DNA of 64,000 bases, taken from NCBI GenBank assembly GCA_903928015.1, contig CAIYPF010000034.1, positions 1 to 64,000 of the forward strand, given 5' to 3'. A model generated the notes under the pieces. It made no database searches. It had not been told where the DNA came from and was given only the letters and a program-made list of their open reading frames with translations. This document shows, one piece after another, positions 1-64,000 of the stretch. How positions within the stretch are numbered: the first letter of the stretch is position 1; each line of letters starts with the position of its first letter. Source of the stretch: an uncultured Gammaproteobacteria bacterium (lineage in GTDB: Bacteria; Pseudomonadota; Gammaproteobacteria; Pseudomonadales; UBA5518). The translations under genes and the position numbers were made by a program.

Positions 1-53
1 GCCCGCTCCTGCGGAAACCGGGGTAGGAGCGGGCCATGCCCGCGACCCTAACC
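1..53. repeat. REP-like palindromic element, copy 1 with inverted half-copy
   Basis: A 31-base unit at 23-53 recurs without mismatch at 72-102. Its core is a 6-bp stem (29-34 with 38-43) around the loop CAT. Bases 1-10 are the reverse complement of 25-34, so this copy is flanked by an inverted partner cut by the window edge, the paired layout typical of bacterial REP/BIME elements. The core resembles the GTAGGAGCGGGC-type REPs of pseudomonads and xanthomonads. The unit lies just beyond the 3' end of mutT, a usual place for such elements. Confidence 0.75.
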
Positions 54-71
54 AACGTGCAACAGAGCGCC

Positions 72-102
72 GTAGGAGCGGGCCATGCCCGCGACCCTAA
101 CC
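72..102. repeat. REP-like palindromic element, copy 2
   Basis: Second identical copy of the 31-base unit, spaced 49 bases from the first, with its stem at 78-83 and 87-92. Its right end overlaps the end of mutT: the mutT stop codon (TAG on the minus strand, 97-99) lies inside the repeat. It may also act as the 3' transcript boundary of the secA-argJ-mutT unit, but there is no U-tract. Confidence 0.75.
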
Positions 103-480
103 CGCTTTCAACAGGGCATGGATGATCGGGAGATTCGCCGCCGGAAAACACGCGGGATCCATCGACTCCGGCCGGAGCCAATCGATCGGCTGTCCGTCCT
201 GGTGTGCGGGCTCGCCTGTGTATCCGCGCACCGTCCAGACCTCGAGCCGCACATGGCGATCCGGGTAGCTGTGCTCGATGTCGATGAGCGGCTCGGCGTG
301 CGTCACGAGGATGGCGAGTTCCTCCGAGAGTTCGCGGCTCAGGGCTTCCTGCACGGTCTCGCCGGTGTGGATCTTTCCGCCAGGAAACTCCCAGAGCCCG
401 CCCTGGTGCAGGTGTGCATGACGACGGCTGACCAGAACCTCGCCCTGCGGGTTCAGTATCACGCCCACGGCCACGCGCAA
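97..480 (-). CDS. mutT: MutT-family Nudix hydrolase (8-oxo-dGTP diphosphatase)
   Basis: 127 residues. A Nudix box spans residues 35-57, with the pattern G-x5-E-x7-RELSEEL; the usual Gly near its end is Ala (EELAI). Family role: hydrolysis of 8-oxo-dGTP to the monophosphate, which prevents A:T to C:G transversions. It is the last gene after secA and argJ, the same order as in Pseudomonas, and follows the argJ stop at 504. The start given is a TTG at 480; the frame stays open upstream into argJ, so a start overlapping argJ is possible. The stop codon lies inside a REP-like repeat. A thiamine-phosphate synthase fusion seen in some relatives is absent. Confidence 0.85.
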   Translation of the reverse strand: MRVAVGVILNPQGEVLVSRRHAHLHQGGLWEFPGGKIHTGETVQEALSRELSEELAILVTHAEPLIDIEHSYPDRHVRLEVWTVRGYTGEPAHQDGQPIDWLRPESMDPACFPAANLPIIHALLKAG

Positions 481-503
481 CGTGGCGGGCGGAGCCGGCG
501 CGC

Positions 504-1730
504 TCAGCTGCGGTACTCCGCGTTGATGCGCACGTAATCGAGGGAAAGATCGGAGGTCCAGACGGTGGCAGCCGCATCGCCACGGCCAAGGGCGATAGCG
601 ATCGTGATCTCATCGGCTGACATGACGCGCTGCCCGGCCTCCTCGGTGTAGGCGGGATCACGGGCGCCATGGCTCGCGATGCGCACGCCGGAGATGGACA
701 CCTCGACCCCGGAGACGTCGAGATCCGCGACGCCTGCACGCCCTGCCGCCGCGAGGATGCGTCCCCAGTTCGGATCGCTGGCAAAAAGCGCGGTCTTCAC
801 CAGCGGGGACTCCGCTACGGCGTAGGCCACACGTTGGCATTCCTCCCGACTGCGGCCACCGCTCACTTCGACCGCCACAAACTTGGTGGCGCCTTCGGCA
901 TCACGGATGATCGCCTGCGCGAGTTCGATGAACAGCGAGCCCAGCGCTTCCTCGAAGATCGCAAGGCGGGAATCAGCGGGATCTGTCAGCTCGGCATGCG
1001 CGGCTTTGCCGGTGGCTGCAAGGATGCAGGCATCGTTGGTGGATGTATCACCGTCCACCGTGATGGCGTTGAAGCTGGCGTCGACTGCGCGCGCGAGCGC
1101 GGCGTCCAGCAGAGCCGGCGCGATCCGCGCGTCGGTGGCAACAAAGCAGAGCATCGTCGCCATGTCGGGCTTGATCATGCCGGCGCCCTTGGCGATGCCC
1201 GAGACCGTGACCGGCACGCCGTCCAGCACGATGCGCCGGCTCGCGCCCTTGGGGCGGGTGTCGGTGGTCATGATGCCTTCGGCGGCGATCTCCCAGCCCT
1301 TCTCATCGAGTGCTGCGAGAGCCTCGGGGAGACCTGCGACGAGCTTCTCGACCGGAAGCTGCTCGCCGATCACGCCCGTGGAAAAAGGCAGCACAGCCTC
1401 TGCTGGCACACCCGCTGCCTGACCCAGCGCGGCGCAGGATTCACGCGCCGCCCGCATACCCTGCTCACCGGTTCCGGCATTGGCATTGCCCGTGTTCACC
1501 AGCAGCAAGCGCGGTTCGCCGAGGGCGGCAGCGAGATGCTCTTTCGCTACCGTGACCGGCGCCGCGCAGAAAGCATTGCGCGTGAAACTGCCGGCCACCC
1601 GGGTGCCGGGAGCGAGTTCGAGCACCACGAGATCGCGACGCCCGGGTTTGCGGATGCCGGCTCTTGCCGTGCCGAGACGTACGCCCGCGACGGGTTCAAG
1701 CGGAAAACGTGAGGGGGCGCCAACGGCCAT
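504..1730 (-). CDS. argJ: bifunctional glutamate N-acetyltransferase / N-acetylornithine acetyltransferase
   Basis: 408 residues. ArgJ recycles acetyl groups in arginine synthesis by moving acetyl from N-acetylornithine to glutamate. The self-cleavage site is visible: GAGMIKPDMATML at residues 182-194 with the nucleophile Thr at 192, which becomes the N-terminus of the beta chain. The NTGNANAGTG motif lies at 79-88. The ATG at 1730 is chosen because AGGGAA sits 6 bases upstream; a longer frame to 1781 would overlap secA and adds nothing conserved. It begins 20 bases after the secA stop, so the two are probably cotranscribed. Confidence 0.95.
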   Translation of the reverse strand: MAVGAPSRFPLEPVAGVRLGTARAGIRKPGRRDLVVLELAPGTRVAGSFTRNAFCAAPVTVAKEHLAAALGEPRLLLVNTGNANAGTGEQGMRAARESCAALGQAAGVPAEAVLPFSTGVIGEQLPVEKLVAGLPEALAALDEKGWEIAAEGIMTTDTRPKGASRRIVLDGVPVTVSGIAKGAGMIKPDMATMLCFVATDARIAPALLDAALARAVDASFNAITVDGDTSTNDACILAATGKAAHAELTDPADSRLAIFEEALGSLFIELAQAIIRDAEGATKFVAVEVSGGRSREECQRVAYAVAESPLVKTALFASDPNWGRILAAAGRAGVADLDVSGVEVSISGVRIASHGARDPAYTEEAGQRVMSADEITIAIALGRGDAAATVWTSDLSLDYVRINAEYRS

Positions 1731-1750
1731 GATTCGTTCCCTGAGAAGGC

Positions 1751-4504
<2,754 letters not shown>

Positions 4505-4581
4505 GGGCTGCGGAGTTCCAGCGCGACCAACAGGCCGGGATATGGGGATAGGGGAGGCCCTTGTGGGGGCTACGCCAACGG

Positions 4582-4600
4582 GGCGGGATTATAACCCGCC
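4582..4600 (-). promoter_or_regulatory. candidate secA promoter -10 region within a small palindrome
   Basis: On the minus strand a perfect TATAAT occupies 4588-4593, about 85 bases before the secA start. It lies in an inverted repeat (GGCGGG at 4582-4587, CCCGCC at 4595-4600). No good -35 hexamer is found 16-18 bases upstream, so strength is uncertain. The dyad could instead act as a weak terminator for the upstream peptidase gene. Confidence 0.4.
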
Positions 4601-4643
4601 AAATCCGGGCCGGGCGGGCAGAAATGCCGCGTGAGCGCGAGCT

Positions 4644-5576
4644 TCAGCGAATGGCGCGCCGGGTGCCGATGTACTGGCGCGGGTCCACGAGTTGGCCGTT
4701 GGCCAGGACCTCGAGGTGCAGGTGCGAGCCGCTGGCGCGACCGGTGGCGCCGACCTTGGCGATCTTCTGGCCCTTCATGACCACCTGCCCCGGCTTCACG
4801 AGAATCTCGCTGTTGTGGGCGTAACGGCTGCGGTAACCGTCGCTGTGACGGATCTCGATCAGCCGTCCGTAGTCTTTGTCCCAACCCGCCCACGTGACCA
4901 CACCCGAGGCCACAGCCATCACGGGCGTACCGGTGCGGGCCGTGAAGTCGAGGCCCTTGTGGAAAGCCTGACGACCGGAGAACGGATCGGTGCGCCGGCC
5001 GAAGACCGAGGACACGTAACCACTCGCTACGGGCCAGCCATCGACGGCAACATCCAGAGCGAGGCTGCGGTTTACCAGCAGGCGCTCCATCACCTCGAGC
5101 TGTGTCTCGCGGTTCTCGATCTGGTTGGCGAGCCGGTCAAGGGCAAGACTGAACTCCGTGGGCGCGCTCTCGGTGGAGTTCTCCGAGGTATAGGGGCCAC
5201 CGAAGGCGGGCTCCTGGTCGAAATCGAACTCGCCGCCATCGAGCTTGGCGGCAGAGGCAAGTCTCTGGCCGACGGCCTCCATCCTGAGCAAGCGCGCCTG
5301 CAGTGCAGCAAGCCGCGACGCATAGGCCCTGCCTTCGCGGGCGCTGCTTTCCTTGAGCTCCGAGGTCTTGGCGTCAAGGGATTTCAGTTCTCCGCCCCAG
5401 GCACTGACGAGGTCGGAAGGGAGTTTGCCGATGTGCGTGATGGCCAGCCGATAGCCAACCACGCCCGCCAGCAACAGGCATCCCAGCAAGACCAGCGGAA
5501 CCGCCCACAGCACGGCCCGCGGCAGGGCCACGCTCCGGGGGGTATCAGGCTTGTCTCCGAGGACGATGAGGCGCAT
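4644..5576 (-). CDS. membrane-anchored M23 (LytM-type) metallopeptidase
   Basis: 310 residues. One membrane segment is predicted at about residues 22-42, followed by a charged, coiled-coil-like stretch (55-170) and an M23 domain (185-300). The zinc ligands are intact: His206 and Asp210 (FHKGLD) and the HLH motif at 285-287; His254 is the likely extra catalytic residue. It should therefore be an active peptidoglycan cross-link endopeptidase rather than an EnvC/NlpD-type activator with a dead site, and it would act in the periplasm. It sits between secA and ftsZ, where Pseudomonas also has an M23 gene. A promoter is predicted just upstream. Confidence 0.88.
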   Translation of the reverse strand: MRLIVLGDKPDTPRSVALPRAVLWAVPLVLLGCLLLAGVVGYRLAITHIGKLPSDLVSAWGGELKSLDAKTSELKESSAREGRAYASRLAALQARLLRMEAVGQRLASAAKLDGGEFDFDQEPAFGGPYTSENSTESAPTEFSLALDRLANQIENRETQLEVMERLLVNRSLALDVAVDGWPVASGYVSSVFGRRTDPFSGRQAFHKGLDFTARTGTPVMAVASGVVTWAGWDKDYGRLIEIRHSDGYRSRYAHNSEILVKPGQVVMKGQKIAKVGATGRASGSHLHLEVLANGQLVDPRQYIGTRRAIR

Positions 5577-5638
5577 GTCGTGGTTTTTTACCGACAGGTT
5601 TCCGATGAACGGATTGGGCTAAGCAAAGGATGGGCCGG

Positions 5639-5668
5639 ACTATGCCACAGGGCTTCCATAAGTGCCAA
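5639..5668 (-). promoter_or_regulatory. predicted promoter of the M23 peptidase gene
   Basis: Minus strand: -35 TTGGCA (5663-5668), 18-base spacer, -10 CATAGT (5639-5644), ending about 62 bases before the peptidase start. Five of six and four of six bases match the sigma-70 consensus. Confidence 0.5.
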
Positions 5669-5742
5669 CTCGTATCGTCGGGTTGTGGAGGGCGGGGGGA
5701 GCATGCCTAATTGCGCCCCGCGCCCACCGTGCCGAGACAGAC

Positions 5743-6222
5743 ATGAACACCCCCGAAGCTCCCCGCCCGCCCCTGCCGCCCTTCGACCTGGCCGGCGCCC
5801 TGCGCAAGGTGCGCGCCGCAGAGGATGCCTGGAACGGACGCGACCCGGAGCGCGTCGCGCTGGCGTACTCCCCCGACAGCAAATGGAGAAACCGCTCGGA
5901 GTTCCTCTCGGGCAGGGAGGCAATTGCCGCTTTTTTGCACCGGAAATGGGCGCGGGAACTGGATTACCGCCTCATCAAGGAGCTGTGGGCGTTCCGCGAA
6001 CACCGGATAGCAGTGCGTTTTGCCTACGAGTGGCACGACGCCTCGGGCGACTGGTTCCGCTCTTATGGCAACGAGAACTGGGAGTTCGACGAGAAGGGGT
6101 TCATGCGGCTGCGCGTGGCCAGCATCAACGACTTGCCGATAACGGCTGCAGAACGGCTGTTCCACTGGCCGTCGGGGCCGCGCCCGGAAGTGCATCCGGG
6201 GCTGTCGGAACTCGGCCTCTGA
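5743..6222 (+). CDS. DUF1348-like protein of the NTF2/SnoaL fold
   Basis: 159 residues from the ATG at 5743 (GAGACAG just upstream). It matches my memory of the DUF1348 family: [11 protein letters not shown], then [21 protein letters not shown], then [24 protein letters not shown]. This is an NTF2-like cone fold whose members bind or convert small ligands; no substrate is known for this group. No signal peptide or membrane segment is seen. It is the only plus-strand gene in this part of the window, stands alone, and faces ftsZ where lpxC is usually found, so it is likely a later insertion. The assignment rests on recognised motifs only. Confidence 0.8.
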
Positions 6223-6235
6223 ATCCGCGACAGGC

Positions 6236-6285
6236 CAGCCCGCGCGAGACGCGTGTCCCGCGCGGGCTGCCGGTTCGATTACCGG
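6236..6285. terminator. convergent hairpin terminator between the DUF1348 gene and ftsZ
   Basis: A perfect 11-bp stem (CAGCCCGCGCG at 6236-6246 with 6259-6269) around a 12-base loop is followed by a second small hairpin (CCGGT 6270-6274, ACCGG 6281-6285). The stems lie between the two convergent stop codons and could stop transcription from both sides. Neither strand has a proper U-run, so termination may be inefficient or factor-assisted. Confidence 0.55.
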
Positions 6286-6286
6286 C

Positions 6287-7474
6287 TCAGTCAGCCTGAC
6301 GGCGCAGGAAAGCAGGGATCTCGAAATCCGTCTCGGTGCTGCCGTACATACCTTCCGCGCCTACCGCCATCTGCGCTGCACGGGGCGGAACGGGTACGTC
6401 GCGGCGAGTGGCACCGGGCGTACGACGGATCGCGGGCGAATCGAAGTCCTTGTAGTTCGGCTGCGCTGCCGCAAGGGAGGCGCCACGCACCAGGGTGGGC
6501 ACGGCCGCTTCGCGGCGCAGCTCGCCAAGACCCGTGGCCACGACAGTGACCTTGATCTCGTCGCCCATGGCCGGGTCGATCGCGGTGCCGACCACCACAG
6601 TGGCGTTGTCCGCAGCGAACTCGTGAACGGTTTCACCCACTTCCGAGAACTCGCCGAGCGAGAGGCCGGGACCGGCGGTGATGTTGACGAGGATGCCGCG
6701 CGCGCCCTGCAGGTTGATGTCTTCGAGCAGCGGACTGCGGATGGCGGCCTCGGCGGCCTCGCGGGCACGGTTCTCACCGCGGGCGCTGCCGGTGCCCATC
6801 ATCGCCATGCCCATCTCCGACATGACGGTGCGTACGTCGGCGAAGTCGACGTTGATGGTGCCGGGACGGATGATCAGATCCGCGATGCCCTGGACCGCGC
6901 CGAGCAGCACATCGTTCGCTGCCTGGAATGCGTCGAGGAGGCTGGTGTTCTTGCCCAGTACCGCCAGCAGTTTCTCGTTGGGGATGGTGATCAGGGAGTC
7001 GACGTGATGCTGCAGCTCGCCGAGCCCCTCATCGGCGACCGCCGAGCGCTTCTTGCCCTCGAAGCGGAAGGGGCGGGTCACGACGGCAACCGTGAGGATG
7101 CCGAGCTCGCGCGCCACCTCTGCCACGACAGGTGCGGCCCCCGTGCCCGTGCCACCACCCATGCCTGCGGTGATGAACACCATGTCGGCACCGGCCAGCA
7201 CCTCGGCAATGCGCGCCTTGTCCTCGAGCGCGGCTTGACGGCCCACCTCGGGATTGGCACCTGCACCAAGGCCCTTGGTGATGCCCGCGCCGAGCTGCAG
7301 CACGGTGCGAGAAGGAATGTCGGACAGGGCCTGGGCATCGGTGTTGGCGCAGATGAAATCCACGCCCTCCACGCCGGCTTCGATCATGCGGCGCACGGCG
7401 TTGCCGCCGCCACCGCCGACTCCCACCACCTTGATGACTGCGCTCTGCGGTACGTTGTCCACGAGTTCGAACAT
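6287..7474 (-). CDS. ftsZ: cell division GTPase FtsZ
   Basis: 395 residues. FtsZ polymerises into the Z ring that recruits the divisome. The tubulin signature GGGTGTG is at residues 106-112, and the T7 synergy-loop region carries NVDFADVRTVM. After a variable linker the protein ends in EIPAFLRRQAD, the conserved tail that binds FtsA and ZipA. The ATG at 7474 has a purine-rich GGGGGGAT upstream. It is the last gene of the dcw run, 41 bases after ftsA. The frame is open far upstream through ftsA sequence, but that stretch is antisense-like noise and is not part of the protein. Confidence 0.98.
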   Translation of the reverse strand: MFELVDNVPQSAVIKVVGVGGGGGNAVRRMIEAGVEGVDFICANTDAQALSDIPSRTVLQLGAGITKGLGAGANPEVGRQAALEDKARIAEVLAGADMVFITAGMGGGTGTGAAPVVAEVARELGILTVAVVTRPFRFEGKKRSAVADEGLGELQHHVDSLITIPNEKLLAVLGKNTSLLDAFQAANDVLLGAVQGIADLIIRPGTINVDFADVRTVMSEMGMAMMGTGSARGENRAREAAEAAIRSPLLEDINLQGARGILVNITAGPGLSLGEFSEVGETVHEFAADNATVVVGTAIDPAMGDEIKVTVVATGLGELRREAAVPTLVRGASLAAAQPNYKDFDSPAIRRTPGATRRDVPVPPRAAQMAVGAEGMYGSTETDFEIPAFLRRQAD

Positions 7475-7515
7475 GCTAGATCCCCCCATAGAGGTTTGAT
7501 TGACGAAAATGAAAC

Positions 7516-8742
7516 TCAAAGATTTCCCTGCATCCACTGCTTCAACTTCCTGAGAAGGCCGCGGCTTCCACCGTCCCTCTCGACACCGGCGCCCTGCTGC
7601 TTCTGGCCGAAGAGCAGCAGGCCGACGGCCGTCGCGTAAATCGGGTTCTTGACGATATCGAGCATTCCCTGCACACCGGCGGGCACGCCGAGGCGCACCG
7701 GCATGTGGAAGATTTCCTCGGCGAGCTCGACTGCGCCTTCCATCCGCGAAGTGCCGCCAGTGAGCACGATGCCCGCGCCCAGCGATTCCTCGAATCCACT
7801 CCTGCGGATCTCTGCCTGCACCAGCGTGAAGAGCTCGTCGTAGCGCGGCTCGACCACTTCGGCGAGCGCCTGGCGCGAGAGCTCGCGCGAGCTTCTCTCG
7901 CCCACGCCGGGCACCCGGATGGTCTGGTCCGCGCCGGCGAGCTGGGCGAGCGCGCAGGCGTACTTGATCTTGATTTCCTCGGCGTATTGCGTGGGAGTGC
8001 GCAATGCCATGGCTATGTCGTTGGTGACCTGGTCGCCGGCGATGGGAATCACGCCGGTGTGGCGGATCGCGCCCTCGGTGAAGATGGCGATGTCGGTTGT
8101 GCCGCCGCCGATATCGACGATGCACACGCCGAGCTCGCGCTCGTCGTCGGTGAGTACGGAGTAACTCGAGGCGAGTTGCTCGAGGATGATGTCGTCAACG
8201 TCGAGCCCGCAGCGGCGGATGCACTTCTCGATGTTCTGCGCCGCGTTCACCGCGCAGGTGACGAGGTGCACTTTCGCCTCGAGGCGGACGCCCGACATCC
8301 CGAGCGGCTCCTTGATCCCTTCCTGGCTGTCGATCACGTACTCCTGCGGCAGGATATGCAGGATTTTCTGGTCGGCGGGAATGGCCACCGCGCGGGCCGC
8401 GTCGATCACGCGCTCGAGGTCGTGCTGGAAAACCTCGCGGTCGCGGATGGCCACGATGCCGTGGGAATTCAGGCTGCGGATGTGGCTGCCGGCGATGCCC
8501 GCGTACACCGAATACACCTGGCAGCCGGCCATGCGTTCGGCCTCCTCGACCGCGCGCTGTATCGACTGCACCGTCGACTCGATGTCCACGACCATGCCTT
8601 TCTTCAGCCCGCGCGAGGGATGGGAGCCGAGCCCCACCACCTTGAGCTCGCCGTCCGCACCGGCCTCGCCGACGATCGCCACCACCTTGGATGTTCCGAT
8701 GTCGAGACCGACGATGAATTTTCCGCTAGCCATGCCTGCCAT
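7516..8742 (-). CDS. ftsA: cell division protein FtsA (actin-like Z-ring tether)
   Basis: 408 residues. FtsA is an actin-fold ATPase that attaches FtsZ filaments to the inner membrane. The N-terminal phosphate-1 motif reads VGLDIGTSKV, and a second nucleotide motif [10 protein letters not shown] is present. The C-terminus ends in a basic amphipathic helix (LRKLKQWMQGNL), the usual membrane-targeting sequence. The ATG at 8742 has AGAGAGG seven bases upstream; a GTG at 8745 and an ATG at 8733 are alternatives. It overlaps the ftsQ stop by a few bases only if the earlier starts are used. Confidence 0.96.
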   Translation of the reverse strand: MAGMASGKFIVGLDIGTSKVVAIVGEAGADGELKVVGLGSHPSRGLKKGMVVDIESTVQSIQRAVEEAERMAGCQVYSVYAGIAGSHIRSLNSHGIVAIRDREVFQHDLERVIDAARAVAIPADQKILHILPQEYVIDSQEGIKEPLGMSGVRLEAKVHLVTCAVNAAQNIEKCIRRCGLDVDDIILEQLASSYSVLTDDERELGVCIVDIGGGTTDIAIFTEGAIRHTGVIPIAGDQVTNDIAMALRTPTQYAEEIKIKYACALAQLAGADQTIRVPGVGERSSRELSRQALAEVVEPRYDELFTLVQAEIRRSGFEESLGAGIVLTGGTSRMEGAVELAEEIFHMPVRLGVPAGVQGMLDIVKNPIYATAVGLLLFGQKQQGAGVERDGGSRGLLRKLKQWMQGNL

Positions 8743-8746
8743 CACC

Positions 8747-9589
8747 CTACCTCTCTGCGGGACGCGCGGCCGTTGCCGCCGCGGGCGCGGGCGCGGCGGC
8801 CGGCACTGCGCCGCGCCACGCCACGGACACGCCGTTGCTGTATCTCATGTCAATGCGTGCCACGCGCTCGCGCTCGTCGGCCCACTGCTGCTCCAGGAGC
8901 CGCGCGAGCAGGCGCAGTTTCTTGTCCACGTCGCGGCGCCCGAACAGCACCTCGATCCCGTTCGACAAGGTCATGCGGCATGCGTGTTTTCCGTCGAGCA
9001 CCAGCGAGGAGATGCGCAGACCGGTCGGCTCGAGAATCTCGGTGAAGGTGTCGAATGACGAGAGCAGCTTCGCCTCGCTGCCAGGCGGCCCGTAGACCAT
9101 CGGAATCTCGACGCCGGGCAGGGGCGCTTCCGGGCGGAACACCTCTGCGTAGGGGTTCAGGTAGCCGTCCGTGCCGAAGCGCAGCACAGGCACCTGCTCG
9201 GTGATGTAGACCAGCAAGCGGTCGGGCCATGCGCGGCGAACCGTCACATCGTGCACCAGCGGCAGACGCCGCAGCTCTTCCTGGATCTGCGCGAGGTTCA
9301 CCATGAAAAAGCCGGTGCCGAGGTGCGGCAGCATGCTCGCCTCGATGCGCGCACGGTCGATGAAGCGGAAGTCACCGTTCACGCTGACCTGGCGGATCGG
9401 TACGTTGGTGACTTCGCCAAAGGCGGTGAATCCCATCTCGGCCACGGCCGCCAGGAGCACTGCGAAGAGAGCTGGCACCAGCCAGCGCTGCCCGGGGAAG
9501 CCGCGCGCGCTTTTCTCGCCTGCGCGCGCGGCGCCGCGACGGCTGCGCGTCGCGACGGCGGGAGCACGCAATTGCAGCGGCGCGTTCAT
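8747..9589 (-). CDS. ftsQ: cell division protein FtsQ (POTRA-domain divisome protein)
   Basis: 280 residues. The cytoplasmic N-terminus is basic and Ala/Arg-rich, one membrane helix lies at about residues 35-57 (LVPALFAVLLAAVAEMGF), a POTRA domain follows (VSVNGDFRFIDRARIEASM) and then the beta domain. FtsQ links FtsA/FtsZ to FtsB, FtsL and the septal synthase. The start overlaps the ddl stop by four bases (ATGA), so the two are probably translationally coupled. The C-terminus is an Ala/Pro-rich tail. Confidence 0.94.
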   Translation of the reverse strand: MNAPLQLRAPAVATRSRRGAARAGEKSARGFPGQRWLVPALFAVLLAAVAEMGFTAFGEVTNVPIRQVSVNGDFRFIDRARIEASMLPHLGTGFFMVNLAQIQEELRRLPLVHDVTVRRAWPDRLLVYITEQVPVLRFGTDGYLNPYAEVFRPEAPLPGVEIPMVYGPPGSEAKLLSSFDTFTEILEPTGLRISSLVLDGKHACRMTLSNGIEVLFGRRDVDKKLRLLARLLEQQWADERERVARIDMRYSNGVSVAWRGAVPAAAPAPAAATAARPAER

Positions 9590-10536
9590 GCAGGCGTCCC
9601 CTGCAGGCTTGCGTTCAGGATCCGCACTACCAGGTTCTCGAAATCGATCCCGACCGCAGCCGCAGCCATGGGCACCAGACTGTGGCTGGTCATGCCGGGC
9701 GAGGTGTTCACCTCGAGCACCAGGAACTTGCCCGTCTGTGCATCCCGCATCAGATCGACGCGACCCCATCCACGGCAGCCGAGGCTCTCGAAGGCGCGCA
9801 GGGAGATGCTGCGGATTTCCTGCTCCGCATCCGCGTCCAGCCCTGAGGGGCAGAGATAGCGGGTGGTGTCAGCGCGGTACTTCGCCTCGTAGTCGTAGAA
9901 GGTGCGCGGCGTCTCGAGGCAGATCGACGGCAGCACCTCGCCATCGACGATGGCAACCGTGTACTCGGGTCCGATGATCCGTTGCTCGACGAGCACGCAG
10001 TCGTCATAGGAGGCCGCGAGCTCCACGGCGGCTACGAGCGCGGCGGCGTCATCGACCGGCGTGACGCCGATGCTCGAACCCTCGCTCGCCGGCTTCACGA
10101 TCAGCGCCTTGCCCAGCCGGGCGCTCAATGAATCCCACGAGACGCGCCCGGGCTCGGCGACCTCGAAGATCGGCGTGGGAATACCCTCTGCCTGCCAGAA
10201 CCGCTTGCAGCGGAGCTTGTCCATGGCAAGCGCGCAGGCGAGCACGCCGCTGCCGGTGTGGCTTATGCCGAGTGTGGAGAGCGCGCCCTGGAGAGTGCCG
10301 TCCTCGCCGATGCCGCCGTGCAGCGAGATGAACGCGTGACGTACACCGGCGGCGATCAGCTGCGGCAGCACATCGGACTTCGCGTCCATGGCGAGCACAC
10401 CGGGCAACCTGCGTGCGAGCGCCGCGTGCACGGCAGTGCCGCTATCGAGTGAAACCTCACGTTCGGCCGACGAGCCGCCCAGCAGCACAGCTACGGGCCC
10501 CAGGATGCGCGCGGTATCGAGCGCGTAGTGCCTCAT
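9586..10536 (-). CDS. ddl: D-alanine--D-alanine ligase
   Basis: 316 residues, a DdlB-type ATP-grasp enzyme. It joins two D-Ala molecules for addition by MurF. Visible motifs are [16 protein letters not shown] near the N-terminus (substrate loop Ser-Glu), [13 protein letters not shown], the ATP-grasp lysine region [15 protein letters not shown], and the metal site [18 protein letters not shown]. It overlaps murC by four bases at its start and ftsQ by four bases at its end. murB, which lies between murC and ddl in some relatives, is absent here. Confidence 0.96.
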
Positions 10537-11975
10537 GCAGTACCTCCGTGCGTGCGCGCCCAGCCAAGCATCGCCGGCACAACCTTGCCCACGCTGCCGG
10601 CGCCCTGCACCAGCAGGAAATCGCCCGGACGCAGCAGGCCTGACAGCTCATCGGTCACATCCGCGGGGTCGGGCACGAACACCGGATCCAGGCGCCCTCG
10701 CTGGCGGATGCTGCGGCAGAGGCTCCGCGAGTCGGCGCCGGGAATCGGATCCTCTCCGGCGGAATAGACCTCGAGCAGCAGCAGTGCATCGACTTGCGAG
10801 AGCACGCGGGCGAAATCCTCGTAGAGTTCCTGGGTGCGCGTGTAACGGTGCGGCTGATAGACCATCACCAGCCTGCGCCCGGGCCAGCCCGCGCGTACCG
10901 CCGCCAGATTCGCGGCCACCTCCGTGGGGTGGTGTCCGTAGTCGTCGACCAGAAGCACGCTGCCGCCACCGGGCAACGGCAGTTCGCCGTGCATCTCGAA
11001 CCTGCGACCCACGCCCTGGAACGCAGCGAGACCACGCACGATCGCTTCGTCGGGGATGTCTTCGTCGGTGGCGACGGCAACTGCTGCCGTGGCGTTCAGT
11101 GCGTAGTGGGCGCCGGGCAGCGCGAGCGACAGCTCGAGCGCGGACTTGCCGGCGGGCCGCTCGACACGGAAATGCGAGCGGGCGCCCTCCTGGCGGAAAT
11201 CGCTCATGCGGAAGTCTGCGTCCGCGGAACGACCATAGGTGATCACCTGCCGCGTGACCTGCGGGATGATCGAGGCGACCGCGGGGTCATCGATGCAGAG
11301 TACGCCAAGCCCGTAGAACGGCAGGTTGTGCAGGAATTCGACGAAGGTGCGCTTCAGGCGCTCGAAATCACCGCCATACGTGGCCATGTGGTCGGCATCG
11401 ATATTTGTGACCACTGCCACCATGGGTTGCAGGTGGAGGAAGGAGGCGTCGCTCTCGTCTGCTTCGGCGATCAGGTAACGGCTCACTCCAAGGCGGGCAT
11501 TGGCCTGCGCGCTGTTCAGCCGACCGCCGATCACGAAAGTCGGGTCGAGTCCTGCTTCCGCAAAAATCGACGCGATGATGCTGGTGGTGGTGGTCTTGCC
11601 GTGCGTGCCTGCCACAGCGATGCCGTGGCGGTACCGCATGAGCTCGGCGAGCATTTCGGCGCGCGGCACGATCGGAATGCGCTGCGCGCGGGCCGCGACG
11701 ATCTCGACGTTGTCTTCGCGCACCGCGCTCGAACTCACCACCACGTCGGCGCCGGCAACGTGCGAGGCTGCATGGCCCACGTGCGCCTCGACGCCTGCAT
11801 CACGCAGACGGGCGAGCGTAGGTGAATTGCTGGCGTCCGAGCCGGACACACGATAGCCCTGGTTGCAGAGCACTTCGGCGATGCCACACATGCCAGCGCC
11901 GCCGATGCCGACGAAATGGATCCTGGAAATGCGGCGCATGCCCGGCACACCGGCGTGCGTGGCGTGGGGATTCAT
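10533..11975 (-). CDS. murC: UDP-N-acetylmuramate--L-alanine ligase
   Basis: 480 residues. MurC adds L-Ala to UDP-MurNAc, the first step of the peptide stem. The N-terminal Rossmann motif is [13 protein letters not shown] (21-33), and the ATP loop GTHGKTTTT is at 123-131, followed by the central Mur-ligase domain ([12 protein letters not shown]) and the C-terminal domain ([11 protein letters not shown]). The ATG at 11975 overlaps the murG stop by four bases; Met13 is a possible internal start. Confidence 0.97.
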
Positions 11976-13060
11976 CGCTGCACCTCCAGACAGGTGAGCG
12001 CGACATCGTCGGCCGCCGCCGGGCGCGCGAGGTGGCGTGCGCGGGTAGCCATCGCAAGGAGTTCATCCCGCGCTGATGCATGGCGCTGGAGTTCGGTCGC
12101 GAGCCAACCCGGCGTGAATGCGGATTGCTCGCAACGCAGCGCGGCACCCGAGGCCTCCAGCCAGCGGGCATTGGCGTTCTGGTGATCGTCTATCGCGCCC
12201 GGCAGCGGAACCAGTATCGACCCCAGGCCGGCAGCAGCCACTTCACTCACGGTAAGCGCACCGGCACGGCACACGACCAGATCAGCCCAGGCATAAGCGG
12301 CGGCCATGTCCGCGATGAAACTTTCCACGCGCGCGTCGACAGCCTGCTCTGCGTAGAGCGCGGCGCAATCCGCCTGCCCCGCGGCGCCGCACTGGTGAAG
12401 TACCTCGGGGCGCGCTGCAACCGGCAAGCGCGCGAGAGCCTCGGGAAGCACCTCGTTCAGCACCCGGGCACCCTGGCTTCCACCGAGCACCAGGACTCGC
12501 AAAGGCTGACCGGAACGCTGCGCGAATCGCTCTCCCGGTGCCGGCAGTGCAGCAATGGACGCACGCACGGGGTTGCCCACGAAGCGCGCCTTCGGATTGC
12601 CCGCAAAAGGTCCGGGAAGACCCAGAAGAATGTGCTTCGCAACGCGCGCGAGAAGGCGATTGGTGGTGCCTGCCACGGCATTCTGTTCGTGGAGGACCAG
12701 AGGTACACCGAGCAACCGTGCGGCAAGCCCGCCGGGGCCGGCAACGAAGCCGCCGGTTCCCAGCACGCACGCCGGACGCAGGCGCCACATCACGCCGATG
12801 GCTTGCAAGATGGCGGCGAGCAGCAGGAGCGGCGCGAACAATTTCTGCGCAAGCTGTTTGCCGCGGACGCCCCGCACGCGCAGATAGGAAATGGGAATGC
12901 CGGCCGCAGGCACCAAGCGCGATTCCATGCCCGCGCGCGTGCCCAGCCAATGCACGTCCGCGCCGCGCGCAACCAGGGCCGCAGCCGCCGCGATTCCGGG
13001 GAACACATGCCCGCCAGTGCCGCCACCGGTGATGAGCACTAGCCTGCGACACTCAGGCAT
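11972..13060 (-). CDS. murG: undecaprenyldiphospho-muramoylpentapeptide beta-N-acetylglucosaminyltransferase
   Basis: 362 residues. MurG is a peripheral inner-membrane GT28 glycosyltransferase that turns lipid I into lipid II. The N-terminal GGGTGGH loop is at residues 12-18, and the second nucleotide-sugar loop reads [13 protein letters not shown], with [10 protein letters not shown] nearer the C-terminus. The ATG at 13060 is chosen because GGTGGAGGG lies upstream; it overlaps the ftsW stop by eight bases. A longer frame to 13093 would add only Gly-rich residues with no conservation. Confidence 0.96.
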
Positions 13061-14240
13061 TGCGCACCCTCCACCCCTGCCAGGGAGCAGCAAACGCGCT
13101 CGAGCCGTTGCGCACCTCGGACTCCGCGCGCAGCACCAGTCCCATCATGGCGAAGAGGATCAGCAGACTGCTGCCGCCGTAGCTGAGGAAAGGCAGCGTG
13201 AGCCCCTTGGTGGGCAGCAGGCCTGCGTTCACACCGATATTGATGAAAACCTGTCCGGCAACCATCAGGGCGACGCCGAGGCAGATCTGCGCGGCGAAGA
13301 CCTGCTGGCGCGCCGCTGCCGCGCGACCGATCCACAGGATTCGTCCTACAAGCGCGCTGAAGAGCGCGATGAAGAAGACGCCACCGAGCAGACCGAGTTC
13401 CTCGGCAATGATCGCGAAGACGAAGTCCGTGTGCGCTTCCGGCAGGTAGAACAGCTTCTGGACGCTGTTGCCAAGGCCCACGCCGGTCACCTCTCCACGG
13501 CCAAAGGCGATCAAGGCCTGCACCAGCTGGTATCCGTCACCGAACTGCTCCTTCCACGGATCCAGATAGGTGACGAGCCGCCTCATGCGGTAGGGAGAAA
13601 ATCGGGCGAGGCCCGCAACAGCCGTCAGCGCGAATACAAGCAGCAAACCGAAAGGCAGCAGGCGCGCACCGGCAACGAAGAGCATGGCGACGGCCGTGCC
13701 GGCAATCACGACCGTGGCCCCGAAGTCGGGCTCCGAAAGCAGCAACACCGCAGTGAGCAGCAGGATGATCGTGGGTGCCGCCATCCCGCTCAGCTTGTCC
13801 GCGATATCGCGGGGACGGCGCTGGATGTAGCTCGCGAGGTAGACGACAAAACAGAGCTTCATGACTTCGGAAGGTTGCAGGTTGAGCGCACTGAAACCGA
13901 TCCAGCGCGTGGCTCCGTTGCGCTCCCGACCGATTCCCGGGATGAGCACGAGGATCAGCAGGAGCAGGCCCGCCACAAGGAGCGGCTGGCTCGCCCGGCT
14001 CCACACGGCGAGCGGGACGCGCGCGGTGATCGCCATCACCGCAAGGCCGGCGGACACATAAATGCCGTGGCGGATCAGGTGGTAGAACGGGTCGCCGTAC
14101 TTCTCGGCGGCGAAGTCCATCGATGCAGAACTCATCATCACGATGCCCGCAGCGGTGAGCGCGACGATCAGTCCGAGCAGCATCTCGTCTAGTTCCAGCC
14201 AGGGCGCGGGCGGAGCGGAATCACGGCGGGTGGCCTGCAT
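13053..14240 (-). CDS. ftsW: septal SEDS glycosyltransferase FtsW
   Basis: 395 residues with about ten membrane segments. FtsW polymerises lipid II at the septum together with the transpeptidase FtsI, encoded in the same operon. SEDS landmarks are the RERNGATRWIGF loop before TM4, LQPSEVMKL, the periplasmic loop LDPWKEQFGDGYQLVQALIA, and the C-terminal PTKGLTLPFLSYGGSS. The ATG at 14240 lies one base after the murD stop. The murG start overlaps the end of this gene. Confidence 0.96.
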   Translation of the reverse strand: MQATRRDSAPPAPWLELDEMLLGLIVALTAAGIVMMSSASMDFAAEKYGDPFYHLIRHGIYVSAGLAVMAITARVPLAVWSRASQPLLVAGLLLLILVLIPGIGRERNGATRWIGFSALNLQPSEVMKLCFVVYLASYIQRRPRDIADKLSGMAAPTIILLLTAVLLLSEPDFGATVVIAGTAVAMLFVAGARLLPFGLLLVFALTAVAGLARFSPYRMRRLVTYLDPWKEQFGDGYQLVQALIAFGRGEVTGVGLGNSVQKLFYLPEAHTDFVFAIIAEELGLLGGVFFIALFSALVGRILWIGRAAAARQQVFAAQICLGVALMVAGQVFINIGVNAGLLPTKGLTLPFLSYGGSSLLILFAMMGLVLRAESEVRNGSSAFAAPWQGWRVRNA

Positions 14241-14241
14241 G

Positions 14242-15621
14242 TCAGATCGCCTCCGCGCCGTGAAGCCCGCGGGCAGCGGCCGCGAAGGCCTCTCCCCTGT
14301 GCTCGTAGTTGCGGAACATGTCGAAGCTCGCACAGGCCGGCGAAAGCAGTACCACGTCGCCGCCCTGCGCCAGTTCCGCAGCTCTTGCCACAGCCGAGTC
14401 GAGGTCCGTGCAATGCTCCACCGGACAGCTGCCCGCGACACCCTCGCCGATCAGCGCAGCGTCGCGGCCGATCAGGAGCAATGCACGGGCGCAAGACGAG
14501 AGTTCCGCCGCCAGCGACGTGAAGTCGTACTCCTTGGCAATCCCTCCGGCGATCAGCACGACACGTCCCGGCGCCACCGGAGCGAGGCCACGCAGCGCCG
14601 CCACGGTGGCCGCCACGTTGGTGCCCTTGGAGTCATCGATGTAATCGACGCCAGCCACGCGAGCTACGGGCTGGCAGCGATGCGCCAACCCCTTGTAACT
14701 GCGCAGGACCTGCAGGCAGGCCTCACGCGGGATGCCGCCGGATTCGGCGATGGCCAGCGCAGCGAGTGCATTGGCAAGGTTGTGACGCCCGCGCAGCCCC
14801 AGTTCGCGGGCAGGCATCAGGCACTCGCTCCCGCAGGCCAGCCATTCCTCGCCAGCACGGGAAAGCAGGCCGTAATCGCGCTCTGCGGGCGCATCCAGGC
14901 CGAATGACACCTGGCAGCCAACCGGCGTTGCAGGGAACGTCAGGGGATCTGCGCGGTTGGACACGGCGACGCGGCAGCCCCGGAAAATGCGCTGCTTGGA
15001 GGCCGCATAGGCTTCCATGCCGGCGTAGCGGTCGAGATGATCGGGAGCCAGATTGAGGATGGCTCCGACGTCTGCGCGGAAATCGAGAAGGATGTCGAGC
15101 TGGAAGCTCGACAGCTCCAGCACGTAAAGCGCAGCGCCGGCATCAAGCAGATCAAGCGCCGGGATGCCGAGATTCCCGCCGCAGCCCCCGGGAATCCCGG
15201 CAGCATTGGCCATGAGTCCGACCAGAGTGGTCACAGTGCTCTTGGCGTTGGTCCCCGTGATGGCGAGGATCGGCGCCTTCGCCTCGCGCCAGAACAGTTC
15301 GATGTCGCCGCAGACACGCGCTCCACGCGCCGCTGCAGCCGCGATCTGCGGCAGGGCAGGATCGACGCCGGGGCTGAGGAGCACTTCGTCGGCGCTCTCG
15401 AGGAGTTCACCCTCAAAACCACCGGTCTGCAGCAGATGTCCGGGAAACTCTTGCCGGAAAGCATCGGCGAACGGCGGCTCGGCGCGGCTGTCGACTGCGT
15501 CGAAGGCATGACCATGGCGGGCAAGCCAGGAAGCCAGCGAGTAGCCGGTCTTGCCCATGCCCACGACGAGGCGTCGCACGGTTGCGCCCTCCTCTCGTGT
15601 GCTGATCGCTGCCGCTGACAT
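14242..15621 (-). CDS. murD: UDP-N-acetylmuramoylalanine--D-glutamate ligase
   Basis: 459 residues. MurD adds D-Glu to UDP-MurNAc-L-Ala in the cytoplasm. The ATP loop is GTNAKST at 123-129, with Ala where many homologues have Gly (GTNGKST); I believe some Pseudomonas-like MurD proteins share this. LAPDHLDRYAGMEAYAASKQRIF carries the carbamylated-lysine region. It starts 10 bases after the mraY stop and ends one base before the ftsW start. Confidence 0.96.
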   Translation of the reverse strand: MSAAAISTREEGATVRRLVVGMGKTGYSLASWLARHGHAFDAVDSRAEPPFADAFRQEFPGHLLQTGGFEGELLESADEVLLSPGVDPALPQIAAAAARGARVCGDIELFWREAKAPILAITGTNAKSTVTTLVGLMANAAGIPGGCGGNLGIPALDLLDAGAALYVLELSSFQLDILLDFRADVGAILNLAPDHLDRYAGMEAYAASKQRIFRGCRVAVSNRADPLTFPATPVGCQVSFGLDAPAERDYGLLSRAGEEWLACGSECLMPARELGLRGRHNLANALAALAIAESGGIPREACLQVLRSYKGLAHRCQPVARVAGVDYIDDSKGTNVAATVAALRGLAPVAPGRVVLIAGGIAKEYDFTSLAAELSSCARALLLIGRDAALIGEGVAGSCPVEHCTDLDSAVARAAELAQGGDVVLLSPACASFDMFRNYEHRGEAFAAAARGLHGAEAI

Positions 15622-15631
15622 CGGTTTTTCC

Positions 15632-16714
15632 TCAGCGCAGCTTCAGGGTGGCGAGGCCGAACAGCACCAGCACCACCGTGATGATCCAGAAGCGCACGAT
15701 CACGCGCGGCTCCGGCCAGCCCTTGAGCTCGAAATGGTGGTGGATAGGTGCCATGCGGAAGATGCGCTTGCCAGTCGCCTTGAAGGAGGCGACCTGCAGG
15801 ACCACGGAGAGGGTCTCCATTACGAAGACACCGCTCATGATGAAGAACACGATTTCGTGACGGACGATGACGGCGATGACGCCGAGCGCGGCTCCGAGGG
15901 CCAGCGCACCGACATCGCCCATGAACACCATCGCCGGATAGGTGTTGAACCAGAGGAAGCCGAGACCAGCCCCCGTGAGCGCACCGCAGAACACCACCAG
16001 TTCGCCTGCACCGGGGATGTAGGGAATATGCAGATAGGGCGCGAACTCGGCGTTCCCCGCCAGATAGGCGATGACGGCCAGGGCAGCGCCGATCAGCACG
16101 CTCGGCATGATCGCGAGACCGTCGAGACCGTCGGTCAGATTGACGGCATTGCTGGATCCGACGATGACGAAGTACGCGAGCGGCACATAAAGCGCACCAA
16201 GCGGAAAGGCAACGCTCTTCAGGAAAGGCACGATCAGTTGCGTCTCGGCCGGCGTGATCGATCCGGCGTAAAGATAGAGCGCCGCCGCCAGACCAGCCAC
16301 CGACTGCCAGAAGTACTTCCAGCGCGCCGGCAGTCCGCGCGGATTCTTCTCTATGACCTTGCGGTAGTCATCGACCCAGCCGATGGCGCCGAAGGCTGCC
16401 GTGACCAGCATCACGACCCACACGTAGCGATTGGAGAGGTCCGCCCAGAGAAGGGTGCTCGCGAGGATGCCGACCAGGATCAGGGCGCCGCCCATCGTGG
16501 GCGTGCCGGCCTTGCTGAGATGCGATTGCGGCCCGTCGTCGCGCACGGCCTGCCCTATCTGGTTTTCGACCAGCAGGCGGATCATCACGGGGCCCACCAT
16601 CAGCGTGATCGCAAGCGACGTGAGCACGCTCAGGATTCCGCGGAAGGTGAGGTACTTGAACACCCCGAAGGCGCTCGCCCACCCGCTAAGCCAGTCAGCC
16701 AGCCACAGCAGCAT
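15632..16714 (-). CDS. mraY: phospho-N-acetylmuramoyl-pentapeptide-transferase
   Basis: 360 residues, the same length as E. coli MraY, with ten predicted membrane helices. It moves phospho-MurNAc-pentapeptide to undecaprenyl phosphate, making lipid I. Catalytic landmarks are KAGTPTMGG, the acidic pair in [18 protein letters not shown] and the HHHFE motif near the C-terminus. The ATG at 16714 shares its A with the murF TGA. Confidence 0.98.
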
Positions 16715-18102
16715 CAGTGCGTTCCTGTACGGGCATGGCCCGGTGTTTTCAGAGTCAGCGCGTCGATCACGGCCTCCATGCCTGCGGAGCGCGAACCCTT
16801 CACGAGGATCACGCTCTCCGGGGTGTCGCAACCGAGCAACGCTCCTGCGAGTTCCTCGCGGGAGCCATACACCTGCGCTTCGCAGCCGAAGCCCTCCGCA
16901 AGGTGAATGGCGTTAGGACCGGTGGCGAAGAGGCGGTTGATTCCCTGCTGCCGGGCGTGCTGACCCGTGCTGCGGTGAAGTGCAGCCGCGTCGGCGCCGA
17001 GCTCTGCCATGTTCCCGAGCACAAGCACGCGCAGGCCGCCGAATCCGGCCAGCGTGTCGATCGCCGCACGCACGGAACCGGGGTTGGCGTTGTAGGTGTC
17101 GTCGATAAGCAGTGCGCCGCCATCGCCCCGGCGACGCTGCATACGGCCCGCCGGCGCCTCGATGCCTGCCAGTGCATCGGCCATTTCCCGGGCTCGCAGC
17201 CCGAGCGCATGTCCCACTGCCGCGGCGGCCAGTGCATTGGCTACTTGCTGGACGCCGGGTATCGCGAGATGGATGTGCCGGGATTCGCCCGGCAACTCCA
17301 GGAGGAATTCAGCGCAGCCGTCGAGCAATCGGACATTGCTTGCGCGGACGTCCGCAGCGGGCGAGCCGCTTGCGCTGAAACGCAGCATGCGCCGCTGTCC
17401 GACGAGCTCCGCCCAGTAACCGGCGAAATCATCGTCGGCATTCAGCACTGCGACGCCATCACGCGGAAGCGCCTCGAAGATGGCACCCTTGGTGCGCGCC
17501 ACTTCCTCGAGGCTGCCCAGCCGCTCGAGGTGCGCGGGCAATGCATTCGTAAGCAGCGCGACCTGAGGGCTCGCGATTCCTGCGAGGTATGCAATGTCCC
17601 CCGGTTTTCCCGCTCCCATCTCGATGACGGCGTAACGGTGCGACTGCTCGAGCCGGAACAGCGTGAGCGGCACGCCGATCTCGTTGTTCAGGTTGCCACG
17701 CGTGGCCAGCACCGGGCCGGCGGTGCCGAGGATCGCGGCGATCATTTCCTTGGTGGTTGTCTTCCCCGCGCTGCCGGTGAGAGCCACCACCGAACCTGTG
17801 AAAAGACTACGGTGCAAGGCGCCGATGGCACCGAGCGCGAGTTCGGTGTCGGGTACATGCAGCGCCGGAACCGACGTCGGGACAGCGCGCGAGCACACCA
17901 GCGCGACGGCACCGTGTCGCTCGGCCTCGACTACGTGGTCATGCGCATCGAAGCGCTCGCCGCGCAACGCGACGAACAATTCGCCAGACGACACCGTGCG
18001 CGAGTCCGTGGAGATTCCCGCAACCTGCACGCCGGCACAGGCATCGGGAACAGCCGCGCCGATCGCCCTGCCGATCTCTCCCAGCGACAGCGGGCGAATC
18101 AC
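16714..18102 (-). CDS. murF: UDP-N-acetylmuramoyl-tripeptide--D-alanyl-D-alanine ligase
   Basis: 462 residues. MurF adds D-Ala-D-Ala (made by the Ddl encoded in the same operon) to complete the UDP-MurNAc-pentapeptide. The N-terminal domain carries STDSRTV (31-37), the ATP loop GSAGKTTTK is at 110-118, and [15 protein letters not shown] marks the C-terminal domain. It overlaps the murE stop by four bases and touches mraY by one base. Confidence 0.97.
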
Positions 18103-19583
18103 GGAGCCCCCCTGCGCGCGGCAAGCGCCTCGCGCGCCACGGCGCTGTCACTGAAGGGGCTGCGCACCCCGGCGGTTTCCTGATAGTTCTCGTGTCCCTT
18201 TCCGGCGATCAGCACGCAATCGGCCGGAGCCGCATCGCGGATGGCGCTGAAAATGGCGGCACGCCGGTCAGCTTCCCGAATCACGCCCGGATCGGGAATC
18301 CCGGCGCAGATCCCCTCGATAATGGAGAGCGGATCCTCGCTGCGCGGGTTGTCGCTGGTGACGACGATCTCGTCGGCATGCTCCCGGGCGAGTCTGCCCA
18401 TCAGCGGGCGTTTGCTGCGATCGCGATCACCGCCGCAACCGAAGACGCACCATAGCCGGCCGCGGCAGTGCAGCCTGAGCGCACGCAGGCTCTGCTCCAG
18501 CGCATCCGGCGTGTGCGCGTAGTCGACGATCACGAGCGGAGCGGCTCCGATGCGCTCCATGCGGCCGGCAACGGGAACCACTTTTGCGAGCGACGAGAGC
18601 GCCACGTCTAGCGGAATCTCCCGCGCCAGCAGCGCACCGATCACCGCGAGCGCGTTCTCCAGATTGAAGCGCCCGATCAGCGGAAGGAGCAAATCACCCT
18701 CTTCTCCACGCGCCAGGATACGGGCACGGATGCCCTCGGCGCGGAACTCGACGTCCGTCGCGCGGATGTCGGCAGGCCCCTGGCCCACGGTGTAGCCGAT
18801 GCGCTCCACCGATGCAGGGATCGATGCATGGATGTTGCGCCCGAAGGGGTCATCCAGATTCACCACGGCATGGCGCAGTCCCGCGTGGCTGAACAGTTTT
18901 GCCTTGGCCGCGCCGTAGGCCTCGATGCTGCCGTGGAAATCGAGATGGTCATGCGTGAGATTGGTGAATACGGCCGTGTCGACATGCAGTGACGCGATCC
19001 GATCCTGCGCGAGCGCGTGGGAGGAGACCTCCATCGCAACGGCGCTCGCACCCTCTTGCCGCAGCCCTGCGAGCAGCCGCTGCAGCGTCACGGCATCCGG
19101 TGTGGTGTGCGTGGTATCGCGGAGCTGGCCGGGGAATCCGGAGCCCAGCGTGCCGATGACGCCACAGTGCGTCCCGGCGAAGCCCAGCGCTTGCGCTATC
19201 AGTTGCGTGGTGGTTGTCTTGCCGTTGGTACCCGTGACGCCGATCAGCCCCATGGCGAGCGAGGGGTCACCGTAAAAAGCCGAGGCGATGGCGCCTGCCA
19301 GCGCCGCCAGTCCCTGCACCGGCACCAGCGGCAGCAGTGCCTCCGAAGGCAGCTCCCGGCCCGCCTCCACCAACACGGCGACCGCGCCCCGGGCACACAC
19401 TTCGGCCAGATGATCCAGCCCATCGTGGCGAGCCCCCCTGAGGGCGATGAACGCATCGCCCGGCTGCACTGCCCGGCTGTCGGAGCACACGCCGCCCACC
19501 TCAATACCCGCGAAAGCGTCAGCCACGTCGAGGAATGCGCCCAAAGTCAGACACGAGGGTCCGGTACAAGCCTGGGCGTTCAT
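18099..19583 (-). CDS. murE: UDP-N-acetylmuramoyl-L-alanyl-D-glutamate--2,6-diaminopimelate ligase
   Basis: 494 residues. MurE adds the third stem residue. The ATP loop GTNGKTTTT is at 118-126. The amino-acid specificity motif is DNPR at 411-414 (TSDNPRSEDP), which selects meso-diaminopimelate over lysine, as expected for a Gram-negative. AKGHENYQ follows near the end. It overlaps ftsI by four bases (ATGA) and murF by four bases. Confidence 0.97.
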   Translation of the reverse strand: MNAQACTGPSCLTLGAFLDVADAFAGIEVGGVCSDSRAVQPGDAFIALRGARHDGLDHLAEVCARGAVAVLVEAGRELPSEALLPLVPVQGLAALAGAIASAFYGDPSLAMGLIGVTGTNGKTTTTQLIAQALGFAGTHCGVIGTLGSGFPGQLRDTTHTTPDAVTLQRLLAGLRQEGASAVAMEVSSHALAQDRIASLHVDTAVFTNLTHDHLDFHGSIEAYGAAKAKLFSHAGLRHAVVNLDDPFGRNIHASIPASVERIGYTVGQGPADIRATDVEFRAEGIRARILARGEEGDLLLPLIGRFNLENALAVIGALLAREIPLDVALSSLAKVVPVAGRMERIGAAPLVIVDYAHTPDALEQSLRALRLHCRGRLWCVFGCGGDRDRSKRPLMGRLAREHADEIVVTSDNPRSEDPLSIIEGICAGIPDPGVIREADRRAAIFSAIRDAAPADCVLIAGKGHENYQETAGVRSPFSDSAVAREALAARRGAP

Positions 19584-21310
19584 GTGGGCGCTCCCGGCAC
19601 TGCACGCTCAGCCACCTGGAGTTGCGGGAGATCGTCGGGAGGGACGTTCAGCAGCCGCAGCGCACCGCGGACCACCGAGGAGAAAACCGGGGCCGCGACA
19701 GCCCCGCCGTAGTAGACACCGCCGCGCGGATCGGTGATGACCACAACGCCGACAATGCGCGGATCCCTGGCGGGGGCAAAACCCGCGAAGAGCGACTGGT
19801 AGCGATCAGCTTTGTAGCCGTCCTTGCCACCAGAGCGGTGGACCGTGCCGGTTTTTCCGGCCACCCGGTATCCGGGAATGGCGGCTTTTAGCGCCGTGCC
19901 ACCCTTCTGCGTAACGGTCTCCAGCATGGCGACAATCTGGGCGACACGATCAGCGGGAAACACCTGCGTGGCCGGCGGAACTTCCGTCACCTTAAGTATC
20001 TTCACGGGCCGTGATTTGCCCCCGTTCGCAAGCATCAGATAAGCGCGCGCAAGCTGCAGCGGCGTCACTGAAACCCCGTAGCCGAAGGCGAAGGTGGCGC
20101 GAGTGAGATCGTCCCAGCGCCGAGGCGAAGGAAATGTGCCCGAGACCTCTCCTTTCAGTCCTTCGCCCGCGATCCGGTCGAAACCGGCCCGGCGGAAATT
20201 TTCGTGTATGTCCTCGGGATTGAGGCTCAACGCGAGCTTGGTGGTTCCTACCTGGCTCGATTTGGTGATGATCGTGGTAACAGGGATCACGCCCAGGCTG
20301 TTGTGGTCCCTGAACGTCTTGCGCCCGACGCGGATGTAGCCGGGCGTGGTGTCGACAAGGGTTTCGGGGGTGTACTTCCCGCTCTCCAGCGCCGTCATGA
20401 CGGTGAGCGGCTTCACCGTCGAGCCCGGTTCCGTGGTGTCCGTGACAACGCGGTTGCGCATGGCGTCGCGAACTGCCGCGCCGCGGTTGTTGGGGTTGTA
20501 CGAGGGAAAGTTAGTCATGGCGAGGATCTCGCCCGTGCGGGAATCGAGCAGGACGATGCTCCCCGACTCTGCTCCGAGCGCCTCAACCGTCTTTTTCAGC
20601 TCCCGGTAGGCGAGATACTGGATGCGGAGGTCGATGCTGAGGTCGAGGGCTTGGCCGGGGCGCGCAGGCTCGAGTTCCTGGACGTCGCGTATCACATGGC
20701 TGTAGCGATCCTTGATTACCCGCTTGCGCCCGGGGACGCTTTTCAGCCAGCCCTCATATGTCGCTTCGATGCCTTCCTGGCCATGGTCATCGATATTGGT
20801 CAGGCCCACGACATGTGCAGCGACGGGGCCTGCAGGATAGAAGCGCTGGTATTCGCGCCTGCTGGTGATACCCGGGATCTTCAGGTCCATCACCTGCTTG
20901 GCGGCGTCGGGGTTCATGTGTCGGCGGAGATAGACGAATTGACGCGAGGAGTTCGCCGCCATCTTTTGCCTGAGCTCGTCCACGGGCGTTCCCAGCGCCT
21001 GCGCCAGGCGCAGCCAGTCAGCGTCCTTGATGACAAATTCCTGCGGATTGGCTGAAAGCGACTCCACCGGGGTGCTCACCGCAAGGGGTTCGCCGTTGCG
21101 ATCGCTGATGATTCCGCGATGCACGGGGATCAGCTCATCGCGCAGTGCCCTGGCGTCGCCCTGATCCTGCAGGAACTGGTAGCCGCGCTCGGTGTCGAGC
21201 AACTGCAGCGATACCAGCCGCCAGACGAGCAGCAGGGCCAAAGCGACGAGCAGAACCACCACCAGCATGAATCGCCAGTCGTGGAAGCTGGAGGTTTCTC
21301 GCGACTTCAC
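19580..21310 (-). CDS. ftsI: septal peptidoglycan transpeptidase FtsI (PBP3)
   Basis: 576 residues. A single membrane anchor (residues 14-35) is followed by the class B pedestal domain (GIISDRNGEPLA) and the transpeptidase. The active-site serine is Ser297 in EPGSTVK (Lys300), and the KTG triad is at 486-488 (AGKTGTVHR). The SxN motif reads Ser351-Ser352-Gln353, so the Asn usual in E. coli PBP3 is replaced by Gln. The start is a GTG at 21310 overlapping the ftsL stop (GTGA). Confidence 0.96.
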   Translation of the reverse strand: MKSRETSSFHDWRFMLVVVLLVALALLLVWRLVSLQLLDTERGYQFLQDQGDARALRDELIPVHRGIISDRNGEPLAVSTPVESLSANPQEFVIKDADWLRLAQALGTPVDELRQKMAANSSRQFVYLRRHMNPDAAKQVMDLKIPGITSRREYQRFYPAGPVAAHVVGLTNIDDHGQEGIEATYEGWLKSVPGRKRVIKDRYSHVIRDVQELEPARPGQALDLSIDLRIQYLAYRELKKTVEALGAESGSIVLLDSRTGEILAMTNFPSYNPNNRGAAVRDAMRNRVVTDTTEPGSTVKPLTVMTALESGKYTPETLVDTTPGYIRVGRKTFRDHNSLGVIPVTTIITKSSQVGTTKLALSLNPEDIHENFRRAGFDRIAGEGLKGEVSGTFPSPRRWDDLTRATFAFGYGVSVTPLQLARAYLMLANGGKSRPVKILKVTEVPPATQVFPADRVAQIVAMLETVTQKGGTALKAAIPGYRVAGKTGTVHRSGGKDGYKADRYQSLFAGFAPARDPRIVGVVVITDPRGGVYYGGAVAAPVFSSVVRGALRLLNVPPDDLPQLQVAERAVPGAPT

Positions 21311-21618
21311 TCGACCACCATCGGGTGCATGTCACCCTCGGGGAGCGTCATCTGCAGTTGCTGGTCGGCGATCTGCTCGACGCGTGCGTGGGACGAAAGC
21401 GTGCTGCGCTCGAGCAGCAACTGACGCCACTCGATCTGGATATCGTTCTGCTCGCCACGCGCCTGTTCCAATTCGCGGAACAGCTCCCTCGAACGGTGCG
21501 CCGTGTAGATGACACCGATGGCGGAGACGATCACGACCACGAGCAGCGCAAGCGTGAAAAGCGGCGTCCGCGCGCCGCGCACGGAGTGAGGAGCAGACTC
21601 GGCCCTGCGATCAGCCAC
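21307..21618 (-). CDS. ftsL: cell division protein FtsL
   Basis: 103 residues from a GTG at 21618, which has TGGAGCG about 8 bases upstream and overlaps the rsmH stop by eight bases. A longer frame to 21819 lies almost wholly inside rsmH and is not credible. The protein has a short basic cytoplasmic part, one helix (TPLFTLALLVVVIVSAIGVIY) and a heptad-rich periplasmic coiled coil, the usual FtsL plan. It forms the FtsQLB complex that activates FtsWI. Confidence 0.9.
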   Translation of the reverse strand: MADRRAESAPHSVRGARTPLFTLALLVVVIVSAIGVIYTAHRSRELFRELEQARGEQNDIQIEWRQLLLERSTLSSHARVEQIADQQLQMTLPEGDMHPMVVE

Positions 21619-22540
21619 GGGACGCTCCACGCGAAGCCAGACGCTCGGCAACGCGCATGACGGCGCTGCGAGCGCGGGGGTTGTCATGCAGCTCTGCATC
21701 GCCTGCGCGGATCGCCCTGCCGATTGCGCGTAACCGGGGCTGCATTGCCTCAGGCAGACCGGGAATGCCGGGCTCACGGGCGTTGTCGCGAATGAATCGT
21801 TTGACCAAGCGGTCTTCAAGCGAATGGAAGCTGATCACCACCAGACGACCACCGGGAAGCAAGGCATCACAAGCCTGCCGCAGCACGGCCGCCAGGGCAT
21901 CGAGTTCGGAATTGATAAAAATCCGGATGGCCTGGAACGGTCTGGTTGCGGGGTGCTTGTCTCGCTCCCAGGCGGGATTGGCCTGCGTGACTATGTCAGC
22001 GAGGCGCGCCGTGGTGTCGATAGGCGCGAGCTTGCGCTCGCGAACGATCGCTGCAGCCATGCGCCGGGCAAATCGCTCTTCCCCAAACTCCCGCAGGACA
22101 TGCTCGATGTCCGCCTCTTTGGCGTGCGCCAGCCACTGGGCCGCACTCGGCCCGTTGCCCGGGTCCATGCGCATGTCGAGGGGGCCATCACGCAGAAAGC
22201 TGAACCCCCGGGCGGGATCGTCCAACTGGGGTGATGACACGCCGAGATCGAGCAGGATTCCGTGGACGCCACCGGAAAAACCGTGCTCGCCGAGTGCGCG
22301 CTCAAGGCAATCGAAGCGCGACTGTTCGAAGCAGATTCGGGCGTCAGCTGCAAAAGCAGCCTTGCCATGAGCGATCGCCTCGGGATCCCGGTCGATCGCC
22401 AGCAAGCGACCGCCGGCAGTGAGCCGCTCCAGCAGTGCGCCGGAGTGTCCGCCACGACCAAAGGTGGCATCAACGTATCGTCCCGCGGGATCGGTCACGA
22501 GATACTCCATGGCCTCCTGCAGCAAAACCGGCTTGTGCAT
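21611..22540 (-). CDS. rsmH: 16S rRNA (cytosine-1402-N4)-methyltransferase
   Basis: 309 residues. RsmH methylates C1402 in the decoding centre of 16S rRNA; RsmI, encoded nearby at 23682-24521, adds the 2'-O methyl to the same nucleotide. It opens with HKPVLLQEAMEYL and has the SAM site DATFGRGGHSGALLERL; ILLDLGVSSPQLDDPARGFSF and VISFHSLEDRLVKRF are family signatures. It starts 27 bases after mraZ, the conserved mraZ-rsmH-ftsL order. Confidence 0.97.
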   Translation of the reverse strand: MHKPVLLQEAMEYLVTDPAGRYVDATFGRGGHSGALLERLTAGGRLLAIDRDPEAIAHGKAAFAADARICFEQSRFDCLERALGEHGFSGGVHGILLDLGVSSPQLDDPARGFSFLRDGPLDMRMDPGNGPSAAQWLAHAKEADIEHVLREFGEERFARRMAAAIVRERKLAPIDTTARLADIVTQANPAWERDKHPATRPFQAIRIFINSELDALAAVLRQACDALLPGGRLVVISFHSLEDRLVKRFIRDNAREPGIPGLPEAMQPRLRAIGRAIRAGDAELHDNPRARSAVMRVAERLASRGASRG

Positions 22541-22567
22541 ATCGCCCCATTTGAGAGAGAGCTGCGC

Positions 22568-23023
22568 TCAGAGCGCCAGCCGCCGCATTTCCTCGGGCAT
22601 CGCGCCATCCCCGGCAGCCAGTTCGAGCCACTTGTCGCGCTCGGCAAGCCAGGTGTCCTCGTCCCATAACTCCATCTTGTTTCCCTGGCCCACCAGCACA
22701 GCTCGCTTGTCGAGGTTCGCGTACTCGCGCAGGGCCGGCGGCACAAGCATCCGTCCGCTCGCATCACACTCCAGATCGCTGGCATAACCGATGAGCAGCC
22801 GCTGGAAGCGGCGCACCACGGGATCGAGGGTCGGTAACTGCTGGATCTGGGTCTGGAGTTCTTCCCAGACCGGCAGGGGGTAGAGCAGAAGGCAGCGGCT
22901 CTGGGTATCGATCGTGGCCACGAGTTCACCGTCGCACTGCGACTGCAGCCGCTCGCGCTGACGAGCGGGCATGGCAAGACGCCCCTTGGCGTCGATGCTC
23001 AGATGATGGACACCACGAAACAC
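22568..23023 (-). CDS. mraZ: transcriptional repressor MraZ
   Basis: 151 residues from a GTG at 23023. There are two tandem SpoVT/AbrB-type modules, with the DxxxR signatures DAKGRLAMP (11-19) and DASGRMLVP. In E. coli MraZ binds TGGG-type direct repeats upstream of its own operon and represses it. Such repeats are visible here just upstream (23066-23100), so autoregulation of the whole dcw operon is likely. It is the first gene of a 15-gene run ending at ftsZ. Confidence 0.96.
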   Translation of the reverse strand: MFRGVHHLSIDAKGRLAMPARQRERLQSQCDGELVATIDTQSRCLLLYPLPVWEELQTQIQQLPTLDPVVRRFQRLLIGYASDLECDASGRMLVPPALREYANLDKRAVLVGQGNKMELWDEDTWLAERDKWLELAAGDGAMPEEMRRLAL

Positions 23024-23065
23024 GTTGGCTTGCTTCCCCAGAACTGGGATTTGGCGGCTTGATTA

Positions 23066-23100
23066 GCCACTTTTATCCACTTTGACCCACTTTTCGACAC
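23066..23100 (-). promoter_or_regulatory. MraZ-box operator array
   Basis: On the minus strand, GTGGG (23086-23090), GTGGA (23076-23080) and GTGGC (23066-23070) repeat with an exact 10-base period, preceded in phase by a degenerate GTGTC (23096-23100). A/T-rich 5-base spacers separate them. This is the layout of MraZ operators (TGGG repeats spaced one helical turn). They sit at and just after the predicted transcription start, well placed to block initiation. Confidence 0.85.
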
Positions 23101-23128
23101 TATATGGATGCGGCAAACACAGTGTCAA
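23099..23128 (-). promoter_or_regulatory. main dcw operon promoter (Pmra)
   Basis: Minus strand: a perfect -35 TTGACA (23123-23128), 18-base spacer and -10 TATAGT (23099-23104). It lies about 75 bases before the mraZ start and is directly followed by the MraZ boxes. It is the best sigma-70 match I found in the window. Because downstream genes overlap, it probably drives much of the cluster through to ftsZ. Confidence 0.8.
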
Positions 23129-23140
23129 GCCGCGGCAGCA

Positions 23141-23315
23141 GCCGATTTTGATTTATAAAACAATGAGATAGAGACTGCTCAGCGAGGGCGCACAATCCAG
23201 CCTGGCCACATGGCGACCCAGAACATGAGACTGCACGGAGAACTTAAAGTAAGTTGTGACTACCTAGAATATTTTGAGACTTGATGAAGCCTTATTTATT
23301 CTCAATAGTTATAAA
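23141..23315. other. AT-rich intergenic spacer between rnpB and the dcw promoter
   Basis: This stretch is strikingly A/T-rich for the window. It carries a loose inverted repeat (AGAATA/TATTCT) but no convincing open reading frame, no strong terminator hairpin and no tRNA. It must contain the rnpB 3' processing or termination region and possibly upstream activating sequence for the mraZ promoter. I see no further function. Confidence 0.5.
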
Positions 23316-23671
<356 letters not shown>

Positions 23672-23675
23672 GCGG

Positions 23676-23684
23676 AGTATATCA
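23676..23684 (-). promoter_or_regulatory. rnpB extended -10 promoter, abutting the rsmI stop
   Basis: Minus strand: TGATATACT, an extended -10 (TGn plus TATACT at 23676-23681), lies 6-7 bases before the first base of the rnpB P1 helix. The TGA of this motif is also the stop codon of rsmI (23682-23684). No clear -35 is seen, consistent with an extended -10 promoter. The start point would fall at about 23670. Confidence 0.65.
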
Positions 23685-24521
23685 GTGCGGCTCCACCACA
23701 TCTCGCAGCGCGAGCGCCTGCCTGTACAGGGCATTGCGGGGCAGGCCGCTGATTTCAACCGCACAATCCACGGCCTCGCTGAGCGACAACCGCGGCATCA
23801 ATGACCGTAAAAGCCTGTCACTGTCGATGGCAGTGCGATCGGGAACTTCTTCGGCGCCATGGACCAGCACCACAATCTCCCCCAATTGCTGCTCAGGGTC
23901 AGCTGCTATGCGCGAGCGCAATTCGGCAATGCTGCCCGACAGCAAGGTCTCGTGGATTTTGGTGAGCTCGCGCGCAAGTACCGCCTGGCGGTCCGATCCG
24001 AACACAGCCTGCAGATCCTCGAACAGTGCGAGTACGCGACGCGGCGACTCATAAAACACGAGGGTGCGCTGCTCCGCGGACAGCGCCTCCAGGCGGGCTT
24101 TCCTTGCTGACTCCCGGGCCGGCAGAAACCCCTCGAAGGCGAAACGATCCGAGGGCAAGCCTGCGATGCTGAGGGCGGCAATCGCGGCGCAAGGACCAGG
24201 CACGCAGACCACATCCACACCCGCCTGCCTCGCCGCCCTGACAAGGCGGAATCCCGGATCGGAAATGAGAGGTGTGCCCGCATCCGCAACCAGCGCGACA
24301 CTGCGTCCACGCTGCAGTTCAGCAAGAAGTTCGCACTCGCGACGATCGTCGCTGTGGTCATGATAGGCGAGCAAAGGCCTCGACAGTCCCAGATGACTTA
24401 GGAGCGCCCGGCAGCGGCGGGTATCCTCAGCCGCCACGATGTCCGCGCTCGCGAGCACGTCTATGGCGCGGCGAGTGATGTCACCGAGGTTACCGATCGG
24501 TGTTGCGACGATGTAGAGCAT
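23682..24521 (-). CDS. rsmI: 16S rRNA (cytidine-1402-2'-O)-methyltransferase
   Basis: 279 residues from the ATG at 24521, with GGAGG five bases upstream. It belongs to the tetrapyrrole-methylase-like SPOUT-unrelated fold: MLYIVATPIGNLGDITRRAIDVL at the start, VALVADAGTPLISDPG in the SAM site, and FYESPRRV. It pairs functionally with RsmH on C1402. It is divergent from lpoA (a gap of 70 bases), and its stop codon forms part of the rnpB promoter. A frame extending to 24905 would run antisense to lpoA and is rejected. Confidence 0.96.
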   Translation of the reverse strand: MLYIVATPIGNLGDITRRAIDVLASADIVAAEDTRRCRALLSHLGLSRPLLAYHDHSDDRRECELLAELQRGRSVALVADAGTPLISDPGFRLVRAARQAGVDVVCVPGPCAAIAALSIAGLPSDRFAFEGFLPARESARKARLEALSAEQRTLVFYESPRRVLALFEDLQAVFGSDRQAVLARELTKIHETLLSGSIAELRSRIAADPEQQLGEIVVLVHGAEEVPDRTAIDSDRLLRSLMPRLSLSEAVDCAVEISGLPRNALYRQALALRDVVEPH

Positions 24522-24591
24522 GGGGCCTCCGGCAGAAGCGCAGCCCGCAGATCGTGTGCCGCAAGCCGGGTCAGGCGCTAGTATACGGACC

Positions 24592-26535
24592 ATGAAACAT
24601 ACGGCCGCACGAACAGCGATCCTGTTTACCCTGATTGCGGTGGGTGGTTGCTCGTCACCTCCCGCCGAACAGCCTCGAGAGGCTGTGCCGCCCGTCGCTG
24701 TCGAAGACACTGCGCCCATCCCGGCAGATCCGGCAGATGCACTCCTGGTCCGCGCTGGGCGCGCAGAGCCCGGACAGCGCCTGGATCTTCTGCTCGATGC
24801 GGCAGGGGCGCTAGTCGATCGCAAGGATATTGCCCGGGCGAAGGCCGTTCTTGAAGACGCGGCCGCGCTTCCCGCGAGCCCGGAGCAGGACGCAAGGCGC
24901 GCCATACTTCTCTCGGACGTACTTGCAACAGCAGGCGACCCTGCTGGAGCACTTGCCGCCCTTCCCGAGCCCGGGGAAACTCCCGAGAAAGTGCTCCCAC
25001 GTGCCCTTGAGGCGGGTTTGCTGGAGGCGCGGGCACGGGCCCTGTTCGGGCTCGGCAGATCGCTCGAGGCCGCGAGGCAGCGTGTAGCGCTTCAGCCATG
25101 GCTCCCTGACGACAAAGACCGCATTGCCAATGCGCGCCACATCCTCGATTCCCTCGGACTCGTGTCACTCGGAGAACTCGACAAGACCGCTGCGTCAGCC
25201 GGCAGCGATGATTGGCGGGGCTGGTTGGAACTGTCACTGATTGCGAGGGATATGCGCCGATCACCCCTCGCACAAAAGCAGCGCTTGCACGAGTGGGAGC
25301 AGACATACGCGGCCAATCCTGCCTTTGGCGACGGCATGCATGGCCTGATCGAAGGCCTGGCAGGTGCAATTGCAGAGCCTGCCCGGGTTGCTCTCCTGCT
25401 TCCCTTGACCGGCAGGGCCGGCGCCAGCGGACAGGCTGTTTTGCAGGGCTACCTGGCCGAACATTATCGGGAACTCGGGGCCGGGGAACCGGTCCCGCCC
25501 CTTGCCATCGTCGATACCGGAGGAACGGCAGAGGGATTTGCGGCGGCCTACCGTCGCACCACTGGCGACGGAGCCGATGTCGTGATCGGCCCTCTTCTGA
25601 AAGAAGAACTGGCCGCTTTCGGTTCAGGACTCCCGGCGAGCGTTCCCACGCTCGCACTCAATTTTCTCGACGCTCCTTCTGCCGCCATTCCTGGCGTGCA
25701 CCAGTTCGGCGTAGACCCCTCGGACGAAGTCGCACAACTTGCCTCCGATTCCCGTAACGCAGGCATGTCGCGCGCTGTTGTTCTCGCCGATGCAGCGCCA
25801 CGCTCACGCCGACTGGTGGAGGACTTCGGATCACGCTGGCGCAATGCAGGCGGAGAGTTGATCGACACCCTTTATCTGGGAGATCTGAACGAATATCGCC
25901 TCAGCCTCGAGCGGACCTTGCATCTCGACCAGAGTCATCAGCGCTCTGTCGCTCTCGGGCAACTACTAGGGTTGGAACTGCAAACCGAGCCACGCCGCAG
26001 GGCCGACGTCGACATGGTCGTTTTGCTGGCAGAACCGGCAGGAGCACGGTCAGTACGCGCCTTGCTGCCCTTCCTGTACTCCGGGGACGTCCCTGTCCGC
26101 GGGATCAGCATGAGCTACGCGGGGGGAGCAGGCCGGGAGGGCGACTTCGATCTCGAGACATTGAAGTTCGTTGATATGCCCTGGTTTTCCAACGCCGAGC
26201 AAAACCTGCGCGAGACAACGTCGCTCCAACATGGCGCGGTCGAGCGCCTGATTGCTCTTGGCGTTGATGCGCGCAGACTGCAGTCAAGGATCAATCTTCT
26301 CGATAAACCGGGCTCATGGAGGCTCGGTGGCGCAGCTGGCGAATTGAGCACAGGCACGGATGGCCGGGTGCACAGACGAGCTGTCTGGTACGTCATCGAA
26401 GGGGGGCAGGCCAAGGCAGAGTTGTCGCGCCAGTCCATAGAGAAACCGACATCCAGGGATGGAGTACAGGTATGGACACCAGGGGACGGAACACCCCCGC
26501 AAACATCGGGCGCGCCGCCGAAGACAGAGCCTTAG
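24592..26535 (+). CDS. lpoA: outer-membrane lipoprotein LpoA, activator of PBP1A
   Basis: 647 residues. A lipoprotein signal ends in AVGGC with the lipidated Cys20. The N-terminal half is helical and TPR-like (about 40-235) and the C-terminal half is a type I periplasmic-binding fold (about 250-610: [24 protein letters not shown] ... VVIGPLLKEELAAF). In E. coli LpoA crosses the periplasm from the outer membrane and stimulates PBP1A. It is the first gene of lpoA-yraN-diaA; its last 64 bases overlap yraN. The C-terminus is a disordered Pro-rich tail. Confidence 0.93.
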   Translation: MKHTAARTAILFTLIAVGGCSSPPAEQPREAVPPVAVEDTAPIPADPADALLVRAGRAEPGQRLDLLLDAAGALVDRKDIARAKAVLEDAAALPASPEQDARRAILLSDVLATAGDPAGALAALPEPGETPEKVLPRALEAGLLEARARALFGLGRSLEAARQRVALQPWLPDDKDRIANARHILDSLGLVSLGELDKTAASAGSDDWRGWLELSLIARDMRRSPLAQKQRLHEWEQTYAANPAFGDGMHGLIEGLAGAIAEPARVALLLPLTGRAGASGQAVLQGYLAEHYRELGAGEPVPPLAIVDTGGTAEGFAAAYRRTTGDGADVVIGPLLKEELAAFGSGLPASVPTLALNFLDAPSAAIPGVHQFGVDPSDEVAQLASDSRNAGMSRAVVLADAAPRSRRLVEDFGSRWRNAGGELIDTLYLGDLNEYRLSLERTLHLDQSHQRSVALGQLLGLELQTEPRRRADVDMVVLLAEPAGARSVRALLPFLYSGDVPVRGISMSYAGGAGREGDFDLETLKFVDMPWFSNAEQNLRETTSLQHGAVERLIALGVDARRLQSRINLLDKPGSWRLGGAAGELSTGTDGRVHRRAVWYVIEGGQAKAELSRQSIEKPTSRDGVQVWTPGDGTPPQTSGAPPKTEP

Positions 26536-26843
26536 TTTTTCTCGAAAAGGCCGGTCTCTGCCTGCTTGAGCGCAACTTCCGCTGCCGCGCAGGTGAAATC
26601 GATCTGATCATGCGCGAGGGCGGAATGATCGTTTTTGTCGAAGTCAGGCTGCGGCGCGTGAGCCGCTTTGGCACGGCGGCCGAAAGTGTAGGAAGTGCGA
26701 AACTTCGCCGGGTGCAATTCGCAGCAGAGCTTTGGCTTCGCCTCAGGGGCCGTGACAGCCCCGCGAGGATTGATGTGCTTACCTTGGACGGCGCCGAATG
26801 CGAAACCGCACGCATCGGCTGGATACGCGGCGCAAGCGTTTAG
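26472..26843 (+). CDS. yraN: YraN/UPF0102 family predicted nuclease-fold protein
   Basis: 123 residues. It carries the UPF0102 core: GRAAEDRALVFLEKAGLCLLERNFRCRAGEIDLI then IVFVEVRLRR, an endonuclease-like fold with the E-x-D ... E-V-K-type acidic residues present except that the usual Lys is Arg. The true function is unknown. The ATG at 26472 has GGAG seven bases upstream and lies 64 bases inside lpoA, a longer overlap than usual. It is followed by diaA after 12 bases, as in E. coli. Confidence 0.9.
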   Translation: MDTRGRNTPANIGRAAEDRALVFLEKAGLCLLERNFRCRAGEIDLIMREGGMIVFVEVRLRRVSRFGTAAESVGSAKLRRVQFAAELWLRLRGRDSPARIDVLTLDGAECETARIGWIRGASV

Positions 26844-26855
26844 GAGCAACCGCCA

Positions 26856-27446
26856 ATGGACGACCTGAACGATCCGGTGCAACTGTGGTTCACAAACCAC
26901 GTCGATACCATCTACCGATCCCTTGACGCACTGCAACAGCCACTCGCACAAGCCGCAATGCGGATGCGGGACACGCTGCTCGGCGAAGGGAGGCTGCTTG
27001 TGGCTGGAAGCGGAACCGGTTGCGCTCTGGCGCAGCTGTTCAGCGCCGGCTTGCTCAGTAGACTTTCGATGGAGCGGCCCGCCCTGCCGGTGATCTGCAT
27101 CGGCAATGATCCCGCAGTCCTGGGAGCAATTGCAGAGGGCTACGGCTACGCGGAGAGCCTTGCCCGCCAGATCCAGGCCATCGCGGCGCCGGGAGACACG
27201 GTTTTACTCGTTACGGGCTCTAATGGCGGCGGCATATCCCATGCCGTCCGCGCAGCACAAGCTCGAGGAGCCAGAGTGATTTCGATCTGCGGGCTTGCCA
27301 CGCAGGATCCGCACCAGCTTGGGGAAGTGGACGACATCGAAATACGCATCCCGTCCGAGGAGCCATCACGGCTGACGGAGTGCCAGTTGCTGGTGCTCAA
27401 TTGTCTGGTGGAACTTGTCGAACGTGAGATTTTCGGCAGCTACTGA
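26856..27446 (+). CDS. diaA: DiaA-type SIS-domain protein (DnaA initiator-associating)
   Basis: 196 residues, a single SIS domain. It matches E. coli DiaA in layout: a helical N-terminus, LLVAGSGTGCALAQLFSAGLLSRL, ERPALPVICI, and the GDTVLLVTGSNGGG phosphosugar-type loop. DiaA tetramers bind DnaA and promote timely oriC initiation. The closely related GmhA (sedoheptulose-7-phosphate isomerase) is an alternative; the lpoA-yraN context favours DiaA. AGGAG lies nine bases before the ATG. Confidence 0.85.
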   Translation: MDDLNDPVQLWFTNHVDTIYRSLDALQQPLAQAAMRMRDTLLGEGRLLVAGSGTGCALAQLFSAGLLSRLSMERPALPVICIGNDPAVLGAIAEGYGYAESLARQIQAIAAPGDTVLLVTGSNGGGISHAVRAAQARGARVISICGLATQDPHQLGEVDDIEIRIPSEEPSRLTECQLLVLNCLVELVEREIFGSY

Positions 27447-27455
27447 ACCGCAGGC

Positions 27456-27842
27456 TCACTTCACCACGCGAAGGCTGCGCTTTGCGGGCGCGGATGGGTT
27501 TCGCCGCCCGTCGTCATCAGATGGAGGAGGCGCACGCTCGGGCTCGAAGACCATGCCTTGGCCGTTCTCCCGGGCGTAGATGCCCAGCACTGCCCCGATA
27601 GGCGCGAGGATATCAACTGCGATACCGCCGAAGCGGCCACGAAAGCTGATCCCGTCGTTCGTGATCAGCAGCTCTGAAACAGCCCCGGGCGACACGTTGA
27701 GAACTATCTGTCCGTCTTTCACATATTGCTGCGGAACTTCGACACCGGGAGCGTGGGCGTCGATCAGCACATATGGTGTGCAGCCGTTATCTACGATCCA
27801 GTCGTAGAGGGCGCGAACGAGGTAAGGACGACTGCTCTTCAT
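27456..27842 (-). CDS. sspB: ClpXP protease specificity-enhancing factor SspB
   Basis: 128 residues. The folded domain (1-105) has RPYLVRALYDWIVDNGCTPYVL and ISFRGRFGG, which binds ssrA tags. After a disordered Pro/Ser/Asp-rich linker the protein ends in RSLRVVK, the ClpX-binding tail (E. coli has a similar LRVVK end). It delivers ssrA-tagged proteins from stalled ribosomes to ClpXP. It follows sspA by 30 bases and converges on diaA with a 9-base gap. Confidence 0.95.
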   Translation of the reverse strand: MKSSRPYLVRALYDWIVDNGCTPYVLIDAHAPGVEVPQQYVKDGQIVLNVSPGAVSELLITNDGISFRGRFGGIAVDILAPIGAVLGIYARENGQGMVFEPERAPPPSDDDGRRNPSAPAKRSLRVVK

Positions 27843-27872
27843 GATGGCTGGGGCTGCGCGATCCTGACGGGA

Positions 27873-28532
27873 TCAACGGCGACGCATCTCCTTTTCTGTC
27901 TGGGTAAGGCTCTCCAGAAAGGACTCGCGCGCGAAGAGGCGGATCATGTAGTCGTGCAGAGGCTTGGTCTGGCGCGTCACCGGAACATCGATTCCCAGCG
28001 CGGGCAGTCGCCATAGAAACGCGACGAGGCAACAATCGAGCAGCGAGAAGTCATCGCTCATGAAGTAAGGTTTTTCACCGAAAACCGGCGAGACGGATAC
28101 CAGCTCAGCGCCCAGCTCCGCGCGCACAATGGCGGCGGATTTCTCAGGCGTACGTCCACGCTGCAACAGATCGAGCTTTTGGCACCAGTCCTTTTCCAGC
28201 CGCTGGAGCAACTGGCGACTCTTGGCTCTGGCAACCGGGTACAGCGGCATCAATGGCGGGTGCGGATAACGCTCGTCGAGGTACTCCATGATGGCCCTCG
28301 ACTCGTACAGCACGAGATCCCGATCGACCAGCACCGGCAAGCTGCAATAGGGGTTAAGTTCCGCGAGTTCCGCGGGATAGTCGCGGGCATCGATATCCAG
28401 AACCTGCGAGGTGATGCCTTTTTCGGCGAGCAGTATCCGGATGCGGTGGCTGTAGTGATCCGAGGAGTCAGAAAACAAGGTCATGACCGAGCGCTTGGAC
28501 AGGATTGCCCGTATGTCCCTGCGCTCAGCCAT
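27873..28532 (-). CDS. sspA: stringent starvation protein A, RNA polymerase-associated
   Basis: 219 residues with a glutathione-S-transferase fold. KRSVMTLFSDSSDHYSHRIRILLAEKGI and ESRAIMEYLDERYPHPPLMPLYPVARA match E. coli SspA closely, including the surface PHP pocket known to bind RNA polymerase-sigma. It has lost GST catalytic function and acts as a transcription factor in stationary phase and virulence. It sits between petBC and sspB. Confidence 0.95.
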   Translation of the reverse strand: MAERRDIRAILSKRSVMTLFSDSSDHYSHRIRILLAEKGITSQVLDIDARDYPAELAELNPYCSLPVLVDRDLVLYESRAIMEYLDERYPHPPLMPLYPVARAKSRQLLQRLEKDWCQKLDLLQRGRTPEKSAAIVRAELGAELVSVSPVFGEKPYFMSDDFSLLDCCLVAFLWRLPALGIDVPVTRQTKPLHDYMIRLFARESFLESLTQTEKEMRRR

Positions 28533-28566
28533 CGACTGCTCCCTCAGGCTCCCCGAAACAGGGAGT

Positions 28567-30627
28567 TCAGTGAACGTCCTTCCAGTATTCGCGGTTCAGG
28601 AGGAAGGTGAACACTCCGAACACCGCGATGAACAGCAAGACATAGCCACCAAGGCGCTGACGGTGCAGCGCCATGGGCTCTGCAACATAGGCCAGAAAGT
28701 TGGTGAGATCACCCACTGCCGCGTCGAATTCCTCGGTGGTCATGAGGCCGGCTTTCTTGACCACAAGGCGACCACAAGGATCGTCAAGCATGTCCTCTCC
28801 GGTGAGAGGATCTCGCTTTACCCCGCCATTCTCCGCGAGGACCGGGCCAGGCGCGCACTCGGGAAGGCCCTGAAGTTCGAGCAGCGCGTGCGGCATGGCC
28901 ACATCCTTGAACGCCCTGTTGTTCACGCCCCAAGCGCGGGAAGGCGAATCGTCGCGATAGAAATTCCGCAGATAGGTGTAGATGTACTCCGGGGAGCGGG
29001 CCCTGGACATGAGCGTGAGGTCCGGAGGCGCGGCCCCAAACCATGTCTTGCCAAGTTTGGCAGGCATGGCGTTGTTCATCAGGTCGCCGATCTTGGTGTC
29101 ATCGAAAATGAGGTTTTCCTGAGCAAGCGGCAGCGGAATTCCCAGATCGGTAGCAGTACGCTCGAACCGGGCGTACTTGAGCGAATGACACCCCATGCAG
29201 TAATTGACGAAATACTTGGCGCCGCGTTGCAGTGATTCCTGATTGGCAAGATCAGGCACAAAGTGGTCGCAGTCGATAGTGCCACATGATTTTTCGGCCT
29301 CGGCGCCTACCGCCTTCAACGGCAACACCACCAGAAGCACCACCACCAGCAACGCACCCATCGACTTCCAGAAACCCATACCGCCATCCGTGGTCACGCG
29401 AGCAGGTTCGGGCTTGGTCTTTTCGATCGACGTGTAGATCGGCATGAGCAGGAAGAACGAGAAGTAGACCAGCGTGCAAATCTGGGCAAGCGCCGTACGC
29501 TCAGGAGTCGGAGGCTTGACTCCAAGCACACCAAGGATCACGAAGGAAGCGCTGAACAGAAGGATTGCCACCCTGCTGATCGCGCCCTTGTAGCGGATAG
29601 ATTTGACGGGGCTGCGATCGAGCCACGGCACCACGAACAGGATCGCGATCGCGGACGCCATGGTCAGGAAGCCCAGGAACTTGGCCGTCAGCGGACCAAT
29701 GTCCACTGTGACCGCACGCAGCATCGAGTAGAACGGCGTGTAGTACCACGTCGGCGCGATGTGCAGCGGCGTCTTCAGGCCATTGGCCTCCTCGAAATTC
29801 GCGTGCTCGAGGAAATATCCCCCCATCTCGGGGAGGAAGAAGATGATCGTGCAGAACACGAAGAGGAATACAGAGATGCCCATGAGGTCATGGACCGTGT
29901 AGTAGGGATGGAAAGCCACACCATCGAGCGGCACACCATTGGCATCTTTCTTTTTCTTGATCTCGACGCCATCGGGATTGTTTGACCCGACCTCATGCAA
30001 GGCAAGCAGGTGCAAGACCACCAAACCAAGCAGGATAAGCGGCACCGCCACGACGTGGAGCGCGAAGAAGCGGTTCAGGGTAATTCCCGAGATGAGGTAA
30101 TCGCCCCGGATCCACTGCACGATGTCGTCGCCCACAACCGGGATGGCCCCGAACAACGAGATGATTACCTGGGCGCCCCAATATGACATCTGGCCCCACG
30201 GGAGGACGTAGCCGAGGAAACCCTCTGCCATCAGCGCCAGATAAATGGCCATCCCGAATACCCAGATCAGTTCGCGGGGCTTGCGGTAGGAGCCGTAGAG
30301 CAGGCCGCGAAACATGTGCAGGTAAACGACCGTGAAGAAAGCCGAAGCACCGGTGGAGTGCATGTACCGGATGATCCATCCGTACTCCACGTCACGCATG
30401 ATGTATTCGACCGATGCGAAGGCACGCTCCGCCGAGGGTTCGAAACTCATCGTGAGCCAGATGCCCGTCAGAAGCTGGTTCACCAACACCAGCAGCGAGA
30501 GCACCCCGAAGAAGTACCAGAAGTTGAAATTCTTGGGCGCGTAGTACTTGCCCATGTGGGTGTTCCACGCACGCATGATCGGAAGGCGTGCATCGACCCA
30601 GTCCCGCAACGCGATAAGCCTGCTCAT
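28567..30627 (-). CDS. fused cytochrome b / cytochrome c1 of the bc1 complex
   Basis: 686 residues in one open frame. Residues 1-405 are cytochrome b: the haem ligands are His90/His104 and His191/His206, with about eight helices. Residues 406-442 form a charged linker and a second signal-like helix (GALLVVVLLVVLPLKAVGA) ending in a plausible signal-peptidase site. Residues 443-686 are cytochrome c1, with haem-c motif CMGCH at 477-481 and a C-terminal membrane anchor. This resembles FbcH of Bradyrhizobium, a polyprotein cleaved into b and c1. The Qo motif reads PTWY (292-295) instead of PEWY. The ATG at 30627 has AAGGAGG upstream and shares its A with the petA stop. Confidence 0.93.
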   Translation of the reverse strand: MSRLIALRDWVDARLPIMRAWNTHMGKYYAPKNFNFWYFFGVLSLLVLVNQLLTGIWLTMSFEPSAERAFASVEYIMRDVEYGWIIRYMHSTGASAFFTVVYLHMFRGLLYGSYRKPRELIWVFGMAIYLALMAEGFLGYVLPWGQMSYWGAQVIISLFGAIPVVGDDIVQWIRGDYLISGITLNRFFALHVVAVPLILLGLVVLHLLALHEVGSNNPDGVEIKKKKDANGVPLDGVAFHPYYTVHDLMGISVFLFVFCTIIFFLPEMGGYFLEHANFEEANGLKTPLHIAPTWYYTPFYSMLRAVTVDIGPLTAKFLGFLTMASAIAILFVVPWLDRSPVKSIRYKGAISRVAILLFSASFVILGVLGVKPPTPERTALAQICTLVYFSFFLLMPIYTSIEKTKPEPARVTTDGGMGFWKSMGALLVVVLLVVLPLKAVGAEAEKSCGTIDCDHFVPDLANQESLQRGAKYFVNYCMGCHSLKYARFERTATDLGIPLPLAQENLIFDDTKIGDLMNNAMPAKLGKTWFGAAPPDLTLMSRARSPEYIYTYLRNFYRDDSPSRAWGVNNRAFKDVAMPHALLELQGLPECAPGPVLAENGGVKRDPLTGEDMLDDPCGRLVVKKAGLMTTEEFDAAVGDLTNFLAYVAEPMALHRQRLGGYVLLFIAVFGVFTFLLNREYWKDVH

Positions 30628-31223
30628 CACGCGGCCTCCTTGTCTACACCGATGACGAGGATGTTCTCGCCCTCGAAGGAATACGGCGGAACCTCAAGGT
30701 TGTACGGAGCGGGAACGCCCAGAAGCACCCGCCCCGCCAAGTCAAATTTGGATCCATGGCAAGGGCAGAAGAATCCACCCATCCAGGCAGCGCCGCCGAG
30801 GTCGGCAGCTCCCACCTCGGGGCGGTACTTCGGCGCGCAACCCAGGTGTGTGCAGAGGCCCAGCAGAACGAGAATTTCCGCCTTGATGGCGCGGTTCTGC
30901 TTGTCCACGTAAGCCGGCTGGACGGACTGCGCGGACTTCGGGTCACGCAACTTGTCGTCGTGGCCACCAAGCGCCTCGAGCGTCTCGGGAGTGCGCCGCA
31001 CCACATACACAGGCTTGCCACGCCACTCGACCACAACCATCTGGCCTGGCTCGAGCTTGCTGATGTCGGCTTTGACCGGCGCCCCCGCGGCTTTCGCTTT
31101 CGCGCTGGGGTTCCAGGAACCGAGGAAGGGAGTGGCTATGCCTACGGCACCGGCGGCGCCAACGGCAGAGGTTGCGACGGTCAGGAACTGCCGCCTGCCC
31201 TTGTTCACGACTTGATTGCTCAC
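30627..31223 (-). CDS. petA: ubiquinol-cytochrome c reductase Rieske iron-sulfur subunit
   Basis: 198 residues from a GTG at 31223. A twin-arginine motif (GRRQFL, 9-14) begins an uncleaved Tat-type membrane anchor. The [2Fe-2S] ligands are in CTHLGC (Cys124, His126) and CPCHGS (Cys153, His156), with the disulfide partners Cys129 and Cys155. It accepts electrons from ubiquinol at the Qo site and passes them to cytochrome c1. It is first in the operon with the fused petBC, and a promoter containing a perfect palindrome lies upstream. Confidence 0.97.
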   Translation of the reverse strand: MSNQVVNKGRRQFLTVATSAVGAAGAVGIATPFLGSWNPSAKAKAAGAPVKADISKLEPGQMVVVEWRGKPVYVVRRTPETLEALGGHDDKLRDPKSAQSVQPAYVDKQNRAIKAEILVLLGLCTHLGCAPKYRPEVGAADLGGAAWMGGFFCPCHGSKFDLAGRVLLGVPAPYNLEVPPYSFEGENILVIGVDKEAA

Positions 31224-31289
31224 GAAAGGGATTCTCCAGTCCGTAAAGGGATCGGTCGCAGCCCGGGGGCGCTGCTGGGAGCGCGGCGA

Positions 31290-31318
31290 ATGCTAAAGAA
31301 TTTAGCAGGGACTGACAA
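31290..31318 (-). promoter_or_regulatory. petA-petBC promoter with embedded palindromic operator
   Basis: Minus strand: -35 TTGTCA (31313-31318), 17-base spacer, -10 TAGCAT (31290-31295). A perfect dyad, TGCTAAA-GAA-TTTAGCA, covers 31291-31307, overlapping the -10 and most of the spacer. That is a classic place for a repressor or redox regulator to bind. I cannot name the regulator. Confidence 0.6.
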
Positions 31319-31362
31319 GAAAAACGGACTCTGCAAAGGCCATCTCCGTCGCCCCGAAACGA

Positions 31363-31396
31363 AACGCCCGGCGATCCTTTCGGAGAGCCGGGCGTT
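31363..31396 (-). terminator. intrinsic terminator of rplM-rpsI
   Basis: A perfect 10-bp stem (AACGCCCGGC with GCCGGGCGTT, 31363-31372 and 31387-31396) around a 14-base loop lies 35 bases after the rpsI stop. On the minus strand it is followed by TTTCGTTTCG, a broken U-tract. It separates the ribosomal protein operon from petA. Confidence 0.8.
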
Positions 31397-31431
31397 CGGA
31401 AGGCCGCGCCGCTGATGCGGAGCAAATAGCC

Positions 31432-31824
31432 TCAGCGCTTCGAGTACTGCGGACGCTTGCGAGCCTTGCGCAAACCGACTTTCTTACGCTCAACCTCGCG
31501 CGCGTCGCGGGTCACATAGCCTTCCTGACGCAGGCGGCTCTTGAGGGTCTCGTCATACTCAATAAGGGCGCGGGTTATCCCGTGACGGATCGCGCCCGCC
31601 TGCCCGAAACTGCCGCCGCCTTTGACGGAGACATTCACGTCGAATTTTTCGCCCATCCCCACCAATTCAAGCGGTTGGCGAACGATCATGCGAGCAACCT
31701 CACGACCGAAGTAACTCTCCAGCGGCTTGTGGTTGACCGAGATCGCGCCGCGACCTTGCGTGAGGAACACGCGCGCTGTGGCGGTCTTGCGGCGTCCGGT
31801 CCCGTAATACTGCGTGGCAGCCAT
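31432..31824 (-). CDS. rpsI: 30S ribosomal protein S9
   Basis: 130 residues, the same length as E. coli S9. The N-terminal [14 protein letters not shown], the [17 protein letters not shown] core and the C-terminal [11 protein letters not shown] are fully conserved; the SKR tail reaches the P-site tRNA. It is cotranscribed with rplM, 10 bases upstream, and ends before a clear terminator. Confidence 0.98.
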
Positions 31825-31834
31825 GTGGTTTCCT

Positions 31835-32263
31835 TCAGATCTCGAGAGCTTGCGGCTGCTGGGCCGCGTGCGGATGTTCTGCGCCCGGGTACACCTTCAG
31901 TTTGCGCGCCATGGCACGGCCGAGAGGGTTCTTGGGGAGCATGCCTTTTACTGCGCTTTCGATGGCACGGGTTGGCGCGCGCGCCACCAGCTTGTCGAAG
32001 GTGATGCTGCGCATACCGCCGGGATGGCCGGTGTGGTGGTGATAAATCTTGTCTCTACCCTTGTTGCCGGTCACCTGGACCTTCTCGGCGTTGACGACGA
32101 CGATGTAGTCGCCGGTATCAACGTGAGGGGTGAACTCGGGTTTGTGCTTGCCGCGCAGTCGCGAGGCGATCACGGTTGCGATGCGGCCAAGAGTCTTGCC
32201 GCTCGCGTCGACGACGAACCATTGCTGTTCGACGCCGCCTGGTTTTGCCGAAAAGGTCTTCAT
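31835..32263 (-). CDS. rplM: 50S ribosomal protein L13
   Basis: 142 residues from the ATG at 32263, equal in length to E. coli L13; a TTG three codons earlier is less likely. It starts [20 protein letters not shown] and carries [20 protein letters not shown]13 is an early 50S assembly protein that binds 23S rRNA. In E. coli it represses its own mRNA. The leader here (32264-32366) holds a GGGG/CCCC mini-hairpin, plus possible promoter pieces: -35 TTGCCG (32337-32342) and -10 TACCAT (32313-32318). Confidence 0.97.
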
Positions 32264-32366
32264 TGTTGCCAAGCCAGCCTGGAAGGGGGGAGTACCCCGT
32301 AAAAGGGTGCGAATGGTACACCATGAATTTTACGAGCGGCAACCGCCGCCCGGGAAAATTCACGGT

Positions 32367-33473
32367 TCATGGCCGGTGCGGCCGAGCGAGGTAGTCGTGC
32401 GACTGCATCTCTATCAAACGACTTGCCGTGCGCTGGAACTCGAAGGCGAGCCTCGTACCCGTGTAAAGGCCCGATGGAGGGGCGGCCGCAGACACCACAA
32501 GCTTCACGCTACGATCGTAGAACTCGTCAACCAGATTGACGAGACGGCGCGCGGCATCGTCGCGCGAGGAGTCGAGTACGGGCACATTCGCGAGCAGCAC
32601 GGCAGTGAATTCGCGCGCGAGCCAGATGTAGTCGTGCTGGCTGCGAGGACCATCACAAAGCTCGCGGAAGTCGAACCATGCGACGTTCTCGGCGAGCTTG
32701 CGTACCCGGATCGGCCGCCCTTCCACCTCGATGACCGCATTCTCACGGCACGGATCCGGAGAAAGGCTGGCGAAACTGCGGGCAAGGCTCCGGTCAGCCT
32801 CATCATCGAGCGGCGAGTGGTAGAGCTCCGCCTGCTCCAACAGGCGCAGGCGATGATCGATGCCGCCGTCGACGTTGATCACCATGGTGTTGCGCTCCAG
32901 CAGGGCTATCGCAGGCATGAACCGCTGGCGCTGCAACCCGTCCTTGTAGAGGTTGCAGGGCTCGACATTGGATGTCGCGACGAGAGTCACCCCACGGGCA
33001 AAGAGCTCCTCCAACAAGCCGGAAAGTAGCATCGCATCCGTGATGTCAGAGACGAAGAACTCGTCGAAGCAAAGAACGCGCACCCGGGCTGCGATTCTCT
33101 CGCCGACGATCTTGAGGGGGTTCTTGTGCCCCGTGAGTTCGCGCAACTGGTGGTGGACCTGTTGCATGAACCGATGAAAGTGCGTCCGCTGCCGCGTGTC
33201 TGGAGGCAGGCTCTCGAAGAACAGGTCCATCATGTGCGTCTTGCCGCGCCCGACGCCGCCCCAGAGGTAGAGACCGCGCACAGGCTCGAGCCCGGCACTG
33301 ACATCACCCCTTACTGACGCGGCGAGCCTGCGCAAAAATCCGGGCTCGGACCGAGTGACAAGGCTTTCCCAGAGCCGCTGCAGCTCGAGGATCGCACGCT
33401 CCTGCGCCGGATCGAAGGCAAAGCCTGGCCGCTCGAGCTCCGCGCGGTAGCGTTCGAGAGGGCTTATTTGCAT
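32367..33473 (-). CDS. zapE: cell division ATPase ZapE (AFG1-like)
   Basis: 368 residues from the ATG at 33473. Walker A GGVGRGKTH is at 72-80, and Walker B LCFDEF with Asp137/Glu138, then SNVEPCNLYKDGLQR. The AFG1/ZapE family interacts with FtsZ at the constricting ring in E. coli; mitochondrial relatives assist respiratory protein turnover. It stands alone between rplM and the divergent zapG, fitting its usual place next to zapG and degS. Confidence 0.94.
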   Translation of the reverse strand: MQISPLERYRAELERPGFAFDPAQERAILELQRLWESLVTRSEPGFLRRLAASVRGDVSAGLEPVRGLYLWGGVGRGKTHMMDLFFESLPPDTRQRTHFHRFMQQVHHQLRELTGHKNPLKIVGERIAARVRVLCFDEFFVSDITDAMLLSGLLEELFARGVTLVATSNVEPCNLYKDGLQRQRFMPAIALLERNTMVINVDGGIDHRLRLLEQAELYHSPLDDEADRSLARSFASLSPDPCRENAVIEVEGRPIRVRKLAENVAWFDFRELCDGPRSQHDYIWLAREFTAVLLANVPVLDSSRDDAARRLVNLVDEFYDRSVKLVVSAAAPPSGLYTGTRLAFEFQRTASRLIEMQSHDYLARPHRP

Positions 33474-33560
33474 GAACGGAGGGTCCGGCAGAAACGGCGC
33501 GAGACTGTAGCCAGCGCGAATGGGGGGTCGCAACCGCAATATGCCGCAGCCAACCCATCG

Positions 33561-33591
33561 TTAACAGCGCCACGATGCGAGTGGTTATACT
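33561..33591 (+). promoter_or_regulatory. predicted zapG-degS promoter
   Basis: Plus strand: -35 TTAACA (33561-33566) and -10 TATACT (33586-33591), both five of six matches, but the spacer is 19 bases, longer than optimal. It lies about 30 bases before the zapG start in the divergent gap with zapE. Confidence 0.45.
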
Positions 33592-33620
33592 TCCGCCGAC
33601 TCCACGTCGAGGATACGCCT

Positions 33621-34046
33621 GTGTTCAGTGCGTTCGCTTTCTGGCTCAGCGCCATCGGATGTCTGGCAGCGGGCGTCGCGGGGGGCTGGCTGTTGCGCAT
33701 CATGCTCGACCCCTCTGAACAGAAATTGCGGGATGCCGAAACGCGGATCCGGGCAAGCGAGGCGGCCCTGGATGACTACCGTCGACAGGTGACGGAACAC
33801 TTCCGCGGCACGGCAGACCGTGTCAACAAACTCACTGATGACTACCGCGAACTGCACTCCCACCTCGCGCAAGGGGCGATGGGCCTCTGCAATCCGTCAG
33901 CAACCGAGGCTCCTCTGCTTACCAGTCTCTCCGGGGGCGGAGTGCGCGCCATCTCCGGCTCTTCCGTTAATCCGCCGCTCGACTATGCCCCGCCAATGCC
34001 GGAAGACGGCGGGCCGGACGATCTGGGCCGGCTGAGAGAAGTCTGA
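33621..34046 (+). CDS. zapG: ZapG/YhcB family envelope protein (DUF1043)
   Basis: 141 residues from a GTG at 33621 preceded by GAGG. One N-terminal helix (FAFWLSAIGCLAAGVAGGWLLRIM) is followed by a coiled coil (residues 30-85, with the family motif TEHFRGTADRVNKLTDDYRELHSHLAQGA) and a disordered Pro/Ser/Gly tail. In E. coli YhcB links cell division, elongation and lipid synthesis. It is directly upstream of the DegS/AlgW gene, with one base between them. Confidence 0.9.
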   Translation: MFSAFAFWLSAIGCLAAGVAGGWLLRIMLDPSEQKLRDAETRIRASEAALDDYRRQVTEHFRGTADRVNKLTDDYRELHSHLAQGAMGLCNPSATEAPLLTSLSGGGVRAISGSSVNPPLDYAPPMPEDGGPDDLGRLREV

Positions 34047-34047
34047 A

Positions 34048-35127
34048 GTGCGCTGGCAAACGCTGGGCTGGCCCGTCGCCGCGGGACTGCTGGCTGCGCT
34101 GCTGTTCCTGGAACTTTCCCCGCAGAGCAGCGAACGAGCAGCGCCTGCTCCGTCTTCATGGGCTGAGGCAGTACGTCGCGCGTCGCCTGCGGTCGTCAAC
34201 ATCTACACCAGCAAGGTGGTGCGCCGCCCCTACCACCCGCTGATGGACGACCCGCTATACCAGCAATTCTTCCGGCGCAGCCCCGCCCCCCAGCGCGAGC
34301 GCATCGAGCGCAGCCTTGGATCCGGCGTCATCATGTCTGCAGACGGTTACTTGCTCACCAACAACCACGTTATCGCCGGCGCCACGGAGATTCTCGTGCT
34401 GCTGTCGGATGGGCGGGAATCACTGGCCGCCGTCATCGGATCCGACCCCGGGACGGACCTCGCGGTCCTGCGGATCGAACTGCCGGATCTCAAGCCGATA
34501 ACAGTGGGCAACCCCTCGGGTGCACAGGTAGGCGATGTAGTGCTGGCCATAGGCAATCCCTACGGTTTCGAGCAGAGCGTCTCGCAGGGCATCATCAGCG
34601 CTGTTGGCAGGTTCGGCCTGCAGTTGAACGCCTACGAGAATTTCATCCAGACCGATGCCGCCATCAACCCGGGCAACTCCGGTGGTGCGCTCATAGATGC
34701 CGAAGGGAACCTGCTTGGCATCAACACCGCCATCTACTCCCGTTCGGGTGGCTCACAGGGCATAGGGTTGGCGATTCCTGCAGACTCGGCCGCCAAGGTG
34801 CTCCAGGACATCGTCCAGCACGGCGAGGTCATTCGAGGTTGGTTGGGAGTGTCAGTGCAAGGCATGCCGGCACGACTGAGCCTTGCTGAGGGGGAACGTA
34901 GTGGCCTCGTTGTGAGCGATGTGGATACCGGCAGCCCTGCAGCGCACGCGGGCCTGCAACCTGGGGATCTCCTGATAGCGATCAACGGCCAACCCGCAGA
35001 CCAGGGCCGCAGCACCATGCTGCGGATTGGCCTGATGGCCCCTGGCGACGCCTTCAGCCTTGACGTCTTGCGCGGAGAGAAGCGCCTGAAACTCGACGGT
35101 GTCGTGGGTCAACGCCCCTCGCACTGA
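34048..35127 (+). CDS. degS: periplasmic serine protease of the DegS/AlgW type
   Basis: 359 residues from a GTG at 34048. A single N-terminal anchor (residues 8-23) is followed by a trypsin-like domain with the triad His107 (NNHVI), Asp137 (GTDLAV) and Ser211 (GNSGG), and one PDZ domain (about 265-350). The family senses misfolded porins through the PDZ domain and cuts RseA/MucA to release sigma-E/AlgU. One PDZ and the membrane anchor distinguish it from DegP/MucD. In Pseudomonas the gene in this position is algW. Confidence 0.93.
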   Translation: MRWQTLGWPVAAGLLAALLFLELSPQSSERAAPAPSSWAEAVRRASPAVVNIYTSKVVRRPYHPLMDDPLYQQFFRRSPAPQRERIERSLGSGVIMSADGYLLTNNHVIAGATEILVLLSDGRESLAAVIGSDPGTDLAVLRIELPDLKPITVGNPSGAQVGDVVLAIGNPYGFEQSVSQGIISAVGRFGLQLNAYENFIQTDAAINPGNSGGALIDAEGNLLGINTAIYSRSGGSQGIGLAIPADSAAKVLQDIVQHGEVIRGWLGVSVQGMPARLSLAEGERSGLVVSDVDTGSPAAHAGLQPGDLLIAINGQPADQGRSTMLRIGLMAPGDAFSLDVLRGEKRLKLDGVVGQRPSH

Positions 35128-35134
35128 CAACGCC

Positions 35135-36238
35135 TCAGCCTGCAGTCTCCTGAAGCGCCGCATCCAGAGCCGAGAGCATTTTTTCGTTCTCTCCTGACGT
35201 CCCGACACCAAGTCGCAGACAGCCGGCAAGGCGTGGGTTCCCGCCGTCCAGACACTTGACCAGCACCCCGTGGCGGATCATCGCTGCATGCACATCCTTC
35301 GCTCGTCCATCCAGAAGCCGAACGAGCAGGAAGTTGGCCTCACCGGGCCACAGATGCATACGGGCATCCGAGCCGATAATCCCCGCAAGCCGGGCACGCT
35401 CCGAGACGATCTGCCTTGTTTGCATGCGCAGCACGTCGAAATTCTCGAGCGCCACTTCCGCTGCAATCTGGTGCAGGACGCCAACGTTATACGGAAGCCG
35501 GACCTTGTCGAATTCCCCGATCCACGCGGGATCACCCACCAGAAAACCGAGTCGCAGACCGGCAAGCCCGAGCTTCGAGAGCGTACGCATGATCACCAGG
35601 TTGGGGTGGCGATCGAGCCAGTCGAGGTGATCGCGGGAGCTGAAAGCCCAATAGGCCTCGTCGATCACGACGAGCGCGCCTGCTGCGGCCTCCAGCACGC
35701 GCTCAAGGGCGGGCGCGTCGAAAAGATTGCCCGTGGGATTGTTCGGGCAGGCAAGAAACACTATCCGAGGCCGGTGTTCGCGTAACGCGGCGCACATCGC
35801 GTCAGCGTCAAGACCGAAATCATCGGCGAGCGGCACCTCGTCGTAGGCCATCCCGGCCCAGCCCGCCAGCACGCGGAACATGACGAAGGTGGGTGCGGGC
35901 GCCATGACGCGCGCACCCGGCACCGAGAGCGCGGTCATCATGATCTGGATGAGTTCGTCTGAGCCGTTACCCAGCATCAGGCTCCATCGCGAAGGTATGC
36001 CGAAGGCCTCGCGCAGGCGCTTCTGAACGCCGAGTGCGTGAGGGTCCGGATAGCGGTTCATCTGTGCGGCTGACAGCCGTTCCGAGAGCGTTCCCTGCAG
36101 TTCAGCCGGCCAACCGAAAGGGCTTTCCATCTGGTCGAGGCGGATGAGACCGCGGGAATCCTGAACGTGATACGCAGAGGCGGCACGCACGTCTTCACGC
36201 ACCAGGAGACGGGACAGGGATTCGGCGGAGCCGCTCAT
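35135..36238 (-). CDS. hisC: histidinol-phosphate aminotransferase
   Basis: 367 residues, a fold-type I PLP aminotransferase. The PLP lysine is Lys222 in [14 protein letters not shown], with CPNNPTGN (164-171) and VIDEAYWAF (191-199) upstream. It converts imidazole acetol phosphate to histidinol phosphate. The ATG overlaps the hisD stop by four bases. It is the last gene of ibaG-murA-hisG-hisD-hisC and converges on degS. Confidence 0.95.
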
Positions 36239-37541
36239 GCCTTCACCGCCATCACGCCCGGCCGTGCCGAGGCAGACTCGGCGTGCGCCTGAAGTCCCTC
36301 GGCCAAGGCAAGCTCGCGCGATATGGCGCCAAGCACGGCCGCACCGCGAGGCGAGCAACCGATGAGTGAACTGCGCTTCTGGAAATCAGCGACACCGAGC
36401 GGCGAGGAAAACCGCGCCGTGCCGGAGGTCGGCAACACGTGACTGGGGCCTGCGCAGTAATCGCCTATGGCCTCCGCGGTATGCCGCCCCAGGAACACAG
36501 CACCCGCATGGCGGATGGAGGCGAGCAACGCCTCGGGATCCTCCACCGACAACTCGAGATGCTCCGGGGCCAGGCGATTGCAGATGTCCGCAGACTGGGC
36601 GAGGTCGCGCACCAGCACCAACGCACCGCGCGACGCCAGCGATGTGGCAATGATGCCCCGTCTTTCCATGGTGGGCAGCAGCCGCCCTATCGATGCCGCT
36701 ACCGCATCGAGGAAGGCTGAATCGGGGCTGATCAACACAGCCTGAGCATCTTCGTCGTGCTCGGCCTGGGAAAAGAGGTCGAGTGCGATCCAGTCAGGCT
36801 CCGTGCGCCCGTCGCAGATAACGACAATCTCGGAGGGGCCCGCGATCATGTCGATGCCCACCTGGCCGAAGACCTGCCGCTTGGCCTCGGCAACCCAGGC
36901 ATTGCCCGGACCGACGATCTTGTCGACGCGCGGAACCACCGTGCTGCCGAAGGCAAGCGCAGCAACGGCCTGCGCGCCGCCGACGGTAAAGACGCGGTCG
37001 ACGCCGGCGATATGCGCGGCAGCGAGCACAGCGTCGCTCAGCTCGCCTTCCGGCGCGGGGACGGTCATCACCAACTGACCCACACCCGCGACACGGGCAG
37101 GCAGGCAATTCATCAGGACAGACGAGGGATAGCTGGCTTTGCCGCCCGGGACGTAGACGCCCACGCTGTCCAGAGCTGTGATGCGCTGACCCAGAAGGGT
37201 GCCGTCTTCATCCCGGTATTGCCAGGAGTCCTGGCGCTGCCGCAGGTGATAGGACTCGATGCGCTTCGCCGCAGACTCAAGCGCCGCGCGCAGCGTGGAC
37301 GGGAGTCGCGCGCACGCCTCGGCAAGGGCAGCAGCAGGCACCTCAAGCGAGGCCGCATCCACAACGCTGCGACGGTCGAAACGGTTGGTGTATTCAACGA
37401 GCGCGGCATCTCCACGCGAACGGATGTCAGCGACAATTGCCGCAACCGTCTGCGCGATATTGCCATCGGCGCCACCAGGGGGCGCTCGCAGGGCCGCGAA
37501 ATCGCGCTCGAAACCAGGCGCGCTGGCGTCGAGCCGGCGTA

Positions 37542-37545
<4 letters not shown>
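36235..37545 (-). CDS. hisD: histidinol dehydrogenase
   Basis: 436 residues from a GTG at 37545 that overlaps the hisG stop (GTGA). It carries out the last two steps of histidine synthesis, with NAD and a zinc ion. Signatures: [46 protein letters not shown], and [13 protein letters not shown] with the zinc-binding residues. [12 protein letters not shown] near the C-terminus includes the catalytic Glu-His pair. Confidence 0.96.
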
Positions 37546-39731
<2,186 letters not shown>

Positions 39732-39794
39732 GCAAGGAATCTCCGGGAGTTCATCGGCAAGCGGCAGCCCCGTGGCGCGTCAGGCGTGCCCGTC

Positions 39795-39824
39795 GAGACA
39801 AGGTTTCCGCGAGCGGGCTATGAT
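39795..39824 (+). promoter_or_regulatory. predicted kdsD-kdsC-lptA-lptB promoter
   Basis: Plus strand: -35 GAGACA (39795-39800), 18-base spacer, -10 TATGAT (39819-39824), both reasonable sigma-70 matches. Transcription would start near 39831, about 85 bases before the chosen kdsD start, in the divergent gap with ibaG. Confidence 0.5.
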
Positions 39825-39916
39825 AGCCGCGCGCCGGAATAAGGGTGAACACCCCCGCGCATGACATAAGCCCGCCCTGCATGCGGGCACCCACTGACAG
39901 ACCGGCCCCGGGAAAC

Positions 39917-40888
39917 ATGACAACAACGGCCTTCCTGGCATCCGCACTTCGCACCGTCACCCTCGAGATCGAGGCCGTCGCCCGCCTCAAGGACCGCATC
40001 GGAGAGAACTTCGAGCGCGCCTGCACGATGATGCTCGCCTGCGATGGCAGGGTCGTCGTCACCGGCATGGGCAAGTCCGGACACATCGCCAACAAGATCG
40101 CGGCCACGCTGGCCAGCACCGGAACCCCGGCGTTCTTCGTGCATCCGGGCGAAGCAAGCCACGGAGACCTCGGCATGATCACCGGCAAGGACGTGGTGCT
40201 CGCGCTCTCCAATTCGGGCACCACACCCGAGATCCTCACCATCGTCCCGCTGATCAAGCGGATGGGCGCGGGTCTCATCTCCATGACCGGCAAGCCGGAA
40301 TCCACGCTGGCCCGCCTCGCCGACGTCAACCTCGACGCCGGCGTCGAGACCGAGGCCTGCCCGCTGGATCTCGCGCCCACCTCCAGCACCACCGTTGCGC
40401 TGGTGCTGGGAGATGCCCTGGCGATAGCGCTCCTCGAGGCGCGCGGCTTTTCGGCCGAGGATTTCGCCTTCTCGCACCCGGGTGGAGCTCTGGGACGCAA
40501 ACTTCTGATGACCGTCGGCGACATCATGCACCAGGGCCTAGAGGTGCCGCGGGTCTCACCCGAGACCCGGATCCGGGAAGCGCTCCTCGAGATGACCGCC
40601 AAGGGTTTCGGCATGACCACCATCACGGACACCGAAGGCCGCCTGCTTGGCGTCTTCACCGATGGCGACCTGCGTCGCGCCCTGGACCATGACGTGGACT
40701 TCCACGATGCGGCCATCGGCGAGCACATGACCACGCGCTGCAAGACCGTCACCCGCGGGATTCTCGCCGCCGCCGCCCTGCACGCCATGGAGGAGCGCAA
40801 GATCAGCTCCCTGGTCATCGTCGACGATGCAAACCGCCCCACGGGCCTCATTCACCTCCACGACCTGCTGCGCGCAGGCATTGCCTGA
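39917..40888 (+). CDS. kdsD: D-arabinose 5-phosphate isomerase
   Basis: 323 residues from the ATG at 39917 (GGGAAA just upstream); longer starts at 39845 and 39881 are possible. An SIS domain (VVVTGMGKSGHIANKIAATLASTGTPAFFVHPGEASHGDLGM) is followed by two CBS domains. It converts ribulose 5-phosphate to arabinose 5-phosphate for Kdo synthesis. Length and motifs match E. coli KdsD closely. It is the first gene of the LPS operon and is directly divergent from ibaG. Confidence 0.95.
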   Translation: MTTTAFLASALRTVTLEIEAVARLKDRIGENFERACTMMLACDGRVVVTGMGKSGHIANKIAATLASTGTPAFFVHPGEASHGDLGMITGKDVVLALSNSGTTPEILTIVPLIKRMGAGLISMTGKPESTLARLADVNLDAGVETEACPLDLAPTSSTTVALVLGDALAIALLEARGFSAEDFAFSHPGGALGRKLLMTVGDIMHQGLEVPRVSPETRIREALLEMTAKGFGMTTITDTEGRLLGVFTDGDLRRALDHDVDFHDAAIGEHMTTRCKTVTRGILAAAALHAMEERKISSLVIVDDANRPTGLIHLHDLLRAGIA

Positions 40889-40896
40889 GACCTGCC

Positions 40897-41448
40897 GTGA
40901 GCACACCTGCACCGGAACTCGAGGCACGCGCACGCCGCATACGGCTGCTCGCGCTGGACGTCGATGGCGTTCTCACTGACGGCCGCATCCACTACACGAG
41001 CGCGGGCGAGGAAATGAAATCCTTCTCGATCCTCGACGGCCTCGGCATCAAAATGCTGCGTCGAGCGGGAATAGAAGTCGCAGTGATCACCGCACGCCGC
41101 TCGCCGATGGTCGAACGCAGGGTGGCAGAACTCGGCATCGAGCACTGCCTTCAAGGCAGGGAAGACAAACTCGAGGCCCTGCGTGAACTCGTCACGCCGC
41201 TGGGTATAGCCTTGGAGGAAGTCGCCTACATGGGCGATGACCTCCCGGATCTCCGGGCGATCCTCTCCGTGGGCCTCGGGATGACCGTGGCCAATGCCAG
41301 CAGCGAGGTGGCGAAGCGCGCCCCCTGGCGCGCGGCCGCGCGCGGCGGCGACGGCGCCGTACGCGAAGCCTGCGAGATGCTCCTGCGCGCACGCGGCGCC
41401 TGGGAGGAGGCGATCGGGCGCTATCTTCCGGAAACGGGTGGTCTATGA
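40897..41448 (+). CDS. kdsC: 3-deoxy-D-manno-octulosonate 8-phosphate phosphatase
   Basis: 183 residues from a GTG at 40897. It is a C0-type HAD phosphatase with no cap domain: LALDVDGVLTDG holds the nucleophile Asp21 and Asp23, VITARRSPMVERR the second motif, and YMGDDLPDL the metal-binding acids. It makes free Kdo. It lies 8 bases after kdsD. The next gene is lptA; lptC, which normally follows, is absent. Confidence 0.95.
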   Translation: MSTPAPELEARARRIRLLALDVDGVLTDGRIHYTSAGEEMKSFSILDGLGIKMLRRAGIEVAVITARRSPMVERRVAELGIEHCLQGREDKLEALRELVTPLGIALEEVAYMGDDLPDLRAILSVGLGMTVANASSEVAKRAPWRAAARGGDGAVREACEMLLRARGAWEEAIGRYLPETGGL

Positions 41449-41499
41449 TCGGCAATGGCCGTGGGCAGAGGTAACAGGCAGGTGAGAAGATCCGATCCG

Positions 41500-42066
41500 A
41501 TGTCACGCGTACCCGCGTGCCTCCCCGCAGCGGCAGCGCTGTTCATGGCCGTGCTGTCTGCCGCGCTGCAAGCCCTGCCCGACGACCGCGACCAGCCGAT
41601 CTACATATCGTCCGATCGCGCCGAACGCGACGAGCGCAAGGGCACCACGGTCTACACCGGTGACGTCGAGATCGACCAGGGCAGCCTGCATATCTCCGCA
41701 TCCAGCGTCACGATCCGTGAGAGCGGCGATACCGTGAACGAGATCCTTGCCACGGGTGATCCGGCCAAGATGCGCCAGAAACCGGCCGAAGACCGGGAGC
41801 CCGTCTACGCCCGCGCCCGCTCGATCCAGTACAACGTTACCGGGGAGGTGCTCACCCTGGTGGATGATGCCTCGGTCACCCAGGAAGGCACGACGGTCAC
41901 CGGCGACCACATCGTCTATTACATCGAGGAGCAACGCGTGAAGGCGAGCGGCGGCGGCAACGCCTCCGGCAAGGAACGCGTGAAGGTGGTTATCCCCCCG
42001 CGCCGCTCGGGCACACGACCCGCGACGCCGGCAACGCCTGAAGGGAAGTCCGATGCCCCGTCTTGA
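41500..42066 (+). CDS. lptA: LPS transport periplasmic protein LptA
   Basis: 188 residues from the ATG at 41500. A signal peptide ends at about ALQA (residue 24), followed by the OstA/LptA beta-jellyroll: [41 protein letters not shown] ... [16 protein letters not shown]. LptA forms the periplasmic bridge that carries LPS from LptC to LptD. Starts at 41455 and 41482 exist but lengthen the signal peptide oddly. The C-terminus is a basic, Pro/Thr-rich tail. It overlaps lptB by 14 bases. Confidence 0.92.
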
Positions 42067-42778
42067 GGCCCTGCATCTCGCGAAGTCCTATCGCGGCCGG
42101 GAAGTGGTGCGGGACGTGTCACTGCAGATGCAGAGCGGCGAGATCGTCGGGCTTCTGGGGCCCAACGGTGCAGGCAAGACCACCTGCTTCTACATGATCC
42201 TCGGCATCATCCCGGCAGACCGCGGCCAAGTGATGCTGGACGGCGAGGACCTCACGCATTTGCCCATGCACGGCCGGGCCAATCGAGGCATAGGCTATCT
42301 GCCGCAGGAGGCCTCGGTGTTCCGGCGCCTTAGCGTCGAAGACAACATCCTCGCCATCCTCGAGACGCGCCCGGCGACCACACGGGCACGCATGCTCGAG
42401 AAGCTCGAGGAACTGCTGCAGGAATTCAGCCTCACGCACCTGCGCAGTCAGCGCGGGATGTCGCTCTCCGGAGGCGAACGCCGGCGTGTCGAGATCGCCA
42501 GGGCACTCGCCAGCGATCCGGCCTTCATCCTGCTCGACGAACCCTTCGCGGGCGTCGACCCGATTTCTGTGCACGACATCAAGGAAATCATCCGTCACCT
42601 GCAGCGCCGCGGCATCGGGGTGCTGATCACGGACCACAACGTGCGCGAGACCCTCGATATCTGCGAGCGCGCCTACATCGTGGGCGAGGGCCGCATCATC
42701 ACTGACGGCGCGCCCGCCGATATCCTCGCCCACGAGAAGGTGCGTGAGGTCTATCTGGGACAGCAGTTCAGAATGTAA
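42053..42778 (+). CDS. lptB: LPS export ABC transporter ATPase LptB
   Basis: 241 residues. Walker [10 protein letters not shown] is at 36-44, the signature LSGGE at 138-142, and Walker B with ILLDEP at 159-164, followed by HNVRETLDI with the switch His. LptB powers extraction of LPS from the inner membrane through LptFG and LptC. Neither lptF, lptG nor lptC is in this window. Rather long overlap (14 bases) with lptA suggests coupling. Confidence 0.97.
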
Positions 42779-42800
42779 GCCGCGCGCTCTGGCGCGTGCG

Positions 42801-42829
42801 TTGCATGGTACCCATGCGGGGTCTACACT
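42801..42829 (+). promoter_or_regulatory. possible rpoN promoter with dyad
   Basis: Plus strand: TTGCAT (42801-42806), 17-base spacer and TACACT (42824-42829). A palindrome, GCATGG-TAC-CCATGC, occupies 42803-42817 across the -35 and spacer. The -35 match is weak. The dyad could be an operator or a hairpin ending the lptB transcript. Confidence 0.35.
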
Positions 42830-42890
42830 CGAACCGAGGGCAGCCCCCGGCAGCCCGGCCAGTTTCCACACCACGGCCAAGCGGTAATCG

Positions 42891-44369
42891 ATGAAGCAGT
42901 CGCTACAGCTCAAAATGGGTCAGCATCTGACGATGACCCCGCAGCTGCAGCAGGCGATCCGTCTACTCCAGCTCTCCACACTCGAGTTGCAGCAGGAAAT
43001 CCAGGAGCAGCTCGACAGCAACCCACTGCTCGAGATGACCGAGAACACCGGCGATGGCGCGGGCCCTGATGCCGCAGCGGACGACCGGGATTACACCGAC
43101 GCTCCGGAGCCTCAGGAAGCCGCATCCTCCACCGCCGAGACGCCGGTATCGGCCGACGCCGAATCCATACCGCCAGAGCTTGCCGTCGACAGCACCTGGG
43201 AGGACATCTACGACTCGGTGCTGCCTTCAGGCAGTGGTGGGGACTCCGAAGAAAGCCGCGACTTCGAAAGCTATACCGCAGAGGCTGCGACGCTGGGCGA
43301 TCACCTGCGCTGGCAGCTCAACCTCACGCCGATGTCGGACACCGATCGCCTCATCGCCGAATCCATCATCGATGCAATCGACGCCGACGGCATGCTGACC
43401 GTGGGCGTTGCGGAGCTCACCGAGAGCTTTGCCCCGGAACTCGGCATCGAGGAAGACGAGGTGCTCGCCGTGCTGAGGCGCGTTCAGCACTTCGACCCGC
43501 TGGGCGTTGGCTCCCGGGACCTGCGGGAATGCCTGTCGATCCAGCTGCGGCAACTTGACGACACCGACCCCGCCGTCCGCAATGCGCGCGCCATCGTCGA
43601 CAAGCACCTGGAGCTTCTGGGATCGCGCGACTACACCACGCTGATGCGGAAGCTGCGCCTCGACGAGACCGAACTGCGCGCCGCCATCGCCTGCATCCAG
43701 CAACTCAATCCGCGTCCGGGCGGCGTGATAAACCCGGAACCACCCGAATACGTGGTGCCGGATGTGCTGGTCACACGCCGCAACAACCGCTGGCATGTAG
43801 AGCTGAACCCGGAGATCGCGCCGAAGCTGCGCGTCAATTCCTTCTACGCGGGGCTCATACGCCGCGCCGACAACTCCGCCGACAATGTGTTCCTGCGCGA
43901 CAACCTGCAAGAGGCCAAGTGGTTCATCAAGAGCCTGCAGAGCCGCAACGACACGCTGCTCAAGGTGGCCCGGTGCATCGTCGAACGGCAGCAGGGCTTC
44001 CTCGAGCACGGCGAGGAGGCGATGCGCCCGATGATCCTCCACGACGTCGCCACCGCCGTGAACATGCACGAGTCCACCATCTCCCGGGTGACCACGCAGA
44101 AGTACATGCACACGCCCGGCGGGATCTTCGAACTCAAGTATTTTTTCTCGAGCCATGTGAGCACAGCCGCCGGTGGCGAGTGTTCCTCGGTGGCGATTCG
44201 CGCCATCATCAAGAAGCTGGTGGCAGCAGAGAACGTGCGCAAGCCGTTGAGCGACAGCAAGATCGCCTCGATCCTGGAGGATCAGGGCATCAACGTGGCA
44301 CGGCGCACCATCGCCAAATACCGCGAGGCGCTGGGCATCGTGCCATCGAACGAGCGCAAGCAGCTGTGA
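42891..44369 (+). CDS. rpoN: RNA polymerase sigma-54 factor
   Basis: 492 residues. The activator-interacting region I is clear ([36 protein letters not shown]), then an acidic region II (residues 45-120), the core-binding domain, and the RpoN box [10 protein letters not shown] near the C-terminus, which reads the -24 element. Sigma-54 depends on AAA+ activators. It is followed by hpf, rapZ and npr, but ptsN is not among them. Confidence 0.98.
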
Positions 44370-44428
44370 CCGGGCCGCAGGCACGGGCTGCCAGGCAGGC
44401 AACAACCGCGGACTGACAGGAGGGAATC

Positions 44429-44719
44429 ATGCAGATCAACATCAGTGGACATCACGTAGAACTCACCGAGGCCTTGCGCAACTACGTCGGCAGCAAACTC
44501 GGGCGCCTCGAGCGCCACGCGGAAAACATCACGCATATAGACGTGGTGCTGAACGTCGAGAAACTGCGCCAGAAGGTCGAGGCGACGATGCGCATGGCCG
44601 GCGCCGAGCTCTTCGCGGCGGCAGAGGACGAGGACATGTACGCCGCCATCGATGCGCTGGCAGACAAACTCGACCGCCAACTCGAGAAGCACAAGGGCAA
44701 GAGAACCAGCCACCACTAA
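44429..44719 (+). CDS. hpf: ribosome hibernation promoting factor, short form
   Basis: 96 residues. It opens MQINISGHHVELTEALRNYV and has the beta-alpha-beta-beta-beta-alpha plan of short HPF. Without the C-terminal dimerisation domain it should act with RMF-type partners to form 100S ribosomes, rather than alone. A strong AGGAGGG ribosome-binding site lies five bases before the ATG. It follows rpoN by 59 bases. Confidence 0.96.
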   Translation: MQINISGHHVELTEALRNYVGSKLGRLERHAENITHIDVVLNVEKLRQKVEATMRMAGAELFAAAEDEDMYAAIDALADKLDRQLEKHKGKRTSHH

Positions 44720-44768
44720 CGCGCGACCCGGGCTCGGGTCGCCAGCGCCAGGGCGCCGGGGAGCAGGA

Positions 44769-45656
44769 ATGGACCGCAACGTCGCGCCCGTCGCCAAGCT
44801 GGTGGTTGTCAGCGGACGCTCCGGCTCGGGCAAGAGCACCGCGCTCCACGTGCTGGAGGACGCGGGCTTTTATTGCATCGACAACATCCCGGCAGTGCTG
44901 CTGCCGCAGTTGCTGGAGCAGTGCGCGGGCGAGGCTTCTCTCGCCCGCACCGCGGTCAGCATCGACGCGCGGAACATGCCGGGCTCGCTGTCGCGCTTTG
45001 GCGAGATCATCGCCGGGCTCCCGCCGGAATTCGCGGTCGAGGTGATCTACCTCGACGCCGATGACGCCACGCTCATCAAACGCTTCAGCGAAACGCGCCG
45101 CCGCCACCCGCTCAGCAACGAGGGCATGCCGCTTGCCGAGGCACTGGCAGCCGAACGGGCCCTTCTCGCCCCGATCGCCGCGCGCGCCGCGAGGACAATC
45201 GACACGCGCAGCATGTCGTTGCACGACCTGCGCGACCTCATCACCAAGACAGTGCTCGCGCAACCCTCGAGCGGGATGGCAGTGCTGTTCGAGTCCTTCG
45301 GATTCAAGAGCGGTATTCCGCTGGACGCGGATCTGGTCTTCGATCTGCGCAGCCTGCCGAACCCGCACTGGCTTCCGGAGCTGCGCCACTTGAGCGGCCG
45401 CGACACACCGGTGGCCGAGTTCCTCGCCGCGAGCACCGAGGTGGGCGAAATGCTCGGAGACATCGGTACCTTCCTGGATCGCTGGCTGCCACGATACGCC
45501 GCCAGCAACCGCAGCTACACCACCGTGGCGCTGGGCTGCACAGGCGGACGCCATCGCTCCGTCTACGCCGCCGAGCGGCTGCTCGAGCGATTTGCCACAC
45601 AGTTCCCGGGCGCGCGGCTGCGTCACCGTGAACTCGGACCGGAGTCATCGTCATGA
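44769..45656 (+). CDS. rapZ: RNase adaptor protein RapZ
   Basis: 295 residues from the ATG at 44769. The N-terminal P-loop is GRSGSGKST (16-24), and the C-terminal phosphosugar-binding domain carries VALGCTGGRHRSVYAAERL. In E. coli RapZ binds glucosamine-6-phosphate and guides GlmZ sRNA to RNase E. It follows hpf directly; the ptsN gene that normally lies between them is missing. It overlaps npr by four bases. Confidence 0.95.
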   Translation: MDRNVAPVAKLVVVSGRSGSGKSTALHVLEDAGFYCIDNIPAVLLPQLLEQCAGEASLARTAVSIDARNMPGSLSRFGEIIAGLPPEFAVEVIYLDADDATLIKRFSETRRRHPLSNEGMPLAEALAAERALLAPIAARAARTIDTRSMSLHDLRDLITKTVLAQPSSGMAVLFESFGFKSGIPLDADLVFDLRSLPNPHWLPELRHLSGRDTPVAEFLAASTEVGEMLGDIGTFLDRWLPRYAASNRSYTTVALGCTGGRHRSVYAAERLLERFATQFPGARLRHRELGPESSS

Positions 45657-45922
45657 TCAGCCGTGAACTGGACGTCATAAACCGACTTGGCCTGCACGCG
45701 CGGGCAGCCGCGAAACTGGTCGGTACCGCAACACGCTTCGCCAGCGCGCTCACGCTGACGCGGGAGGGTCGCAACGCAGACGCCAAGAGCATCATGGCAG
45801 TGATGATGCTGGCCGCGACCCGCGGCCACACTGTCACGCTCTCGGCCGACGGGCCCGACGAGTCAGAGGCGCTCGAAGCCGTGACACAACTCATTGCCGA
45901 CAGGTTCGGCGAAGATGAGTGA
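45653..45922 (+). CDS. ptsO: phosphocarrier protein NPr of the nitrogen PTS
   Basis: 89 residues, an HPr fold. The phosphorylation site is His15 in NRLGLHARAAAKLV, and Ser46 in KSIM is also present. NPr carries phosphate from EI-Ntr (ptsP) to EIIA-Ntr (ptsN). Neither partner is in this window. It overlaps rapZ by four bases and darP by eight, so all three are probably translated together. Confidence 0.95.
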   Translation: MISRELDVINRLGLHARAAAKLVGTATRFASALTLTREGRNADAKSIMAVMMLAATRGHTVTLSADGPDESEALEAVTQLIADRFGEDE

Positions 45923-46409
45923 ACCCGTGGAGGATTGGGGCCCCAGCAAATCCAGCCGCAAACGCGAACACCGCGAGTTGCAGACGCTGGCCGAGTCGCT
46001 AGCGGCCCTGCCGGAGCCCCGTTTCCGCAAGCTCCCGCTCTCCGAGCGCACCCGGGACGCGCTGGAAGCAGCGCGCCGCATGCCGCGCAGTGGCAGTCGC
46101 AACCGGCAGATCAGGCTGATCGCGCAACTGTTGCTGGAAGAAGACCTCGAGGCCCTGGCAAAGCCCCCGCAGGAACTGGCATCCAAAGCCCGCGAGGAGG
46201 CAGCGCGGCACCATGCCGCCGAGAAACTCCGCGAACGGATGCTGGAGACAGGCGAGCCCGCACTGGAGGGCACCGCTGCCACGCCGGAGCAACGCGAACG
46301 CGCCCGCTCCCTGCTGCACGACGCGTCGCCCCGTGCGCCCACCTCGCGCAGCGTGCCGGCACGGCGCGCGCTATACCGCCTGGCCCTGGAGATCCTCGCC
46401 CCTGACTGA
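45915..46409 (+). CDS. darP: ribosome-associated protein DarP (YjgA, DUF615)
   Basis: 164 residues, nearly all helical. SRKREHRELQTLAESLAAL and SRNRQIRLIAQLLLEEDLEAL match the DUF615 family. E. coli DarP assists late 50S subunit assembly. The ATG at 45915 overlaps ptsO by eight bases. Its last 39 bases overlap the opposite-strand gene nit, tail to tail. Confidence 0.9.
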   Translation: MSEPVEDWGPSKSSRKREHRELQTLAESLAALPEPRFRKLPLSERTRDALEAARRMPRSGSRNRQIRLIAQLLLEEDLEALAKPPQELASKAREEAARHHAAEKLRERMLETGEPALEGTAATPEQRERARSLLHDASPRAPTSRSVPARRALYRLALEILAPD

Positions 46410-47240
46410 GCCGCCGGGGTCCGGCACATGCAGCCTCTGGTGGACTCCCACCGGCAGTCGCCGCTGCAGGTCTTCGCGCACGGCCCGATCGGCCTCGGCA
46501 AGCAGCACCGCCTCGCCGGTCGCGGCGCTTGCGAGCACCCTGCCCCATGGATCGATGATCACAGAACCGCCGTAGCACTCTCGCGTGGGCGTCTGCCGCC
46601 CTCCCTGGTTCGGCGCCACTACCCAGCACTGGTTTTCGATGGCGCGCGCCCGGAGCAGTACGTGCCAGTGCGCTTCTCCCGTGACGCGGGTGAAGGCCGA
46701 GGGCAATACAAGCACGCTCATGCCGCGCTGGAACTGAACCCGGAACATCTCCGGGAAGCGCAGGTCGTAGCACACCGCCAGGCCCAGCACGCCGAAAGGG
46801 GTGTCAGCAGTAACGATGCTCTCGCCCGGCGACATCCGGGCCGATTCGCGGTAGCTCTGCTGGGCGTCCGGCAGGTCCACATCGAAAAGATGCATCTTGT
46901 CGTAGCGGGCGCGCTCGATGCCCTCGGGGTCGATCAGCAGGCAGGCAGCGCGCGGGCGCTCGCCGGCATCGGAAACCGGTATGGTTCCGCCGACCAACCA
47001 GATCCCGTGGGTCTTCGCCAGATCCGCGAGAAATCTGCGCAATGGCCCCTGCGAGTCGCGCTCCGCCGCTCCCAGCGCCAATGTGCGGGCAGGATCGGCG
47101 CAGGCGAAAGCCTCGGGCAGTACCACCAGGCCCGCGCCGCGGCCAGCGGACTCGGCGACCAGGCGCTCGGCTGCGCGCAGGTTGGCCTCCAGATCAACCG
47201 TGCTCACCATCTGCACTGCTGCGAGTGCGGTTCCCTTCAT
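46371..47240 (-). CDS. carbon-nitrogen hydrolase (Nit family, omega-amidase-like)
   Basis: 289 residues with the nitrilase-fold triad Glu43 (LPEAF), Lys115 (YDKMHLFD) and Cys157 (VCYDLRFPE). It is closest in motif to the Nit1/deaminated-glutathione amidase branch, which repairs off-pathway transamination products; the substrate is unproven. The ATG overlaps the yhdP stop by four bases (ATGA). It is the last gene of the mreB-yhdP run, and its 3' end overlaps darP by 39 bases. Confidence 0.9.
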   Translation of the reverse strand: MKGTALAAVQMVSTVDLEANLRAAERLVAESAGRGAGLVVLPEAFACADPARTLALGAAERDSQGPLRRFLADLAKTHGIWLVGGTIPVSDAGERPRAACLLIDPEGIERARYDKMHLFDVDLPDAQQSYRESARMSPGESIVTADTPFGVLGLAVCYDLRFPEMFRVQFQRGMSVLVLPSAFTRVTGEAHWHVLLRARAIENQCWVVAPNQGGRQTPTRECYGGSVIIDPWGRVLASAATGEAVLLAEADRAVREDLQRRLPVGVHQRLHVPDPGGSVRGEDLQGQAV

Positions 47241-50200
47241 GGATGGGCCTCCGGCGCTGGCAACTCCGGCGCGGCCGGGGTGGCCGGGGTGGCCGGGGTG
47301 GCCGGGGATCCTGAGGGCGGAGAGGGCGGCGCGGCAGTGGATGGTGCGGTCGGTTTACCCGAATGGGTTGTCGGTTCCATATCGAACACCTTCACGAATT
47401 CGAGCTTCGGATCCTCCAGCGAGCCGGTCACCGTGTAAACGGCGCTGGAAAACTTGCCCAGTTCGTCCTCGAAGATGCGGCTCGCCAGATAGGCGCCGGC
47501 CACTGCGGGCAATCCGCCCGCCAAAACGGCGACCCACGGAAGGTTGCTGCCGAGCGGAAGCGATACCACGAGATCGGCGTCGATCAGGTTGCGGCGCAGA
47601 TCGCTCTGACCGCTGAGACGCATGCGTGCAGTGGGGCCGCGGAGTTCCATCGGCTCGCTGGTGCGGGCGATGCCATCGGCGACGTCGATCACCGCCTCGA
47701 AGCTGTCGAAGGCCAGCCCGCTCTGGTAGAGGTCCTTGAAGTCGAGCTTGAGGCGCCGCAGCAGCTCGTCAAATCGCAGCACGCCGAATGCACGCATCAA
47801 CGGATTGTTGCCGCCGCCGCGGAGCAACCGGCCGTTGTTGAACCCGAAATCGAGCAGGCCGCGGGCATCGGCCATGTGCAGGGCGAGCGGATTCCCCGGC
47901 CAGCTGAGCGACACATCAGCGCGTCCGTTGTTGCCCTCCAGCACCGGGTCGTAGCCCCAGTTGCGGAAGAACGCACCGGGGTTGTCGAAGCGCAGCCCGG
48001 CCGAGAGCTCCGTGCGCGGCACGCCGGCGATCCAGCGCATGCGAACGCTGGCGCCCGGCGCATCACCGGTACCCCCTACGTGCAGACCCGGCAAGGCGCC
48101 GGTGGCCGAACTGAGCGCGAGCGCATCGGTCTCCGAGGCGATGCGGAAGCGCCAGTTGCCCATGTCGCGAGGCCCATTGCGCAACGAGGCAATGCTGACG
48201 TCGATGGGTGGGACATGGGCATCGGCCAGCACGTTCCAGGGGTCAGGGCCGGGATCAGGCGGCGCGGCGGTGTCGGGGGCCTGCGGCACGGGCGCGTCGG
48301 CAGGTGGCGGCGCGGGAAGGAACGGGGCCAGTTCAAGACGCTCCACTGCCAACCCGAAAGGCTGCGAGTGGTCGGTGGGAATGCGGAAATCCCCCGCCAG
48401 CAGATCGGCGTTGAAACCCAGCACGAAGGCACCGTCCTCGCGCCGCGAACGAAGCTCCAGCCCGGCAAGATCAGGACGCAAAAGCCGCGCAGACGCCGCG
48501 CGCAAACCGTCGATCCGGAAACCACCGCCGCCACCGTCCATGCCCGCGTTCAGCGATACGAGACGGCTGACCGCCACAATCCAACCCGCAGCATCGGCGT
48601 GAGCGACCTCGCCCCGCAGGGCAAGACCGGCGCCACCGGCCTCAGGCGGCGCTCCCTTGCCAAGCACGATCTCACCGGCCGGCGCGGCACCTGCATTGCG
48701 AAGCAGCGCGAGCGCACCGAGGCCCTCGATCGTGGCGTCGATCCTGGCGCCATCGCCGCCCGGCTCCCAATCGAGGCTGAAGGGCAAGGCTGCGTCCGTC
48801 TGCTTGCCAAGTGGCTCGGGCAGATGGCTTTCCACGCCGAGCAGATCGCTGCGCAACAGCGTGGCGAAGCCCGCTTCGCGCTGCTCCAGCCGCAGGCTGA
48901 AGGGGGTTTCTCCGCCCAGCATTCCACCGGTCGAGACACCGAGCCAGCGCTCCACATCCGGCACCGCGGCAACGCCATTGGCCTGGATCAGCATGCGCCC
49001 GGGCGCGTTTTCCAGTGGCCCGATAAGGGCCGTGAACGGCCGCTCCCAGAGCGCCCCCGACAGCCCGCCGCTCTGCAGACCGCCATCAAGCGAATAATCG
49101 AGCGGGCCGGAGAGTTGCGAGACCTCGAGGCCGATGCCGCCAAGCCGCAGCGTTGCGCCGCCAAGCACGGCGTGCACGCCGATGCGGGCGTTGTCGGGCT
49201 GGATGCGCGCGCCGATGGGAATGTCGAGGTCGAGATCGACGGCCGTGGCACCAGTGCCGCGCCAGTCCCGCAGCGCGCCCTTCGTCATCGCCGCGATAGG
49301 GGAGCCATTCACCAGTTGCAGTGCCTGGGAAAGGTCGGCCTCGACACTGCCCTTCACGCGGACACGACGGGCGTCACCGCCCATATCGACCTCGACCAGG
49401 GCCTCGCGCAGGCGGGCCCCGAGCACTTCACCCGCGTCCGCCTGCACGCGGGTGTGGGTGCCATCAACATTCACCAGTGCGTGGACGCCCTCCACCGGCG
49501 GCCAGTCGGGGTGGTAATCCACCGTGGCGTCATTCACATCCAGCGCGAGCTGTACCAAATTGCTGCGACTGCCATCAGCCCGCCCGAATGCGCTGCGGTA
49601 GGCGAAGCCACCCGCATCGACATGCCCGCCTTTCACCGCGCCCTCAAGCCAGTGCCGCAGGCCCTTGTCGACCACGTAGGGCACCAGGCGCTCGTGCAGG
49701 GAAACGTCGGCATTGCGCACGCTGGCGGCGAGCGTGAATTCGTCATCGAGCACAGGGTCCCGGTTCAGGTGCAAGCCGAAGCGGGCGCTGAAGGCCGTCT
49801 GGTCCTGGCGCAGCTCGAGCAACTCGCTGCCCACCTCGAGTCCCTCCTCGTCACGCGTCCAGCGGACACGCCCGCGCAACGCGCTGAAATCGAGATCCTC
49901 GTGGTAGAGCCGGGGAAATTCGAGGGTGATCGCTTGCGTGTCCAGGTCGACGAAGCCGCCTGCACGGTTCAACTCGAGGTAACCACGCGCATTGCGCACC
50001 CCGGGTGCGCTGCGCCAGGGCGAGACAGAGACGTCCTCGAGACGCCCGCGCAGCCGGAATTCCGCGGGTTCGCCCGTGCGGTGCCGGAGGTCCATGTGCG
50101 CGTTGGCCAGCCCGCCGTAGGGCGACAGCTCTGCCAGCGCATCGGCCCACGGGCCCTCGATGAGCCCCGATCCCGTCGCGATACCCGCCAGCGCGCCCAC

Positions 50201-51253
50201 GTCGAGATACTCCGCCGCAAGGGCGTCATCAACGCCGCCGGACGCGGGACTGCGCTCGAGCCGCAGGTGCCGTATGTCGAGGTCCTGCGCGTACCAGTTG
50301 GCGGAGAGATGATCGATATCGAGGGTGCTGTGCCCGGCCTCATGACGCAGGGAAAAGCGCGTATCAAGCCCGCGCACGGGCTCCAGGTTGCGGCCGGACG
50401 GCAGGGGGGCGATCTCGATCGTCGGCGTGCGCAGGTCCCCGCGCAGAGTCCACGCGCCAGCCGCATCGAGGGAAGCCCACAGCTCACCGCTCAATGCCGT
50501 GCGCGGCAGCCGGAAGGCCGCGCCCGCCAGCGGCTGCAGGCGGGCGAGCCTTGCATCCTCGAGCCGCAGCCACGCACGGGCATCGAACTCGCCGTGGCGG
50601 CGCGGATCACCATGGCTCTCGAGCAGCAGGTCGAGCTTGCCGCCCGTGGCGTCATCACGCAGGCGGGCATCGAGCCGGCGCATGCGCCGGTAGTTCTGCA
50701 TCTTCAGCGTGGCGTCCTGGGTTTCGATCTGCCCGCCGTGCGCGGGGCTCAGCACGATCCGCGTGCGATCGAGGGCGATTTCCTCGATGGCGAGGAAGAA
50801 ATCAAGGATGGCGTCACGATCCGCGGGCGTACGCGAGACGCCTATGCCCGCGAGGTGCCACTGGCCGTCGGCATCCTCGCGGAAACCCAGCTGCACGTCG
50901 GCGGCGGAAATGCTGCGGATGCGCGGCGCCCGGGCAAGCAGCGAGCGCACGATGTCGATGCGAAGATCGGAGCTGCTCGAGGAAAGAATGGTGATCGCGG
51001 GCTCCTCACGCGCGAAAAGGCGCAAGCCCTGCACATGGAAGGTGGGCGCGAGGCCGGTCCACTCCGCGTGAAGACCCGCCACCTCCATGCCGAAAGGCAG
51101 GCGCTCGGCGGCCTGGCGGACCAGTTCCGCGCGGTACTGGTCGAGGTAGGGAAAGTAGTACTGGCCCAGGCTCACCAGAACGGCGCACAGCACCACGACG
51201 GCCGCGGCGAGATACCACAGCCAGCGCGCGAAAGTGCCCAACAAGCGCCTCAT
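47237..51253 (-). CDS. yhdP: AsmA-like phospholipid transport protein YhdP
   Basis: 1338 residues. An N-terminal membrane anchor (about 12-34) is followed by a very long repeating-beta (RBG) region typical of YhdP/TamB/YdbH. In E. coli YhdP moves phospholipids from the inner to the outer membrane. Near the C-terminus the AsmA-type segment LRFDNPGAFFRNWGYDPVLEGNNGRADVSLSWPGNPLAL is followed by MRLSGQSDLRRNLIDADLVV. The tail holds (ATP)n tripeptides from a 9-base tandem repeat. It lies between rng (12 bases upstream) and nit. Confidence 0.93.
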   Translation of the reverse strand: MRRLLGTFARWLWYLAAAVVVLCAVLVSLGQYYFPYLDQYRAELVRQAAERLPFGMEVAGLHAEWTGLAPTFHVQGLRLFAREEPAITILSSSSSDLRIDIVRSLLARAPRIRSISAADVQLGFREDADGQWHLAGIGVSRTPADRDAILDFFLAIEEIALDRTRIVLSPAHGGQIETQDATLKMQNYRRMRRLDARLRDDATGGKLDLLLESHGDPRRHGEFDARAWLRLEDARLARLQPLAGAAFRLPRTALSGELWASLDAAGAWTLRGDLRTPTIEIAPLPSGRNLEPVRGLDTRFSLRHEAGHSTLDIDHLSANWYAQDLDIRHLRLERSPASGGVDDALAAEYLDVGALAGIATGSGLIEGPWADALAELSPYGGLANAHMDLRHRTGEPAEFRLRGRLEDVSVSPWRSAPGVRNARGYLELNRAGGFVDLDTQAITLEFPRLYHEDLDFSALRGRVRWTRDEEGLEVGSELLELRQDQTAFSARFGLHLNRDPVLDDEFTLAASVRNADVSLHERLVPYVVDKGLRHWLEGAVKGGHVDAGGFAYRSAFGRADGSRSNLVQLALDVNDATVDYHPDWPPVEGVHALVNVDGTHTRVQADAGEVLGARLREALVEVDMGGDARRVRVKGSVEADLSQALQLVNGSPIAAMTKGALRDWRGTGATAVDLDLDIPIGARIQPDNARIGVHAVLGGATLRLGGIGLEVSQLSGPLDYSLDGGLQSGGLSGALWERPFTALIGPLENAPGRMLIQANGVAAVPDVERWLGVSTGGMLGGETPFSLRLEQREAGFATLLRSDLLGVESHLPEPLGKQTDAALPFSLDWEPGGDGARIDATIEGLGALALLRNAGAAPAGEIVLGKGAPPEAGGAGLALRGEVAHADAAGWIVAVSRLVSLNAGMDGGGGGFRIDGLRAASARLLRPDLAGLELRSRREDGAFVLGFNADLLAGDFRIPTDHSQPFGLAVERLELAPFLPAPPPADAPVPQAPDTAAPPDPGPDPWNVLADAHVPPIDVSIASLRNGPRDMGNWRFRIASETDALALSSATGALPGLHVGGTGDAPGASVRMRWIAGVPRTELSAGLRFDNPGAFFRNWGYDPVLEGNNGRADVSLSWPGNPLALHMADARGLLDFGFNNGRLLRGGGNNPLMRAFGVLRFDELLRRLKLDFKDLYQSGLAFDSFEAVIDVADGIARTSEPMELRGPTARMRLSGQSDLRRNLIDADLVVSLPLGSNLPWVAVLAGGLPAVAGAYLASRIFEDELGKFSSAVYTVTGSLEDPKLEFVKVFDMEPTTHSGKPTAPSTAAPPSPPSGSPATPATPATPAAPELPAPEAHP
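47273..47308. repeat. 9-base tandem repeat inside the yhdP 3' end
   Basis: Four head-to-tail units of GGCCGGGGT (the last ends in A) at 47273, 47282, 47291 and 47300. Read on the minus strand they encode repeats of Ala-Thr-Pro in the disordered C-terminal tail of YhdP. Because the unit is a multiple of three, copy-number changes would alter tail length but not break the frame. Confidence 0.9.
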
Positions 51254-51265
51254 GCGTTCATCGCC

Positions 51266-52744
51266 TCACAGCAGCACGACGTCGTACTGCTCCTGTGTGT
51301 AGATGCCCTCGACCCGGAAGCGGATCGTCTTGCCGATCTGTTCCTCCATGTCCGCGACACTGCCCGACTCCTCGTCGAGCAGGCGATCGACCACCGACTG
51401 CGAGGCGAGCACCAGCAGCGTGTCGTTGTCGTAGGAGCGCGCATCACGCAGGATTTCGCGGAAGATCTCGTAGCACACAGTCTCGGCCGATTTGACTGTG
51501 CCACGCCCCTGGCAGGTGGCGCAGGTCTCGCAAAGCGTGCGCTCCAGACTCTCGCGGGTGCGCTTGCGGGTCATCTGCACCAGCCCCAGATCCGAGAGCG
51601 GACTGATCGCCGTGCGGGCGTGATCGCGCTCCAGCGCGCGCTCGAGACTGCGCAGGACCTGCCGGCGGTGCTCGAGGTCCTTCATGTCGATGAAGTCGAT
51701 GATGATGATCCCCCCGAGGTTGCGCACGCGCAGCTGGCGCGCAAGCGCGGCTGCAGCCTCGAGGTTGGTCTTGAGGATGGTTTCATCGAGGTTGCGGCTG
51801 CCCACAAAGGCGCCCGTGTTCACGTCGATGGTGGTCATCGCCTCGGTCTGGTCGATGATCAGGTAACCGCCGGACTTGAGCTGCACGCGCTTGCCGAGCG
51901 CCTTCTCGATCTCTTCCTCGACGCCGTAGAGATCAAAGAGCGGCCGGTCCCCGGCGAAGTGCTCGATACGCCCCGCCACCTCGGGCACGAATTGCGCGGC
52001 GAAGCGCGAGAGCCGCTCGGCCACATCGGGGGAATCGACGCGCACTTTCTCGATGTTGCCGCGCACCTCGTCGCGCAAGGTGCGCATGGTCAGGGGAAGG
52101 TCCTCGTACACCAGCGACGGTGCGCTCGCATGCCGCACGGATTCGGCCACTGATTCCCAGAGCCGGAGCAGGATGCGTACATCGTCTTCGATGCCCTGAC
52201 GGGAGACGCCCTCCGCGGCGGTGCGCACGATGAATCCGCCGGGATTGGGAGTGCCGCTCGAGGCCTGCACCGCCTGTACCAGCGCGCGCAGTCGCTCGCG
52301 CTCTTCCTCGGCCTCGATGCGCTGGGAAATCCCGATGTGGCGGCTGTGCGGCATGTACACCAGATAGCGCGAGGAAAGCGAGAGATGCGTGGTCAGCCGC
52401 GCGCCCTTGCTGCCGAGCGGGTCTTTCACCACCTGCACGACCACCGTCTGGCCCTCGGTGACGATGGAGCGGATCTCGCGCTCGGTCTCGCTGCGCACCT
52501 CTATGCCGTTCTCGTCGAGGCTGACCAGATCACTCGCGTGCAGGAAGCTCGCGCGCTCGAGTCCGATGTCGACGAATGCGGCCTGCATGCCCGGCAGTAC
52601 CCGCATCACCTTGCCGAGGTAGATGTTGCCCACCAGCCCCTTGTGGGAGCGGCGCTCGACCCAGACCTCCTGCAGCACACCGCTCTCTACCAGCGCGACG
52701 CGCGTCTGTACCGGTGTGGCGTTGATCAGGATTTCGTCGCTCAT
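51266..52744 (-). CDS. rng: ribonuclease G
   Basis: 492 residues. The S1 domain (YLGKVMRVLPGMQAAFVDIGLERASFLHASDL) is followed by the 5' sensor and the DNase I-like catalytic domain (IIIIDFIDMKD, with the magnesium-binding acids), and the zinc-link CETCATCQG. There is no RNase E-type C-terminal scaffold, so it is RNase G, which matures 16S rRNA 5' ends. It overlaps maf by four bases and is followed by yhdP. Confidence 0.96.
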   Translation of the reverse strand: MSDEILINATPVQTRVALVESGVLQEVWVERRSHKGLVGNIYLGKVMRVLPGMQAAFVDIGLERASFLHASDLVSLDENGIEVRSETEREIRSIVTEGQTVVVQVVKDPLGSKGARLTTHLSLSSRYLVYMPHSRHIGISQRIEAEEERERLRALVQAVQASSGTPNPGGFIVRTAAEGVSRQGIEDDVRILLRLWESVAESVRHASAPSLVYEDLPLTMRTLRDEVRGNIEKVRVDSPDVAERLSRFAAQFVPEVAGRIEHFAGDRPLFDLYGVEEEIEKALGKRVQLKSGGYLIIDQTEAMTTIDVNTGAFVGSRNLDETILKTNLEAAAALARQLRVRNLGGIIIIDFIDMKDLEHRRQVLRSLERALERDHARTAISPLSDLGLVQMTRKRTRESLERTLCETCATCQGRGTVKSAETVCYEIFREILRDARSYDNDTLLVLASQSVVDRLLDEESGSVADMEEQIGKTIRFRVEGIYTQEQYDVVLL

Positions 52745-53355
52745 GCACCGCCCCCGGATTCCCGCAGCCAGCCCTCTATGCCGAAGTCGCGCAGCAGCGC
52801 CGCGGTCTCGAAGAGCGGCAATCCCACCACTCCCGTGTAGCTGCCCTCGATGCGTTGGACGAAGGCGGCAGCAAGACCCTGGATGGCATAGGCACCGGCC
52901 TTGTCGCACGGCTCGCCGCTGGCCCAGTAGGCATCGATCTCGGCGGCCTCCAGTTCGCGCAGGCTGACCAGGGTGCGCGAGAGGACAACGCGTTCGCGCA
53001 GGCCGTCGGTTACCGCCACCGCGCAGAGCACCTGATGCGTACGCCCCGAAAGTTGCCGCAGCATTGCGATGCCGTCTTCCCGGGAAGAAGGCTTGCCCAG
53101 CACGCGATCGCCGAGCAGTACCTCGGTGTCCGCACCCAGCACGGGGCGTATGTCGCCAGCCTCGCGCGCAGCGAGCCCCGCTAGCGCTTTTTCCCGCGCA
53201 ACCCGGAGCACGTATTCCTCACCCGACTCCCCTGCGCCCTGGACTTCCTCGATTCCCGCCTGCAGCAGCGCAAAGCGGTAGCCAAGTTGCGCAAGCAGCT
53301 CGCGCCGGCGCGGCGAGGCCGAGGCAAGGTGGAAATCGGACTCAGGCGCTGCCAT
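52741..53355 (-). CDS. Maf family nucleoside triphosphate pyrophosphatase
   Basis: 204 residues from the ATG at 53355. The Maf signature is at the N-terminus (LASASPRRRELLAQLG), with VLGADTEVLLGDRVLGKPSS and GSYTGVVGLPL further on. Subfamily by context (mreD-maf-rng) is the YhdE-type dTTP/UTP pyrophosphatase, which removes modified or excess pyrimidine nucleotides. The conserved GADTVV reads GADTEV. It overlaps mreD by 14 bases and rng by four. Confidence 0.93.
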   Translation of the reverse strand: MAAPESDFHLASASPRRRELLAQLGYRFALLQAGIEEVQGAGESGEEYVLRVAREKALAGLAAREAGDIRPVLGADTEVLLGDRVLGKPSSREDGIAMLRQLSGRTHQVLCAVAVTDGLRERVVLSRTLVSLRELEAAEIDAYWASGEPCDKAGAYAIQGLAAAFVQRIEGSYTGVVGLPLFETAALLRDFGIEGWLRESGGGA

Positions 53356-53839
53356 GCCAGTTCTCCATGCGCCCTCGGGCACCAACCCACATGCCGATGA
53401 GCGGCCAGCAGAATGCTGCCGTCAGGCTGCCCATGAAGAGCCCTGCGCCCATCTGGGCGTGACCGGTAAAACCCTGCGCCCAGCGCAGCAGCAACTGCGC
53501 GAGAGCGCTCAGCGCAAAGACCGTGAGCATCTGCTGTGGCAGGGAATGGTGGAGGATCCGTGCCCGCAGCACCACCACCACATAAGCGACCACCGAGAGC
53601 GCAAGCGCGCGCGGCCCGAGCAGTCCGCCGCACAGTGCATCAGCGGCAAGCCCGGCAATCCACGCGAGCCCGAAGCCGGCGCTGCCGGAGTCACGCAGCA
53701 CCCAATAGAACACCAGCAAGCTCAGCCAGTCCGGACGGGCCGGAGCCACCCACGCGGGCAGCGGCATGACGACGAGAAGCAGCGCCAGGACTACGGAGCC
53801 CCAGAGGGTGAAAGGCGAAACACCGGAGCGCGGCCTCAT
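53342..53839 (-). CDS. mreD: rod shape-determining protein MreD
   Basis: 165 residues with about five hydrophobic helices. The pattern PDWLSLLVFYWVL, FGLAWIAGLAADALCGGLLGPRAL matches MreD. It is an integral inner-membrane protein that works with MreC and the RodA-PBP2 elongasome. The start overlaps mreC by four bases, and the end overlaps maf. Confidence 0.93.
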   Translation of the reverse strand: MRPRSGVSPFTLWGSVVLALLLVVMPLPAWVAPARPDWLSLLVFYWVLRDSGSAGFGLAWIAGLAADALCGGLLGPRALALSVVAYVVVVLRARILHHSLPQQMLTVFALSALAQLLLRWAQGFTGHAQMGAGLFMGSLTAAFCWPLIGMWVGARGRMENWHGSA

Positions 53840-54738
53840 GGTGCAGGCTCGCTCGCTGGCGCTGCGACCGGGTCTGCGGCAGCACCCGCCGGCGCGAGCA
53901 CCCTGGGGTCGGGGCCTGGCGCCGGATCGGTGAGCACCAGCACGTGGCGGCTGCGGTCGAGCTGCGCGCTGGGCCGAGCGACCACCACCGAGAATGGTTC
54001 GCCGGGATCGTTTGTGACGGACTCGACCACACCCACCGGATAGCCTCCCGGAAAGCGCTGGCCCAGCCCCGAGCTGACCAGCAGATCACCGGGGCGCACG
54101 TCCATGGTGGGCGCGACGTAATCGACGTCGAGGCTATCGATGCGCCCGTTGCCCTCGACCACCACCCGCACGCCGTTGCGCAGCACTTGCGCCGGAACCG
54201 CGTGCGTGGAATCACTGACCAGCAGCACCCTGCTGCTGACGATACCGGACTCGATCACCTGCCCGAAAAGCCCCGAAGCGTCGATCACGGCCTGACCGGG
54301 CAACACGCCGCTCGAGCGGCCCTTGTCGATCACCGCGACCTGCAGGCCCGGATCGGGCGAGATGCCGATGATCTCGGAAACCAGCACGTTTTCTTCGAGC
54401 AGCGCGGTGGAGTTCAGGAGTTCGCGCAGGCGGAGGTTCTCGGCGGAGAGGGCAGCGAGCCGCTGGGCCCGGGCACGCAGCACCAGGGCCTCGGCACGCA
54501 GCGCGCGGTTCTCTGCCGCCAGATCCTCGCGCGAGGCGAAGGTCTCGCCCAGCCAGCCCGCCATACGGCCCGGAAGCGAGCTCACCCAGTAGAACGGGAC
54601 AGAGATGTCGGAGAGCAGGGCCCTGCCCGGGCCGAGCAGCCCCAGCCGCGAATCTGCCAGCATGATCAGCGCTGCGGCGAGGACCAGACCGACCAGGCCC
54701 AGGCTGGCCGAGGCTTCGCTGCGGAAAATCGGCTTGAT
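53836..54738 (-). CDS. mreC: rod shape-determining protein MreC with non-canonical start
   Basis: 300 residues if translation starts at the ATC of 54738. Homology requires an N-terminus like IKPIFRSEASASLGLVGLVLAA, which supplies the membrane anchor; E. coli MreC begins MKPIFSRGP. No ATG, GTG or TTG occurs in this frame before that anchor; the first ATG, at 54663, would delete it. GGGGAGGG is well placed seven bases before the ATC. A coiled coil (ENRALRAEALVLRARAQRLAALSAENLRLREL) and the beta-rich periplasmic domain follow. The C-terminus is Ala/Pro-rich. It lies 37 bases after mreB. Confidence 0.85.
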   Translation of the reverse strand: MKPIFRSEASASLGLVGLVLAAALIMLADSRLGLLGPGRALLSDISVPFYWVSSLPGRMAGWLGETFASREDLAAENRALRAEALVLRARAQRLAALSAENLRLRELLNSTALLEENVLVSEIIGISPDPGLQVAVIDKGRSSGVLPGQAVIDASGLFGQVIESGIVSSRVLLVSDSTHAVPAQVLRNGVRVVVEGNGRIDSLDVDYVAPTMDVRPGDLLVSSGLGQRFPGGYPVGVVESVTNDPGEPFSVVVARPSAQLDRSRHVLVLTDPAPGPDPRVLAPAGAAADPVAAPASEPAP

Positions 54739-54775
54739 GACGCGCCCTCCCCTGTGCGGCCCCCGGGCCTTGCGC

Positions 54776-55896
<1,121 letters not shown>

Positions 55897-55966
55897 GAAG
55901 CGGTTGTGCTAGTTTACGCTCTCCTGCGCCCGCCAAGGCGCGTTTTTCAGCATCAGCACACAACTC

Positions 55967-56254
55967 ATGACGATCAGCGAACAGGAACTCGCGCGAGTCG
56001 CGGAACTCGCCCGCATCCGCCTCGACCCGGACACCGTGACCGATGTCACGCGCCGCATCGGCAACATCCTCGGGATGATTGACCGGATGCAGGCCGTCGA
56101 CACCAGCGCCGTGAGCCCGATGGCCCACCCCCTCGACACCGTCCAGCGCCTGCGGCCGGACGAGGTCACCGAGACCGACAGGCGGGAAGACTTCCTGGCC
56201 ATCGCCCCGGTATCCGAGGCAGGCCTGTACCTCGTCCCCCGCGTCATCGAGTAG
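55967..56254 (+). CDS. gatC: aspartyl/glutamyl-tRNA amidotransferase subunit C
   Basis: 95 residues. It opens [20 protein letters not shown] and ends in [10 protein letters not shown], the usual short helical linker subunit. It stabilises the GatA-GatB interface in the enzyme that converts Asp-tRNA(Asn) or Glu-tRNA(Gln) to the amide form. It is divergent from mreB across a 153-base gap and is followed by gatA after 34 bases. Confidence 0.96.
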
Positions 56255-56288
56255 GGCCCCGCGCCCGGTACCCCAGGAAACGCCCCGC

Positions 56289-57743
56289 ATGCATGACATC
56301 GCTCTCGAGGCCATCGCCGGCGCGCTGGAGCGGCGCGAGTTCTCCTCCGTCGAGATCACCTCGCACCTGCTCGAGCGCATCGAACGCGCCAACGGCACGC
56401 TGAACGCCTTCATCACCATCGATCGCGAGGGCGCGTTGCGCTCTGCCGCGGCCGCCGACGCGGCCCGGGCGGGAGGCGCCACCGGCCCGCTCCTCGGCGT
56501 ACCCATCGCCCACAAGGACCTCTTCTGCACTGCAGGGCTGCGCACCACCTGCGGCTCGCGCATGCTGGGCGAATTCGTGCCGCCCTACAGCGCCACCGTG
56601 GTCGAGCGCATGGCTGCGGCGGGCTGTGTGACGCTCGGCAAGACCAACATGGACGAGTTCGCCATGGGCTCGTCCAACGAGACCAGCTGGTTCGGACCCG
56701 TGCGCAATCCCTGGGATACCGCCCGGGTTCCGGGTGGATCATCGGGGGGTTCTGCTGCAGCGGTGGCCGCACGCCTCGCGCCCGGCGCTACCGCCACCGA
56801 CACCGGCGGCTCCATCCGCCAGCCCGCCTCGCTCTGCGGACTCACCGGGCTCAAAGCCACCTACGGGCGCGTCTCGCGCCACGGCATGATCGCTTTCGCC
56901 TCCAGTCTGGACCAGGCCGGACCCATCGCCCGCTCGGCGGCCGATTGTGCGCTGATGCTCCAGGCCATCGCGGGCTTCGACCCGCGCGACTCGACGTCCA
57001 TCGAGGCGCCAGTGCCGGACTACGTATCCCAGCTCGATCGCCCTCTCGCGGGCCTGCGGATCGGGGTGCCGAAGGAATACTTCGATCCGGGCCTGCACCC
57101 CGGCACCGAGGCCGCAGTGCGTCAGGGCCTCGCCGAACTGGAAGCGCAGGGCGCAAAACTGGTCGACGTCAGCCTGCCGCATTCGCCCCTTTCGGTACCC
57201 GCCTACTACGTGATCGCGCCCGCGGAATGTTCGGCGAACCTCTCGCGTTACGACGGCGTGCGATACGGCTATCGCTGCAAAGACCCGGTGGATCTGCGCG
57301 ATCTCTACGAGCGCAGCCGATCGGAGGGCTTCGGCGAGGAGGTCAAGCGCCGCATCATCGTCGGCACCTACGCGCTCTCCGCCGGCTACTACGACGCGTA
57401 CTACCGCAAGGCCCAGCAGATCCGCCGCCTGATCGCCGAAGACTTCCGCCAGGCCTTCGAGGTGGCGGACGTGATCGCCGGCCCTTCGGCACCGGCCACC
57501 GCTTTCCGCTTCGGCGAGAAGAGCAGCGACCCGATCACGATGTACCTCGAGGACATCTACACCATCGCCGCGAACCTTGCCGGCCTGCCGGCCATGTCGA
57601 TGCCGGGCGGTCTGGTCGATGGCCTGCCCGTGGGCATACAGCTGATCGGCAACCATCTGCAGGAGGGGCTGCTGCTGAACGTCGCGCACCGCTTCCAGCA
57701 GGCCACCGACTGGCACCGGCGCTCGCCGGGCTTCACGGCCTGA
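56289..57743 (+). CDS. gatA: aspartyl/glutamyl-tRNA amidotransferase subunit A
   Basis: 484 residues, an amidase-signature enzyme. The Ser-cisSer-Lys triad is complete: Lys76 (IAHKDLF), Ser151 (PGGSSGGS) and Ser175 ([11 protein letters not shown]). It releases ammonia from glutamine for transfer to the tRNA-bound amino acid. Presence of GatCAB suggests that asparaginyl- or glutaminyl-tRNA is made by the indirect route. Confidence 0.97.
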
Positions 57744-57760
57744 ACCCGGAGACGACACAG

Positions 57761-59215
57761 ATGCTTTCAGACTGGGAAACCGTGATCGGGCTCGAGGTGC
57801 ACGTGCAGCTCGCCACCCGCAGCAAGATCTTCTCGGGTGCCGCGACCCGCTTTGGCGCGGAGCCCAACACCCAGGCCTGCGCCGTCGACCTCGCGATGCC
57901 CGGCACGCTGCCGGTACTGAACCGCGAAGCCGTGCGCATGGCCGTGAAGTTCGGCCTCGCCATAGGCGCCGAGATCGCGTCAGTCTCGGTCTTCGACCGC
58001 AAGAACTACTTCTATCCGGATCTGCCCAAGGGCTACCAGATCAGCCAGCTCGACCACCCTGTCGTCGGCTGCGGTTCGGTGACAGTGGAGCTGCCTGACG
58101 GCAGCTCGAAGTGCATCGGAGTTACCCGCGCGCACCTCGAAGAAGACGCGGGCAAGTCGCTGCACGAGGACTTCCACGGCCTGACCGGCATCGATCTGAA
58201 CCGTGCCGGTACGCCGCTGCTCGAGATCGTCTCCGAGCCCGAGATACGCAGCGCCCAGGAGGCCGTGGCGTATCTGCGCCAGATCCACTCGATCATCCGT
58301 TACCTGGGGATTTCCGACGGCAACATGGCCGAGGGCTCGATGCGCTGCGACGTCAACCTCTCGTTGCGCCGTCATGGCCAGAGCGAGTTCGGCACCCGCT
58401 GCGAGATCAAGAACGTCAACTCCTTCCGCTTCGTCGAGAAGGCCATCGAGTGCGAGCGCGAGCGCCAGGCAGACATCCTGGAAGGCGGCGGCAAGATCAA
58501 ACAGGAGACGCGCCTCTACGACGCCGAGCGCAACGAGACCCGCTCCATGCGCAGCAAAGAAGTGGCGCACGACTACCGGTACTTCCCGGAGCCCGACCTG
58601 CTGCCGGTGCATGTGAGTGAGGAATTCATCGCCTCCGTCCGCGCCGAACTGCCCGAACTCCCTGCGCAGAAAGTGCAGCGCTTCCGCACGCAGTTCGGGC
58701 TGGGCGCCTACGATGCCGCGCAACTTGCTGCGAGCCGTGAACTGGCAGACTACTTCGAGGAGACCGCCGGCGCGACGGGCGACGCCAAGACAGCCGCCAA
58801 CTGGGTGCTCTCGGAACTGCTGGCGCGGCTGAACCGCGACGGTTTCGACGTGTCAGCCTCGCCGGTGCCTGCCGCATCGCTGGGCGCGCTGATCGCGCGC
58901 ATCCACGACAACACGATCTCGGGCAAGATCGCCAAGACCGTCTTCGAGGCCATGTGGGCCGGCGAAGGCGAGCCCGACGCCATCATCGACGCCCGCGGCC
59001 TGCGCCAGGTAGCCGATTCCGGCGCCATCGCGCAGTTGGTGGATGCGGCGCTGGCGGCGAACGCCGGGCAGGTAGAGCAGTACCGCGCCACGCCAGCCGA
59101 CAAGCGCCAGCGCATGTTCGGCTTCTTCGTGGGCCAGGTCATGAAGGCAAGCCAGGGCAAAGCCAATCCGCAGCAGGTGAACGACCTGCTGCGCGAGCGT
59201 CTCGACGGGGAGTAA
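57761..59215 (+). CDS. gatB: aspartyl/glutamyl-tRNA amidotransferase subunit B
   Basis: 484 residues from the ATG at 57761 with GGAG nine bases upstream. The kinase/transamidase core holds [28 protein letters not shown] and [11 protein letters not shown]; the C-terminal YqeY-like tail domain starts near residue 330. It phosphorylates the side-chain carboxylate of mischarged tRNA and then amidates it. It ends five bases before the next small gene. Confidence 0.97.
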
Positions 59216-59219
59216 AACG

Positions 59220-59513
59220 ATGTTGCCTGCACGCAAAGACAAGAAGAAAGTCGTCGACGAGGTCTGGACCCCGGAACGGGTCCGCAGCTTCCTGGACCTT
59301 GAGCCGCCGGCAGGCATCGACGCCGACTTCCACCGCTTGCGTCGCGCCTACCAGAGCATGCGGGTGGAGGATTTCGAGGACTTCGTCGAAATGTTCTCGG
59401 CGGCGGGTGGAAAGTTCGACACGCGCGGCCCCGAGGGGAAGACGCTGGTCGAGGAGCTTCGCACCCACGCCCATGGCGCGTCTTTCGCGTCAGTGATCGA
59501 AAGCCTGGGCTGA
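59220..59513 (+). CDS. small conserved protein, resembles PA4642 family
   Basis: 97 residues, with GGGGAG seven bases before the ATG and four bases between genes, so it is probably cotranslated with gatB. It is mostly helical and soluble. The segments WTPERVRSFLDLEPPAGIDADFHRLRRAYQSM and DFEDFVEMFSAAGGKFDTRGPEGKTLVE resemble small gammaproteobacterial proteins I recall as the PA4642 family; that is not certain. The pattern AGxxxxxRGxxGxT looks like an ankyrin-type turn. No function is known to me. Confidence 0.75.
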   Translation: MLPARKDKKKVVDEVWTPERVRSFLDLEPPAGIDADFHRLRRAYQSMRVEDFEDFVEMFSAAGGKFDTRGPEGKTLVEELRTHAHGASFASVIESLG

Positions 59514-59565
59514 ACGCGCCCGTTACCTGAGGCCAGCGCCGATCAGCGCGCCGGCACGCAAGCGC

Positions 59566-60774
59566 TCAACGGCGGTGTTCGAGCATCTCCGGTCCGGGCT
59601 GGATGCAGGGCAGTTTCTGGCCGAGCAGTTGCTCGATGGGGCCCAGAAGAAAGGCATCGTCCTCACACGCGAAGCTGATGGACGTGCCAGAGGCCCCTGC
59701 GCGGCCGGTTCGGCCGATGCGGTGGACGTAGTCGTCAGGGTCTTCCGGCAGGGTGAAGTTGATGACGTGCGTCACGCCGTCGACGTGGATGCCACGCCCG
59801 GCCACGTCGGTGGCAACAAGCACGCGGTAGGCGCCACTGCGGAAGGCCTCCAGAGTCTTCAGCCGCTTCTGCTGCGGCACCTCGCCCGAGAGGATTCCGC
59901 AACTCACGCCCGCACGCTCAAGACGCTCGTGCAGACGCCGGACCTGATCGCGACGGTTGGCGAATACCATCACGCTCACCGCCTCGGGGCTGCGCAGCAC
60001 GTTCAGCAGCAGGTCGAGTTTCTTGCGCGACTCGACGATATAGACGATCTGGTCAACGTCCTTCGCGGCCACGCTCTGCGGCTCGATCTCGACGCGCACG
60101 GGCTCGTGGGTCCACTGGTCGGAGAGCCGAACCACCTCCTCCGTGAAGGTGGCGCTGAAAAACATGGTCTGGCGGTGCGTTCTCGCGGGGGTCGCGCGGA
60201 TGATGCGGCGTACCTGCGGGATGAAGCCCATGTCGAGCATGCGGTCGGCTTCGTCGATAACCAGCATTTCGATGCGGTCGAGGTGGATCTCGCGCTGGCT
60301 GTGGAAGTCCATGAGCCGGCCCGGCGTCGCGACCAGAATGTCGACGAAGCGGCGCGCAAGATCCTGCCGCTGGCGGTCGTAGTCCATGCCACCGATCAGC
60401 GTCACCACGTGGAAGCCGGTGTACTTGGCGAGGTCCTCGGCATCCTTGGCGATCTGCAGCACCAGTTCGCGCGTCGGCGCGATCACCAGCGCCCGCGGCT
60501 CGCCAGCATAGCGCGGCTCCTCGGGGGGATTGTTCAGCAGGTCGGTGAGGATGGTGAGCAGGAACGCGGCCGTTTTGCCCGTGCCGGTCTGTGCCTTGCC
60601 GATGCAGTCGTTGCCCGCCAGGGTGTAGGGCAGGACCTCCTGCTGGATGGGCGTGCAATGCGTGAAGCCAAGATCGTCGATCGCGCGGAGCAGAGGCTCG
60701 GGAAGGCCAAGCTGGCGAAAGCCCATGCGGGGGGGCTCGGTGGCCGGGCCGGTATCGGAAGGAATATCCTGCAT
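59566..60774 (-). CDS. rhlB: DEAD-box ATP-dependent RNA helicase RhlB
   Basis: 402 residues from the ATG at 60774 (a TTG one codon earlier is less likely). The Q motif [18 protein letters not shown] is followed by AQTGTGKT (61-68), [13 protein letters not shown] (174-177), SAT and [19 protein letters not shown] and the short C-terminus after [14 protein letters not shown] fit RhlB, the helicase that associates with RNase E. Rhl-type alternatives (RhlE) usually have long basic tails, absent here. The upstream gap contains a small dyad at 60797-60814. Confidence 0.88.
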
Positions 60775-60949
60775 CAATGCGTGCGTCCGTCGCGTTATAA
60801 GCGCCGCAGCTTATCCGCTGTGGGTACTCACGGCAAATAAAGGCAGCAAGCACTGCCCGGCACATGTGGCCAAGGCCCCACTCGTCCCCCTAGAATTCCC
60901 CGGAGTCAGCGGGCCCAGACCCACAACGGTCCCCGCCCACAGGGAAGCC

Positions 60950-63832
60950 ATGGCAGCCCCCACCCCACGACCGCGCAGCCGAGTGCTGCTGCTTTGCGAA
61001 GACCCGGTGCTGGTACAGCTCCTGCGCGGGCTGCTGCGTGCCCTGCCCGAGCCCTGGCCAGAGGCCGTCGTTCCCGAGCGCATCCCCGACGATATCCCGC
61101 TGGCCGCCGCCGGCTGCTCGCTGTGCTTGCTGGAGCCGGGCGCAGGTGGTGTCACGGTACCGAGGCTGCTGTCGCGGTTGCGGGCGGCAGCGCCGGGTTT
61201 GCGCGTGGCCGGCGTGTTGGGCGAATCGAGCCGGCACGGTGACCGTGCCGAGGTCATGCAATGGCTGCGCGACGGCATGAGCGATCTGCTCGTCGCACGG
61301 GAGCTCTCGGCAAACACTCTCGCCACCCTGCTTGGCCACGCCGCTCCGGCTCTTGTAGCGGCACTGCCGCAGGCCACCGCGATCAACCCGCTCGCAGCAC
61401 CCGCCGCCGCGCAAGGCTCCTGGCGCATCGCGCTAGTGGAGCAGCGCGCGAGCTTCGACGCCGACACGCTGGAGCGCCTCGGCTTCGGGCCCGGCGACAT
61501 CGGCAACACCATCGGCGACTGGAAATCCCTGCTGCACCACTCGGACCTCGATGTGCTGGTGAGCGCAGTGCAGTCTGCGCTGGACGGCAACACAGCCGCG
61601 GCACTCGAATACCGCCTGCGCCGGCGCACCGGTGGCTGGGTCGAGGTGCGGAGCACGGGCATCACCGTGGAAGCAGACACACACGGAGCACCGGTAGCGG
61701 TGACCGGGCGCTTCACCGACTGCGTCGCCGCGACCGATGCTTGGCAGCCCCAGTCACCTCTGGACACCGCGCCCGCCCGGGCCAGCGCAACGGAGCAGCC
61801 TGCCACGTCACCGGCGGCCAGCCAAAGCCCGGCAACCAGCAAAAGCCCTGCAGCCGAACCGGCTGCCCCTCTCGATACAGCGGCGGCGTCAGTTCCCCTC
61901 GCTGCGGACCACTCGCCGCCCGAGCCCCCACACGAAACAACCGCTCTCGCCAACCACGCACAAACCGCGATGCTGCGCTGCAGCCCGGACGCGGGCGGCG
62001 TGTTCCGTGTGCTGTGGCGCAACGCTTCCGCGGCGGGCGACACCGCCACCGCGGAGGCAACGTCGAGCAGGGCTTCGGACGTACTGCCAGCCTGCGACAA
62101 CTTCCGCCTCGAGGATGCCCTCACCCGGGTTCACGGCACCGGCATACCGGAACAGCACGATGCCTTGCTGCTGGAGCGCGCGGACCCTCCCGCCTGGCGC
62201 CGCTTCCAGCTGTGCCGCCTGCCCGATGGCGATGTGCTGCTCGAGGTGCAGGACATCAGCGAGCTGGTGCGCAGCCAGTCGGCGCGGCGCAGCCAGGACG
62301 AGCTCACCGGCGCGATCGTGCGCTCCTTGCCCGTTACCACACTGCTCGTCGATGAACGCGGCATGATCGAATACTGCATCTCTGCCTCGGGCGGGGTGCT
62401 GGCCGAGGCCACTCCCGGCATCGACGGCCGCCCGCTGGCGGCACTGCTCGGTGTGCGGGCGGGCGATGACTGCCTGCACCAGGTGACGCGGACGCTGAAC
62501 ACCAGCCGTCCTGGTCTGGTCACCCTGGAACTGGACACGCCCGGCGAACACCACTGGATCGAATGCCGCAGCACCCTGCTGCGCGGACGCCCTGGCACAG
62601 CACCGCGCGTGGTCCTTGCCTTGATCGACGTGAGCACGCGCGTGCAGGAAAGCCGTGAGGCACGGGCATCGAGCAGCCAGTTCAGGGCGGCGCTGCGCAG
62701 TCTTCCGGTTCCGCTCTACCTGAAAGACGTCGAGGGTCGCTACGCCGCACTGAACGGTGCCTTCGAACGGCTGCTCGGCGTGGAAGAGGGCATGCTCCTC
62801 GGCAAGACCGATGTCGAAGTGTTCCCCGATGAACTCGCCACCGAACTGCACGACAACGAACGCAGGCTGCAGTCAAGCGAGCAGGGATTTACCGAGTTGC
62901 GCACCGTCGGCGTGGGCGCGGCCCGCGCGCGGCGCTGGTGCTTCGAATTCCCGGTCCGCGCGAGCGACGGCAGCCAGCAGGGCTGGGGCGGCTTGTGGCT
63001 CTCGTCTGGTGACCTCCCGGCCGACTCGGGCGCTCCCGTGGTGGCAACACCCGAGCCCGAGTCCCTTCGCGCGCGCCGCCAGAAGGACCTCGACTCCGCC
63101 ACCGCCTCGGTGATCAATCGCGTCGAGGACGCGCTCACGGATTCCGGCGACTACGCCGACGTGCTGCGGCAACTGGAACAGCTTGTCGAGACCACCATGC
63201 AGGCGCAGGCCCTGATCCACCAGGTGGCGGGCCACGGCGAGGCCGCGAGCGCAAGGCCGCTGGTGGCCCTGGCGCCGCTCGCCCAGGAGATCATGGAGCT
63301 CGAGCGCATCCTCCTGCCCGCCTCCGCGCACTTCCAGAACGAGGTCGAACAGGGCCTGCCGCCGGCGCAGTGCGAGCCGGTGGCCTTCCACCAGATCCTC
63401 CTGCGCGGGATCCGTCACGCGCGCCGCGCACTGGGCGCCGAAGGCACGCTCTGCATCCGCCTGCGCCGCGCGAGCGGCGTGCGCCGCGCCTGCATCGCCT
63501 GCAGGGATGGATTCGAAGGTGCTTTCGTCGAGTTGGTGATAGAGGACTCGGACACGCAACTCGACGACGACGCTCTCGCCTTCCTCACCACGCCAGGCGC
63601 ACAGCGTCCGTCGGGAGGTGGCATCGATGACCTCGCAGAGGTGCTCGCGCTTTCGCACATACAGGGCGGCCACCTGCAGGTGCATCGCCTGGTACCCGGA
63701 GGCATCAGCCTGCATGTGTTCTTCCGGGCCGGTGATGCAACGGGCCTTGAAGGCCCCGGTGCGCGGGGGCGCTCCACCGTGATGCCCTTCCCGCTGGGGC
63801 GCAGCCAGATCCGCGGAACCCCCGCCGACTAG
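60950..63832 (+). CDS. multi-PAS protein with degenerate receiver-like and kinase-like domains
   Basis: 960 residues from the ATG at 60950 (AGGGAAG upstream), soluble. By my reading: receiver-like domain (10-130) with Glu62 at the phosphoacceptor Asp position; PAS-like folds at about 157-262, 340-440, 450-565 and 575-685, the last with LKDVEGRYAALNGAFERLLG; a Pro/Ala/Ser linker (263-340); a helical DHp-like part (705-765) without the HExxTP histidine; and an HATPase-like end (770-925). In that end the N box reads FHQILLRGIRHARRAL with no Asn, the G1 DxGxG becomes IEDSDTQLDDD, and G2 is SGGGIDDLAEVLALSHIQGG. It is probably a signalling scaffold or pseudokinase. The partner is unknown. Confidence 0.8.
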   Translation: MAAPTPRPRSRVLLLCEDPVLVQLLRGLLRALPEPWPEAVVPERIPDDIPLAAAGCSLCLLEPGAGGVTVPRLLSRLRAAAPGLRVAGVLGESSRHGDRAEVMQWLRDGMSDLLVARELSANTLATLLGHAAPALVAALPQATAINPLAAPAAAQGSWRIALVEQRASFDADTLERLGFGPGDIGNTIGDWKSLLHHSDLDVLVSAVQSALDGNTAAALEYRLRRRTGGWVEVRSTGITVEADTHGAPVAVTGRFTDCVAATDAWQPQSPLDTAPARASATEQPATSPAASQSPATSKSPAAEPAAPLDTAAASVPLAADHSPPEPPHETTALANHAQTAMLRCSPDAGGVFRVLWRNASAAGDTATAEATSSRASDVLPACDNFRLEDALTRVHGTGIPEQHDALLLERADPPAWRRFQLCRLPDGDVLLEVQDISELVRSQSARRSQDELTGAIVRSLPVTTLLVDERGMIEYCISASGGVLAEATPGIDGRPLAALLGVRAGDDCLHQVTRTLNTSRPGLVTLELDTPGEHHWIECRSTLLRGRPGTAPRVVLALIDVSTRVQESREARASSSQFRAALRSLPVPLYLKDVEGRYAALNGAFERLLGVEEGMLLGKTDVEVFPDELATELHDNERRLQSSEQGFTELRTVGVGAARARRWCFEFPVRASDGSQQGWGGLWLSSGDLPADSGAPVVATPEPESLRARRQKDLDSATASVINRVEDALTDSGDYADVLRQLEQLVETTMQAQALIHQVAGHGEAASARPLVALAPLAQEIMELERILLPASAHFQNEVEQGLPPAQCEPVAFHQILLRGIRHARRALGAEGTLCIRLRRASGVRRACIACRDGFEGAFVELVIEDSDTQLDDDALAFLTTPGAQRPSGGGIDDLAEVLALSHIQGGHLQVHRLVPGGISLHVFFRAGDATGLEGPGARGRSTVMPFPLGRSQIRGTPAD

Positions 63833-63835
63833 GGC

Positions 63836-64000
63836 CTAGCCGAAGAGCTCGCGCAGACGCTCGCCGGGATCCGGCGAGCGCATCAGGCTCTCTCCCACAA
63901 GAAAGGCATTCACACCGTGCGCGCGCATGGCCGCCACATCTTGTGCAGCCCCGATGCCGCTCTCGGTGATCACCAGACGCCCGGCAGGGATGCGGGGAAG
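63836..64000 (-). CDS. trpC: indole-3-glycerol phosphate synthase, C-terminal end
   Basis: Partial: the last 54 codons are present and the gene runs off the right edge of the window. The translation includes [33 protein letters not shown], the C-terminal phosphate-binding part of a TIM-barrel TrpC. The protein ends ERLRELFG. The stop (TAG on the minus strand, 63836-63838) lies only 3 bases from the stop of the convergent PAS gene. It is likely part of a trpGDC or similar operon outside the window. Confidence 0.93.

Follow-up and report, generated by a model that had tools for sequence, protein, structure and literature searches.

A predicted multi-PAS pseudo-histidine kinase family with a conserved CxxC/His site at one locus in three gammaproteobacterial families

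The window, a 64,000-nucleotide stretch of DNA from an uncultured gammaproteobacterium, encodes a 960-residue protein that appears to represent a new family of pseudo-histidine kinases. In the window's lineage both the receiver and the kinase module are disabled as judged from their residues, and a CxxC/His site is kept. Since relatives at the same locus in three families are equally dead, this pseudokinase is probably a working signalling part, one that binds a partner rather than phosphorylating it. We think it likely that the protein is a soluble, stand-alone pseudo-histidine kinase which regulates its partner by stoichiometric contact, by analogy with DivL, RetS or NifL.

Reading frame and domain plan

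The frame at 60950-63832 on the + strand runs through 960 codons with zero internal stops, which bears out the intact frame claimed from an earlier reading of the sequence alone (the sequence-only reading). An in-frame ATG also lies upstream at 60647; homology starts only at 60950. The same reading had described codon use as like that of the neighbours. This holds in that the values are similar, but the GC3 of the pseudokinase gene (0.82) is slightly lower than that of rhlB, gatA and mreB (0.85-0.87). Because this GC-rich DNA also has many long open antisense frames, we judged coding status by orthologues and dN/dS. The features discussed below are as follows.

56289..57743, + strand: gatA, upstream context
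57773..59215, + strand: gatB (homologous part), upstream context
59566..60777, - strand: rhlB, divergent neighbour (NF002340 above cut-off)
60941..60945, + strand: possible ribosome-binding sequence AGGGA, 5-9 nt before the ATG at 60950
60950..63832, + strand: pseudo-histidine-kinase gene, 960 aa (ORF list, orthologues)
60971..61339, + strand: pseudo-receiver, residues 8-130 (profile match; model, alternating fold at about residues 11-129)
61133-61135, + strand: Glu62 at the phospho-Asp position (receiver alignment)
61412..61723, + strand: PAS1, residues about 155-258 (Pfam PAS_3, model)
61730..61960, + strand: low-complexity Pro/Ala/Ser linker, residues 261-337 (pLDDT <50)
61961..62257, + strand: PAS2, residues about 338-436 (model)
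62327..62629, + strand: PAS3, residues about 460-560 (model)
62678..63004, + strand: PAS4, residues about 577-685 (Pfam PAS_4, model)
63056..63232, + strand: dead DHp helices, residues 703-761 (joint alignment, model)
63083-63085, + strand: Lys712 where intact cousins carry His (joint alignment)
63251..63739, + strand: dead CA (GHKL-fold) domain, residues 768-930 (profile, model)
63416-63418, + strand: His823 at the N-box Asn position (joint alignment)
63491..63502, + strand: CxxC, C848-C851 (present in 19/19 readable copies)
63545-63559, + strand: G1 remnant D866-S-D-T-Q870 (alignment)
63671-63673, + strand: H908 (present in 19/19 readable copies)

In the 960-residue protein Pfam recognised PAS domains only. 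No HisKA, HATPase_c or Response_reg domain was detected by Pfam in 19 family members at E ≤ 0.1; an intact cousin kinase gave matches to all three. NCBIfam returned sub-threshold kinase matches over the C-terminal part, for example to a VirA-like kinase (E 7.9e-7). No Pfam or NCBIfam family covers the whole protein, in line with the earlier remark that no named family fits. Weak Pfam matches in one to four members at E of about 0.01-0.1, among them V_cholerae_RfbT, Pertussis_S1 and RRM_occluded, were dismissed as chance. A role in anti-phage defence and an identity as a phage protein were dropped for want of a match in PADLOC and PHROGs, respectively.

The full-length model (mean pLDDT 69.8, pTM 0.30, so that overall domain packing is unsettled) contains a receiver-like alternating fold followed by four PAS folds, a pair of long helices and a sandwich of the CA type. 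The hybrid-sensor-kinase plan and the four PAS-like domains proposed from the sequence were thus both recovered, the latter by Pfam matches to PAS_3 and PAS/PAS_4 and by the four PAS-type folds of the model. Pfam found PAS_3 in six of 19 members, which is the number in the window's genus. The positions that do not vary among the three families are concentrated in PAS3 and PAS4; PAS4 carries most of them, and L516-N517-T518 of PAS3 is invariant in 19/19 copies. The best 19-residue hydropathy of the protein is 1.35, and no transmembrane-like stretch is predicted.

The dead transmitter and its CxxC/His site

The catalytic motifs of the kinase are lost throughout the family. The column of the DHp histidine, filled by Lys712 in the window protein, contains K, R, D, N, S or Q and a His in 0/20 copies, the cut copy G285 (Gln) included. 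In G002 and G003 the motif is so eroded that the placement of this column is uncertain, yet no His stands at or adjoining the position. The N-box Asn column contains H, Q, S, Y or L (His823 in the window) and an Asn in 0/20 copies. DxGxG is absent from all 19 readable copies, though the G1 Asp itself remains in the window (D866) and in seven of 19 copies overall, namely the six congeners and G051. All three losses had been called by the sequence-only reading. The F box and the G2 box with its glycines are unrecognisable in the family. Copy G285 ends at a contig edge before the CxxC and enters only the His and N-box counts; the C-terminal part of G008 lies in a second frame and was read apart. 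Since the stretch from G1 to GGH, which includes the lid, is nearly normal in length (40 residues in the window and 37-48 in the family versus 42 in intact kinases), it appears to be degenerate rather than deleted. The window protein lacks the residue signature of an active histidine kinase (His, N box, G1/F/G2), yet by sequence and model it is predicted to have a homologous DHp/CA fold.

This homology was evident from both profiles and predicted structure. When a profile of 18 family C-termini was compared with a profile built from nine intact kinases, hhalign aligned 232 columns at probability 100 (E 3.5e-42), and a CckA DHp-CA profile matched the dead transmitter with E 9.2e-10. Folded alone, the C-terminal part gave a mean pLDDT of 77.7, with lower values for the helices (50-67) and higher values for the CA domain. 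Foldseek with this model placed CckA first among the matches listed (3.0e-10), and the best structural matches of the C-terminal part among those listed include RetS, CckA, LvrB, ThkA and DivL (Z 17-18), with VIA Z scores of 18.3 for RetS, 18.2 for CckA and 16.9 for DivL. The concern raised earlier that the C-terminal part might not be HATPase-like did not materialise, since the part is HATPase-like by sequence profile and by modelled fold.

In a tree of 39 DHp/CA rows the 19 dead copies grouped together against 20 intact kinase rows (support 94/91), and this branch was present in 92% of 200 bootstrap trees; the branches are long. Read most simply, kinase chemistry was lost once, before the three families separated, which is likely, not proven. 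The nearest intact relatives are CxxC-type PAS hybrid kinases from the order and class (e.g. L010, L168-L175), which share with the family the homologous DHp/CA, the CxxC and the GGH, but differ from it by keeping HDFNN, the N box and G2 (L169 has no DxGxG by pattern). None of those checked is the gene adjoining rhlB. A class-wide search with the family profile matched nine of 369 genomes at E ≤ 1e-45, the window's own and eight others. In these eight the matches span roughly profile positions 500-907, and their nine loci contain HDFNN and the G2 box in 9/9, DxGxG by pattern in 8/9 and CxxC in 8/9. On the sequence evidence, the protein descends from a PAS hybrid histidine kinase of the CxxC-bearing type.

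In this class of intact kinases (L010, L013, L016, L017, L168-L175) the CxxC lies about 15 residues before the G1 box, and in four aligned intact CxxC kinases an HxxxxH at the GGH end of the CA domain accompanies it. Our literature search found no paper on a CxxC-bearing class of PAS hybrid kinases.

The conservation of this site in the dead copies raises the question of whether the CA remnant is kept as a metal or redox sensor, in which C848xxC851 and H903/H908 would bind metal or form a disulfide instead of binding nucleotide. C848, C851 and H908 are kept in 19/19 readable copies and H903 in 17/19, while the His, the N-box Asn and DxGxG are gone, and the counterparts of these four residues are all present in 4/4 intact kinases of the same alignment. 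G907 is kept in 19/19 as well. However, precisely because intact cousins carry the site too it may be structural, and position 903 is Gln or Asp in both f4 copies. We consider a sensor of this kind rather doubtful. It is likewise unlikely that this is a lineage-specific family in which a whole receiver-PAS-kinase relay lost its phosphotransfer chemistry and was converted into a soluble switch acting by allostery. In that reading the former ATP-binding domain would be retained for partner docking and for its CxxC/His site (metal or redox), and a two-component architecture would signal with no phosphate step in the protein.

A different histidine, such as H757, might take a phosphoryl group from elsewhere, making the protein a phosphotransfer intermediary. 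H757 is invariant in the six congeners, and the excerpt of PMC5847659 discusses possible phosphotransfer by ATPase-less HisKA proteins for archaea. Against this, H757 is not kept in f4 or f12, and the phospho-His position itself has lost its His in 20/20 copies, which makes such an activity very improbable.

Receiver erosion, locus and selection

The N-terminal domain is modelled as five alternating strand-helix units. Its family profile matched intact receivers with a modest hhalign probability of 70.5 (E 3.9e-5) and solved receivers with E 2.8e-4 for CpxR. In the window the acidic pair E17-D18 is present, the phospho-Asp is replaced by Glu62, the Thr by Leu90, and the Lys is absent; by these residues the domain is predicted not to be phosphorylatable. 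The replacement of the Asp by Glu62 agrees with the earlier reading. In the receiver alignment, which comprises 18/20 copies (G206, whose N terminus is missing, and G285 were left out), the phospho-Asp site contains E in four congeners, S in two, S in G051, A in G008 and D in ten f12 copies. Since the site varies (E, S, A, D) among relatives, we rejected the idea that Glu62 is a fixed phosphomimic. The third receiver site (Thr/Ser) is filled in one of the 18 copies (Ser, G008).

Erosion took a different course in each family: the window's genus (family f1) lost both Asp and Lys, f12 receivers keep the Asp and lost the Lys, and f4 receivers have Ser or Ala for the Asp and keep the Lys within one position of its place. 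A coordinated loss of catalytic residues, as proposed in the sequence-only reading, therefore applies to the kinase, where the His and the N-box Asn are gone everywhere, but not to the receiver. The simplest reading is that the ancestral receiver had both Asp and Lys. The first 130 or so residues of an intact cousin in G020 (L010:1027-3465) resemble a receiver by eye, with no Pfam receiver match there; this start may reflect the ancestral layout.

Orthologues were found in 20/20 genomes examined of three families (window's genus 6/6, f4 2/2, f12 12/12); one congener is a lake-Erken metagenome bin of an uncultured gammaproteobacterium. In an order-wide search 20 of 390 genomes matched at E ≤ 6.7e-70, and the next best match (3.3e-40) was an intact kinase; a clear orthologue is absent from the 370 other order genomes. 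The family profile (E ≤ 1e-3, frames of ≥150 codons) found no match near rhlB in 40 genomes of 37 other families, some of these neighbourhoods ending at contig edges. The order and class profile searches and the rhlB loci thus yielded no orthologue with intact kinase motifs; the sequence-only reading had named a relative with intact motifs and the same partners as evidence against its proposal.

Gene order in the window is gatA, gatB, rhlB (reverse), the pseudokinase and trpC-trpD-trpG (reverse). The same trp genes follow in G001 and G005, and trpC followed by the contig end in G004. In G003, f4 and f12 the order is rhlB, pseudokinase, prmC-prfA-hemA, with moeB also in G003. Either rhlB or prmC-prfA-hemA adjoins the pseudokinase in 20/20 copies, one flank only being visible on the contig for G002 and the f12 copies G117, G206 and G285. 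This comparison of loci shows that the gene stayed at one locus after the kinase loss deduced above.

Behind trpG (L034:6264-11456 on contig C34, partly outside the window) come an ABC protein and an HlyD-like protein, together with a protein of 690 residues that ends in an adenylate-cyclase-like domain, all named by sequence reading and not by family search. A DoxX-like gene (L039:4763-5401) that matches the HvfX copper-RiPP maturation family adjoins rhlB in several families, some with the pseudokinase and some without it. As a partner, this DoxX/HvfX-like gene was dropped, since it takes the same position in families that have no pseudokinase.

Since dN/dS was obtained by simple counting, corrected with a single parameter, and the genes are GC-rich, we drew conclusions from close pairs only. 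In three close congener pairs (G000/G001, G004/G005 and G000/G004) dN/dS was 0.04-0.09 for the DHp and 0.08-0.11 for the CA domain. The PAS domains of these pairs gave 0.09-0.31 and the receiver 0.10-0.17; within G004/G005 the receiver value (0.099) was slightly under that of the CA domain (0.114). In two more distant pairs domain values were higher throughout (0.21-0.69) and the dead part was not lowest (G000/G003: DHp 0.69, CA 0.45; G002/G003: CA 0.36); dS is probably underestimated there.

These data bear on the possibility that the gene is a relic in decay. Such a reading could draw on the absence of catalytic residues from both receiver and kinase, and on a frame break in the G008 copy. 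This break, at or near a ten-A run (L041:8241-8310), separates a 593-codon frame (the PAS part) from a 301-codon frame (the dead transmitter), and could reflect either misassembly or a slippage site that yields two products. The other 19 of 20 copies have a single unbroken frame over the available part (G206 and G285 are cut at the contig end), the dead domains show low dN/dS among close congeners, and the gene is kept in 20/20 genomes of three families. A relic is therefore extremely improbable, and for the window's genus decay is refuted as far as sequence can do so. The sequence-only reading had favoured a real pseudokinase over random decay, and we reject random decay on the same low dN/dS and the universality in three families.

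Proposed working and known systems

With its homologous transmitter, lost functions and conservation, the family would belong to the broad class of pseudo-histidine kinases. In our proposal a putative dimer formed through the DHp would read a cytoplasmic signal with PAS3/PAS4 and pass the change into the DHp/CA unit, which would regulate a partner by binding it directly and stoichiometrically. That partner could be an active kinase, a response regulator or a transcription activator. The pseudo-receiver would serve as an additional docking or regulatory module, with no need for phosphorylation in the window's lineage. The scaffold role proposed earlier may also apply. Several observations count against this proposal: conservation among the families is strongest in PAS3/PAS4 and not on the DHp surface; the DHp helices are modelled at pLDDT of about 50-67 only, and the full-length packing at pTM 0.30; in the more distant congener pairs the dead domains are not the most constrained part; and the gene stands alone, flanked by housekeeping genes of opposite orientation. 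Searching the congeners for a partner kinase, we found near-CxxC-type kinases in G002 and G003 and no close one in G000, G001, G004 or G005, and no co-conserved partner was established among congeners.

The partner-contact reading has several precedents. Among the matches listed, the top structural match of the CA remnant is RetS from Pseudomonas (6dk8; Z 18.3, rmsd 2.0, 149 residues). RetS itself is membrane-bound, a hybrid kinase whose receivers lie at the C terminus. In contrast, the window protein is predicted to be soluble by hydropathy and has PAS input, an N-terminal pseudo-receiver and no C-terminal receiver. RetS inhibits another kinase, GacS, by contact, according to the excerpt of a review (PMC12189002). 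DivL, a pseudo-histidine kinase of Caulobacter, is described in the accessible part of PMC4211667 as lacking kinase and phosphatase activity and as sensing DivK~P via its dead transmitter and PAS domains. The family resembles DivL in having multiple PAS domains followed by DHp and CA, a replaced phospho-His and a CA fold that is kept (model Z 16.9 to 4q20). It differs in also having lost the N box, the glycines of G1 and the G2 box, in its N-terminal pseudo-receiver, and in the His position, where the same part of PMC4211667 gives a conserved Tyr for DivL and the family has K/R/D/N/S/Q, never Y. A laboratory-evolved pseudokinase form of ChrS alters signalling through its paralogue (excerpt of PMC9491836).

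The dead DHp/CA unit could also act as a NifL-type inhibitor that clamps a transcription factor (e.g. an AAA+ activator) with no two-component partner. As described in the accessible section of PMC12998174, NifL has PAS input and DHp/GHKL domains that are devoid of phosphotransfer and clamp NifA in stoichiometric inhibition, a likeness to the family, and the NifL-NifA complex ranked fourth among the matches listed in the full-length Foldseek search. This match is multi-domain and has a low TM (TMq 0.18, rmsd 37). Furthermore, no nifA-like or other activator gene adjoins the pseudokinase in any locus compared, and NifL inhibition depends on nucleotide status (same section of PMC12998174), whereas the nucleotide motifs are destroyed in the family. 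We regard this mechanism as unlikely. As far as sequence goes, any of the modes described (DivL, NifL, RetS or ChrS) may apply.

Pseudo-histidine kinases and pseudo-receivers are known classes, and the His is missing in about 0.9% of sampled HisKA domains, as stated in the excerpt of PMC12632262. In comparison with bacterial pseudo-receivers (PsR; CikA, ShkA), the domain here is N-terminal on a dead kinase, and its residue loss differs between families. Archaeal REC-(PAS)n-HisKA-HATPase proteins, of which the accessible text of PMC5847659 presents none as characterised experimentally, have the same domain order, but their HisKA and HATPase are still recognisable, unlike those of the bacterial family described here. 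We found no description of this family in the open-access literature searched.

Few bacterial pseudo-histidine kinases are understood. This family probably arose once, sits at a fixed locus, shows graded stages of decay in its receiver and is represented by many full-length copies, with both catalytic modules dead or dying. It thus lets one ask which kinase surfaces persist once catalysis is unneeded, and whether the CxxC/His site serves a non-catalytic role in the living cousins.
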